This document shows, piece after piece, positions 1-64,000 of a stretch of 64,000 bases of DNA. The position numbers and the translations under genes were made by a program. The notes under the pieces were generated by a model. That model searched no databases, had not been told where the DNA came from, and saw nothing but the letters and a program-made list of their open reading frames with translations. The stretch comes from Prochlorococcus sp. AG-355-K03 (lineage in GTDB: Bacteria; Cyanobacteriota; Cyanobacteriia; PCC-6307; Cyanobiaceae): positions 124,001 through 188,000 of the forward strand of contig QCDS01000001.1 of assembly GCA_003278685.1 (NCBI GenBank). Reading direction: 5' to 3'. Each line of letters opens with the position of its first letter. The stretch's first letter is position 1.

Positions 1-2
1 GA

Positions 3-818
3 GTAGTAACTGACTTTAGTGAAATCACAAGTGCAAAACCTGAAAGATCACTAATAGTTTCAAAACATAGAGTTAAAGGCAGGAATAATCGTGGAGTTAT
101 CACTTGTCGTCATCGTGGAGGTGGTCACAAAAGGCAATACAGATTGGTCGACTTTAGAAGAGATAAAAGAAATATCAACGCTAAAGTTGCAGCTATACAC
201 TACGATCCTCATAGAAATGCAAGGTTGGCACTTTTATTTTACGAAGATGGAGAGAAAAGATATATTATCGCTCCAGCAGGAGTAAAAGTCGGACAAAATG
301 TCATTTCTGGAGAAAGTGTTCCAATTGAAGATGGAAATGCAATGCCGCTTTCTGTTATGCCATTAGGATCTAGTGTTCATTGTGTTGAGTTATACGCAGG
401 TAGGGGTGCTCAAATGGTTAGATCCGCAGGAGCTAGTGCTCAAGTTATGGCAAAAGAGGGAGATTATGTTGCTTTAAAACTCCCATCTACTGAGGTAAGA
501 CTTGTAAGAAAAGAATGCTACGCAACTCTTGGTGAAGTAGGTAATTCTGAAATAAGAAATACTAGCTTAGGTAAAGCAGGAAGAAGAAGATGGCTTGGAA
601 GAAGGCCTCAAGTAAGAGGTAGTGTAATGAACCCATGTGATCATCCACATGGAGGAGGAGAGGGAAAAGCACCAATTGGTAGAGCAGGCCCAGTTACTCC
701 ATGGGGTAAGCCAGCTCTTGGACTAAAGACACGTAAAAAGAACAAACCAAGTAATAAATTAGTTGTTCGCAGACGCCGTCGCGTTTCTAAGAGGAGTAGA
801 GGAGGAAGAGACTCTTGA
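3..818 (+). CDS. rplB: 50S ribosomal protein L2 (5'-truncated by window edge)
   Basis: Frame 3 is open from base 3 ([31 protein letters not shown]...); C-term [15 protein letters not shown]...KTRKKNK typical of L2. Confidence 0.97.
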
Positions 819-855
819 TTACTTCATTTATTATTTCAATTTCTATTACATAATC

Positions 856-1134
856 ATGGGACGTTCACTAAAAAAAGGACCTTTTATAGCAGATAGCCTG
901 CTCAAGAAGGTAGAAAAACAAAATACAGATAATGACAAGTCTGTTATCAAAACTTGGTCAAGATCCTCTACGATTTTACCTTTAATGATCGGTCACACAA
1001 TCGCTGTACATAATGGCAAGACTCACATTCCAGTATTTATTACTGAACAAATGATTGGTCATAAACTCGGAGAATTTGCTCCTACACGCACTTACCGAGG
1101 TCATATAAGAGATAAGAAAGGAGCAAAATCATGA
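856..1134 (+). CDS. rpsS: 30S ribosomal protein S19
   Basis: [16 protein letters not shown]...; ATG at 856, downstream of the ORF-track start. Confidence 0.97.
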
Positions 1135-1517
1135 CAAAAACACCTGAAACAACAAAAACAGCAATTGCTCATGGGAATTATGTTCGCGGATCAGCCTCTA
1201 AAGTGAGAAGAGTTTTGGATCAGATAAGGGGTAGATCTTACAGAGATGCATTGATTATGTTGGAATTTATGCCTTACAGATCTACAGACCCCATTACTAA
1301 AGTTCTAAGATCTGCTGTTGCTAATGCAGAACATAACCTTGGAATGGATCCATCTACCCTAGTTATTTCCTCTGCATGGGCTAATAGTGGTCCAGTAATG
1401 AAAAGGTATAGACCCAGAGCTCAAGGTCGAGCTTTTTCAATCAAAAAACAGACTTGCCACATCAGTATTTCTGTTGAATCTGCTCCTACTCAAACTAATG
1501 CGGAGGTACAAAACTAA
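1131..1517 (+). CDS. rplV: 50S ribosomal protein L22
   Basis: [30 protein letters not shown]; operon position. Confidence 0.97.
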
Positions 1518-2248
1518 TGGGACATAAAATACATCCTTCTGGACTAAGATTAGGAATTACACAAGAGCATCGCTCTAAATGGTTTGCTACTTCTAAAACA
1601 TATCCAATACTTCTCCAAGAGGATTTTAAAATTCGTACCTTCATACAAAAAAAATATGGAGCAGCAGGAATTAGCGATGTTTTAATAGCTAGAAAAGCTG
1701 ACCAACTGGAACTTGAATTAAAAACAGCAAGACCAGGAGTTATAGTTGGAAGACAAGGAAGTGGGATTGAAGAATTAAGATCTGGCATTCAAAAAACTAT
1801 AGGTGATAGAACAAGGCAAGTCAGAATAAACGTTGTAGAAGTTGAACGAGTAGATGCTGATGCTTTTTTACTTGCTGAATATATTGCGCAACAACTTGAA
1901 AAAAGAGTCGCCTTTAGAAGAACTATAAGGATGGCCTTACAAAGGGCTCAAAGGGCTGGAGTCTTAGGTCTTAAAATTCAAGTAGGGGGAAGGTTGAATG
2001 GGGCTGAAATAGCTAGAACTGAATGGACTAGAGAAGGTAGGGTTCCATTACATACATTGAGAGCTGATATTGACTATGCAACACGTGAAGCTAATACAAC
2101 TTACGGTGTTCTAGGCATTAAAGTTTGGGTTTTCAAAGGTGAAGTTCTCCCTAAAGAAGAACAAACTATCCCTGTGGGTGCGAGTCCTAAGAGGAAAGCT
2201 AGTAGAAGAACTCAGGAATTTGAGGATCGTTCAAATGAGAATTCATAG
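1517..2248 (+). CDS. rpsC: 30S ribosomal protein S3
   Basis: [26 protein letters not shown]-domain [11 protein letters not shown]. Confidence 0.98.
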
Positions 2249-2259
2249 GAGGTATAAAA

Positions 2260-2742
2260 ATGCTTAGTCCAAAACGTACTAAATTCCGTAAACAACATAG
2301 AGGCAGAATGAGGGGTGTAGCCTCAAAAGGTAATACTATTGCATTCGGTCAATTTGCTCTCCAAGCTCAAGACTGTGGCTGGGTAACTGCACGTCAGATT
2401 GAAGCAAGCAGAAGAGCTATGACCAGATATATCAAACGTGGTGGTCAAATCTGGATAAGAATATTTCCTGATAAACCCGTAACCATGAGACCTGCCGAAA
2501 CAAGAATGGGTTCTGGTAAAGGTAACCCTGAGTTTTGGGTCGCAGTTGTAAAACCTGGAAGAATACTTTTTGAAATGGGTGGTGAGGATATCACCGAGGA
2601 AATTGCAAAGGAAGCTATGCGTCTGGCTCAATATAAACTTCCTGTAAAAACTAAATTTATCTCCATTGATAAAAATCTAGAAAATTCCTCCCAAGAAAAT
2701 AAAAAAAATAGTAAAAAATCTCAAGAGGAGGTTAAACAATGA
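2260..2742 (+). CDS. rplP: 50S ribosomal protein L16
   Basis: [19 protein letters not shown]. Confidence 0.98.
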
Positions 2743-2957
2743 AAAACTCAGAGTCACTTAAGGAATTTAAAAAATTAAATTCTGAACAAATAACTGAAAA
2801 GATTGACCAATTACGAAAAGATCTTTTTGACTTGAGATTCAAGCAAGCTACAAGACAGCTCAATGAAACTCATAAATTTAAAATTATCAAGAAACAAGTT
2901 GCGCAATTACTCACTCTCAGTAAGAGTCAATCTGCTTCTAAAACAACTTCTGATTAA
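2739..2957 (+). CDS. rpmC: 50S ribosomal protein L29
   Basis: [17 protein letters not shown]; between rplP and rpsQ. Confidence 0.95.
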
Positions 2958-2966
2958 TTATTAGTT

Positions 2967-3233
2967 ATGGCACTTAAAGAAAGAATTGGTACTGTTGTCA
3001 GCGACAAAATGGACAAAACAGTTGTTGTTGCTGTTATTAACAGATATCCACATCCCACTTATAAAAAAATTGTAAGTAGAACTACGCGATATAAGGCGCA
3101 TGATCCAGAAAATACATGCGTTTTAGGTGATCGAGTTAAAATTAGAGAAACTAGACCGCTCAGTGCCCATAAAAGATGGGCAATAGAAGAGATTCTCAAT
3201 AAAACAAGTCAGGCTAAGGAGGTTAAAAAATGA
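2967..3233 (+). CDS. rpsQ: 30S ribosomal protein S17
   Basis: [19 protein letters not shown]...RYKAHDPEN. Confidence 0.97.
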
Positions 3234-3595
3234 TTCAACAAGAAACTTATTTAACAGTTGCCGATAATAGCGGAGCAAAAAGACTCCAATGTATTAGGGT
3301 TTTAGGTTCTAATAGAAGGTATGCACATGTCGGGGATGTAATCGTAGCAACTGTAAAAGATGCTCTTCCTAACATGGGAGTTAAGAAATCTGAAGTTGTT
3401 AAAGCTGTTATCGTCAGAACTAAAGCAACATTAAGAAGAAATACTGGTAATTCAATCAGATTTGATGACAATGCGGCAGTATTGATTAATGAAGATAAGA
3501 ATCCAAAAGGTACTAGAGTCTTTGGTCCTGTAGCTAGAGAACTGCGGGATAAAAGTTATACAAAGATTGTTTCTCTTGCTCCGGAGGTGATTTAA
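3230..3595 (+). CDS. rplN: 50S ribosomal protein L14
   Basis: [26 protein letters not shown]. Confidence 0.98.
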
Positions 3596-3952
3596 ATGTT
3601 GGATTCATTAAAGCAAAAGAAAAATTTCCAGAGAATAAAAATGAGAATCAAAACTGGAGATTTGGTAAAAGTAATTAATGGCAAGGATAAAGGGAAAACT
3701 GGTGAGGTTCTAAAAACTATACCTCTTGAAAATAGAGTAGTTGTAAAGGGAATTAACCTTAGGACTAAACATGTAAAACCAACTCAGGAAGGAGAAACTG
3801 GAAGAATACTTACAGAAGAAGCATCTTTACATGCATCAAATGTAATGTTCTTTTCAAAGGATAAAAATCTTACAAGTAAGATTGAATACTTTATTGATAA
3901 AGAGGGGGTTAAGAAAAGAAGATTGAAGAAAACTGGTGAAGTAATTGATTAA
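3596..3952 (+). CDS. rplX: 50S ribosomal protein L24
   Basis: [25 protein letters not shown] motif; start could be an internal ATG. Confidence 0.95.
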
Positions 3953-4026
3953 TTTTTCATCAGAAACCAGATTTCAACTTTTTCTAATTTATCAATTCTG
4001 ACAAAGACCAGAATTAACAAAAAATT

Positions 4027-4566
4027 ATGACTCTAAAAAATCGCTACAAAGAATCAATAAGACCAAAACTTTTAAAGGACCTTGGTCTTAAAAATATTCA
4101 TCAAGTACCTAAAGTTGTCAAAGTCAACGTTAACAGAGGTCTTGGTGAAGCAGCTTCAAATTCGAAAGCTCTAGAAGCCTCTTTAAACGAAATGGCAACA
4201 ATTACAGGACAAAAGGCCCTTGTAACCAGGGCTAAAAAAGCTATCGCGGGTTTTAAAATTCGGGAGGGCATGCCGATTGGTTGTACAGTTACTTTGAGAG
4301 GAGACAGGATGTATTCGTTTTTGGAGAGATTTATAAATTTAGCTTTACCAAGAATAAGAGACTTCAGAGGAGTTAATCCTAAAAGTTTCGATGGGAGAGG
4401 GAATTATACCGTTGGAGTGAAAGAGCAATTGATTTTTCCTGAAATCTCTTTTGATAAAATAGATTCAATAAGAGGTATGGATATAACTATTGTAACTAGT
4501 GCAAAATCAGATCAAGAAGGTAAAGCTCTTTTGCAGGAGTTAGGAATGCCTTTTAGTAAGAATTAA
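4027..4566 (+). CDS. rplE: 50S ribosomal protein L5
   Basis: [19 protein letters not shown]...[21 protein letters not shown]. Confidence 0.98.
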
Positions 4567-4575
4567 ATTAAAACT

Positions 4576-4977
4576 ATGTCAAATCACGATCCTATTTCAG
4601 ATATGCTTACTCGAATAAGAAATGCGAGTCAAAAAAAGCATACAACCACAACAATCCCAGGTTCAAAAATGTCCTTAAGTATCGCCAAAGTGCTTCAAAA
4701 AGAGGGATTCATCTCTGATATTAATGAGGAAGGTGAAGGTTATAAATCACAAATAATACTCGGTCTCAAATATAGTGGTAAAAACAAATTTCCTACTATC
4801 CGATCTATGCAAAGAGTTAGTAAACCTGGTTTGAGAATATATAAAAATACTAGAGGTTTACCAAAAGTTCTTGGAGGTCTTGGAGTTGCCATAATTTCAA
4901 CTTCTAAAGGCGTTATGAGTGATCGCGATGCTAGAAAGCAAGGCATTGGCGGCGAAGTCCTCTGCTATGTTTATTAA
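4576..4977 (+). CDS. rpsH: 30S ribosomal protein S8
   Basis: [17 protein letters not shown]...[11 protein letters not shown]. Confidence 0.98.
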
Positions 4978-4989
4978 GGAGAATTAATC

Positions 4990-5529
4990 ATGTCAAGAAT
5001 CGGAAAAACACCAGTACTTATTCCAGAGAAAGTTACAGTTGATTTTGATGGATTAACAGTTACAGTGAAAGGCCCAAAGGGTGAGTTAAAACGTCTCATG
5101 CCTGATGGAGTTAGTTTTAATAAAAAAGATAATACTGTTGTCGTAAGTCCTACTACCACCAAAATATATTCAAGGCAGAGACATGGTTTATGTAGAGCAT
5201 TAATTGCAAATATGGTTGAAGGGGTTACTCAAGGTTTTTCAAAAAAACTTGAAATTGTTGGCGTTGGATCAAGAGCACAAGTAAAAGGTAAAAATCTAGT
5301 TGTAAGTGCAGGATATAGTCATCCTGTAGAAATGATCCCCCCTGATGGTATAACATACAAAGTTGAGAGTAATACAAACGTTACCGTATCTGGAATTGAT
5401 AAGGAAATTGTTGGCAATGAAGCAGCAAAAATCAGATCAATTAGACCTCCAGAGCCATACAAAGGAAAAGGAATTAAATACCATGATGAGAGAATTCTCA
5501 GAAAAGCTGGTAAATCTGGCAAAAAATAA
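4990..5529 (+). CDS. rplF: 50S ribosomal protein L6
   Basis: [15 protein letters not shown]...[11 protein letters not shown]. Confidence 0.98.
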
Positions 5530-5544
5530 TTCGAATTAAAAAAA

Positions 5545-5913
5545 ATGACCAAACTTTCCAGGAAATTACAAACCCAAAAAAGACATAGAAGATTAAGGAG
5601 ATTCTTAATTGGAGATGCAACGCGTCCAAGATTATCTGTTTTTCGCTCTAATAACCATATTTATGCCCAGGTCATAGATGATAGCGCTCAAACGACTATT
5701 TGCTCCGCTTCAACTGTTGATAAGGAATTGAGAGAAAAATCTGAGAAATTATCTGCTGATTGTAATTCTTCTTCTATTGTTGGAAAATTATTAGCAAAAA
5801 GAGCGATAAAAAAAGGTATTAAGCAAGTAATTTTTGATCGTGGAGGTAACTTATATCACGGTAGAGTAAAGGCACTTGCAGACGCTGCTCGTGAAGCTGG
5901 CCTAGAATTCTAA
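5545..5913 (+). CDS. rplR: 50S ribosomal protein L18
   Basis: [20 protein letters not shown]...[26 protein letters not shown]. Confidence 0.97.
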
Positions 5914-5928
5914 CTATTAATTTTTATT

Positions 5929-6549
5929 ATGACTGACACTCCAACAAAACAAGAAATTCAATCCAAGAACGATAACGTTCCTGGAGCTATGCCCGTAGAA
6001 CAAAAAAAGAATAATCGTAATGATCGAAAAAGAAATAGAAGAGGTGATTCAAAAAATCTTGAGAGAGATTCTGATTGGCAAGAAAGAGTTGTTCAAATTC
6101 GACGTGTTTCTAAGACTGTTAAAGGTGGAAAAAAAATGAGTTTTAGAGCAATAGTTGTTGTAGGTAATGAGAAAGGTCAAGTTGGAGTTGGAGTTGGTAA
6201 AGCAGGGGATGTCATTGGTGCTGTGAGAAAGGGAGTTTCAGATGGTAAAAAGAATCTTGTTAGGGTTCCCTTAACCCCAAATAATTCAATACCGACTTTA
6301 TCTAAAGGTCGAGATGGTGCTGCTAATGTACTAATTAGACCAGCTGCCCCAGGTACAGGTGTAATTGCTGGCGGTTCAATAAGAACAGTTTTAGAATTAG
6401 CTGGCATAAAAAATGTCTTAGCGAAAAGACTGGGGAGCAAAACACCTTTGAATAATGCAAGAGCTGCTATGGTAGCTCTTTCTCAATTAAGAACACACAA
6501 ATCTGCCTCAAGGGAGAGAGGCATCTCACTTGAACAGCTCTATTCTTAA
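5929..6549 (+). CDS. rpsE: 30S ribosomal protein S5
   Basis: [35 protein letters not shown]. Confidence 0.98.
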
Positions 6550-6553
6550 AATT

Positions 6554-7012
6554 ATGACTACAACATTAAATACACTTAAATCAAACTCTGGCTCGAGAAA
6601 GAAAAAACTAAGAAAGGGTAGAGGAATTGCAGCTGGTCAGGGTGCATCATGTGGTTTTGGAATGAGAGGACAAAAGTCACGTTCTGGAAGACCTACACGT
6701 CCAGGTTTTGAAGGTGGCCAAATGCCTCTATATAGAAGAGTTCCAAAATTAAAGCACTTTGAAATAATTAATCAAAAGAACTTTTCGGTAATTAATTTAG
6801 AAAAATTAAATGATTTTAAAGATAACGATACAGTTGACCTTGACTCATTAGTTAAGAAGGGATTAATCTTTAAACCTAAATTTCCTTTGAAAATTCTTGG
6901 TAATGGAAAAATTAATGTAAAGCTAAAAGTCCAAGCTCATGCATTTACAAAAGTTGCAAAACAAAAAATTGAGGACGCAGGTGGATCCTGCGAGCTTATA
7001 AATAATAAATAA
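6554..7012 (+). CDS. rplO: 50S ribosomal protein L15
   Basis: [32 protein letters not shown] at 6554 gives the normal L15 N-terminus. Confidence 0.96.
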
Positions 7013-7041
7013 ATTTACTAAAAATTTAGGTAAGCTTCAAA

Positions 7042-8361
7042 ATGTTTGTCAACAAAAGTAGAAATCCTAGCGCTTCTGAGATACTTTCCCAATTATTTTT
7101 AAATAAAGAGTTAAGGAGTAGAGTTTTAACTACTTTAGGTCTTCTCCTTTTAGTAAGACTTGGTATATATATCCCTATGCCTGGTATTGATAGGGTCGCT
7201 TTTAAAAGTTTTATAGATCAAGGGGGGCAATTAATAGGTTTTTTAGATATTTTTACTGGAGGAGGAATTTCAACTTTAGGAATATTCGCATTAGGTATAC
7301 TTCCCTTTATTAACGCATCAATTATTATTCAGCTTCTCACAGCTTCATTGCCTGTGCTTGAAGATTTACAAAAAAATGAAGGAGAAGCGGGAAGAAGAAA
7401 AATTGCTCAAATAACTAGATATGTTTCATTAGGATGGGGGTTTTTGCAAAGTATAATTTTTTCCTTAATTCTCAGACAATATGCTATTCAGGGTATAAGT
7501 GAGACTACATTTGTCTTACAAACCTCAATTGCCTTAGTTACTGGCTCAATGTTAGTTATGTGGTTTAGTGAAATTATTACGGAGAAAGGGATAGGTCAAG
7601 GAGCTTCACTGGTAATTTTTTTGAATATTGTTTCGACTTTACCTAAGGCTCTAAGTTCAACTATTGAAAAAGCGCAAACTGGTGATAGAGGAGATGTTTT
7701 AGGGATAGCAGTTTTACTTGGGGTATTTTTGCTGACAATTGTTGGGATCATTTTTGTGCAAGAGGGAGCAAGACGCATTCCTATTGTTAGTGCAAAAAGG
7801 CAGATAGGAAACTCAACACTACTTCCTACAAGGCAAAGTTATTTACCTTTAAAATTAAATGCAGGAGGAGTCATGCCTATCATATTCGCATCTGCTTTAA
7901 TCTTTTTACCTATAACTATTGCAAATGTTACGGGCAATCCAGTCTTAATTAAGCTAGCAAGTAGTTTAAATCCTGGTTCTTCTAATCCATGGCCATATGC
8001 TCTGACATTTTTCTCCTTGATTTTGGGATTCTCCTATTTTTATGCATCTCTTACTATCAATCCAATTGATGTAGCTTCAAATTTAAAGAAAGGAGGAGTA
8101 GCGATACCAGGAGTAAGACCAGGAACTAATACAGCAAACTACCTATCAGGCATACAAAATAGGTTGACATTATTGGGAGGATTATTTCTGGGTTCAGTCG
8201 CTATAATTCCCGCTGCAGTAGAAAGAGCTACAAATGTTCAAACCTTTCAAGGTTTAGGAGCAACTTCGTTACTTATTCTTGTGGGTGTTGCTATAGATAC
8301 TGCTAAGCAAATTCAAACTTATGTTATTTCACAAAGGTATGAGGGACTAATTAATAATTAA
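7042..8361 (+). CDS. secY: Preprotein translocase subunit SecY
   Basis: 439 aa multi-TM protein; [28 protein letters not shown]. Confidence 0.97.
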
Positions 8362-8909
8362 TGAAGAAACATTTACTATTTTTAGGAGCCCCTGGAGCAG
8401 GGAAAGGGACTCAAGCTGAATTGCTAAGTCAAACTAATTCTTACTTGCACCTTTCTACTGGTGAGTTATTAAGAAAAGAAATCGAAATGAATACTACCCT
8501 TGGTAACCAGGTAAAAGATATTATGAATCGAGGGGAACTTGTTAGTGATGAACTCGTACTGAAGATAGTAAGGCAAAATTTAGTCCAGGATAATAAAGGT
8601 TGGATTCTAGATGGTTACCCAAGAAATTTATCTCAAGCAAATTCATTGAATGAAGTCTTAAATGAAATAAATCAACCTTTGGAATTAGTTTTTTACTTAG
8701 ATATTCCAGAAGAAGTACTAATTAAGCGCTTGCTTTTAAGAGGGAGAAAAGATGATACGGAAGAGACAATTAGAACAAGAGTTGACATTTATAAAAAAAC
8801 TACAGAACCACTGATTCAATATTTTAAAGATCTCTCATTGTTAGAGTATATTGATGCTGATAGAGATTTAAAAACCGTTTCCTCTGATATCAAACAAAAA
8901 ATGGCTTGA
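8361..8909 (+). CDS. adk: Adenylate kinase
   Basis: [19 protein letters not shown]-loop; WILDGYPRN. Confidence 0.97.
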
Positions 8910-8954
8910 TGATGATGTAGAATATAGTATTAACGTTTTAATTGTTAAACCCCT

Positions 8955-9071
8955 ATGAAGGTCAGATCTTCAGTCAAAAAAATTAGTCCTGACGATCAGA
9001 TCGTGAGGAGAAGAGGTAAAATCTATGTTATTAACAAGAAAAGACCTCGCAATAAACAGCGTCAGGGTTAA
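8955..9071 (+). CDS. rpmJ: 50S ribosomal protein L36 (38 aa, zinc-ligand-free variant); absent from ORF track
   Basis: Manual translation [38 protein letters not shown]; located between adk and rpsM. Confidence 0.95.
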
Positions 9072-9112
9072 ATTTCAACCCTTTAATTCAAACTTTTACT
9101 TATTCAAAACAC

Positions 9113-9478
9113 GTGGCCAGGATTGCAGGAATTGACATACCTCGCGAAAAGCGAGTTGAAATTGCACTTACATACGTCTATGGAATTGGTTTGACTAGAT
9201 CAAAACTAATTCTTTCTAATACGGGTGTAAACCCTGATACTCGTGTCAAAGACCTTTCAGATTCTGATGTTCAAAAACTCAGAGGTGCTACAGAAGAATT
9301 TACTTTAGAAGGGGATTTGAGAAGAAAAGAGGGAATGGCTTTAAAACGTCTACAAGATATAGGATGTGTAAGAGGAAGAAGACATAGAATGAGTCTTCCA
9401 GTAAGAGGTCAAAGGACTAGAACCAATGCAAGAACAAGAAGGGGTTCGAGGAAAACAGTTGCTGGAAGAAAAAAATAA
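9113..9478 (+). CDS. rpsM: 30S ribosomal protein S13 (GTG start)
   Basis: [25 protein letters not shown]...[14 protein letters not shown]. Confidence 0.98.
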
Positions 9479-9522
9479 TTAACTAATTCTATTAACAAAT
9501 TTAAGCATTAAATTAAAACATC

Positions 9523-9915
9523 ATGGCACCTACAGCAAAAAAAACAGGTTCAAAGAAATCCAAACGTAATGTACCTAATGGTGTGGTACATATTCAAAGC
9601 ACATTTAATAATACTCTTGTCTCAATTACTGACACTTCTGGTCAAGTAATTTCTTGGTCTTCTGCAGGCGCAAGTGGATTCAAAGGTGCTAGGAAAGGTA
9701 CGCCATTCGCTGCTCAAACAGCTGCGGAAGCAGCAGCCAGAAGAGCACTCGATCAGGGTATGAGACAAATAGAAGTATTAGTTAGAGGTCCTGGCGCAGG
9801 TAGGGAAACGGCCATAAGAGCTTTACAAGTGGCCGGATTAGAAATAACTCTAATAAGAGATGTAACTCCATTACCTCATAATGGATGTAGAAGACCTAAA
9901 CGGAGACGCGTTTAG
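9523..9915 (+). CDS. rpsK: 30S ribosomal protein S11
   Basis: [21 protein letters not shown]...[13 protein letters not shown]. Confidence 0.98.
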
Positions 9916-9969
9916 ATCTTAACCATTCTCAACCCCCCCCAATAAAAACTCTTAACCTCATTATTTTCC

Positions 9970-10908
9970 GTGTTGCAATACCAGATTGACAGAATCGACC
10001 ATCAAATAGCAGATGATCGCTCCCAAACAGGAACTTTTTTAATTGGCCCTCTAGAGAGGGGACAAGCTACAACTTTGGGTAATTCTCTAAGAAGAGTCCT
10101 TATGGGAGGACTTGAAGGGAGTGCAGTAACTGCAGTAAGAATAGCAGGAATTAATCATGAATATGCCACTATACCTGGAGTTAGAGAAGACGTTTTAGAT
10201 ATTCTTCTGAATTGCAAGCAACTATCAATAAATAGTTCTAATCCAGAGCTTGAAATTGGCAGGTTAGTAGCTAGCGGTCCAATGGAGGTGAAGGCAAATG
10301 ATATTCAATTCTCCTCTCAAGTGGAAATTGTTGATGGTGAAAAACCGATCGCAACTATTCAAGAAGGTCATAACTTAGAGTTGGAAATCCATGTTGAAAG
10401 AGGTGTTGGATATAGACCAGTAGACCGTAAGAGTGAAGAAACAACTGCTATTGATTTACTTCAAATAGATGCTGTATTTATGCCAGTTAAGAGAGTCAAT
10501 TTTACGATTGATGAAACTGCTGTAGCAGAAGGCGGAACAGGAAGAGAAAGATTAAAAATGGAAGTAGTAACAGATGGCTCAACAAGTCCTGACGACGCTA
10601 TTGCTGAAGCTGCAAATCAGTTAATAGAACTCTTTCAACCTCTTGCTACTGTCACAATGGTTGAGGAAATTCCTGAAGAACCTGAACCATCTCCTGAAGC
10701 TCAAATTCCTCTTGAGGAACTAAACTTGTCCGTTAGAGCATATAATTGTTTGAAAAGGGCTCAAGTTAACTCAGTTTCAGATTTAATGGGTTTCAGCTAT
10801 GAAGATCTTCTTGAGATTAAGAACTTTGGCTCCAAATCTGCAGATGAGGTTATTGAGGCTCTTGAACGCATCGGCATTTCTATTCCACAAAGTAGAACAT
10901 CTGTTTAA
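9970..10908 (+). CDS. rpoA: RNA polymerase subunit alpha (GTG start)
   Basis: [29 protein letters not shown]-term [20 protein letters not shown] alpha-CTD. Confidence 0.98.
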
Positions 10909-10922
10909 CAATTTTTAAGATT

Positions 10923-11273
10923 ATGAGACACCAACTTAGAATTCCATTATTAAGTAAACCTGCTGACCAGAGGAAAGCCCTTTTAAGAGGTTTAACCACC
11001 CAATTAATTAGGGAAGGTAGAGTAACGACAACAAAAGCAAGAGCAAAAGCTTTAAGAAATGAAGCTGAAAAAATGATTTCACTAGCTAAAGAAGGAAGTT
11101 TGGCATCTAGGAGAAGGGCTATCGGATATATCTATGATAAGAATTTAGTTCATTCATTATTTGAAAAAGCAAAGGAAAGATATGGAGACAGAAAAGGTGG
11201 TTATACACGAATAGTAAGAACCGTATCAAGAAAAGGGGATAACGCTCAAATGGCTATAATCGAGCTTGTTTAA
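10923..11273 (+). CDS. rplQ: 50S ribosomal protein L17
   Basis: [36 protein letters not shown]. Confidence 0.97.
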
Positions 11274-11309
11274 GTTAGTTAATAAAGAGGATTTACTAGA
11301 TAATAACTT

Positions 11310-12116
11310 TTGAAAAGAGTAGCTTTACTAGTCCAATATGATGGATCTCATTTTTCAGGTTGGCAAAGACAAAAAAATGCAACAACAGTTCAAGAAATTC
11401 TAGAAAAAGCTATCTTAAAGATTTCAAATTATACAGTAAATACTTTTGCAGCAGGTAGGACTGACGCTGGGGTTCATGCATCAGGTCAAGTAGTACACTT
11501 TGATATTGATTGTGTTATTCCAGGAAATAGTTATTCTGATGTCTTAAATACTCTTTTACCCCCAACAATTAGGATATTGGAATCAGTCGAGGTTAAAAAA
11601 AGTTGGCATGCATGCTATTCAGCAATATATAGACATTACCGATATGTCATCAATAACAGTAAATTTACTAACTTGTTTATCAATAATTGGTCATGGCATA
11701 GATATCAAAAATCATTAGATGAAGTTTTAATGTTTAATGCATCTCAGAAAATGCAAGGAGAAAACGATTTTTTTGCTTTTCAGAAAAGTGGAAGTAACAG
11801 AACAAACTCAATTACAAAAATAAAAAATATAGATGTTAAAAGAGTAGAAGATTTGATTTTAATTGATATTAAAGCTACTGGTTTTCTATATGGAATGGTC
11901 CGTTTAATTGTTGGTCAGCTAGTATTAGTTGGAGAAAAAAAAATATCCCCAGAAATTTTTACAGATAGATGGGTTAATAAAAAGAAAAATGATGTTAAAG
12001 AATCTGCTCCAGCTAAGGGGTTATGTTTTGTAAATGCTGTATATGAAGAAAATGTTTTTAAAAAGATTAATAACAATGATTTTTTTCCTGTATTTTTAAT
12101 TAAGGGTTTTTCTTAA
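11310..12116 (+). CDS. truA: tRNA pseudouridine(38-40) synthase (TTG start)
   Basis: LLVQYDGSHFSGWQRQ...FAAGRTDAGVHASGQVVHFD. Confidence 0.96.
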   Translation: MKRVALLVQYDGSHFSGWQRQKNATTVQEILEKAILKISNYTVNTFAAGRTDAGVHASGQVVHFDIDCVIPGNSYSDVLNTLLPPTIRILESVEVKKSWHACYSAIYRHYRYVINNSKFTNLFINNWSWHRYQKSLDEVLMFNASQKMQGENDFFAFQKSGSNRTNSITKIKNIDVKRVEDLILIDIKATGFLYGMVRLIVGQLVLVGEKKISPEIFTDRWVNKKKNDVKESAPAKGLCFVNAVYEENVFKKINNNDFFPVFLIKGFS

Positions 12117-12230
12117 GTAAAGTTATTTAAGCAAATTTTTTGTATTAAACATTCAAAACTGTTGTTTAATATTCCTTCAATAAGGTAGAATTTAATACTA
12201 ACTTTAAATTTATTTGCATAAATTTGGTAA

Positions 12231-12662
12231 ATGAATAAAACAATTACTCCATCTCTAGAAACCATTGAAAGAAATTGGTTTTTAGTTGACGCAAAAGATA
12301 AGACACTTGGGAGACTTGCTACAGAAATCGCAACTGTATTAAGAGGTAAGAATAAACCAACATTTACACCTCATCTGGATACTGGAGATTTCGTTATTGT
12401 AGTTAATGCTGAAAAAGTTGAGGTAACAGGTAAAAAAGCATCACAAAAATTGTATAGAAGACATTCTGGAAGACCTGGAGGAATGAAAATTGAAAAATTT
12501 GAGTCTCTACAGGAAAGAATTCCTGAAAGAATCATTGAGCAAGCTGTTAAGGGTATGCTGCCACATAACTCTTTAGGAAGACAGCAATTTAAAAAACTAA
12601 AAGTTTATAAAGGTGCTGATCATCCTCATGCTGCTCAGAATCCTGTATTATTAAATAGTTAA
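12231..12662 (+). CDS. rplM: 50S ribosomal protein L13
   Basis: [30 protein letters not shown]. Confidence 0.97.
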
Positions 12663-12671
12663 TTTATCAAA

Positions 12672-13082
12672 ATGAACAGTCAAATAAAAAACAAAGCTGT
12701 GTATTGGGGAACTGGAAGAAGAAAAACTTCAGTAGCTAGAGTACGCTTAATCCCAGGAAATGGACTAATAAAAATCAACGGTCGTTCTGGAGATGATTAC
12801 TTAAACTTTAACCCTCTCCACTTAAATTCAATAAAAGCACCTTTGCAAACATTAGGCCTTGAAAATTCTTATGATATCATTGTAAATGTTTTTGGTGGGG
12901 GATTGACAGGTCAAGCTGATGCTATCAAGCAAGGAGCAGCAAGAGCACTTTGCGAATTATCTCCTGACAATAGGAAACCTCTAAAAACTGAAGGTCATCT
13001 CAGTAGAGATCCTAGAGCTAAGGAAAGAAGAAAATATGGTCTCAAAAAAGCAAGAAAAGCTCCTCAATTCTCCAAACGTTAA
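12672..13082 (+). CDS. rpsI: 30S ribosomal protein S9
   Basis: [19 protein letters not shown]...[18 protein letters not shown]. Confidence 0.97.
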
Positions 13083-13095
13083 AGGAATTCAAATC

Positions 13096-13356
13096 ATGCC
13101 AAAATCCGAAATACACCCAAAATGGTATCCAGATGCAAAAGTTATTTGTAATGGAGAAGTTGTAATGACAACTGGCTCAACACAGCCTGAGTTACATGTT
13201 GATGTTTGGAGTGGTAATCATCCCTTCTTCACTGGAACTCAGAAGATTCTTGATACAGAAGGTAGGGTTGACAGGTTTATGAAAAAATATGGAATGGGTT
13301 CAGCTAATTCAGCTACATCAAAAGAGCAAAAAGAAGAAAAAGATTCTAAAAAATAG
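13096..13356 (+). CDS. rpmE: 50S ribosomal protein L31
   Basis: MPKSEIHPKWYPDAKVICNGEVVMTTGS...; ATG at 13096. Confidence 0.95.
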   Translation: MPKSEIHPKWYPDAKVICNGEVVMTTGSTQPELHVDVWSGNHPFFTGTQKILDTEGRVDRFMKKYGMGSANSATSKEQKEEKDSKK

Positions 13357-13384
13357 AATTTTCAAAAATTAAGCATAATTTCAA

Positions 13385-14479
13385 TTGGAATACTCAACAT
13401 TAATTGCAAGGTTGAAAACTGCTTCAGAAAGTTTTGAAAATTTGGAAGTGCAACTTGCAGATCCTGATATAGCTAATGATCCAAAAAAATTAGAATCAAT
13501 AGCAAGAGAAAGGTCAAAATTGGAACCTTTGGTGATTGACTTTAATAAGTTACTTGATACTGATAAAGAAATAGAAGATTCAAAAAATCTTTTAAAAGAG
13601 AATAGAAATGATAAAGAAATGGAATCTTTGATAAATGAGGAGTTAATAACTCTTGAGGAATCTAAGAGTGAACTGATTCAAAAAACCACAATTGCCTTAT
13701 TGCCAAAAGACCCAAGAGATGAAAGAAGTGTGATGTTAGAAATCAGAGCAGGTGCTGGAGGTAACGAGGCTTGTATCTGGGCAGGTGATTTAGCAAGAAT
13801 GTATGAAAGATATGGACAAAAAATTGGATGGTCTGTAAAACCTGTTAGTGCTTCCGAGTCAGATATGGGTGGATTTAAGGAGTTAGTCATCTCAGTTAAG
13901 GGAGATTCTGTATATAGTCAACTTAAATTTGAGGCTGGTGTACATAGAGTCCAAAGAGTTCCAGCCACTGAATCTCAAGGCAGAGTTCACACCTCTACTG
14001 CTACAGTTGCTGTTATGCCTGAGGCTGATCCTGTTGAGGTTAAAATTGATCCAACAGATCTAGAGGTTGGAACAGCCAGATCAGGAGGTGCAGGGGGACA
14101 AAATGTTAATAAGGTAGAGACGGCTATTGATCTTCTCCACAAGCCTACAGGAATAAGAGTTTTTTGTACTCAAGAGAGATCACAATTGCAAAATCGCGAA
14201 CGAGCAATGGAAATTTTAAGAGCTAAATTGTATGAAATTCAATTAAAAGAAGCTAATGCAAAAGAGAGATCACAAAGGCTTTCCCAGGTTGGAACAGGCG
14301 ATAGAAGTGAAAAAATCAGAACTTATAATTTTAAAGACAACAGAACTACTGATCATAGATTAGGTTCCAATTTTTCTCTTGAGCCAATTCTTGCTGGTCA
14401 ATTAGAAGAAGTGATTAATGCATGCATAGCGCAAGAACAAAAAAGAATGATGGAAGATTTTAATAAAGAAGTAAATTAA
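13385..14479 (+). CDS. prfA: Peptide chain release factor 1 (TTG start)
   Basis: [14 protein letters not shown]; class I RF motif [16 protein letters not shown]. Confidence 0.97.
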
Positions 14480-14491
14480 AGATTTTTTTTA

Positions 14492-15022
14492 TTAGATTGC
14501 AACCCCTATTACGTATTTACTCCATTCTTTATGCCTGCCAGAGTCAATTTGTCTTGTAGCTTCAAAATTTAAGTTACTTAATGGACGATAAGGCTTACGT
14601 TTTAAGGGCATATTCGCCTCTTCCGGGGTTCGATTTCCTTTTTGTACATTACATCTGAGACATGCTGTAGTAACATTTTCCCAGTTATCTGTTCCACCTC
14701 TGCTTCTCGGTAAAACATGATCTATTGATAGGTCGCTACCCCTATAGTTACAGTATTGGCAAGCATTATTATCTCTTAGAAGAATATTTTTTCTTGTTAA
14801 AGAAACCTCTCTAAAAGGAACTTTAACGTAGTAACGAAGTCTTATAACTGTCGGTAACTTTTTCCCGCTATGTATTGAATATGTTTTATCTTCTTCTAAG
14901 CTCTCTGCTTTACCTTTAATCATCAAAATTACTGCTCTTCGCCAAGAAGTGATGTTTAAGGGTTCATAAGATGCATTTAAAACTAGAGTCTGGCCCATGC
15001 CAAAATTCAATTTACATGTCAT
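14492..15022 (-). CDS. HNH endonuclease family protein (start may be at 14998)
   Basis: LVLNASYEPLNITSWRRAVILMIKGKAE; CQYC...DHVLPRSRGGTDNWENVTTACLRCNVQKGNRTPEEA. Confidence 0.9.
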   Translation of the reverse strand: MTCKLNFGMGQTLVLNASYEPLNITSWRRAVILMIKGKAESLEEDKTYSIHSGKKLPTVIRLRYYVKVPFREVSLTRKNILLRDNNACQYCNYRGSDLSIDHVLPRSRGGTDNWENVTTACLRCNVQKGNRTPEEANMPLKRKPYRPLSNLNFEATRQIDSGRHKEWSKYVIGVAI

Positions 15023-15066
15023 GCTAACTGTATATTTCTATAAGCGCATATATTTGTGCAAAGTTA

Positions 15067-16266
15067 ATGAAAAATAGGCAAACAAATCAGGTATTTAATT
15101 TTGACAAATTTCCAAATTTTGAAAAAGATATAGATCTAAAACAAAGGGCATGGATTGAAGTTAAAGGTAAAGCAATAGAAACAAACGTTAAACAGTTAAG
15201 ATCAAAATTAAGTAAAAATTGTCAATTTATGGCAGTCGTTAAAGCTGATGGATACGGACATGATGCGAAATTAGTATCAGAGTTTGCTATCAAAGGTGGA
15301 GCATCTCAATTAGGTGTTGCCACATTAAATGAAGGCATTAAGCTTCGTTCTTCTGGAGTTAAAAAACCAATACTTATTCTCGGGAATCTTTATACGAAAA
15401 GGGATCTTATCATATGTTTTAAAAATGATCTTATGCCAACTATTAGTAGTATAAGAGAATGTTTAATTTGCAATAATATTGGTAAGCACTTTGGATTGAA
15501 ATTTCCCTTACATCTTAAAGTTGATACGGGAATGTCTAGATTAGGATTTGAATACAATAAATTTGTTCAGCAATTTGAAAAAATCAAATCTTTTGACAAT
15601 ATTTCTATTGAAGGAATATATAGTCATTTATCATCTGCAGATGAACCCAACTCATTAGATCCAAAAAGTATTACACAATTACAAAGGGAGAAGTTTCAGG
15701 AATTATTAAAGCAAATTAATGTTGACAGGAAGAAAAATATCAACATTCATTTGGCTAATTCAGCGGGAATGCTTCTTGATCAAAATTTCCATTTTCATAT
15801 GGTACGTGTTGGATTATCTATGTATGGATATAAACCTTTGTCAAAATTAAATCAACATTTATTGCTTAAACCAGCTTTATCTTTGAAGGTCAAAGTAGCT
15901 TTTATAAGAACTATTGATGAGGGTGTAAGCGTTAGTTATGGAGGTAAATTTGTTAGTCATAGAAAAACTAAGTTAGCTGTATTAAGTATTGGATATGCAG
16001 ATGGTGTACCAAGAAATCTTTCAGGAAAGATTAACGTAATCCATAATAATAAATTTTATCCTCAAGTTGGATCTATAACTATGGACCAAATGATGGTAGA
16101 CATTACAGATTCTAATGAAATTAAAGTTGGTAGTACCTTGGTATTACTAGGATCAGATGGAGATAAAACAATTTCTCCTCTTGAATGGGCAAGAAAATCT
16201 AATACTATCCCTTGGGAAATTCTTTGTTCTTTTAAAAATAGATTACCGAAAGTTCAAGTTGATTAG
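15067..16266 (+). CDS. alr: Alanine racemase
   Basis: MAVVKADGYGHDAKLVSEFA PLP site; VDTGMSRLGFE; GSITMDQMMVDIT. Confidence 0.95.
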   Translation: MKNRQTNQVFNFDKFPNFEKDIDLKQRAWIEVKGKAIETNVKQLRSKLSKNCQFMAVVKADGYGHDAKLVSEFAIKGGASQLGVATLNEGIKLRSSGVKKPILILGNLYTKRDLIICFKNDLMPTISSIRECLICNNIGKHFGLKFPLHLKVDTGMSRLGFEYNKFVQQFEKIKSFDNISIEGIYSHLSSADEPNSLDPKSITQLQREKFQELLKQINVDRKKNINIHLANSAGMLLDQNFHFHMVRVGLSMYGYKPLSKLNQHLLLKPALSLKVKVAFIRTIDEGVSVSYGGKFVSHRKTKLAVLSIGYADGVPRNLSGKINVIHNNKFYPQVGSITMDQMMVDITDSNEIKVGSTLVLLGSDGDKTISPLEWARKSNTIPWEILCSFKNRLPKVQVD

Positions 16267-16327
16267 ACATTTCGATTAAATAAAAAATTTTGAATGTTTG
16301 CATAAAAATTGATAATGTATAAGAACT

Positions 16328-16416
16328 GGAGAGGTGGCTGAGTGGTTGAAAGCGGCTCCCTGCTAAGGAGTTACAGGAGGTAACTTTTGTCGAGGGTTCG
16401 AATCCCTCCCTCTCCG
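16328..16416 (+). tRNA. tRNA-Ser (GCT)
   Basis: Acceptor GGAGAGG/CCTCTCC, anticodon loop CTGCTAA, long variable arm, TTCGAATC T-loop. Confidence 0.95.
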
Positions 16417-16451
16417 TGATTTATTTAGAAAATTTTTAATTACTATTTGTT

Positions 16452-17240
16452 TTAAAACAAGTCAAGATTAATATCTTTAAGTTCATAAATAGAATTTAAA
16501 ATCAAGTCAGCGCCTGCATCTCTAAGATTTGTTTCGTAAGAATTACGTTCTTTTAATCGAGAATTTAAATGTAAATGAGGGGGAGCTATTCCGATACTTA
16601 TGAATTTCTGAGATGGTATTTCCTTTCTAGCGTTTATAACTGTATTTATATCTGCAATAGTATCTCCTACATATGCAATTGGAATATTTGATTCGCCAAG
16701 TTTATCTCCAATAAGCTTTTTTGATAAGTTAATAAAACCTTTAGGATCAGGCTTGTCGGGGGCATCTCCCATAGATATTAATGGTGGTGATTTTAGTCCA
16801 AGTCTTTTTTCTAAAACAAATTTTGCCGAAGCAGACTCTGCACCACTAACAAAACCCCAGATTATTCCATTACCTTGAATTAAATCAAAAAACTTTTTAT
16901 CAACTAATAACTCCTCATTTGTTATGTAACCAGTCCAGTATTTACTATCTTTATTTGGATCTCCACCAAAGTAAAGCTCTTCAAAACATTTTACTATCTC
17001 CTCTCTTAGTGGAATTTTAAGGTTTAAGTTCTCTTTTTTTATAAATCTTTTTATAAGTTCTAAACTTAAATCCCAGTCATTATTCCAGATCCCTTCATTT
17101 TTTGCATTATCAATTTCTATATAACTTGGCTCCCATCCGGAAAATTTGTAAACTGTTTTTTTTAATGAAAGTCTGTAACTATTTTCTACGCTGCGGATTA
17201 CCCCATCAATGTCAAACAAAATTAAACCAATATTTTTCAA
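16452..17240 (-). CDS. HAD superfamily (subfamily IA-like) hydrolase
   Basis: LILFDIDGVIRSV; AYVGDTIADINTVINAR motif. Confidence 0.85.
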   Translation of the reverse strand: MKNIGLILFDIDGVIRSVENSYRLSLKKTVYKFSGWEPSYIEIDNAKNEGIWNNDWDLSLELIKRFIKKENLNLKIPLREEIVKCFEELYFGGDPNKDSKYWTGYITNEELLVDKKFFDLIQGNGIIWGFVSGAESASAKFVLEKRLGLKSPPLISMGDAPDKPDPKGFINLSKKLIGDKLGESNIPIAYVGDTIADINTVINARKEIPSQKFISIGIAPPHLHLNSRLKERNSYETNLRDAGADLILNSIYELKDINLDLF

Positions 17241-17336
17241 TTAATTTTTTTGCATCATTATTATAAAAGATTAGTATTCTTATAAAGAAAAAGCAAAGAA
17301 AAACAATCTATTTATAAAATTATGGATTATCTAAAC

Positions 17337-19133
17337 TTAATTTTGTAAATATCCTCTTGGAGTTAGAAATATTTCGTCAACTAAGGTTGTTTGAGAATTA
17401 CCAATAATAATGATTGATAACATATCAATCTCTTTAAAAGGAATGGTGTTTAAAGTAAAAAATTTTTTGGTTTGATTTTCTCTCCCTACTTGTCTAGCTA
17501 TTAAAACTGGAGTTTCACCATGCCTAGATTGTAAACATATATCAATTACACTTTTTAGCTGCCAATTTCTTTCAATGGATTGAGGATTAAATAAAGCTAT
17601 TACAAAGTCACCCACAAGAGCTCCTTCAATTCTTTTTTCTATTAAAGACCATGGAGTTAATTTATCGCTTAAGCTTACTGAACAAAAGTCATTCATTAGT
17701 GGTGCTCCACTAATCGCAGCAGCTAATTGAACGCTACTTATACCTGGATGAACTTCAAAGTAAGGTCTATATTCTTTTTTGATTTTTTGAAGTAATTCTA
17801 AAAGTAAACCTGCCATTCCATAAAATCCAGATTCACCTGAAGAAATTAAAGCCACTTTTATTCCTTCCTCAGCTAGTTTAATTGCTTTACTGCATCTCTC
17901 TTTTTCTTCAGTAAGTTTACTTTCAATTAAAATCTGATCATTCCTTTTTAAGGGTTTTATTAAATCTAAATACATTTTGTATCCAATCCAAACAATACAT
18001 CTTGAAAGTGCTTTTCTTGCATTATTGGTTAGGAAGGAGATATCACCAGGCCCACTTCCAATAATATGAATTTCGCCATGAGTTGGATTATATTGATTTT
18101 TTGATTCTGATATAGCGATAGTTACTGCCCCAGATTGATTTTTAAAAATTCTTTTTTCTTCTAGTAATTTTGATTTTTCTCCTGCTGCGAGTAAGCAAGA
18201 GGCTTCTGCTACGGAAGGGGTGCCAATTTCATTTTGCACAATATTTGATGGATTTGGAACAATTATTTTTGAAAGATCTTCTTTACTAAAAAACTTTAAA
18301 GGCAAGTTTTTTTCTTTAGCAAGTTCTAAAATTCCTTTCTCATTTTTTTTAATATCAATAGTTGCCAATCCCGCAATTGATTGCTGAGATAAATTTTCTG
18401 ACTCAAAAAAATTATTTAAAGAATTTGTTATTAATTCTTTGCTTGTATTTCTTTCACATCCAATACCAACCCATAATACGGGCGGGTGCCAAGTTGTTTC
18501 ATGATTTTCGAATATACTCACATAAAATGTTGAATCTGGTTTTTTTGTTTCTTTTTTATCAATTTGATTTATATTCTTAGCTGATTCTGAAGTTTTCCAT
18601 AAGTTATTACCAAATAATTGTTTGCAAAATATTTCTTCCTTCTTAGCTTGTTTAATTACTAGTTTTGACCAATCGTTTATTTTGCCTGATCTTTCCCAAC
18701 CCCATTGATTTCCAAATGCATCAAGATTTAAGAGGCTTTGATCATTTGAATTGTTAGTTTCTATAATTTCGCCACCAAGTAAATTAGCAATTTGATATGC
18801 AATATTTTGCGTATTTGACTGATGTAAGCCAATTAAAGGAACTATCTTGGAACATTTGTTATCTATAACTATTACTCCTGGATCTTGATCTTTAGAGGTT
18901 AAAAATGAATTTATTATGCGTATTGATGCAGCAATTGAGCCTATAAAAATTATTAGATCTATCTCCGGCCATTTTTTTAGTAAGATTTCTCTAGGTTTTT
19001 GTACTTTAATAAGTTCATTTACATCCTCTTTTGAAGAATCTGCAATATATATGTCTTTGACAAATTCAGTTTTTTTAAGCCTTTTTAAAATTTCTTTTGA
19101 ATTATTAGATAGACCTATCGCAATGCCTTTCAA
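17337..19133 (-). CDS. cobJ: Bifunctional CbiG-like / precorrin-3B C17-methyltransferase (CobJ/CbiH) fusion
   Basis: N-term CbiG-like (WVGIGCERNTSKELI..., GLATIDIKKNE); C-term tetrapyrrole methylase (IHIIGSGPGDISFLT, LISSGESGFYGMAGLLLE, VHPGISSVQLAAA). Confidence 0.9.
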   Translation of the reverse strand: MKGIAIGLSNNSKEILKRLKKTEFVKDIYIADSSKEDVNELIKVQKPREILLKKWPEIDLIIFIGSIAASIRIINSFLTSKDQDPGVIVIDNKCSKIVPLIGLHQSNTQNIAYQIANLLGGEIIETNNSNDQSLLNLDAFGNQWGWERSGKINDWSKLVIKQAKKEEIFCKQLFGNNLWKTSESAKNINQIDKKETKKPDSTFYVSIFENHETTWHPPVLWVGIGCERNTSKELITNSLNNFFESENLSQQSIAGLATIDIKKNEKGILELAKEKNLPLKFFSKEDLSKIIVPNPSNIVQNEIGTPSVAEASCLLAAGEKSKLLEEKRIFKNQSGAVTIAISESKNQYNPTHGEIHIIGSGPGDISFLTNNARKALSRCIVWIGYKMYLDLIKPLKRNDQILIESKLTEEKERCSKAIKLAEEGIKVALISSGESGFYGMAGLLLELLQKIKKEYRPYFEVHPGISSVQLAAAISGAPLMNDFCSVSLSDKLTPWSLIEKRIEGALVGDFVIALFNPQSIERNWQLKSVIDICLQSRHGETPVLIARQVGRENQTKKFFTLNTIPFKEIDMLSIIIIGNSQTTLVDEIFLTPRGYLQN

Positions 19134-19358
19134 ATTAGAAACTATTGATAGTAACTTTCAAATTATATCTTGTCGCTGGATTTAAAAAATTTTCTTTGAA
19201 ATATAAAAAAAAATTTAAGAAATTTATATAAATTTTGAGTAAATATACTCATAATTCAGTCATAGACTAGAATTTAACAAAATATTCATATAGTAACAAT
19301 CATTAGAACATTTGTTACGTTAATGCATAACGAAAGAATCTTTGCCTTATTATTTTTG

Positions 19359-19437
19359 AAACGAATATCTAAAGTTCCGAAGGATTCGTTTTCTTGAACA
19401 TTATCATTAAAAATAAGTTCAAGATCCGATCAATCGG
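19359..19437 (+). promoter_or_regulatory. Structured psaAB 5' leader: three successive inverted repeats
   Basis: AAACGAAT-17-ATTCGTTT, TCTTGAAC-17-GTTCAAGA, CCGAT-2-ATCGG in immediate succession. Confidence 0.7.
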
Positions 19438-19467
19438 CTTTAATGTCAATTATTTTCGAGGTGCTAG

Positions 19468-21771
19468 ATGACCATCAGCCCACCAGAAAGTGGAGAAAAA
19501 AACAAAAAAGTTTTGGAAGCTCCTGTCAAGGCCGATCCAAGACCTATTGATTTTGCCAAATTAGATAAGCCAGGTTTCTGGTCAAGTAAATTATCTAAAG
19601 GTCCAAAAACTACAACTTGGATCTGGAATTTGCATGCTGATGCACATGATTTCGATGTGCATACAGGCGATGCTGAAGAAGCAACAAGAAAAATCTTTTC
19701 AGCTCATTTTGGACATCTTGCAGTCATTTTTATATGGATGAGTGCTGCTTTTTTCCATGGTGCAAGATTTTCTAATTACTCAGGTTGGTTAGCTGATCCA
19801 ACTCATGTTAAACCCGGAGCTCAGCAGGTATGGGCAATCGTTGGTCAAGAAATGCTTAACGCTGACCTTGGTGCTAACTACAACGGTATTCAAATTAGTT
19901 CAGGAATATTTCACATGTGGCGAGCATGGGGAATCACTAACGAGAGTGAACTTATGGCTTTGGCAATAGGTGCTGTTGTAATGGCTGCACTTATGCTTCA
20001 TGCTGGAATTTTTCATTATCACAAAGCAGCTCCAAAAATGGAGTGGTTTCAAGATATTGAGTCTATGCTTAACCACCACATAGCTGGTTTAGTAGGTTTA
20101 GGATCTTTAGCATGGGCTGGCCATTGTATTCATATCGGAGCTCCTACTGCAGCTCTCTTAGATGCAATTGATGCAGGCTCTCCCTTAGTTATTAATGGAA
20201 AAGAAATAGCAACTATTGCAGATATGCCTATGCCGCATCAGCTCTGCGATCCACAAATTATCGGTCAGATTTTTCCAGGATTAGCAAGTGGTACAGGTAA
20301 TTTCTTTAGTTTAAATTGGTTAGCTTTCTCAGACTTCCTTACTTTCAAGGGTGGATTAAACCCTGTGACAGGAAGCTTGTGGATGACTGATGTTTCACAT
20401 CATCATTTAGCTTTTGGTGTAATAGCAATAATCGGTGGTCATATGTACAGAACCAACTACGGTATTGGTCATAGCATGAAAGAAATATTAGATTCACAAC
20501 AAGGAGACCCAATATTATTCCCTGCGCCTAAAGGTCATCAAGGTCTTTTTGAGTTCATGGCAGAGAGTAGACATGCGCAGCTTTCGGTAAACCTAGCGAT
20601 GCTTGGATCAATAAGCATACTTGTATCTCATCACATGTATGCGATGCCTCCATATCCTTATATAGCTACTGACTACATGACAGTACTTGGATTATTTACC
20701 CATCACATGTGGATAGGTGGATTGTTCATAGTAGGAGCAGGTGCGCATGCTGGAATTGCAATGGTTAGAGATTACGATCCAGCAAAACATATTGACAATG
20801 TATTAGACAGAATTCTTAAGGCAAGAGATGCTTTAATCAGTCACTTGAACTGGGTATGTATGTGGTTAGGATTCCATAGTTTTGGACTCTATATTCACAA
20901 CGATACTATGAGAGCTTTGGGTAGACCTCAAGATATGTTTAGTGATTCTGCAATCCAACTTCAGCCAATTTTTGCTCAATGGGTGCAGAGTATTCAAGCA
21001 TCTGCTGTTGGAACTTCCCTTTTAGCGGGTACTGCAGAAGCTTTACCTCACAAAGCTTTAAGTGAAGTTTTTAATGGAAGTTTAGTAGAAGTTGGTGGGA
21101 AGGTAGCTATAGCGCCAATTCCATTAGGGACTGCTGATTTAATGATTCATCATATTCATGCTTTCCAAATACATGTAACTGTTTTGATACTTCTCAAAGG
21201 AGTACTTTATGCAAGAAGTTCAAGGTTGATTCCTGATAAAGCTTCTTTAGGATTTAGATTTCCTTGTGATGGTCCTGGAAGAGGTGGTACATGTCAAGTT
21301 TCTTCATGGGATCACGTTTTCTTGGCTCTCTTCTGGATGTATAACTGTTTATCTATAGTTATTTTCCACTTCTCTTGGAAAATGCAGAGTGATGTTTGGG
21401 GACTCACTGGTGGTAATTTCGCACAAAGTTCAATTACTATCAATGGTTGGTTAAGAGATTTCCTCTGGGCTCAAGCTTCTCAAGTATTAACAAGCTATGG
21501 TCAATCAATAAGCATGTACGGTTTGATGTTCTTAGGAGCTCACTTTATATGGGCGTTCAGTTTAATGTTCCTCTTCAGCGGAAGAGGATATTGGCAAGAA
21601 TTGTTCGAGTCAATTGTTTGGGCGCATAATAAACTAAAGGTTGCACCAACCATTCAACCTCGAGCTCTATCTATTACTCAGGGACGTGCAGTAGGTGTTA
21701 CACACTTCCTTGTAGGTGGTATTGCTACCACATGGGCCTTCTTCCATGCTCGCCTTTTCGGGCTGGGCTAA
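19468..21771 (+). CDS. psaA: Photosystem I P700 apoprotein A1
   Basis: 767 aa; [29 protein letters not shown] 4Fe-4S motif. Confidence 0.99.
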
Positions 21772-21798
21772 TAACCTGAACTTCACCTTTTTAATTCA

Positions 21799-24027
21799 AT
21801 GGCAACAAAATTTCCATCATTTAACCAGGGTCTAGCTCAGGACCCCACAACCCGACGAATATGGTACGGAATAGCTACCGCTCATGACTTTGAAAGTCAT
21901 GATGGTATGACTGAAGAAAAACTTTATCAGAAGCTATTCTCTACACATTTTGGACATCTAGCAATAATCGCTCTCTGGGTAGCTGGTAACTTATTTCATA
22001 TTGCTTGGCAGGGTAACTTTGAGCAATTTGTACTTGATCCAACTCATGTCCGTCCTATCGCTCATGCTATTTGGGACCCTCATTTTGGATCTGGTATCAC
22101 AGAAGCAATGACACAAGCTGGGGCAAGTGGTCCAGTAAACATTGCTTATTCAGGTCTCTACCATTGGTGGTACACAATTGGAATGAGAACTAACGAGCAA
22201 CTCTTCCAAGCATCAATATTTATGAGTATTCTTGCTTGTTGGACTTTATTTGCAGGTTGGTTACACTTACAACCCAAATTCAGACCTTCTCTGGCCTGGT
22301 TTAAAAACGCAGAGTCAAGATTAAATCATCACTTAGCTGTTTTATTTGGTTTTAGTAGTATTGCTTGGACAGGTCATTTAGTTCATGTTGCAATCCCTGA
22401 ATCAAGAGGACAGCATGTTGGCTGGGATAACTGGTTAACAGTACTTCCACATCCTGCAGGATTAGCTCCTTTCTTTACTTTAAACTGGGGAGCATATGCA
22501 CAAAATCCTGATTCTTTAGATCAAGTATTTGGAACGGCTGAAGGAGCTGGAACAGCAATCTTTACTTTCTTAGGAGGTCTTCATCCTCAAAGTGAAGCAT
22601 TATGGCTTACTGATATTGCTCATCACCATATTGCAATTGGAACAGTTTTTGTAATTGCTGGCCATATGTATAGAAATACTTTTGGCATAGGACATAGTCT
22701 CAAAGAAATTACAGAAGCTCATAATACTAGACACCCAAATGATCCTCATAAAGGTAGTTTCGGAATTAATCACGATGGTATATATGAAACTGTAAATAAC
22801 TCATTACATTTCCAACTTGGACTAGCATTAGCATCACTTGGAGTAGCAACTTCTCTTGTGGCGCAACATATGGGAGCACTTCCTTCTTATGCTTTTATCG
22901 CTAGGGACTACACTACACAATCTGCTTTATATAGTCATCATCAGTACATAGCAATGTTCTTGATGGTTGGTGCTTTTGCACATGGAGCTATTTTCTTTGT
23001 GAGAGATTATGATCCTGAATTAAATAAAGATAACGTATTAGCAAGAGTTCTTGGAACAAAGGAAGCATTAATAAGCCACCTTAGTTGGGTAACAATGTTA
23101 CTTGGATTCCATACTTTAGGAATTTATGTCCATAACGATGTTGTTGTAGCTTTTGGTAATCCTGAAAAGCAAATTCTAATTGAGCCAGTATTTGCTCAAT
23201 TTGTTCAAGCAGCACAAGGTAAGATGATGTACGGCTTCAATGCTCTACTATCTGATCCTACAAGTTCAGCAAGTCTTGCTGCTAATTCATTACCAGGTAA
23301 TCATTACTGGATGGATCTTATCAATAGACAAGATGCATTAAGTGCATTCTTACCTATAGGTCCTGCAGATTTCTTAGTTCATCATGCTATCGCTTTAGGT
23401 CTTCATACAACTGCTTTAATCCTTATCAAAGGTGCACTTGATGCTAGAGGAACTAAATTAATTCCTGATAAGAAAGATTTAGGTTATGCATTCCCTTGTG
23501 ATGGACCTGGTCGTGGAGGTACTTGTGATAGCTCATCATGGGATGCTATGTACTTAGCGATGTTCTGGGCATTAAATTTAATAGCATGGGTAACTTTCTA
23601 CTGGCATTGGAAACACTTAGCAATATGGCAGGGTAATGTAGCACAATTTAATGAATCAGGAACTTATCTAATGGGTTGGTTCAGAGATTATCTCTGGTTA
23701 AACTCTGCTCAACTTATTAACGGATATAATCCATTTGGAGTAAACTCATTATCTCCTTGGGCTTGGATGTTCCTATTCGGTCACTTAGTTTGGGCTACAG
23801 GTTTCATGTTCCTAATATCATGGCGTGGTTACTGGCAAGAATTAATTGAAACATTAGTTTGGGCACATCAGCGTACTCCAATTGCTAACCTTGTTGGCTG
23901 GAGAGATAAGCCAGTAGCGCTTTCAATCGTTCAAGCTAGATTAGTTGGATTAGCACATTTCACCATTGGTAATATTCTTACATTCGGTGCATTTGTGATT
24001 GCATCAACTTCTGGTAAGTTTGGCTAA
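21799..24027 (+). CDS. psaB: Photosystem I P700 apoprotein A2
   Basis: 742 aa; [29 protein letters not shown]. Confidence 0.99.
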
Positions 24028-24046
24028 ATTTTACTTTAAATAATTC

Positions 24047-24078
24047 AAATCACCACAGATGTGGTGATTTTTTTTTGT
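24047..24078 (+). terminator. Rho-independent terminator after psaB
   Basis: aaatcaccac-agat-gtggtgattt perfect 10-bp stem followed by a T-run. Confidence 0.9.
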
Positions 24079-24131
24079 TTAATTTTAATGTAGTAAATTA
24101 AGTTAAAATTATATAAATATATCAAATATAA

Positions 24132-25094
24132 ATGTCAGATATAAAACAATTAATTTCTATTGTCATTCCTGTTTTCAATGAAAGTGAGAGTATTGGTTTT
24201 TTATTGGATGAAGTTATAAATGTAATGTCATTACATAAATTTAATTTTGAATTGATTGTTGTAAATGATGGTTCTAGAGACAATACTCAACAAGTATTAA
24301 AACAATTAACTCTTAAAATTAAAGAATTGTCAGTGATTTCCCTTCGCAAAAATTATGGGCAAACTGCAGCAATGTCAGCTGGCTTTGATAACTCTAAAGG
24401 CGATATTGTCATTACTTTGGATGGTGATTTACAGAATGATCCAAATGATATTCCGATATTAATTTCGGAAATTAATAATGGCTACGATTTGATTTGTGGA
24501 TGGAGGTTTGATAGAAAAGATAAATTAATTAATAGAAAGATACCATCAAAAATAGCGAATAAATTAATAGCTTGCGTAACAGGTTTGAAGTTGCATGACT
24601 ATGGATGTTCATTAAAAGCTTTTAAGAAAGAGATAATAGATGATATTAAATTGTATGGAGAACTTCACAGGTTTTTGCCCGTCTTAGCAAATATTGAAGG
24701 TGCAAGAATCAAAGAAATTAAAGTCAATCACAGAAGCAGGCAATATGGATCTAGCAAATATGGAATAGATAGAACTTTTAGAGTTTTAATGGATTTACTA
24801 ACTGTTTGGTTTATGACTAAATTTTTAACAAGACCGATGTATGGATTTGGTTTTGTTGGAATCATAAGTATTTTGATTAGCCTTGCAATGAGTTCCTATT
24901 TGATAGTTTTAAAAATAATGGGTGATGATATTGGAAATCGTCCGTTGTTAATGTTTGCATTAATATTGGGAATTGCTGGGGTTCAATTATTTAGCTTTGG
25001 ATTATTGAGCGAACTTTTAATTAGAACATATCATGAAAGTCAAAGTCGTCCAATTTATAGAATAAGGTCAATAAGTAGTGCCAATCAAAATTAA
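24132..25094 (+). CDS. Family 2 glycosyltransferase, DPM1/GtrB-like with C-terminal TM segments
   Basis: SIVIPVFNESESIGFLLDE...VVNDGSRDNT...DGDLQNDPNDIP; two C-term hydrophobic stretches. Confidence 0.9.
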   Translation: MSDIKQLISIVIPVFNESESIGFLLDEVINVMSLHKFNFELIVVNDGSRDNTQQVLKQLTLKIKELSVISLRKNYGQTAAMSAGFDNSKGDIVITLDGDLQNDPNDIPILISEINNGYDLICGWRFDRKDKLINRKIPSKIANKLIACVTGLKLHDYGCSLKAFKKEIIDDIKLYGELHRFLPVLANIEGARIKEIKVNHRSRQYGSSKYGIDRTFRVLMDLLTVWFMTKFLTRPMYGFGFVGIISILISLAMSSYLIVLKIMGDDIGNRPLLMFALILGIAGVQLFSFGLLSELLIRTYHESQSRPIYRIRSISSANQN

Positions 25095-25098
25095 AATT

Positions 25099-25479
25099 TT
25101 ACTTGAATTTTCTTATTAATAAAGCCGAAATTTCAACGACTTCAGGAGAAATATCTCTTAAGCCTTTTCGCAAAATTGGTACTGTTGATTTATCAGCCAA
25201 TTCTTCCGCTATTTTTAATGCCTTTAATTTATTTTCTGTATTACCCTGAAAAAGACTAAACATTTTTTTTCTTTGAGAACTTTTATAAAATGCTGAGTAC
25301 TTTTTTTCTTCGTGAATATATAAAAAACTATTTTTATTAGATGAAAATTTATTAATTTTTTTAAATTTAGCAGAATATATATTACTTTTATTTATTAACT
25401 TTTTAATACTTCTTTTTTTAAAAACTATAAGTAATATTCCTATAAAAATAATAAGTACAATTACGAAGAAATTTAACAT
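25099..25479 (-). CDS. Hypothetical protein: N-terminal TM, Lys/Ser-rich linker, HEAT-like C-terminus
   Basis: Open ORF convergent with the GT2; N-term FFVIVLIIFIGILLIVF; C-term KALKIAEELADKSTVPILRKGLRDISPEVVEISALLI. Confidence 0.6.
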   Translation of the reverse strand: MLNFFVIVLIIFIGILLIVFKKRSIKKLINKSNIYSAKFKKINKFSSNKNSFLYIHEEKKYSAFYKSSQRKKMFSLFQGNTENKLKALKIAEELADKSTVPILRKGLRDISPEVVEISALLIRKFK

Positions 25480-25571
25480 GTAAAAAGTTAATAATTTTTA
25501 TATCATCCAGTAATAAAATTAACACTATTTCGCAGATAAATACTAAAGTGTTTAAAGATGTTTAAAGAACT

Positions 25572-25685
25572 ATGCCATCTGATTTACCAAGTCTCTTACC
25601 CTCAATTTTTGTTCCATTAATTGGTATAGCAATGCCTGCTGTTTTTATCGTATTGATTGGAAGATTTATAACAGCAACTGAATAA
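25572..25685 (+). CDS. psaI: Photosystem I subunit VIII (37 aa); absent from ORF track
   Basis: Manual translation MPSDLPSLLPSIFVPLIGIAMPAVFIVLIGRFITATE*; directly upstream of psaL. Confidence 0.9.
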   Translation: MPSDLPSLLPSIFVPLIGIAMPAVFIVLIGRFITATE

Positions 25686-25712
25686 ATTACTAAACACTTA
25701 ATTATTAAAAAA

Positions 25713-26312
25713 ATGAGCGACTTTCAAAAATCATTCTCAGAATCAACAAGTTCAATTAAGTTTGATGAGAAATACATAGATAACTCTGTACAACCAAATG
25801 ATATTGGTGTTGCAGAACAATGGGCAGTAAAAACAGTTGCTGATCCATGTGTTGGTAATTTAGCTACTCCTGTAAATAGTGGTTATTTTACGAAAGCCTT
25901 TATAAATAATCTGCCTTTTTATAGAGAAGGTATTTCTCCTAATTTTAGAGGTTTAGAAACTGGAGCAGCATTTGGATATCTTCTATACGGTCCTTTCACT
26001 ATGACTGGCCCATTAAGAAATTCTGAATTTGCTCTGACAGCTGGACTTCTTGCTGCTATTGGGGCTGTTCATATTTTGACAGCACTTTTAGTTTTATATA
26101 ATGCACCAGGTAAAGCCCCTAATGTTCAACCTCCAGATGCGACTGTAAATAACCCACCAAAAGATTTATTTACAAGAGCAGGTTGGGCTGATTTTACAAG
26201 TGGATTTTGGTTAGGAGGCTGTGGTGGAGCTGTTTTTGCTTGGCTACTCGTTGGGACATTACACTTAGATACCATAATGCCAATTATTAAAAATATTTGG
26301 ACTGCTGGTTAA
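25713..26312 (+). CDS. psaL: Photosystem I reaction center subunit XI
   Basis: [48 protein letters not shown]. Confidence 0.97.
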
Positions 26313-26366
26313 TACCTAGATATAAAGAATAATCAATATTTTTAATTGAGCTGTCAGCTCTACTTA

Positions 26367-27125
26367 CTAACGTATTGTTCTATCCCACCTGTAATTTTTT
26401 ACTATTCTTCCTGCCGATATTAGTTTGGATTTATAATGCAATGAGATTTTATCATTAGGACATTTTAGGGTATCTAATCCTATTCCATTTCTCCCAAACT
26501 CTTTACCTGAACTATGGTAATACAACCCATCACCTTTGTAGATTCCTACATGTTCACATCTTTTTTTATTTCCAAAAAATAAAAGATCGCCTGGTTGAAG
26601 AGCTGTATAAGATTCTTTGAAGTAAAAAAGGTGTTTGCAAAAACTCTTTATTTGATAAGAGTCTCGAGGGATATAAATATGATGTTTGAAAAAAGCCGTC
26701 TGAATTAAACCGGAACAATCAAAGTTTGGTCCTAAAGTGCCTCCCCAAAGGTATTTATTTTTTTTTTCAGCTTGATCCTTGATCCAGTTTAAAATTAAGG
26801 GAACTTTAACCTTGATAAAGGAGTATTCATTTTTAAAATTCATATTTTTTCCTACTTCGTATTTTTCAATAATCAATCCATCCAAATTTATCCAACAAAT
26901 GTAACCATCTTCATATAGTTGAACTAGAATCCTTGAAAAATTTTGGTTATGTTGATAAATATTTGGATAAAGTAGCCTAAAAATTCTATTTTTAAAAATT
27001 TCAGTCACTAATTTATTTTCTGTTTGATTTTGATATCCAGAAATATTAACTTTTAATTTCCACCAAATAGTTTTTGAAAAATTAGTTTGTTTAAATAGTG
27101 AGATAGGATTTTTATAATTTTCCAT
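26367..27125 (-). CDS. NlpC/P60 family cell-wall peptidase
   Basis: YLWGGTLGPNFDCSGLIQTAF (Cys), CEHVGIYKGDG (His), YYHSSG (second His). Confidence 0.9.
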   Translation of the reverse strand: MENYKNPISLFKQTNFSKTIWWKLKVNISGYQNQTENKLVTEIFKNRIFRLLYPNIYQHNQNFSRILVQLYEDGYICWINLDGLIIEKYEVGKNMNFKNEYSFIKVKVPLILNWIKDQAEKKNKYLWGGTLGPNFDCSGLIQTAFFKHHIYIPRDSYQIKSFCKHLFYFKESYTALQPGDLLFFGNKKRCEHVGIYKGDGLYYHSSGKEFGRNGIGLDTLKCPNDKISLHYKSKLISAGRIVKNYRWDRTIR

Positions 27126-27128
27126 ACA

Positions 27129-28037
27129 ATGTCCTTTTACTATTTAAGTAAAGAGATGGGTCTAGCCTTAAATGATATTTTAGGGAAAGCATGCTCTAAT
27201 AATAAAGATTTTTCAAGAGAAGATATTGCCATAACTTGGATTAATTATAAAAGTGAAAATAAAAGTGTATTTAAAGGTTTTGGAACTGGCATTAATAATA
27301 AAAAAATGGTTTATCCTGCCAGTATTGTGAAGTTAGTTTATGGCCTTGCTGCATATTATTGGATTAAAAAAGGAAGTTTATTATTAACAGAGGAACTTAT
27401 TGATGCTGTAAGGAAAATGTTGTCTTTCTCAAGTAATAATGCAACAAGCTTCTTAATTGATTTACTTACTGGAACAACAAGTGGACCGTGTATTGAAGGC
27501 GAATTATGGGAAAATTGGAAATACCAAAGAAGTATAATAAACGATTGGCTACATGATTTACATTGGGAGGAATTAAGTGGTATCAATTGCTGTCAGAAGA
27601 CCTGGGATGATGGACCATTTGGTCGTGAAAAAGAATTCTATGGACAAAATAATAAAAATAGAAACGCTATGAATTCTGATTCAGCTGCTAGGATTTTGGA
27701 GGAAATTATGATTCATATTGATTATCAAAAAAATGATTTAAATTTACGAAGTTTTTTAAAAAGGAATTTAAATAAAGTTGTTCTTAAAAACGATTCTCTT
27801 AATCAAATAGATGGTTTTTTGGGTGAAGGATTACCAGAAAGTATTAATCTTTGGAGTAAAGCAGGCTTAATGTCTGAAGTTAGACATGATTCAGCTTGGT
27901 GGATTAATAGTCAATCTCTACAAACTTTATTAGTTGTTTTTTGTAATGGAGAAAAATATTCCAAAGATACTTTTTTCTTACCATTAATAGCTAAAGAAGT
28001 ATATGAATTTAACAAGAGATATACAATCAAATACTAA
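27129..28037 (+). CDS. Serine beta-lactamase-like / penicillin-interacting family protein
   Basis: PASIVKLVYGLAAYYW (SxxK), SFSSNNATSFLIDLL (SxN), WSKAGLMSEVRHDSAWW (degenerate KTG box). Confidence 0.75.
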   Translation: MSFYYLSKEMGLALNDILGKACSNNKDFSREDIAITWINYKSENKSVFKGFGTGINNKKMVYPASIVKLVYGLAAYYWIKKGSLLLTEELIDAVRKMLSFSSNNATSFLIDLLTGTTSGPCIEGELWENWKYQRSIINDWLHDLHWEELSGINCCQKTWDDGPFGREKEFYGQNNKNRNAMNSDSAARILEEIMIHIDYQKNDLNLRSFLKRNLNKVVLKNDSLNQIDGFLGEGLPESINLWSKAGLMSEVRHDSAWWINSQSLQTLLVVFCNGEKYSKDTFFLPLIAKEVYEFNKRYTIKY

Positions 28038-28246
28038 AGTAAATCGTCGAAGTAATTTGAATCTCGCTGATCAGTATAGGCTTCATAAGGTAACATCATT
28101 ACCTCTTCAGAATCTAAATCATTCATAATCCATTCTCTATATTCTGCTAACAGACTTTTTCTATCTTCATTATCTAATTCATAAATACGCAATGCTGTAT
28201 CTTTAAAATTTTCTTTTATTAAATTTTCAATTTCTTTCTTCCTCAT
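28034..28246 (-). CDS. Conserved-type small hypothetical protein (70 aa, acidic C-terminus)
   Basis: Open ORF abutting the downstream gene; 4-nt tail overlap with 27129..28037. Confidence 0.6.
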   Translation of the reverse strand: MRKKEIENLIKENFKDTALRIYELDNEDRKSLLAEYREWIMNDLDSEEVMMLPYEAYTDQRDSNYFDDLL

Positions 28247-28247
28247 T

Positions 28248-28922
28248 TTATTTTAATTCCCCCTCCAAAATTACTCTTCTAATTGTTGATAATGCGATTC
28301 CAGTTTGTGATCTGATTGATCGATATGAATATCCCTCATTACGCAATCTGATTACTAAAGATTCTTTTAAAGGACTTATTTTGGGCCTTCCTCCCAGATT
28401 ATTTCCTGATAATTTTCTGCGCAATAGTTGTTCTTTTTTTCTTTCACCTAAACTTTTGTCTTCTAAATTTTCTAAATCATATAAAATCTTAAAAATTGAA
28501 GAAACTGCTTTAGAGGATTCCTCAGCAGCAAAAAAGCCAGTTAAAGTTCGCAATTTAATATTCATATTAATAAGTTTATTTATTGTCCTCAAACAATCTT
28601 TTTTATTTTTAAATGCTCGATCAAGCTGAGTTATTATTAATTGATCGCCTTTAGTTAAGTAATTTATAGCTTGATTGAGTTGGGGTTTAATTTCTTCATC
28701 TAAACTTATAAATTCAGAGAAAACTAAACTGCAACCCTCTTCCTTTAAAAGTTTAATTTGCTCTTCTAAGTATTCATATTCATTATGAGCAGCTCTAGCA
28801 TAACCTATTGCTTTAGAGCCTTTATATTTTTCAGATAGTAAAAGACGTTTTCTTTTAAATTTAAAAGTCAATGTTTTATTACATATATTTTTTACTGTAT
28901 CAATAAATAAATAAAAAAACAC
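28248..28922 (-). CDS. Serine recombinase/resolvase-like protein with degenerate catalytic residues and C-terminal HTH; true start uncertain
   Basis: SKAIGYARAAHNEYEYLEEQIKLLKEEGC...DQLIITQLDRAFKN...GGRPKISPLKESLVIRLRNEGYSYRSIRSQTGIALSTIRRVI. Confidence 0.8.
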   Translation of the reverse strand: MFFYLFIDTVKNICNKTLTFKFKRKRLLLSEKYKGSKAIGYARAAHNEYEYLEEQIKLLKEEGCSLVFSEFISLDEEIKPQLNQAINYLTKGDQLIITQLDRAFKNKKDCLRTINKLINMNIKLRTLTGFFAAEESSKAVSSIFKILYDLENLEDKSLGERKKEQLLRRKLSGNNLGGRPKISPLKESLVIRLRNEGYSYRSIRSQTGIALSTIRRVILEGELK

Positions 28923-29217
28923 TTTTTAGGACAAAAAAAATAATTTAAAAATATCTAGATCTGCCCATTTTGCATATAATTAAAACGTTTTGATATCTAT
29001 ATTAAAAATAACGTTCTAAATATTGTTTTAATTATGGTTGATAGAACAAAAATATTGTTAAAGTTGTAACTTGAATTAGGATTTTTAAATTATTGATGGA
29101 ATAGTTAAATGAATTTATTTATTGATTTCTATTGAAAGGCTTCTTTTTTAATTATTAATAGTTAATTCAAATTGTTTTTAGTAAAATAAAGTTACAGGCA
29201 AGAATCAATTAATTAAT

Positions 29218-30111
29218 TTGACTAATAATCCCAATAGTTTAATTTCAAAACCTGATTGGTTAAGAGTAAAAGCCCCCCAAGTTGAGAGAATTGGGAATAC
29301 TGCAAACTTGTTAAATGATTTAAATCTCAATACTGTATGTCAAGAAGCAAGCTGTCCAAATATTGGTGAATGTTTTGCTAGTGGAACTGCCACTTTCCTC
29401 ATAATGGGCCCTGGCTGTACTAGAGCATGTCCATATTGCGATATTAATTTTGATAGATCTAAAAGAGAATTAGATCCAACAGAACCACATCGTCTAGCCG
29501 AAGCTGTTTATAGAATGAATCTAAAACATGTTGTGATCACATCAGTCAATAGAGACGATCTTGAGGATGGTGGCGCATCTCAATTTTTTGAATGTGTTTA
29601 TCATGTAAGAAAAAAATCTCCTGAAACTACTATTGAGCTTTTAATTCCTGATTTTTGTGGCAACTGGAAAGCTCTTGAAACAGTTCTTGATTCAAATCCA
29701 AACGTTTTAAACCATAATATTGAGACTGTTCCTTCGCTATATAAAAAAGTAAGACCTCAGGGTAAATATAAGAGAACTCTTGAGTTACTTAAAAGAACCA
29801 GAGACTATTCTTCCAAAGTTTATACAAAGTCAGGCTTTATGCTTGGTTTAGGAGAAAAAGATGAAGAGGTCTTAAGTCTTCTTAAGGATTTAAAAAGTAA
29901 TTTCGTTGATATTGTTACTATTGGCCAATATTTATCTCCTGGCCCTAATCATTTACCAGTTCAAAGATTTGTGAGTCCCTCAAAATTTAATTACTTTAAA
30001 GTTTTCGGAGAAAAAGAGTTGGACTTTATGCAAGTAGTTAGTTCTCCTTTGACTCGAAGCAGTTACCATGCTGAAGAGATTCAAAAACTTATGAAAAAGT
30101 ATCCAAGATAG
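29218..30111 (+). CDS. lipA: Lipoyl synthase (TTG start)
   Basis: [28 protein letters not shown] radical SAM motif. Confidence 0.95.
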
Positions 30112-30117
30112 TTAATT

Positions 30118-30411
30118 TCATTTAATTGAATCTACCCACTCATTTAATTTCCATTCAACTAGATTATTTTTAATCATCGGATCATTCTTGATGATTTTAA
30201 GTGCATTTTTATAATTATTCATTTCAAGAATGAGTAATCCGCCGTCACCTGGCTTATTAAACTCGTCAACCAAAAAACCACTTTTTATATTAATACCCTC
30301 TTTTTGTAATTTTTTTATCCAAATAATATGTTTGTGAATTATTTTTCTTTTTAAATCATTATTAATTAAGTATTCTTTTTTTATAATTTCAGTTTTTACA
30401 AAGAAAGGCAT
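30118..30411 (-). CDS. YCII-related domain protein
   Basis: HIIWIKKLQKEGINIKSGFLVDEFNKPGDGGLLILEMNNYKNALKIIKNDPMI. Confidence 0.7.
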   Translation of the reverse strand: MPFFVKTEIIKKEYLINNDLKRKIIHKHIIWIKKLQKEGINIKSGFLVDEFNKPGDGGLLILEMNNYKNALKIIKNDPMIKNNLVEWKLNEWVDSIK

Positions 30412-33400
30412 TTACATTTTCTTTATGCCAAGCATCTCTTCTTCACTTGGGGGAACAATTAATTTGAAATTATTCTTGAAATGAGGCCAATTTTCAATTA
30501 TTTCAGCAGCTTTTAAGCTATTTGTTTTTGCTCGATATTCTCTAATAATTTCTAATAAAATATCTTCCTGCTTTGATGAAGTGATTTTGTGAATGCTAAC
30601 TATTTCTTTATTAACTTTATTACTTAGATCATTGTTTTCATCGATTATAAAAGCTATTCCACCAGTCATGCCCGCACCAATATTCCTTCCTGTGGAACCT
30701 AGAATCACTACTTTTCCGCCAGTCATGTATTCACAACAATGATCACCTGCTCCCTCTGTTACTGCTATCGCACCACTATTTCTTACGGCGAATCTTTCTC
30801 CTGATTTTCCTAATGCAAATAATTTTCCACCTGTTGCTCCATAAAGGCAAGTATTTCCCAATATGACTTGTTCGGAAGACATTCTATCTATTTTTGGTGG
30901 AATTATTGTGAGTATTCCCCCATTCATTCCTTTACAAACATAATCATTAGCTTCTCCGATTAATCGAACATTCATTCCATTCAATAAAAAGGCACCAAAG
31001 CTTTGTCCTGCATATCCTTTGAAATTTAAGTTGAGTTCGCCATTGAAGCCAGTGTTGCCATGAAGTTCTGCAATTTCGCCTGATATTTTCGCACAAACAC
31101 TTCTATCTGTATTTTTTATCTCAATTGCTTTGGTTAATTTTTCGTGATTTTTAATTGAATCTATAAATTCAGTATCAGACAAAAACTCATCTTCTAATAC
31201 AGAACCATTACTATGAGCATTTTTTGAGTGTATTAACCATGATCTATCATTGTTTGAATGTTCATTATTTACTAGAGAAGAAAGATCGATATTGGAAGTT
31301 TTAGGAAGAACGATATTTCTTGCAGAAAGAAATTCTTGATTACCAATCAGTTCTTCCATATTAGAAACACCTATACTACTCATTATCTGTCTTACTTCTT
31401 CAGCAATATATAAGAAAAAATTGACAACATTTTCTGGAATACCTTTAAATCTTTTTCTTAATTCTTCTTTTTGAGTGGCAACACCAACAGGACACTTGTT
31501 TGTATGACAAACACGAGCCATAATGCATCCTTCAGCAATCATCGCTACGGAACCGAAACCATATTCTTCAGCACCTAGTAAAGCTGCAATAACTACATCC
31601 CAGCCTGTTTTAAGACCTCCATCAGTTCTCAAAATTACTCTTTCACGTAAGTTATTCTCTAAGAGAGATTTATGAACCTCAGCAACACCTAGTTCCCATG
31701 GTAAACCTGCATGTTTAATAGAACTTAGGGGTGAAGCACCTGTTCCTCCGTCATGGCCTGAAATTTGAATTACATCTGCATTAGCTTTGCTTACTCCAGC
31801 AGCAATAGTGCCTATACCAATTTCAGAAACAAGTTTAACGCTCACTTTCGCTTTTGGATGCACTTGGTGTAAGTCATGGATAAGTTGAGCTAAATCTTCA
31901 ATTGAATAAATATCATGATGTGGGGGAGGAGATATTAGAGCTACTCCAGGTTTACTATTTCTTAGTTTTGCGATGTAAGAATCAACTTTTGGACCAGGTA
32001 ATTGTCCCCCTTCTCCAGGCTTTGCACCTTGAGCCATTTTAATTTCGAGTTGTTTACCACTTCTTAGATATTCAGGTGTGACTCCAAATCTACCTGAGGC
32101 TATTTGTTTAATAGCTGAGCATGCGGTGTCTCCATTTTCTAGACCTTTAATAAATGGCAATGTCGCTGATTGAGTATTTTCATCGATATCGTTTAAAACA
32201 TTAAAACGAGCCGGATCTTCTCCCCCTTCTCCACTATTACTTTTCCCACCAATTCTATTCATTGCAACTGCCAGCACTTCATGAGCCTCTCTTGACAAGG
32301 CACCCAAACTCATTCCTCCAGTACAGAACCTTTTGCAAATTGATTCAACACTTTCAACTTCTTCTAAAGGGATGCTTTTTCTTTGTGAATTAATTGTTAG
32401 TAAATCTCTTAGAGATGTAGTCGGTCTATTACTAATGAGTTTTTTGTAAGTTTCAAAATGATCGTATCCTGGTCCTTGTTTTACAGCTGAATGTAAAACC
32501 TTGGACATCTCAGGATTATTGGAATGATATTCTCCATTATTTCTAAATTGTACAAATCCTAAAAATTCTAATTTCTTTAAATCGATCTCTGGAAAGGCTT
32601 TCGTATGTATTGAAAGTGTCTCATTAGTTAATTCTTTTAATGTTATGCCAGCGATACGGCTTGTTGTACCATCAAAAGCAATTTTTATTAAGTCAGATCC
32701 AAGGCCTACAGCTTCAAAAATTTGTGCTCCATGGTAACTAGATAAAAGTGAAATACCTATTTTAGAAAGAATTTTTCTTAAACCGTCCTCTAGAGCTTTT
32801 TTAATATTTTCTTGAACATCAATTATTGATAGTGGATTTATTTTTTTGCTATCAATAAGTTTTTGTGTCTTTGGATGTTTTAACCAATGTCTTCCTGCTT
32901 CTAATGTCAACCAAGGGCAAACTGCGCTTGCACCATAACCAATCAAACATGCCAAATGATGAGTGCTCCAACATTGACCTGTTTCAATAATTAGAGAAGC
33001 TTTAAGCCTGATTTCTTGTTTTAGAAGATAATGATGTATTGCCCCAATAGCAAGTAAAGGAGGAATAAAAGTCTTTTTAGGATTAATTCCCTTATCAGAA
33101 ATAATAATTAAAGAGCAACCTTCTTTAATAGAGAGCTCACTCTGTTTACAAATCGCTTTTAATTGGTTCTCTAAGCCTTGAACTCCTTCCTCTATATCAA
33201 ACAAAGTTGAAATTGTTTGAGATTTAATTTTTGATGTTTTAATGGAAATGAGTTCTTCCTCATTGAGAATAGGGCTTTGTAAATGAACAAAAGGTTTAGG
33301 ATCTTTAATTTCAAATGGTGTACATCTTTCTCCAAGATGCATCTCTAAACTCATTACCAGTTTTTCTCTCAGAGGGTCAATAGGAGGATTTGTAACTTGC

Positions 33401-34986
33401 GCAAATCTTTGCTTGAAATAGTCATATAAAATATGTGGCTTTGAAGAAAGCACTGCTAGTGGGATATCGTCACCCATGCAATAGGTAGGCTCTTTGGCTA
33501 ATGAAGCCATTGAATCCAAGATCAAATCATTATCTTCGGATGAAAAGCCATACGCAGTTTGTTGTTGTAACAACTCAAGGTCTTTTAGTTTGCAGTCTTC
33601 AAACCATTCACAATTTTTAATTTTTATATTTCTATTACTTAAGAGGTTTTTATAATCATGTCTTAGAGCCGCTTCAGATTTTACTTCCCAATTCCTTAGG
33701 ATTTCATTCTTGTGCAAATCAACTGCTAACATTTGTCCCGGCCCTAATCGACCTTTCTCTATAACTCTTTCATCTTCAAGATCAACTACCCCTGTTTCAG
33801 AACCCATTATTACAAAACCATCATTTGTTATTGAATATCTTGCTGGTCTTAGGCCATTTCTATCAAGTGTTGCCCCTACAAAATTCCCATCAGCAAATAC
33901 AAGGAGTGCGGGTCCATCCCAAGCTTCTTGCAGGCTCGCAGAATATTCATAAAAAGCTTTTATTTCCTCTCTCTGTTCGAGTTCTGGTTGATCTCTAAAT
34001 GCTTCAGGAACAAGTTTTAATAATGAGTCAGTAATGGGCTGACCTGAACGAATATTGATTTCAAGAGTTGCATCAAGATTTGATGAATCACTTTTATTTA
34101 TATCTACGATTGGCTTTATTTCGTTAGATAACTCTCCCCAAAAATCATCTATGTGTGTTTCTGAAGCTTTGGCCCAGTTGATATTACCTAAGAGAGTATT
34201 AATTTCACCGTTATGACCTAAGAATCGCATCGGCTGAGCTAGTGGCCATTTTGGAAGTGTATTAGTACTAAATCTTCTATGGTAAACGGAAAATGAGACT
34301 TTAAAACTCTCTTCTTTTAAGTCTTGATAAAACTCAGATAATATTTCGGAACGAACCATACCTTTGTAAACAACTGTTTTTGAACTTAGTGAGGCGAAAT
34401 AAAATTCACAATCTCCAACGTTGTTTTTAAAACTTTCTCTTATTTTTTTTTCAATTCTTTTCCTTAATTGGAATAAAATCTTCTCTATATCATCGTTATC
34501 TTTTTTTTCTATAAATAAAATCCACTGACTTATAAATGGAGAATTTGCTTTGGCCAAAGGACCTAAGATTTCATTATTAACAGGTACTGTTCTCCAAGAT
34601 GTTTTATTGATTTTTAATTTTTTAGCTTCCTCCTCGCATATTGATTTACATTCTTCAATTTTCTCTTTTTTATTAGGCATAAAAATCATACCTAAACCTT
34701 TATCATAATCTTTTTTATTTTCAAGATTTACTTCTTTTTCTAAGTAATTCCACGGGATTGAACATAAAATCCCTGCTCCATCTCCTGAGTCACTATCACC
34801 TCCACAACCTCCTCTATGCTCCATGCAGTTAAGGCCTTTCAGGGATTGTTTTAAGATCCAGTTGCTTTCTATACCTTTAATATTTGCTATAAAACCAACC
34901 CCACACGCATCTTTCTCACCAATTATTCCATTTGGGGAATAACTATCTTGATATGGCCCAACGATTCTTTTGATACTCTCTCCCAT
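30412..34986 (-). CDS. Ferredoxin-dependent glutamate synthase (GOGAT), 1524 aa
   Basis: [11 protein letters not shown] class II amidotransferase N-term; [21 protein letters not shown]-like motif; [15 protein letters not shown] Fe-S cluster. Confidence 0.97.
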   Translation of the reverse strand: [1524 protein letters not shown]

Positions 34987-35180
34987 AGATTATTTAATTC
35001 TATTTAGTTTTTATGTAATTCTATTATAAAAATAAATATGAAAATAAATATAAAGATAATGAATATTTACCAAAGAATTTTAATTTCACAAATTTTTAGA
35101 AAAATATCATTAAAAACTTTTAGTTGGTGCTCGTAAAAGGTTATGATAATGAAATGTTTATTTTTTTCAAAATATAATAG

Positions 35181-35555
35181 ATGCCTACCATCTCACAATT
35201 AATAGGTTCAGAAAGAAAACGTCTGACTAAGAAAACAAAATCTCCTGCATTAAAAGCTTGCCCTGAAAGAAGAGGAGTATGTACGAGAGTTTATACATCA
35301 ACACCTAAAAAACCTAATTCAGCTTTAAGAAAAGTCGCAAGGGTGAGATTAACCTCCGGTTTCGAAGTAACGGCTTATATTCCTGGTATTGGTCATAATT
35401 TGCAAGAACATTCAGTAGTGCTACTTAGGGGTGGAAGAGTGAAGGACTTGCCAGGAGTTAGATATCATATAATAAGAGGAACTTTAGATACTGCTGGAGT
35501 CAAAGATAGACGTCAATCCAGATCTAAGTATGGAGCTAAAGCTCCAAAAGATTAA
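35181..35555 (+). CDS. rpsL: 30S ribosomal protein S12
   Basis: [49 protein letters not shown]. Confidence 0.98.
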
Positions 35556-35580
35556 TTTGTAAACATCACTTTTTAAAAAC

Positions 35581-36051
35581 ATGTCACGTCGTAATGCAGC
35601 AGTTAAAAGACCAATTCTTCCAGATCCTCAATTTAATAGTCGTCTTGCTTCAATGATGATTTCTCGATTGATGAAACATGGTAAAAAATCTACAGCTCAA
35701 AGAATATTGTCTGATGCTTTTTCTTTAATAAGCGAGAGAACAGGTGGGAATGCAGTCGAATTATTTGAAACAGCTGTAAAAAATGCTACTCCTCTTGTTG
35801 AGGTACGAGCTAGAAGAGTTGGTGGAGCAACATATCAAGTACCTATGGAAGTGCGCCAAGAAAGGGGTACAGCTATGGCTTTAAGATGGCTTGTTACATT
35901 CTCACGTGCAAGGAATGGAAAAAGTATGTCCCAAAAACTTGCTGGTGAGTTGATGGATGCAGCAAATGAAACAGGTAGTGCTGTTAAAAAAAGAGAAGAC
36001 ACTCATAAAATGGCTGAAGCTAACAAAGCTTTTGCACATTACAGATATTAA
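35581..36051 (+). CDS. rpsG: 30S ribosomal protein S7
   Basis: [22 protein letters not shown]...[15 protein letters not shown]. Confidence 0.98.
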
Positions 36052-36148
36052 TTTCATCAAAAAGGTGCTTAAGTAGTTTATTATTATTAAAGTTTGCTTT
36101 TAGGGTGAACTATACTTATCAAAAATTATTTTATTTGGAGCTTTAAAA

Positions 36149-38224
36149 TTGGCACGCGACTTTCCCCTAGAACGAGTAAGGAACATAGGTATAGCCGCTC
36201 ATATTGATGCAGGGAAAACTACTACTACTGAAAGAATTTTGTTTTATTCAGGTGTTGTTCACAAGATAGGAGAAGTACATGATGGTGCTGCCGTAACTGA
36301 TTGGATGGCTCAAGAACGAGAAAGAGGAATAACTATTACTGCTGCTGCAATATCTACTAGTTGGCAAGATCACAGGATTAATATTATTGATACCCCTGGA
36401 CACGTTGATTTTACAATTGAAGTGGAAAGATCAATGCGAGTTTTGGACGGAGTCATAGCTGTATTTTGCGCAGTTGGTGGAGTTCAGCCTCAATCTGAAA
36501 CAGTCTGGCGTCAAGCAGATAGATACTCTGTCCCAAGAATGGTTTTTGTTAATAAAATGGATAGGACTGGTGCAGATTTTCTAAAAGTTAATAAACAAAT
36601 TAAAGATCGATTAAAGGCAAATGCACTTCCAATTCAGCTACCTATTGGAGCTGAAGGCGATCTCACAGGAATTATTGATCTAGTGGCAAACAAAGCATAT
36701 CTTTACAAAAATGACTTAGGTACTGATATCGAAGAAGCTCCAATTCCATCTGACATGGAGGACGAAGCTGCTGATTGGAGATATAAGTTGATGGAAAGTG
36801 TTGCAGAAAATGATGAAGAGTTAATAGAAGCATTCCTTGAAACAGGAGAACTATCTGAAGAACAACTTAAAAAAGGAATCAGAGAAGGGGTTTTAAAACA
36901 TGGGTTGGTTCCAGTATTGTGCGGTTCAGCTTTTAAGAATAAAGGAGTCCAACTTGTATTAGACGCTGTAGTTGATTACTTGCCAGCTCCAGTTGATGTG
37001 AAACCAATACAAGGTGTTTTACCAAGTGGCAAAGAGGATGTTAGACCTTCAGATGATAATGCTCCTTTCAGTGCATTAGCTTTCAAAGTGATGTCAGATC
37101 CCTATGGGAAACTAACTTTTGTAAGAATGTATTCAGGCGTCCTTTCAAAAGGAAGTTATGTAATGAATTCTACTAAGGATGCTAAAGAGAGAATTTCCAG
37201 ATTAGTGATCCTTAAGGCTGATGAAAGAGAAGAGGTTGATGAATTGAGGGCTGGGGATTTAGGAGCTGTATTAGGTCTTAAGAATACAACAACTGGTGAT
37301 ACTCTATGTAACACAGAAGACCCAATAGTTTTAGAGACATTATTTATTCCTGAACCAGTTATCTCGGTGGCTGTCGAGCCAAAAACTAAAGGTGATATGG
37401 AAAAATTATCCAAAGCACTAACTGCTTTGTCTGAAGAGGATCCAACTTTTAGGGTAAGTACAGATCCTGAGACAAATCAAACTGTTATTGCAGGTATGGG
37501 TGAGTTACACTTAGAAATCCTTGTTGACAGAATGTTAAGGGAATTTAAGGTTGAAGCAAATATAGGAGCCCCTCAGGTTTCATATAGAGAGACTATTAGG
37601 TCTAGTTCTAAAGGTGAAGGTAAATATGCTAGACAAACTGGAGGAAAAGGCCAATATGGTCATGTCATTATTGAAATGGAACCTGCTGAAGTTGGTAAAG
37701 GTTTCGAATTTGTAAACAAAATTGTCGGTGGAGCTGTACCAAAAGAGTATATTGGTCCTGCATCTAATGGAATGAAAGAAACCTGTGAATCTGGTGTTCT
37801 TGCCGGTTATCCACTCATTGATGTAAAAGTAACACTAGTCGATGGTTCATTCCACGATGTAGACTCATCTGAAATGGCCTTCAAAATTGCAGGTTCCATG
37901 GCTTTTAAAGACGGGGTTAAAAAATGCAATCCTGTCCTTTTAGAGCCTATGATGAAAGTTGAGGTCGAAAGTCCTGACGACTTTCTTGGATCTGTAATTG
38001 GTGATCTTTCTTCTAGAAGAGGTCAAGTAGAAGGACAATCTGTTGATGATGGATTGTCTAAGGTACAGGCCAAAGTGCCCTTAGCCGAAATGTTCGGTTA
38101 TGCCACTCAGCTCCGATCAATGACTCAAGGTCGGGGTATATTTTCAATGGAGTTCGCAAATTATGAGGAAGTTCCTCGTAATGTTGCTGAAGCTATCATT
38201 TCCAAGAATCAGGGCAACTCCTGA
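36149..38224 (+). CDS. fusA: Elongation factor G (TTG start)
   Basis: [23 protein letters not shown]...[21 protein letters not shown]. Confidence 0.98.
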
Positions 38225-38270
38225 TCTCTAAACTAAAAAAACTCTTAAACCCTCGATTCTTTAATTCAAA

Positions 38271-39470
38271 ATGGCTCGCGAGAAGTTCGAAAGGAACAAA
38301 CCACATGTCAACATAGGTACTATTGGCCATGTTGATCATGGAAAAACAACACTAACTGCTGCTATTACAAATGTATTAGCTAAAAAAGGTCAAGCTCAAG
38401 CTCAAGACTATGGAGACATTGATGGTGCTCCTGAAGAAAGAGAGCGTGGTATTACCATTAATACTGCTCATGTTGAATATGAAACTGAAGGCAGGCATTA
38501 TGCTCACGTCGATTGCCCAGGTCATGCTGATTATGTGAAAAACATGATCACAGGCGCCGCTCAGATGGACGGAGCTATTCTAGTTTGTGCAGCTACGGAT
38601 GGTCCTATGGCTCAAACAAAAGAGCATATTCTTTTAGCTAAACAGGTTGGAGTTCCTGCACTTGTAGTTGCTCTCAATAAGTGCGATATGGTCGATGATG
38701 AAGAAATTATTGAACTTGTCGAAATGGAAATTAGAGAACTGTTAGACAGTTATGACTTCCCTGGAGATGACATTCCTATCGTTCAAGTTTCAGGTTTAAA
38801 AGCTCTCGAAGGAGATTCCACATGGGAATCAAAGATTGAAGAATTAATGAAAGCAGTTGATGCTAGCATTCCCGAACCAGAAAGAGAAGTTGATAAACCA
38901 TTCTTGATGGCAGTTGAAGACGTTTTCTCGATTACTGGTAGAGGTACTGTTGCTACTGGCAGAATTGAGAGAGGTAAAGTTAAGGTTGGAGAAGAAGTTG
39001 AAATAGTTGGAATAAGAGATACAAGAGTAACAACTGTTACTGGAGTTGAAATGTTCCGAAAACTTCTTGATGAAGGTATGGCTGGCGACAATGTTGGTTT
39101 ACTTTTACGCGGTGTACAAAAAGAAGATATTGAGAGAGGAATGGTACTTGTAAAGAAAGGATCTATTACCCCTCATACTCAGTTTGAAGGAGAAGTTTAT
39201 GTCCTCAAAAAAGAAGAGGGCGGAAGACATACTCCTTTCTTTGCAGGATACAGACCCCAGTTTTATATCAGAACAACTGATGTGACAGGTCAAATAACTG
39301 CATTTACCTCAGATGATGGCTCTAATGTTGAAATGGTTATGCCTGGAGACAGAATTAAAATGACTGGAGAATTAATTTGTCCAGTAGCTATCGAACAAGG
39401 CATGCGATTTGCTATACGTGAAGGTGGACGTACTATTGGTGCTGGAGTTGTTTCTAAAATACTCAAATAA
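38271..39470 (+). CDS. tuf: Elongation factor Tu
   Basis: [20 protein letters not shown]...[25 protein letters not shown]. Confidence 0.99.
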
Positions 39471-39523
39471 TACATTTGAATTTTAAAAAATTAACCTCAA
39501 TCATTTAATATAGGTTTATAGAT

Positions 39524-39548
39524 AAGGGTCATTTATTTAATGACCCTT
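39524..39548 (+). other. Perfect 10-bp stem-loop between tuf and rpsJ
   Basis: aagggtcatt-tattt-aatgaccctt; no following T-run. Confidence 0.7.
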
Positions 39549-39569
39549 CACTAGGAATTATTTGAAACT

Positions 39570-39890
39570 ATGACTGCATCAATTGCACAACAAAAAATAA
39601 GAATAAGACTCAAGGCATTTGATAGAAGAATGCTTGATTTATCATGCGATAAAATAATTCAAACTGCTGATACTACTTCTGCTTCGGCTATAGGTCCAAT
39701 ACCTTTACCTACAAAAAGGAAGATTTATTGTGTACTAAGATCACCTCATGTTGATAAAGATTCAAGAGAGCATTTTGAAACAAGAACACATCGAAGAATA
39801 ATTGATATATACAGTCCTTCTGCAAAAACTATTGATGCTTTAATGAAACTAGATCTCCCTAGTGGTGTAGATATAGAAGTTAAACTTTAA
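39570..39890 (+). CDS. rpsJ: 30S ribosomal protein S10
   Basis: [23 protein letters not shown]...[35 protein letters not shown]. Confidence 0.98.
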
Positions 39891-39946
39891 TAAATCCCGA
39901 AATTGCCTTAAATTGATTAATATAAAAACAATGAAATGAGGTTTAA

Positions 39947-40603
39947 ATGGGAGAACTCTCAGTAAGGGAATTACCTTTATTTCCTTTGCCAGAGGTAGTC
40001 CTTTTTCCTCAAGAAGTATTGCCTTTACATATTTTTGAATCTAGATATAGGATCATGCTCCAATCTGTTCTTGAGAGTGATTCTATGTTTGGGGTTATCA
40101 AGTGGGATCCAACTACTAAAAGTATGGCTAATGTGGGATGTTGCGCACAAATTATAAAACATCAAACTGCAGAGGATGGGAGAAGTAATATTATCACTCT
40201 TGGCCAACAAAGATTTCAAGTCCTTGAAATAACCCGTTCGACTCCATTTTGTTCTGCGATGGTTAGTTGGATTAGTGATGAGAAAATTGATGACTTTCAA
40301 AAATTAGATTCTCTAAAAGATTCAGTAAAGGAAGCACTTAGTGATGTTATTAATTTAACTAGTAAATTGACTAATACCAAGAAAAATCTACCTGATAAAT
40401 TACCTGACAACCCAATGGATTTATCATTTTGGATAGGAGCTCATTTGGGCGGTCCTGTTGCGGATGAACAGCAAAGACTTCTTGAGGAGAGAAATACTTT
40501 TACCCGTTTGCAAAGAGAATATGAAATGCTTGATCATACAAGAAAACAACTTGCAGCAAGAACAGCATTGAAAGAGAGTTTTCCCGATATAAAAGAAAGT
40601 TAA
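39947..40603 (+). CDS. Lon N-terminal (substrate-binding) domain protein
   Basis: ELPLFPLPEVVLFPQEVLPLHIFESRYRIML; no ATPase or protease domain. Confidence 0.88.
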   Translation: MGELSVRELPLFPLPEVVLFPQEVLPLHIFESRYRIMLQSVLESDSMFGVIKWDPTTKSMANVGCCAQIIKHQTAEDGRSNIITLGQQRFQVLEITRSTPFCSAMVSWISDEKIDDFQKLDSLKDSVKEALSDVINLTSKLTNTKKNLPDKLPDNPMDLSFWIGAHLGGPVADEQQRLLEERNTFTRLQREYEMLDHTRKQLAARTALKESFPDIKES

Positions 40604-41539
40604 ATGTTTGAATTATTATTCCCTTTTTTTTTAATAGTTTTATTCTTTCTAGTCCTCGCTATTATCTGGAGAAAAAATGCTAGGAAATATATATCTTCCG
40701 ATACAGTAGCTTCTGCCTATGATGCTTGGACCCAGGATAAATTACTTGAGAGATTGTGGGGAGAACATATACATTTGGGTTTTTATCCCTCAGGGGAAAA
40801 AAATATTGATTTTAGAAAGGCTAAAGTTCAGTTTGTTCATCAATTAGTCAAATGGAGTGGTTTAGATAAATTGCCACAGGGATCTAGAATACTCGATGTA
40901 GGTTGTGGAATAGGTGGAAGTTCTAGAATTCTTGCAAAATATTATGGGTTTAATGTCACTGGCATTACAATAAGTCCTGCTCAAGTTAAAAGAGCAAGAG
41001 AACTTACTCCTAATGGGCTAAATTGCAACTTCCAAGTTATGGATGCTTTGGATTTGAAATTTGATGATGGATCATTTGATGCAATCTGGAGTGTTGAAGC
41101 TGGTGCACACATGAATGATAAAACTAGATTTGCAGATGAAATGCTGAGAACTCTAAGACCTGGTGGGTATTTGGCATTGGCTGATTGGAACTCAAGAGAC
41201 CTCGAGACATATCCTCCATCATTTTTTGAAAAGTTAGTTCTTAAACAATTACTTGAACAATGGGTACATCCTAATTTTATAAGCATTAACGAATTCAGTA
41301 ATATTCTTATCACTAATGAAAATAGTTCAGGGAGAGTTATTTCTGAAAATTGGAATTCTTATACAAATCCTTCATGGTACGACTCCATTATTGAAGGCAT
41401 TCGAAGGCCCTTAGTAATTTTGTCACTTGGCCCATTTGCGATTGTGAAGTCGATTAGAGAGATTCCAACAATACTTCTCATGAATTGGGCATTTAGAAAA
41501 GGTTTAATGGAGTTTGGAGTTTATAAATGCAGAGGATAA
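40604..41539 (+). CDS. SAM-dependent methyltransferase with N-terminal TM (possibly MPBQ/MSBQ methyltransferase-like)
   Basis: ILDVGCGIGGSSRILAKYYGFNVTGITISPAQ motif I; hydrophobic N-terminus. Confidence 0.8.
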   Translation: MFELLFPFFLIVLFFLVLAIIWRKNARKYISSDTVASAYDAWTQDKLLERLWGEHIHLGFYPSGEKNIDFRKAKVQFVHQLVKWSGLDKLPQGSRILDVGCGIGGSSRILAKYYGFNVTGITISPAQVKRARELTPNGLNCNFQVMDALDLKFDDGSFDAIWSVEAGAHMNDKTRFADEMLRTLRPGGYLALADWNSRDLETYPPSFFEKLVLKQLLEQWVHPNFISINEFSNILITNENSSGRVISENWNSYTNPSWYDSIIEGIRRPLVILSLGPFAIVKSIREIPTILLMNWAFRKGLMEFGVYKCRG

Positions 41540-41540
41540 A

Positions 41541-42386
41541 TTAATCTAGTTCAACATTTTCAGAAAAATAATTTCCAAAATCTACTAAATTCTTGCAAAG
41601 TGGCTTTAGCTTATTTTTCAATTCAAGAAAATTTTTAATGTTATTTTGATTATTGATTTCTAAATCAACATAAATTATATATTCTCCTAATTCTCTTTTT
41701 GAAGGTCTCGATTCAATTTTACTCATATTAAATCCAAAATCTGCAATATAATTTAAAGCTTTAAGCAAAGCACCTGGTTTATTTGAAATTAATGAGAAAG
41801 CAAAACTGGCAATATTAGCTAAATTTGAATTTGATTCCTTGCTCAATAAAACAAATCTAGTGCAATTACCTGGAACATCATTAATAGGAAAGGCTAATTC
41901 TTTAAGTCCTTCGATTTGAATTAATGATTTTGAACCTATAGCAGCTCTGAATTTACTCCCCTTGACCATATTGACAGCTTCTGATGTTGAATTTGTTGGG
42001 AGAGGAATTGCATTTGGAAGATTCTCAGATAACCATTCTGAACATTGAGCTAATGCTTGAGGATGAGATAATACTTCTGAAATGTTTGAAAGTTCTCCAT
42101 CACTAATTAATGCATGTTTTATAGGTAAAACAATTGCTTTATTTATACAAATTTCAGGAAATTTCCAAAGAGCATCAAGAGTAGCTGTTACTCCTCCTTC
42201 TACAGAATTTTCTATAGGGACTACAGCAGCATCACAATTGTTGTACGCTATTGATTTAATGACCGAATGTAACCCATTACATGGTACAAATATAGGTGTC
42301 TGAAAATTGGCAAGCTTTGATAATATATGGGCTGCTTTTTCTGCGTATGTTCCTTGAGGACCTAAATATGCAACTTGTTTGCGCAT
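41541..42386 (-). CDS. pheA: Prephenate dehydratase
   Basis: VAYLGPQGTYAEKAA; VPIENSVEGGV; ACT-like NKPGALLKALNYIADFGFNMSKIESRPSK. Confidence 0.95.
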   Translation of the reverse strand: MRKQVAYLGPQGTYAEKAAHILSKLANFQTPIFVPCNGLHSVIKSIAYNNCDAAVVPIENSVEGGVTATLDALWKFPEICINKAIVLPIKHALISDGELSNISEVLSHPQALAQCSEWLSENLPNAIPLPTNSTSEAVNMVKGSKFRAAIGSKSLIQIEGLKELAFPINDVPGNCTRFVLLSKESNSNLANIASFAFSLISNKPGALLKALNYIADFGFNMSKIESRPSKRELGEYIIYVDLEINNQNNIKNFLELKNKLKPLCKNLVDFGNYFSENVELD

Positions 42387-42438
42387 GATTAATCGTAAAA
42401 AAAGAAGAGATCAAATAAGCATTGGAGGAATATAGAGA

Positions 42439-42957
42439 ATGTTATTGTCTTTTGATGCTAAACAGAAACTCAAGCTTTCTGTAACACGTAATAAAGAATA
42501 TCTTTCTAAATATCTTTTGGATGAAGAAAGAGTTGTTGGAGCAATGCTTGACTCCAAAAAATTAGTACCAGAAGGAGTAGGTAGATATAAGTATACAGTA
42601 ACAAGTTTTAAGGTTTTTCAATTAGATATTAACCCTGTTGTCTCAATTGCGGTAGAAAATAAAGATGGAATTTTAAAAATGAGCGCCCTTGAAAGTACAT
42701 TGGATGGTTTGGGGATGATAGATGATTTTAATCTTATTTTGAAAGCGAATTTGGAAGCAACTGATGTTGGTTTAGAAGGCGAGGCACTTCTTGGGGTATC
42801 TGTAAGCCAACCCCCTCTACTGAAGCTGGTACCAAAGAAAATTTTGGAATCTACTGGTCATTCGGTATTAAATGGGATTCTGTTGGGTATAAAGTCAAGG
42901 GTTCAACAGCAACTCGTAAAAGATTTTTTAAATTGGTGTGAATTAAATAAGATTTGA
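42439..42957 (+). CDS. DUF1997-type cyanobacterial protein
   Basis: Single-domain [29 protein letters not shown]; family recalled, not searched. Confidence 0.6.
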
Positions 42958-43560
42958 TTTTTTTAAAAAACTTTTCCTATGAAGTTTAGTTATTCCATTT
43001 TTTTTGATTGATGAAAGATGCTCTCTAGTTCCATAACCTTTATTCTTAAATAACAAGTATCCTGAGTATTTTTTTTCTAACCTCTCCATTAGATGGTCGC
43101 GAGAGACTTTGGCAACTATGCTTGCTGAAGCTATCGAGATAAACTTTGAGTCTCCAGATACTATGTTTTTCTGAATTCCTTTCCATGGCCTTAATAATAA
43201 AGGGCCATCAATTATTAATTCAGATGGCTTTTCTTTTAATTTCTTTAGAGCTCTAATCATTGAAAGTTCCGTCGCAACCCTGATACCTAACTTATCTATT
43301 TCTCTGGCCGAAGATTGCCCAATTCCATAATCTGAAGAGAGCAATAAAATTTTTGGTAAAAGTAATTCTCTTTTTTTGGGAGTTAGTTTTTTACTATCTG
43401 TTACTCCAAATTGTTTTAACGTAAATTTATTTTTTTCTGTTAATACAATAGCTGCTGCAAAAACTGGACCAAAAATTGCTCCCCTTCCTACTTCATCTAC
43501 TCCAACTTCTGTTAATTTATTCAATGCTTGCTGAAGATCTTCTTCTTTTTTTTCTTGCAT
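42943..43560 (-). CDS. rnhB: Ribonuclease HII
   Basis: [34 protein letters not shown]. Confidence 0.95.
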
Positions 43561-45334
43561 TGTTTAGCTCATCTGCAAGTTCAGTTTCATCCTTTTTATC
43601 TGTAAATACAACTTCATTATTTTCATTAGTTTTATTTGTTGATTTATCTTTAGAATTTGCATTTGCTTCAACTTTAATTTGAATCTTTTCTTCTTCAGAT
43701 TTTGAGATTTTTTTAATTTGTTTTTTTGTTTTTTTGTTATCTAAGGCTTTTTCCTTTTCCTTATAACTTTCTTCTAAACGCACAAAATTATTGCTGGTGA
43801 GATATTCTTTTCCTAACTTAATAAGTGGATTAATACCTAATTGACTGTAAACAATTTTTTCTTCATTAGTAAGATCAACTGTTATTATGTTTTTTTCTTT
43901 TGAATTTGATTGGTTCAAATTATCATTTTCTTTTTCTTTTTTATTAGAAGAATTCTCTTTACTAAGTTCTCTGGAGTCAATTAATTCTTTGTCAATTATT
44001 TTTTCTTGCTCATAAGTTGATTGAGAAATATCTTTATCTAAAGATTTTAAATTGTTTGATTGATTAGATTTATTTTCAACATTTTTAATTTTTAAGTTAG
44101 CAATTTCGTGATTTAATATATTTTCTACGTGTCCTGTTCCATCGCATTTAGAACATTTTTTACCGAATAATTCATATATATTTTGACCTTGTCTTTTTCT
44201 TGTTAACTCTACCAAGCCTAATTCAGTAAGCTGAGCTATTTGAGGTCTAGCAGAATCATCTTTTATTGCTGAGGTAAAATGCTCAAGTAACTGAAATTGA
44301 TCTCTCCTAGATTCCATATCGATAAAGTCTACTACTATAACTCCACCAATATTTCTTAGTTTCATTTGCCTTGAGATTTCAACTGCTGCTTCGCAGTTTG
44401 TCCACAAAACGGTTTGTCTTGAGTTTGCGGATCTTGTAAATGATCCAGAGTTTACATCGATTACTGTTAAAGCTTCAGTAGGTTCGATAATGATATAACC
44501 TCCCGAAGGAAGATCTACTCTAGGTTGTAGAGCTTTTTGAATTGTTTTCTTAATTTCGTACTTTTCGAAAATATGTTGGTTTAAACTATTATCGTGAAAT
44601 TCAATATCTATATCAGATTCATAATTTATTAAAAAATCTTTTGCCCTTGCAACTGAAAATTTGTTATCGATAATTATGCTTTTAGTTGATTCTTTAATAT
44701 GATCTCTCAAGATCTTAAGAGAGAAATCATCATCTCTTTTTACTAGATATGGCGGATTAGAGGCCTCAGAAACTTTTAGTACATTTTCCCATTGTTGAAT
44801 TAAGTGTTCTAAATCTTCAATTAGAAGTTCTTCTTTAATTTTTTCAGCCTCTGTTCTAAATAACAAGCCTGTACTAGGTGGTTTTATTAAAACGCCAAGA
44901 GCTTTCAAACGGTTGCGTTCTGTTTCTGTATTTATTTTTCTTGAAATATTTACTCCTTGGCCATATGGCTGTAATATCAAATATTTTCCTGGTATTGAAA
45001 TACTTCCGGTTAATCTGGGACCTTTAGATCCTGTGGGTTCCTTTATTACTTGTACTAGAACTTTTTGTTTTGGTTCTAGCAATTCAGTTATTCCAAATGC
45101 CCCTTTTTTATTTCTTAGTGGACCTAGATCTGAAACATGGATAAATCCATTTTTCTCACTTTCACCAATATTTATAAAAGCGGCATCAATTCCAGGAAGA
45201 ACATTTTCAACTGTTCCTAAAAAAATATCGCCAATTTGATATTGACCTTGTGCGACGATTAATTCATCAACTCGATCATCTGTGAGTAGTGCTGCTATTC
45301 GAGCCTGCTCAGCGATGATAATTTGCTGAGACAT
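43517..45334 (-). CDS. rne: Ribonuclease E/G
   Basis: [38 protein letters not shown]1 domain; [10 protein letters not shown] Zn-link; charged C-terminal tail. Confidence 0.95.
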
Positions 45335-45630
45335 ATAATTGATTCTGAATGATTTGGATTTTGAAAATCGTCTAGATTAAAGAATTAGATTTATCTTTTA
45401 ATAAAGCAATTTTTTTTAGCTATTATTTTTTACTTTTTAAAATTAATAAAGTTAATAGTGATAGAATTCTGCTATTTATAAAGATTTAAACGATTTTCAA
45501 ACTAATTGAAATTGAATTCACAGCTATGATTATCTCTTAAATTAACCATAACTAGAATAATATTAACATCTAATCACCACTAAAGCACGTTGATACATTA
45601 TTCTAATATTGGTGAAATTTTTTATCTAAA

Positions 45631-46857
45631 GTGGTTCAAGTAAACGAAAATTATTTAAAACTCAAAGCAGGCTATTTATTCCCTGAAATTGCTAAAAGGG
45701 TAAAAATATATTCTGAATCAAATAAGAGTGCTGAAATTATTAAGCTTGGCATAGGAGATGTTACAGAACCATTACCTAGAGCATGCATAGAAGCTATGGG
45801 TAAAGCTCTAGATGACATGGGAACAATCAACGGTTTCAAAGGTTATGGACCAGAGCAAGGTTATTCTTGGCTGAGAGAAAAAATATCTGAGCATGATTTT
45901 ATTTCTCGCGGCTGTCAAATTTCACCTGAAGAAATCTTTGTTTCAGATGGTTCTAAATGTGATAGTAGCAATATTTTAGATATTCTTGGCAAAGATAATT
46001 CAATTGCTGTAACAGATCCCGTTTATCCTGTTTATGTAGATAGTAATGTCATGACAGGCAGAACTGGAGAAGCTCTCGAAAATGGTACTTATCAAGGGTT
46101 AACATATTTAGCAATAAATGAGGGGAACAACTTTTTGCCAAAACTACCTGAAAAAAAAGTTGATATTTTATATCTATGTTTTCCAAATAATCCGACTGGA
46201 GCAACTATCACAAAAAAAGAATTGAAAAAGTGGGTTGACTATGCCCTTCTAAACAAATCTCTAATACTTTTTGATGCAGCTTATGAAGCATTTATCCAAG
46301 ATGATCATATTCCACATTCAATATATGAGATTGAGGGGGCAAAGGATTGTGCTATTGAATTTAGATCTTTTTCAAAGAATGCAGGATTCACTGGAGTTAG
46401 ATGTGCTTTTACAGTAATACCTAAGGATCTTAAAGGTTTGAGTTCAACAAATGAGGAAATAGAGTTATGGCCACTTTGGAATAGGCGACAATCTACAAAG
46501 TTCAATGGAGTAAGTTATGTGGTTCAGAAAGGTGCAGAGGCTGTTTATTCTATTGAAGGGAAAAAACAGGTGAAAGGTTTAATTGATTTTTATATGGAAA
46601 ATGCAAAAATCATGAAAAATAAACTTCAGAATTCAGGATATAAAGTTTACGGTGGGGACAATGCTCCTTATATCTGGATTAAAGTTCCAGATCAAATGAC
46701 ATCTTGGGACTTTTTTGATTTTCTTCTCCAAAAAGTTAGTGTAGTGGGAACACCTGGGAGCGGATTTGGATTAGCAGGAGAGGGTTATTTTCGCTTGTCA
46801 GCATTTAACTCAAGATCAAACGTCCTTGATGCAATGGAAAGAATAATTAATATATAA
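45631..46857 (+). CDS. dapL: LL-diaminopimelate aminotransferase (GTG start)
   Basis: [20 protein letters not shown]...[12 protein letters not shown]...[19 protein letters not shown]. Confidence 0.95.
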
Positions 46858-46889
46858 TTATTAGTACAATTTAAACTCTAGTAAATTTA

Positions 46890-47207
46890 ATGCTATTTAT
46901 AAAGTTAGAACAAAGTGCAAATAATAATTCGGCAGTAATTGAAAAGAAACCTGCTGAATTAAAAAATAAATCTCCAAAATATAAGGTTTTACTTCATAAT
47001 GACCCAGTTAATTCAATGGAGTATGTCACTATTTCACTGCGAGAAGTTGTTCCGCAATTAAGTGAACAAGATGCTATTTCAATAATGCTTGAAGCACACA
47101 ATACGGGAGTGGGTTTAGTAATTGTTTGTGATTTAGAGCCAGCAGAATTCTACTCAGAATCATTAAAATCTAAAGGAATTTCTAGTTCAATTGAGAAAGA
47201 GGATTAA
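46890..47207 (+). CDS. clpS: ATP-dependent Clp protease adaptor ClpS
   Basis: YKVLLHNDPVNSMEYV...EAHNTGVGLVIVCDLEPAEFY. Confidence 0.92.
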   Translation: MLFIKLEQSANNNSAVIEKKPAELKNKSPKYKVLLHNDPVNSMEYVTISLREVVPQLSEQDAISIMLEAHNTGVGLVIVCDLEPAEFYSESLKSKGISSSIEKED

Positions 47208-47219
47208 TAACGGTTGAAT

Positions 47220-48836
47220 TTATGATTTAGAGTGAGCTAATTTCCTCTCTGATAAAGGGCGGACTTTTAGGGATTCTTTTAAGGAAGATTTTCCATATTC
47301 TCTTTCAAGAATGTCAATAACTGTTTTGCCAAATTCGTCTTCTGGATTATCAAAAGCTTCTAAGCAAACCTGACCAAGTTTTTTCCCTAGTGCCCCTGGA
47401 TTCCAGAGAAGTTTTCTCGCTGTCCAGGGCATCATGCTCATTGGATTATAATTTGGCTTCAAAATTTTATGCTCCAAAGCGTATTTCTCAAGAAGAGTGT
47501 GAGGTTGCAAACCTATAAAGAATATAGCTGGATCAACTAAGCCTTTGCCAAAAATATTTTCTAATTCTCTATGGTAAGCAATTGTTTGTCTTATGGTGCT
47601 GGGCGTTTCATCAAAAACATTAAATGAATAATTGACTGAAACATGATTCTTGAAACCTGATTTGACTAGCATTCTGCAATTTTTTAATACAGTTTCAAGG
47701 TCATACGCTAATCTCATTTTTCTAACAAGTTCTTGAGATCCCGAGGTGATACCTATTTCAAAATAGCTCATACCTGTATCAACCATAAGCTGAGCTAGCT
47801 CAGCATCAATATTATCTGCTCTGATGTATGCAGCCCAATTAATATCGTCCCAGCCTTGGTCCTTGATTGCTTGTAAAAGTGTTTTTGCATCTTCAATATG
47901 TTTTTTGGCGGGGATAAACTGTGCATCTGTGAACCAAAATCCCCTTACTCCAAGATCATATAATTGCTTCATTTCTTTGATTACTTCCTTAACAGGATTA
48001 ACGCGAACCTGCTTCCCCTCTACAACTGTGTAAACACAGAAACAACAATTATGAGGACAACCTCTTTTTGTTTGTACCCCTACATAATAATCGCCACCTT
48101 CTATATACCAATCGAATTCAGGCCATATTGATTTGATATATTCATAGTTGCAGGCAGTTTTAACAGTGCCTAGAGGTTGCTCATGTATTAATTTGTTCCG
48201 AGGTTTTTGTCCAGCAATGTAACATCTTTCCTCTTCTATTGAATCTCCTCTAATAATTTTTTCTATGAGATTTTCTCCCTCGCCAACTGAAATAATAGTT
48301 CCTTTAGGTAGTAGATTTCCTAATTGTTCATAGAAGACACTTACAGCCCCACCTCCTAAAATAACTTTTACATTTTTATTGTATTTTTCTGCTCTTTTTA
48401 GACCCATCTTGACTAAAGAAGTATTTCTATATATTTCTCCATAATGAGATGCAATTAATTTTAATCCTCCCCAGGAACCTCTAATTTTTTTAAGGACATT
48501 TTTTGAGTAAAAAACTTCAAAAGAGTTTTGTAGGGGATTTCCACTTCTACCATCAACAGGTGCGTAAATTTGTATATCTCTCCATGAAAAAATGATTAGA
48601 TGAGGTCTAAATTGATCAATTTTTCTAGCTAAATTTTTGGAAACTTTATTAGATGGAATTATTGCTAGATCAATGAATTGCTGCTCTAAATCTGGAAAAC
48701 ATTTATGAATATGGTCTGCTAAATATATAGGTCCTATTGGAAATATTGGATTACATGGCAATCTTACGGTTAATATTTTTCCATAGTGCTTTCTTTGGTA
48801 ATTTTTTTTATTAAATTTTTCGAACTTCAAATTCAT
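47220..48836 (-). CDS. B12-binding-type radical SAM protein (Fe-S oxidoreductase)
   Basis: GCPHNCCFCVY (CxxxCxxC); N-terminal cobalamin-binding-like region; VILGGGAVS. Confidence 0.85.
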   Translation of the reverse strand: MNLKFEKFNKKNYQRKHYGKILTVRLPCNPIFPIGPIYLADHIHKCFPDLEQQFIDLAIIPSNKVSKNLARKIDQFRPHLIIFSWRDIQIYAPVDGRSGNPLQNSFEVFYSKNVLKKIRGSWGGLKLIASHYGEIYRNTSLVKMGLKRAEKYNKNVKVILGGGAVSVFYEQLGNLLPKGTIISVGEGENLIEKIIRGDSIEEERCYIAGQKPRNKLIHEQPLGTVKTACNYEYIKSIWPEFDWYIEGGDYYVGVQTKRGCPHNCCFCVYTVVEGKQVRVNPVKEVIKEMKQLYDLGVRGFWFTDAQFIPAKKHIEDAKTLLQAIKDQGWDDINWAAYIRADNIDAELAQLMVDTGMSYFEIGITSGSQELVRKMRLAYDLETVLKNCRMLVKSGFKNHVSVNYSFNVFDETPSTIRQTIAYHRELENIFGKGLVDPAIFFIGLQPHTLLEKYALEHKILKPNYNPMSMMPWTARKLLWNPGALGKKLGQVCLEAFDNPEDEFGKTVIDILEREYGKSSLKESLKVRPLSERKLAHSKS

Positions 48837-48942
48837 GTTATGAAATTTAATGAATTCATTTCCTCTAAGAATCTAACTACTTTATTACTAATTTGGAGAA
48901 ATTAAAAATCCTGAGAAAATACTCCTAAAAATTTTATTTAAT

Positions 48943-50034
48943 TCAGATATCAGAAATCATATAAATCCAGCATACTTTGAGAAGTTTTAATCCATCTATC
49001 CATCTAGATATATTTGGTGCTCCAGATTTTCTAGCGTAATATCTAACTGGATAATTTAGTATTTTAATGTTGTTTTTCGCAGCTTCAAATATTATTGTAA
49101 AGTCTCCAAATGGGTCAGACTTTGAATCCCAACTTCCGTTTTGTTTCATAAGTTTAAAGAATTTTCTTGAAAAAACTTTTGTTCCGCAGAGTGAATCTGA
49201 TACCGGCTTATTTATTAGAATAGATAGAAAAATTGCGAAGAGTCTATTTCCTATATAATTTGCCCATCTCATCGCATCTTTTTCCATTGGAAAAGTTGTG
49301 CGGGCGCAATTAATAAGTATATTTTTATTTTTGGTTGATTCCATAATTGCTGCAATACTGTCATCAATATCTACAGTAAAATCACTATCAATTATGGCGA
49401 GCGTCTCACCTGAAGAAATATTAAATCCCTCCACGACTGCATTTTTCTTCCCTTTAAGAGTTTGTTTTAAAAGAGATATCTTGAAGAAATTTGAGAAAAT
49501 TTCTTTTAATTCTTTCAGAATTTCATATGTATTATCATTGCTATTACCTTCAACAAATATAATTTCTAATTTATTGGAAATATTTTTGAATTTATTTAAA
49601 GCATTAATTAAAAGCTCTTTATTACCAGCTTCATTTCTTGCAGGAATTACTATTGATATTAAATTTTCAGAAATATTTTCACTATATTTATAAAAAAATA
49701 TTTCGAGTTCATAGGCGAGTTGTTTTATGATTGGTATTTTCCGAAAAATATTTTTAATAGATTGTGGAATTACCTTAGTGGGCAAAGGGGTTAGTTTTTT
49801 TGCTTTCCATCTAATTGATCTGTAGTTATAAATTTCTGCTAGAGATTCGATATCGCATAAAGTTATTCTTGCTTTGTTAGTTGTTTCTCTAAAAATTCTT
49901 GAATCTAATTTAAGCCATCTAGTGATAGGCTCCCAAGTATTACCGCGGACTTTAATAGAAATAAATTCGTTATTGTCTTTGAATAATTGATGAAGTTTAT
50001 TATTAGTTAAATTCCAACTATTAACAGATCTCAT
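48943..50034 (-). CDS. Family 2 glycosyltransferase with uncharacterised ~120-aa N-terminal extension
   Basis: LISIVIPARNEAGNKELLINAL...FVEGNSNDNTYEIL...LAIIDSDFTVDIDD. Confidence 0.85.
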   Translation of the reverse strand: MRSVNSWNLTNNKLHQLFKDNNEFISIKVRGNTWEPITRWLKLDSRIFRETTNKARITLCDIESLAEIYNYRSIRWKAKKLTPLPTKVIPQSIKNIFRKIPIIKQLAYELEIFFYKYSENISENLISIVIPARNEAGNKELLINALNKFKNISNKLEIIFVEGNSNDNTYEILKELKEIFSNFFKISLLKQTLKGKKNAVVEGFNISSGETLAIIDSDFTVDIDDSIAAIMESTKNKNILINCARTTFPMEKDAMRWANYIGNRLFAIFLSILINKPVSDSLCGTKVFSRKFFKLMKQNGSWDSKSDPFGDFTIIFEAAKNNIKILNYPVRYYARKSGAPNISRWIDGLKLLKVCWIYMISDI

Positions 50035-50075
50035 TATTAAAGATTAAAATCGACATCTTATCATATATGGATTAT

Positions 50076-51626
50076 TTACTTTTTTAATATTAATTTCCAT
50101 GGATTTAAAACATCATTTTCGTATATCACTTTATAAGAATCATCATTATTTTGCATTGTTTTAAGGTCGGTTGTCCATGCCAATTCAGATTTTTTTAGTT
50201 GATTAATACTTTCTAATCCCACACCTAATTTAGGAGTTGATAAAGAAATCCTGATGATTTTTGACTGCGATCGAGAGTTGTTCATTCCTTTTTTATCAAC
50301 CATGATGGTTTGATTTTTTACTAAATCAAGAGATGAAACATATTCCATTTCCTCTCTAATTTCTCTAGATCTATCAGTAAATAAACCTGATTGTAAAATA
50401 AATGAAGTGAATAAGTAAGGCCCAATCATGAGAGTTATTAATATTTCTTTGAACGATTGTTTATATCTAATAAATGTCCAAGATAAGCCGAAAGATAATA
50501 AACCAAGAATTATAAATGTATTTTCCTTTGTATTAAAGTTAATTAAATCTTTAAAGAAAAAATAATATGCGAAAGTTAGGGTAAATACAAATAATGGAAT
50601 TATTTTTGAAGTAATAAATATAAAAAATCGATTATATTTATAAGAATTGAATAAAAATTTTATTCCTACATAAGTATTCAATGAAAAAATAGATGAGATT
50701 TGGAGAGTATAATAAGGAGTTTTTGTAGAGAAAATGCTAAGAATCGCTACTAAAATCAAAGGGAAAAAAGTCAGTATATATTTATTTTCTTTACTTTGAA
50801 AAATATTGTATGTTGTGCCAATAATAGCGAAGAAACTCCATGGCAGAAATGTTACAGGAATATTCCAGAAATAATAATAGAAAGGATTTGTGAAAGTATT
50901 TTTACTTGATAGAAAGTTAAACTTTTCAACTAAGTAAAAAATAATATTTTTGTCTAAATAAGGGTTGATAGAAAACGTCCAGAATAAAAAAGGAATGAAT
51001 CCAATTAGTAGTCCTAACCAAAAGAATTTGATGAATAAAAAATTTTTTTTTAAAATAAATGGTATGAGTGATAATATCGGTACAAAAACTAAAAAAGTTT
51101 TCATCATAAAAGCTAAACCAATCCAAATTCCAAAAAGCAGAATATAGAATTTGTCATTTTTACTTTTAATTTTGACTAAAGCTAATACTCCAATAGTTAC
51201 CAAACATGAATAAATAATATCTTGAGTGGCTAAGTGTGAGTAGTCAAACCATAGATATGTAGTAGCAAGGATTAGTGGAGATAAAATTGCATATTTTTTA
51301 TTAAAAAATTCTTCATGTAGTTTATAAGTTGTAAATAGCATCAATATTGAAGCGACTGTTGTTGGTAGATATGCAGAAAAAATATTTCTTCCAAATAAGT
51401 CTTGTGACTTTGCTATTAAAAACTGTAATCCTATTGTTCTATCTAAAACATATTCATCCCACCAAAGGGGAATTGTCCAGTTACCTTTTTCTAATATCCA
51501 TCTAGCTTGTAGTGCATAATAACCTTCATCAAAGGCAATATAACTTCTTTTGCCAAAATAAAATATAAGAGGAATAAAAACGAATATTTTTAAAAGATAT
51601 CTAAATTTTAAAATTTTATTAACCAT
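50076..51626 (-). CDS. ArnT/PMT-like membrane glycosyltransferase (GT83/GT39 type)
   Basis: FDEGYYALQARWILEKGNWTIPLWWDEYVLDRTIG; many TM segments; start moved to MVNKIL at 51626 because the ORF-track start lies in the tRNA. Confidence 0.8.
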   Translation of the reverse strand: MVNKILKFRYLLKIFVFIPLIFYFGKRSYIAFDEGYYALQARWILEKGNWTIPLWWDEYVLDRTIGLQFLIAKSQDLFGRNIFSAYLPTTVASILMLFTTYKLHEEFFNKKYAILSPLILATTYLWFDYSHLATQDIIYSCLVTIGVLALVKIKSKNDKFYILLFGIWIGLAFMMKTFLVFVPILSLIPFILKKNFLFIKFFWLGLLIGFIPFLFWTFSINPYLDKNIIFYLVEKFNFLSSKNTFTNPFYYYFWNIPVTFLPWSFFAIIGTTYNIFQSKENKYILTFFPLILVAILSIFSTKTPYYTLQISSIFSLNTYVGIKFLFNSYKYNRFFIFITSKIIPLFVFTLTFAYYFFFKDLINFNTKENTFIILGLLSFGLSWTFIRYKQSFKEILITLMIGPYLFTSFILQSGLFTDRSREIREEMEYVSSLDLVKNQTIMVDKKGMNNSRSQSKIIRISLSTPKLGVGLESINQLKKSELAWTTDLKTMQNNDDSYKVIYENDVLNPWKLILKK

Positions 51627-51644
51627 TTTAATTTGCTTTGTAAG

Positions 51645-51716
51645 TGCCGATAATTGGAATTGAACCAATGGCCTACTGTTTACGAGACAGTTGCTCTACC
51701 GCTGAGCTATACCGGC
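51645..51716 (-). tRNA. tRNA-Thr (CGT)
   Basis: Minus strand GCCGGTATAGCTCAGCGGTAGAGC...ACTGT-CTCGTAA-ACAGT...GGTTCAATTCC...TATCGGCA cloverleaf. Confidence 0.95.
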
Positions 51717-51758
51717 CAAATTAAATATTGAATTTTTCATATAGACTTAATCTTATAA

Positions 51759-52007
51759 TTGAATGAATTTATGTCAAAAATAGATCCTGAATTGAAAAAG
51801 AAATTATTAAAGGAATCCCAAGCTCCTTTTAAGGGATTGAGAAGAATATTGTGGATAGCTTTTAGCGGTTCTGCATTTTTGGGACTTATAATAATGCTTT
51901 CCAGAATTGCAAGCGGAACTGAATTACAGCAAAATAACCTTCTTATACAGTTGGGTGCTTGTGTAATATTTCCTGCTTTATTAATCTTTGACAGAAATAA
52001 AGATTAA
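51759..52007 (+). CDS. DUF3493-type small membrane protein
   Basis: PELKKKLLKESQAPFKGLRRILWIAFSGSAFLGLIIMLSRI; family recalled, not searched. Confidence 0.7.
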   Translation: MNEFMSKIDPELKKKLLKESQAPFKGLRRILWIAFSGSAFLGLIIMLSRIASGTELQQNNLLIQLGACVIFPALLIFDRNKD

Positions 52008-52023
52008 TAAGCTAGATGTTTAA

Positions 52024-55000
52024 CTATTGTGATAAGGTCCTCTTTTTGGTAACAAATTTGAATGCTTCGATTACATCTCCTTCAATCCATGAAGAAAATT
52101 TATCGCAGCCAACTCCACATTCAAATCCTGTATTTACTTCTTTTACATCATCTTTAGCTCTTTTTAGAGAGTCTAAATTACCCTCAAATATTACTTTCTC
52201 TGATCTAATAACTCTCAGAGAACAATTTCTTTGTAATTTGCCAGTTTGTATATAACAGCCCGCAATTGCTCCTTTACCGACTGCGAAAGTTGCTCTAACT
52301 TCGGCTTGCCCTAATGATTCTTCCACAAGATCGGGTTCAAGTAGACCTTCCATGGCCAACTGAATATCTTCTAAAAGTTTATAGATTACTTCATATTCTC
52401 TTATATCAACGTCATTAGCATCAGCGGCTCTCTTCGCGCCAGAAGCCAATGAAGTGTTAAATCCAATAATTACTGACCCAGATGCAGCAGCGAGATCTAT
52501 ATCTGTCTCAGTTATTTCTCCAGGAGCAGAAAGGAGGACTCTGACTTGAACTTCATTTTTTGGTAATTGTTCTAATGATCCTAATATCGCTTCAACACTA
52601 CCTTGCACATCAGCCTTGAGAATTAAGTTTAACTCCTTTAGTTCTCCATCATTTGCTTGAGTTGATAAGGATGATAAGCTGACTCTTCTAGAGGCCATTT
52701 GCTGAGCTAATTTTGTGGCTCTAGCATCTGTTGCCCTTTCTCCCACAATGGCCCGAGCAGTTTTCTCATCAGGGTAGACTTCGAATTCATCTCCTGCAGT
52801 TGGTACTTCACTGAATCCTAGCGCCTCCACTGGGAATGATGGCCCTGCTTCTTTAATTCTATTGCCATGTTCATCAACCATTGCTCTAATTTTTCCAAGG
52901 ACTGACCCTGCAGCTAAAACATCTCCAGATTTTAAGGTTCCATTTTGAACTAACAAAGTAGCCACAGGCCCTTTTGCTTTGTCTAGGTGGGCTTCAATAA
53001 CAGTACCTTTTGCAAATCTATCGGGGTTAGCTTGTAGATCTTCTACATCTGAAACTAATAAAATCATTTCGAGTAATTTATCAATATTTTGTTTTTTGAT
53101 TGCACTTACTGGAACCATCACTGTGTCTCCTCCCCAATCTTCAGCAATTAAATCTTTTTCTGATAGTTCCTGCTTTACTTTGTCTGGAGATGCTCCTTCT
53201 TTGTCAATTTTATTTATTGCAACAACAATTGGAACTTTTGCAGCTCTTGCATGACTGATAGCTTCAAGTGTTTGAGGTCTGCAACCATCATCTGCAGCAA
53301 CTACAAGAACAGCTACATCTGTAACCTTTGTGCCCCTTGCTCTCATTGCAGTAAAGGCTTCATGACCAGGGGTATCAAGAAAAGTTAATTTTTTCTTTTG
53401 AGATTCATGTTCAAATTCAACTTGATAAGCTCCTATGTGTTGAGTGATGCCCCCTGCTTCCCCCGAAGCTACTCTTGATTCTCTGATGGAATCTAAAAGA
53501 CTTGTTTTGCCATGATCTACATGACCCATCACTGTAATAACAGGCGGTCTTCTTATTAGATTATCAATATCATCAGATTCAATCATATCAACTGTTTTCT
53601 CAGCAGCTTCTTGGATATCATCTTGTAAAACAGGCACCCCAAATTCTTCTGCTACTGTTTCGATAGTTGCTAAGTCAAGTGATTGAGTAACAGTTGCCGT
53701 TATGCCTTTGAAGAAAAGAGATTTTATTATTTCAGAACTTTCAAGGCTTAATTTATCAGCTAATTCTTGAACAGTTAAATTATCTTCGGGAACTATTATC
53801 ATTTCAGGTCTTACTTGTTTGGCCTCTTTGGCAGCCTTTAATTCCATTGCTCTCCTTTTCTGCCTTTGTCTTGTGGTCTCTTTTTTCTTCTTCTTAAATT
53901 GTTTAATAGATTTTTGAGATTTAGTTTCTTCAGACTTTTCTTTCTTAGGACGCGCCAGACTTGCTGATAAAATTGAGAATTTCTCGCCTGAATATCCACT
54001 GGTTTCTGATGTTAATGAATCATCATTTTCACCAATAATGTGAACTTTCTGCCTTTGTTTTTGAGGATTTTTACTTCTTAATGCTTCGAGTTTTGCACTA
54101 TCATCCCAGTCTGTCTTTCCAGGTTTCTTTGAACTATTTGAAAATGTTCTATGAGGAGGTTTTTTGGAACTTGGAGTAGCATTTGGACGACTATTAGGCG
54201 CTTTCGCCTTCTGCTTAGGTGCATTGATATTTTGTTTTGCTTTATTCTTTATACCTAGATTGTCTTTTTCAGAGTTATTATTTTTTTGAAGTTGTAAAAG
54301 TTCGTTAGGTGATACTGGCTTCCTTATCCCAGAGGAATTTTGGCCGTTGAATTTAGAACCAGGCCTATTATTGGGCATGCCAGGTCTGTTGGGAGAACCA
54401 GGTCTATTGGTATTGCCTTGTCTATTAAATGAGCCAGGTCTATTGGTATTGCCTTGTCTATTAAATGAGCCAGGTCTGCCTTGATCTGAAGCTTTGTTTC
54501 TTAAACCAGGCCTATTATTGGGCATGCCAGGTCTGTTGGGAGAACTAGGTCTATTGGGATTGCCTTGCTTATTAAATGAGCCAGGTCTGCCTTGATCTAA
54601 AGGTTTGTTTCTTAAACCAGGCCTGTTGGGCATGCCAGGTCTGTTGGGAGAACCAGGTCTTTTTGAGGCGGTTTGTTTAAAAGCAATGTTTTGCTTATTA
54701 TTATTTTGCTTATTAGGATTTATTTTTGGATCTTCTCTTCTTATTGGAGCACCTACGAGCTCAGGGGTTTTCGTTCTATAAATAAAATCTTTTGTTTTAG
54801 GTTTGTTCTTATTTTGATCAGGTTTGTTTGATAGTCGTGTTTTATCCCCAGCACTTGAAATATTCTGGGAAGATTCATTAGATTTAACATTATTATTTAT
54901 ATTTTTAGGCTTTGCAATTAATTGAATAGGTGGCTTTGCCGGACTTTTAATAGGTGGGGTTGTGTTATTTTCGAAAGGTTTTTTATCTTGGGTTATCTTC

Positions 55001-55449
55001 TGTGAAGATTTATTATTTATATTTGTATTTGTAAGATTTTCTCGAGATTTTGAACTGTTAATAATATTAGGTTTATTAGGATTTTGAAGTTCATTTGAAA
55101 TTAATTTTACACTCTCAGGCTTGTTAAGTGGTTTTATCAATAAGGGTTTTATGTTTGAATTATCTTTGAGAGGTTTCCCTTTTTTAGAAGAAATAAAAGG
55201 AGATTTATCTTCTTTGTTTTGTTTGAAATTATCTTTTTTTATTGAAGGTTTATTAATGGAAAGTATTTTTTTATCTGAATTCTTTTTATTAATAAGATTT
55301 TTAATTTTTTTTGCCTCTTCTGCACTAATTGAACTGCTATGGCTTTTTACTGAAATTGAAAGTTTTTGGGCGGCATCCAGTACATCTTTATTTTCCAGAT
55401 TTAAGTCTCTGGAAAGTTCGTAAATTCTGATTTTATCGCTGATAGTCAT
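52024..55449 (-). CDS. infB: Translation initiation factor IF-2
   Basis: [41 protein letters not shown]-rich repetitive N-term. Confidence 0.98.
54398..54469 (+). repeat. Exact 36-bp tandem repeat x2 inside the infB N-terminal region, within a longer imperfect repeat zone (about 54355..54665)
   Basis: ccaggtctattggtattgccttgtctattaaatgag repeated at 54398 and 54434. Confidence 0.95.
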
Positions 55450-55505
55450 TTAATCTGATTTGTACTCTTTTGAAATTGAAGAGGTTTTAATTTAATTATA
55501 TTCCC

Positions 55506-55778
55506 TTAGTGGGGATAGTTATTGTAGCTTGTAATTTCTTTTTCAAAAATTTCAACAAATTCAGGTTCTAAAGATGTTTTTAAAGCTTTTTGAAGCTTTT
55601 TTTTGATCTTGGAATCTGAGTAGCATTTTTTTGACTTGCAAATGTAAGCTGATCTCCCCATTCCCTTTTGAAGCATGATGCCTTGCGTATAATCTTTAGT
55701 TATCTTTAAAAGATTTTTCCGGTCATATGTTTTTCTACATGAAATGCATACACGCAAAACAGGGATTTGTCGTATCAC
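55506..55778 (-). CDS. YlxR-family protein (DUF448)
   Basis: VLRVCISCRKTYDRKNLLKI...GRSAYICKSKKCYSDSKIKKKLQKAL; between nusA and infB. Confidence 0.9.
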   Translation of the reverse strand: MIRQIPVLRVCISCRKTYDRKNLLKITKDYTQGIMLQKGMGRSAYICKSKKCYSDSKIKKKLQKALKTSLEPEFVEIFEKEITSYNNYPH

Positions 55779-57178
55779 TTTTTTTTCTCCTCTTTGGAAG
55801 AAATCTCAGTATTTTGAACATTCTCTAATTGATCATTATCTGTGAATTCTTCTCCTTCGTATTGTTCCTCTCCATATTCTTCTTCATCTTCGGGAAGGGG
55901 ATAAAGCTCTCTTAATCTTGCATCTTCTGCAGCACGCTCAGCTTGTTCAGCTTCTAATCTTAGTTCAGCTTCTCTCTGGAGATTCTCTTCATCTTCCCTT
56001 TGAATGATTAATTCAGAGACTGCAGCATCTTCTGCTTCCTGATCGTATTCATGTGAGTTTTTAACGTCAATCTTCCAACCAGTTAATCTTGCGGCAAGTC
56101 TTACATTTTGACCTTCTCTACCAATTGCGAGACTTAATTGATCAGGAGGAACTAGTACGTGCGCATGTTGCCCTGTTGGGTCTACAAGTCTTACTTGATC
56201 GACTTTCGCAGGACTTAAAGAGTTCAAAATATACTGTATTGGATTAGATGACCATTTAATAACATCAATTTTTTCTCCTCTTAATTCATTTACTACTTGT
56301 TGAATTCTTGCTCCTCTAGCTCCAATACAGGCACCTACAGGGTCCACTTCTTCTTCGACACTATCAACAGCTACTTTTGTTCTTGGGCCAACAGCTCTAG
56401 AAGGAGGGTTGGCTTCTCTTGAAACAGCAACAATTTTCACTGTACCTTCTTGAATTTCCGGAACTTCGTTTTCAAACAAATAAACCACTAAACCAGCATT
56501 TGCTCTACTTACAAAAAGTTGCGGTCCTTTTCTTGCAATTTCGCTAACTTCCTTCAAAAATACTTTGAAAGTTGCATTTGCTCTATAATTGTCATTTGGT
56601 AATTGATCTCTCTTTGGCAATTCGGCCTCTACTTCAGGTCTACCAATACCCGAACTAACTCCCATAATTACTGATTGTCTTTCAAATCTTATAACTCTTG
56701 CAGTTAAAACAGGATCTTCCAAATCTGCAAATTCTTCTTGGATCATTTTTCGCTGTTGATCTCTTAATTTTTGGGCTAAAACTTGCTTTGTAGTTGAAGC
56801 AGCCATTCGCCCAAAATCCTCTTTTTCTGGAGTAACGTCTAAAACAACTGTGTCACCTATTTGAGCATCATCAGCTACTTGTTTAACTTCTACAAGAGAT
56901 ATTTGATGATCTTCGCTCTCAACTTCTTCAACAATTATTTTACTCGATAATATCCTATAACCTTCTTCATCTAGATCTAGTCCAACATCAAAATTACTGA
57001 AATATTCTTCATCAAATGGATCTTGATTAACTCCAATGTAAAAAGTTTTTCTATATTTTTCGTATCCTTTTAATAAAGCTTCGCGTAAGGCTAATTCCAC
57101 GATATTAGGAGGTAACTTTTTTTCCTCACTAATGTCTTCAATGAGATTGTTTAAACCTGGGAGAATAACTAATGCCAT
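55775..57178 (-). CDS. nusA: Transcription termination/antitermination factor NusA
   Basis: DPVGACIGARGARIQQVVNELRGEKIDVIKWS; KH domains. Confidence 0.97.
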   Translation of the reverse strand: MALVILPGLNNLIEDISEEKKLPPNIVELALREALLKGYEKYRKTFYIGVNQDPFDEEYFSNFDVGLDLDEEGYRILSSKIIVEEVESEDHQISLVEVKQVADDAQIGDTVVLDVTPEKEDFGRMAASTTKQVLAQKLRDQQRKMIQEEFADLEDPVLTARVIRFERQSVIMGVSSGIGRPEVEAELPKRDQLPNDNYRANATFKVFLKEVSEIARKGPQLFVSRANAGLVVYLFENEVPEIQEGTVKIVAVSREANPPSRAVGPRTKVAVDSVEEEVDPVGACIGARGARIQQVVNELRGEKIDVIKWSSNPIQYILNSLSPAKVDQVRLVDPTGQHAHVLVPPDQLSLAIGREGQNVRLAARLTGWKIDVKNSHEYDQEAEDAAVSELIIQREDEENLQREAELRLEAEQAERAAEDARLRELYPLPEDEEEYGEEQYEGEEFTDNDQLENVQNTEISSKEEKKK

Positions 57179-57212
57179 CTATGATGGGAAATTGAATAAT
57201 GGTTGAAAATAA

Positions 57213-57680
57213 CTAATCTTTTAATGTACAAAGACTAATTTTTAGTACTTCATCAAAAGGGATTTTTTTAATCTTACCTTTTATGTTAATGGCTAAATAA
57301 TCTTTAGACTTTTCATAAAGTAAACCATTCAGAAATTTTATTTTTGAATTCTTTTGGTTTAACTCAACATTAACTGGAAAACCTTTAAAAGTTTTGAAGT
57401 CTCTTTCTGAGGTTAGTTCATCACTGACCCCTTGACTACTAATTTCTAACACATATGAACAATTTAAAAGATTTGATTTTTCTATTTCGTCAGATGCTGG
57501 GGTATTAAATAGCGCACAATCATCTAAGGAAATGTCATCACCATTAGTTTTTCTTATAGTTATTTCAACAACAATTGGATTTTGATTAGTTTGTATATTT
57601 AAACCGCAGATTTCTAAATCCCGCTGATTAGCAACTTTTTCTAATAAAGCTTCTAGTTGACTTTTGTTTTCTTTATTCAA
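57213..57680 (-). CDS. rimP: Ribosome maturation factor RimP
   Basis: Upstream of nus[33 protein letters not shown]. Confidence 0.9.
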
Positions 57681-57806
57681 ATTTATTTATAAATTTAATT
57701 AAAAATTATTTTCACACATTAAGAAGTTTTTTCTATAGAAAAATTTAAAAATTTGCATTTTATGGATGTAAACAAAAAAACAACAATAATCTTTTTCTTC
57801 AATTAG

Positions 57807-58970
<1,164 letters not shown>

Positions 58971-59017
58971 ATCACCCATTGAAATTTAATAATCTATAAC
59001 AATTAGATAAAAAGACT

Positions 59018-59731
59018 TTGGATTCACAAACTCAAATGAAACAAGTTGTTGCTGATGCAGCAATAAGGGAAGTAAAGAGTAACATGATTCTTGGATTAGG
59101 CTCTGGATCTACAGCTGCGTTAATGATAAAAAGCCTTGCGCATGAAATGCGTTCTGGGAAACTCAAAAATATAAGGGGTGTTGCAACTTCTTTTCAATCA
59201 GAAGTTTTAGCGCTTGAACTTGATATCCCCCTTATCGATTTAGCTTCTGTATCTCAAATTGATTTAGCTATTGATGGAGCAGATGAAGTTGATCCAGGAT
59301 TTCAATTAATAAAAGGAGGAGGAGCATGCCATGTTAGAGAGAAGTTAGTGGCATCTAAAGCTAATCAGTTGTTGATAGTTGTTGATGAAACTAAACTCGT
59401 ACAAAATCTAAATCAATCTTTCCCATTACCGGTAGAAGTTCTTCCAAATGCTTGGAAGCAAGTTCAGGAAGTGATTTCAGGAATGAATGGCAGTTCCTCT
59501 TTAAGAATGGCTACTAAAAAAGCTGGCCCAGTTGTTACTGACCAAGGCAATCTCATCCTAGATGTATTATTTGATAATGGTATTAATAATCCAAAAGACA
59601 TTGAAATGAAGATCAATAATATACCAGGAGTATTAGAAAATGGATTATTCGTTGATCTTACTGACAAAGTATTAGTTGGTAAAATCGAAAAAAATACCCC
59701 AATAGTTTACTCACCTCCAAGAGCTAGCTAA
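59018..59731 (+). CDS. rpiA: Ribose-5-phosphate isomerase A (TTG start)
   Basis: [45 protein letters not shown]. Confidence 0.97.
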
Positions 59732-61014
59732 TCTTCAAATCTTATTTTTACTGAGTTAGCGTGGCTATGTAAGCCCTCACTATTAGCAAGATTTAAAATA
59801 TCAATGCTATGAACTTTTAAACTTTCTTCATTGAATTCTATTATTGAAGTATTTTTCATAAAAGTTTCAACCCCCAAAGAACCGCTAAATCTTGAATTAC
59901 CTGATGTGGGTAAAGTATGATTTGGTCCAGCAAGATAATCTCCAACGGCTTCTGGTGTCCATTTTCCTAAAAATATCGCCCCTGCATTCTCTATCTCTGA
60001 AAGAATTTTTTTTGAATCTATAGTAAGAATTTCTAGGTGTTCAGGGGCAAAGTTATTGCTTAGTTCAATACATGATTCATAATTCTCGCAAATCACAATT
60101 AAACCCCAATTTTTTATTGATTGCATGCAAATTTCTTTTCTTGGATGACGATCTATTTTTTTATAAAGTTCTTCTAAAACTTCTTTTGCCTGGTTCTTGG
60201 ATGTAGTAAGAAGTATTGATGAAGCTAAAGGATCATGTTCCGCTTGCGCTAGTAGATCAGATGCTATATGAGTGGTTTGAGCAGTTTTATCCGCAATTAT
60301 TAATATTTCACTTGGACCAGCTAAAGAATCAATCCCTGTAGAACCATAAATGAGTTTTTTCGCAGTTGTAACATAGATATTCCCTGGACCTGAAACAACA
60401 TCGACTTTATTGATTAGATTTGTGCCAAATGCCAAAGCACCAATTGCTTGAGCTCCTCCAATTCTAAATACTTTATTGATCCCTGATAAGTGAGCTGCAG
60501 CTAAAACAGTTTTGTTTATTTCCCCTTCTTTATTCCCAGGAGATACCATTATAATTTCTTCTACTCCTGCTACTTTTGCGGGTATTGCATTCATTAATAC
60601 AGTACTTGGATACGCAGCTCTACCTCCAGGAATATAAATACCTGCACTTTTAACTGGTCTCCATCTTCTTTGGACTACATCACCATATTTACCTTTTATA
60701 GTGAAAGACTGAGGAATTTCTTTTTCATGGAATTTTTGAATTCTTTTATGAGCTTCCTCAAGTGATCGCTTCAAATTGTTATCAATTTCATCCCATGCCT
60801 TCTTTATTTGTGCAGCACTCACTTGCATAGGGTCAGGGTCGAATCCATCAAATTTTTTTGTATATTTTCTCACTGCTATATCTCTATAATTTTTTACTTC
60901 TCGAAGAATTTCTTCGACTGTTGCAGTTATTTTGTTATTGTTTTCTGAGTTAGTTCGAGTTGAAATCCTTTTTAATTCTTGGATAGCATCTTGTTTATTA
61001 TTAATGATCTTCAT
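59728..61014 (-). CDS. hisD: Histidinol dehydrogenase
   Basis: [53 protein letters not shown]. Confidence 0.97.
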
Positions 61015-61092
61015 GTGCTTAATTTTTCAAATTGAAAGGATCCTAACCAATTTAATAACTCTTTAATTTAGATTATATTAAACTATATATGA

Positions 61093-61122
61093 TTGATAAG
61101 TAGTCGATCTATTTGTTATGAT
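61093..61122 (+). promoter_or_regulatory. Candidate sigma70-type promoter for rpsT
   Basis: TTGATA-N18-TATGAT upstream of rpsT; AT-rich background makes chance matches common. Confidence 0.4.
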
Positions 61123-61149
61123 TAAAAATTCCTACTTAATGTAAATTCT

Positions 61150-61443
61150 GTGGCCAATAACAAATCTGCAAAAAAGAGAATCCAAATTGCCGAAAGAAAC
61201 CGTTTAATTAATAAGTCATATAAATCTACAGTAAGAACTTTGACTAAAAAAACTTTAGAAAATTGTGCAAAATATAAAAAAGACCCAAATGAGGAAAATA
61301 AAAATTTAGTCAAGACAAGCCTTAACAAAGCTTTCAGTTTAATAGATAAAGCGGTTAAAAAAAATGTTCTTCATAAAAACAATGGGGCTAATAGAAAATC
61401 GAAAATTAACAATTTTGTAAAAACTACACTTATTGCAAAGTAA
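61150..61443 (+). CDS. rpsT: 30S ribosomal protein S20 (GTG start)
   Basis: ANNKSAKKRIQIAERNRLINKSYKSTVRT. Confidence 0.95.
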   Translation: MANNKSAKKRIQIAERNRLINKSYKSTVRTLTKKTLENCAKYKKDPNEENKNLVKTSLNKAFSLIDKAVKKNVLHKNNGANRKSKINNFVKTTLIAK

Positions 61444-61459
61444 AAGGTAGATCACAATA

Positions 61460-62254
61460 ATGAGCGATATAGAACTCATAGACTCGCATTGTCATTTAAT
61501 ATTTGAAAATTTTGAGAAAGATCTTGAAGATGTTGTTTTAAGATTGCGTTCAAAAGGTGTAAAAAAATTAGTTCATGCATGTTGTGAATTAACAGAAATT
61601 CCAAAATTGAAAAAAATATCTAACGAATTTAATGAAATTTACTATTCAGTTGGTTTGCATCCGCTAGAAGCAAAAAAATGGGAACAAAGTTCAAAATCTC
61701 TTTTGAGAAAATCAGCTCAAGAAGATAGAAGAGTTGTAGCTATTGGGGAATTAGGCTTAGATTTTTTTAAAAATGAAAACAAAACTCAGCAAATAGAAGC
61801 ACTTATTCCGCAAATGGAGTTAGCTTATGAACTCAAATTGCCTGTAATTATCCATTGCAGAGATGCTGCAAATGAAATGATTAAGATATGTAGTGATCTA
61901 TCTAAAAAAGGGAAATGTCCTGATGGTGTTCTTCATTGTTGGACAGGAACCTCTAAAGAAATGAAGCAATTCTTGGATCTTGGATTTTACATCAGTTTTA
62001 GTGGAATAGTAACTTTCCCAAAAGCATATGAAATTCATGAGTGTGCCAAAATAGTCCCAAATGATAAATACCTTATTGAAACAGACTCACCATTTTTAGC
62101 TCCTGTCCCTCATAGGGGTAAAAGAAATGAACCTGCATTCGTTGAAAATGTTGCCAATTTTATGGCTGATTTAAGATCCACTGAATTAATTACAATTGCT
62201 AAAGAGTCATCTAAGAATGCTGAAGATTTGTTTAAATTTGACTTGTTAAGTTGA
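61460..62254 (+). CDS. tatD: TatD family hydrolase/DNase
   Basis: LIDSHCHLIFENFEKD; IGELGLDFF; LPVIIHCRDA; ETDSPFLAPVPHRGKRNEP. Confidence 0.95.
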   Translation: MSDIELIDSHCHLIFENFEKDLEDVVLRLRSKGVKKLVHACCELTEIPKLKKISNEFNEIYYSVGLHPLEAKKWEQSSKSLLRKSAQEDRRVVAIGELGLDFFKNENKTQQIEALIPQMELAYELKLPVIIHCRDAANEMIKICSDLSKKGKCPDGVLHCWTGTSKEMKQFLDLGFYISFSGIVTFPKAYEIHECAKIVPNDKYLIETDSPFLAPVPHRGKRNEPAFVENVANFMADLRSTELITIAKESSKNAEDLFKFDLLS

Positions 62255-62491
62255 CGTAGCAGCTGTTAATATAAGGAATTACTGGAATTTTTCTTAATTA
62301 TTTGACTTTAACTTACACAGTTAATGATTTATCTATCAGCTTTAAATAAAATTTAATTCTTTTTATTAGATTGTTTTTTGTTGAAATCGAGATTTAACAG
62401 TTGATCTCATATTAAGTGAAAAGTTAAAGAACTAATTATTAAGTAGATTAAAAGTAAATAGTTAAATCTCACAAAATCGCAGGTTTCTTGG

Positions 62492-64000
62492 ATGAGCAGT
62501 AGCGCTTTACAGGTAGCAAAAACAGCTACTTATCTACCAGATTTAGTTGAAGTACAAAGAGCAAGCTTTAAATGGTTTTTGGAAAAAGGTTTAATAGAAG
62601 AACTACAAAATTTTTCCCCCATTTCTGATTACACAGGTAAATTAGAATTACATTTTATCGGTGATGAATACAGGTTGAAAAGACCTAGGCATGATGTTGA
62701 GGAAGCCAAAAGAAGAGATGCTACATTTGCATCTCAGATGTATGTAACTTGCAGGTTAATCAATAAAGAGACAGGGGAAATTAAAGAACAAGAAGTATTT
62801 ATTGGCGAATTACCATTAATGACTGAAAGAGGAACTTTCATCATTAATGGTGCCGAAAGAGTTATTGTTAATCAAATTGTGCGAAGCCCTGGAGTATATT
62901 TCAAAGATGAACTTGATAAAAATGGTCGAAGAACTTATAACGCTAGCGTTATTCCTAATAGAGGAGCATGGTTAAAATTCGAGACTGATAAAAATAATTT
63001 ACTTTATGTGAGAGTCGATAAAACTAGAAAAATTAATGCTCATGTTCTTATGAGAGCGATGGGTCTTTCAGATAATGATGTTGTTGATAAACTTAGGCAT
63101 CCCGAGTTTTATCAAAGCTCAATTGAGTCAGCTAATGACGAGGGTATAAATTCAGAAGATCAGGCATTACTTGAGCTATATAAGAAGCTACGTCCTGGTG
63201 AACCGCCTTCCGTTTCTGGCGGACAACAGCTTTTACACAGTAGATTTTTTGATCCCAAAAGATATGATTTAGGCCGAGTTGGTAGATATAAAATAAATAA
63301 AAAATTGAGACTCACCGTTCCAGACGATGTGAGAACACTTACCCATGAAGATGTTCTTTCTACCATTGACTATTTAATTAATCTAGAATTGGATATTGGC
63401 GGTGCTAGTTTGGATGACATTGACCACCTAGGTAATCGAAGGGTTAGATCTGTAGGAGAACTTCTTCAAAATCAAGTGAGGGTTGGACTTAATCGTTTAG
63501 AGAGAATTATCAAAGAAAGAATGACTGTTGGAGAAACAGATTCTCTAACTCCCGCTCAACTAGTCAATCCCAAACCTCTGGTAGCTGCAATAAAGGAATT
63601 TTTTGGCTCCAGTCAATTAAGTCAGTTCATGGATCAAACTAATCCTCTAGCTGAATTGACACACAAGAGAAGAATCTCAGCATTAGGCCCAGGAGGTTTA
63701 ACTAGAGAAAGAGCAGGCTTTGCGGTAAGGGATATACACCCTTCACATTATGGAAGATTATGCCCTATTGAGACTCCTGAAGGTCCGAATGCAGGACTTA
63801 TAAATTCATTAGCTACCCACGCAAGAGTTAACGAGTATGGGTTTATTGAAACGCCTTTTTGGGAAGTAAATGACGGTAAAGTTAATAAAATAGGTAATCC
63901 TGTTTATTTGTCTGCTGATTTAGAAGATGAATGTAGGGTGGCTCCAGGAGACGTTGCTACTGACAAGGACGGTAATATAATTGCAAATTTAATACCAGTT
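62492..64000 (+). CDS. rpoB: RNA polymerase subunit beta (3'-truncated by window edge); absent from ORF track
   Basis: ATG at 62492, [34 protein letters not shown]...; frame open to 64000 (503 codons). Confidence 0.97.

Follow-up and report, generated by a model that had tools for sequence, protein, structure and literature searches.

The window analysed here, a stretch of 64,000 nucleotides from Prochlorococcus sp. AG-355-K03, the ocean's most abundant photosynthetic cell being a Prochlorococcus, contains the psaAB operon, which encodes the core proteins of photosystem I (Table 1). The psaA ATG lies at 19468, and the ORF that follows psaA was taken to be psaB from the established psaAB gene order. 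The ORF that diverges from psaA shows by eye a likeness to a cobalamin-biosynthesis (CbiG/CobJ-like) fusion, which it may encode. The promoter and the leader of psaAB lie in the intergenic region before psaA.

Table 1. Features of the psaAB locus, with positions counted from the first nucleotide of the window.
Feature	Position	Strand	Basis
Long ORF, divergent from psaA and upstream of it	17337-19133	-	ORF
TTTGTTAC, lying within AGAACATTTGTTAC; conserved upstream element of the promoter, at about -48 to -41	19311-19318	+	Spacing alignment
Putative -10 box TATTAT (TATGCT in sister genera)	19348-19353	+	Alignment by spacing
Predicted start of the RNA, with AAACGA as a single-stranded tail; also in the 5' arm of hairpin 1	19359-19364	+	Promoter alignment; unpaired in minimum-energy fold
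P1, 5' strand, ATAT-c-TAAAG; joined with 19438-19446	19365-19374	+	Fold; covariation
P2 CCGA (19377-19380, joined with 19434-19437) and P3 GAT (19383-19385) and CG (19387-19388), the P3 segment 19383-19388 being joined with 19427-19431; 5' strands	19377-19388	+	Fold; covariation
Tip hairpin (hairpin 2), 8 bp and four more pairs (19401-19404 with 19413-19416), 8-nt loop	19392-19424	+	Sequence; fold; covariation
P3 CGATC (19427-19431) and P2 TCGG (19434-19437), 3' strands; overlaps hairpin 3	19427-19437	+	Fold; covariation
P1, 3' strand, CTTTAATGT	19438-19446	+	Fold; covariation
Ribosome-binding segment CAATTATTTTCGAGGTGCTAG; Shine-Dalgarno GAGG at 19458-19461	19447-19467	+	Near-invariance in close relatives
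psaA, photosystem I core protein, 767 aa	19468-21771	+	ORF; protein 91-100% identical to the PsaA encoded in Prochlorococcus records
psaB, photosystem I core protein, 742 aa	21799-24027	+	ORF 27 nt after psaA

The promoter was placed by its spacing. A GTTAC followed, after exactly 29 nt, by TANNNT is found at 221 of 254 psaA loci, including those of sister genera, which have TATGCT as the hexamer. Because of this conserved spacing, we infer that transcription starts at about 19359-19361, within 1-2 nt of 19359, the first base of the first inverted repeat described below. A generic sigma-70 scan does not pick up the box at 19348-19353, since a consensus -35 element is absent. The longer arrangement, AGAACATTTGTTAC (from 19304), 29 nt and a -10-like hexamer ending at 19353, is common to the psaA promoters of many genera. 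At about -45, TTTGTTAC is similar to one half of the HLR1 consensus of RpaB (KTTACAWW, minus-strand reading) and is by this likeness a putative RpaB site.

The original prediction had described a train of three hairpins in this region and had proposed a structured RNA leader of psaAB. The repeats themselves were found where they had been described: AAACGAAT (19359-19366) and ATTCGTTT (19384-19391) form a perfect 8-bp inverted repeat with a 17-nt spacer (hairpin 1), which is abutted by a second perfect 8-bp repeat, also with a 17-nt spacer, of TCTTGAAC (19392-19399) and GTTCAAGA (19417-19424; hairpin 2), and the palindrome CCGAT-CA-ATCGG (hairpin 3) occupies 19426-19437, before the psaA ATG. 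Single repeats of this kind are ordinary in the AT-rich window, which has 80 perfect 8-bp inverted repeats with loops of 3-25 nt, against a mean of 58 per shuffled window. The abutting pair is the sole one in the whole window; 20 shuffled windows gave one altogether (about 0.05 expected per window), and shuffling the 281-nt intergenic region 5000 times produced such a pair 10 times. The spacer lengths differ among relatives, so the equal 17-nt spacers have no further meaning.

When the sequence is cut at 19439, the segment 19357-19439 folds into the three hairpins as drawn, at -18.8 kcal/mol. The minimum-energy fold of 19359-19449 is a different one, a single long imperfect hairpin (hereafter the rod), at -21.1 kcal/mol (z -3.55, with none of 200 shuffles equally stable). 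In the rod, 19365-19388 pairs with 19427-19446 across hairpin 2, which becomes the tip, and the closing pairing spans 19365-19380 with 19434-19446; the strands of hairpins 1 and 3 are thus used in the rod instead of in local hairpins. We conclude that the psaAB mRNA leader, about 109 nt from approximately 19359, probably forms this rod. A stable pseudoknot of hairpin 1 with P1 appears sterically feasible but would cost P2 and P3.

Over 200 loci in the genus supplied leaders, of which 33 divergent ones, belonging to ten groups, were kept; in the alignment, the most distant of them is 43% identical to the window. Nearly all 33 have the rod as their minimum-energy fold, and the representatives of the ten groups fold with z between -1.8 and -4.9. 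Long-range pairing lowers the energy in 33/33 leaders, by 0.6 to 13 kcal/mol. Because folding a leader as a whole cannot give a poorer energy than folding it in two parts, the comparison was made with chimeras in which the 3' part had been swapped in from another group: the true 5'/3' pairs gain -6.4 kcal/mol, versus -4.2 for the permuted chimeras (p 0.00016).

RNAalifold returned no consensus structure on a plain MAFFT alignment of the 33 leaders, since the groups are shifted against one another by indels, and it was replaced by averaged pair probabilities, explicit pair counts and alignment-free cis/trans tests. On alignment A1, with a structure laid on by hand and set after the folds had been seen, none of 500 shuffles reached the covariation score of P1, of P2/P3 or of the tip, and each of these scores peaks at slide 0. 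These shuffles leave the relatedness of the leaders in place, which is why the group-wise tests matter; the cis/trans test gave p 0.0001 for P1, 0.0001 for the tip and 0.05 for P2/P3, P2 and P3 having less support than the tip and P1. The same picture came from another alignment, made of 40 matches to the model, which was itself fitted to the structure and leans towards the rod. Taken together, these computations show that the pairing of the rod is conserved through compensatory change; among close relatives no double changes were seen, which counts against the rod.

The three local hairpins fare unequally in the same comparison. Compensatory change across strains, which the original prediction had proposed to look for, is clear in hairpin 2, the tip of the rod, as a strongly conserved pairing; hairpins 1 and 3 are without covariation, their scores being reached by 463 and 332 of 500 shuffles, respectively. 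Arms changed without compensation in relatives, named by the original prediction as counter-evidence to itself, are mostly what hairpin 1 displays: among 70 distinct close relatives, 21 of 26 changed cells break its pairing. Thus only the middle hairpin of the train is backed by covariation. That the train as first drawn acts as a 5' stability element is therefore very unlikely in our judgement, in spite of its perfect arms in the window and its folding as drawn when cut at 19439, given hairpins 1 and 3 and the fact that the rod is the better fold in every one of the 33 leaders tested. The broader claim of a structured psaAB leader is borne out, by a covarying fold and by a predicted start at the first base of hairpin 1.

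The wobble pairs bear on whether there is an RNA function at all. With the structure assigned by hand, the rod has 119 G-U pairs and 55 A-C mismatches, an excess that selection on the sense RNA strand would produce, versus 13 and 14 in hairpin 1. If the repeats were sites for proteins on the DNA, or had arisen by chance in AT-rich sequence, their abundance in the window and the position of the leader beside a conserved promoter would be accounted for; the sequence is however replaced while the pairing stays, with G-U pairs of the sense strand, and the repeats lie downstream of the predicted start, so that we consider this the least probable of the explanations weighed here.

Hairpin 1 could still have a part of its own. 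In a two-state leader, hairpin 1 (19359-19391) would form first during transcription and be displaced by P1 when 19438-19446 emerges, the balance between the two being a regulatory or timing step. Hairpin 1 is perfect in the window, survives in part in most groups, among them as AACCAA/TTGGTT variants, and in the window its fold and that of the rod differ by about 3 kcal/mol; the 5' segment of sister-genus leaders has a covarying local partner (p 0.0001, cis/trans test). The cis/trans test for hairpin 1 itself gave p 0.32 when all groups were used, 0.11 with seven groups and 0.03 with five, the last being a weak value from a subset selected after the fact. The lack of covariation over all groups and the loss of hairpin 1 in the most divergent ones speak against two states, and the conservation of its arms could be explained otherwise, the 3' arm being in P3 and the 5' arm in the initial transcribed region. 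We regard such a leader as unlikely, and retain the rod as the preferred structure.

In the genomes sampled, the rod is specific to the psaA leader of this genus. Searched with a covariance model of the rod, this genome has a single match, at the psaA leader, and none elsewhere; in a family sample, the model finds the psaA leader in 5/5 genomes of the genus, once per genome, and gives one weak unrelated match in the other 116 family genomes, with no psaA leader found in the other sampled genera. The weak match (G233, 30.9 bits) falls within an unrelated ORF or at its border, away from psaA, and was rejected. A cyanophage origin was likewise rejected, two IMG/VR contigs alone carrying psaA and neither having a rod match; in one of them (L301 1-180), psaA is 65% identical and is preceded by a different upstream sequence.

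A psaA RNA is already known from cyanobacteria (RF01752; Weinberg et al. 2010, PMC2864571), and the original prediction had raised the question whether this leader was that motif or a divergent form. The Rfam covariance model found no match in 18000-20500 even at E 10, its threshold of 50 bits not being reached. Among 291 genomes of the class, RF01752 matches 22, all in this family and none in this genus; its hosts are sister genera (marine Synechococcus-like and some Prochlorococcus-like), in which it covers the whole leader. The two RNAs are alike in being psaAB 5' leaders of the same cyanobacterial family, with the same promoter and reaching the start codon; the long-range helix that the Rfam consensus draws near its ends, where the rod has P1, may be a further likeness. 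They differ in size and fold. RF01752 is about 190 nt long and has three hairpins, often with UNCG loops (PMC2864571), and a Shine-Dalgarno hairpin, whereas the leader described here is a single rod with one tip hairpin and has an 8-nt loop and no UNCG loop. In the sister leaders, the fold consists of a local hairpin on the 5' side, another in the middle, a third formed by GGTGG/CCACC and a last one over the Shine-Dalgarno; the CCUCGA partner for this last one is present in sister genera and absent from the leaders of this genus. Without a model match, with another fold and without a Shine-Dalgarno hairpin, the leader falls outside RF01752; it may nonetheless perform the same task.

Descent is a separate matter: the leader may be a reduced descendant of RF01752, with the same function and a simplified fold. 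The two share the operon, the promoter layout and their place in the message, which runs from +1 and stops just short of the Shine-Dalgarno; the RF01752 scores drop stepwise across sister genera, from about 200 to 20 bits (202, 149, 90, 41, 29, 29 and 20 bits on single loci, some below threshold); and RF01752 too draws a long-range helix closing the leader. That helix is however without covariation in a coarse cis/trans test (p 0.16), in contrast to the covarying P1 of the rod. No RF01752 match occurs in the genomes of this genus that were scanned, the local hairpins of sister leaders, with that over the Shine-Dalgarno, make a different fold, and a common sequence origin is not demonstrated. 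We consider descent a tentative possibility. The leader is best read as an undescribed, lineage-specific structured RNA that stands in place of the psaA RNA.

Further observations were made on the leaders of neighbouring genera. In sister-genus leaders with RF01752 matches (L232-L253), the 5' strand GGUCCCCU has two possible partners, a nearby local copy, GGGGCC, and a distal one, AGGGGUGGCC; the distal copy also pairs with CCACC, next to which CCUCGA can pair with the Shine-Dalgarno UCGAGG. Going by these complementarities, the known psaA RNA of sister genera is possibly a two-state switch. Another genus (g4; L215, L216) has a psaA leader of about 57 nt, with the same promoter and 3' hairpins only. 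A more far-reaching, and quite improbable, proposal is that the leader is bistable in both lineages: the segment after the start would pair locally (hairpin 1) or as P1, light, redox state or transcription speed would pick the expression state of psaAB, and sister genera would make an equivalent choice by means of different sequences.

Other photosystem genes of marine cyanobacteria or cyanophage also have candidate structured RNAs, none of which reached E 10 in a cmscan of 18000-20500. An attenuator based on an intrinsic terminator was ruled out, there being no terminator-like site in 19150-19520 and no poly-U after the stem. An upstream ORF, with its ATG at 19443 in TTTAATGTC, was discarded since it is not kept in relatives (AAGGTC, AGGGTC).

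As for the role of the rod, it likely controls the stability or the translation of the psaAB mRNA, on which it would act in cis. The message would start at about 19359 with a 6-nt single-stranded 5' tail, and the rod that follows would end directly before the AU-rich ribosome-binding segment, in which 1 of 21 sites is variable among the 70 distinct close relatives. In Synechocystis, AU-rich segments in the 5' UTRs of psbA messages are targets of RNase E in the dark (PMC10989914). For this reason, and given the near-invariant AU-rich segment here, we propose that the rod most likely maintains the 5' portion of the leader in a double-stranded form that RNase E would not reach, while presenting the AU-rich segment and the Shine-Dalgarno as a defined landing site; shielding the one and positioning the other, it would set mRNA lifetime and translation. 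The psbA2/psbA3 5' UTR with its AU-box resembles this leader in belonging to a photosystem message and in having an AU-rich segment beside the Shine-Dalgarno, a likeness judged by eye; the psbA2 leader differs in being 49 nt long. In longer folds, the ribosome-binding segment and the start codon can pair with the first psaA codons (19452-19495; GGUG with CACC, GAU with AUC), so that the landing site may not be open. Light dependence of the rod could possibly come from a protein or small RNA that recognises the tip.

The rod is missing from the Rfam catalogue. In an RNA-seq study of Prochlorococcus MED4, the 5' UTRs were scanned against Rfam with no conserved element found, and unknown cis-regulatory sequences were suggested (PMC3898218). 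The rod, whose pairing is kept while identity drops to about 43%, is a tangible candidate for an element of this kind, and it makes the question of whether photosystem I is tuned post-transcriptionally in Prochlorococcus directly testable. Nor is this genus merely without the psaA RNA of sister genera: another fold takes its place.
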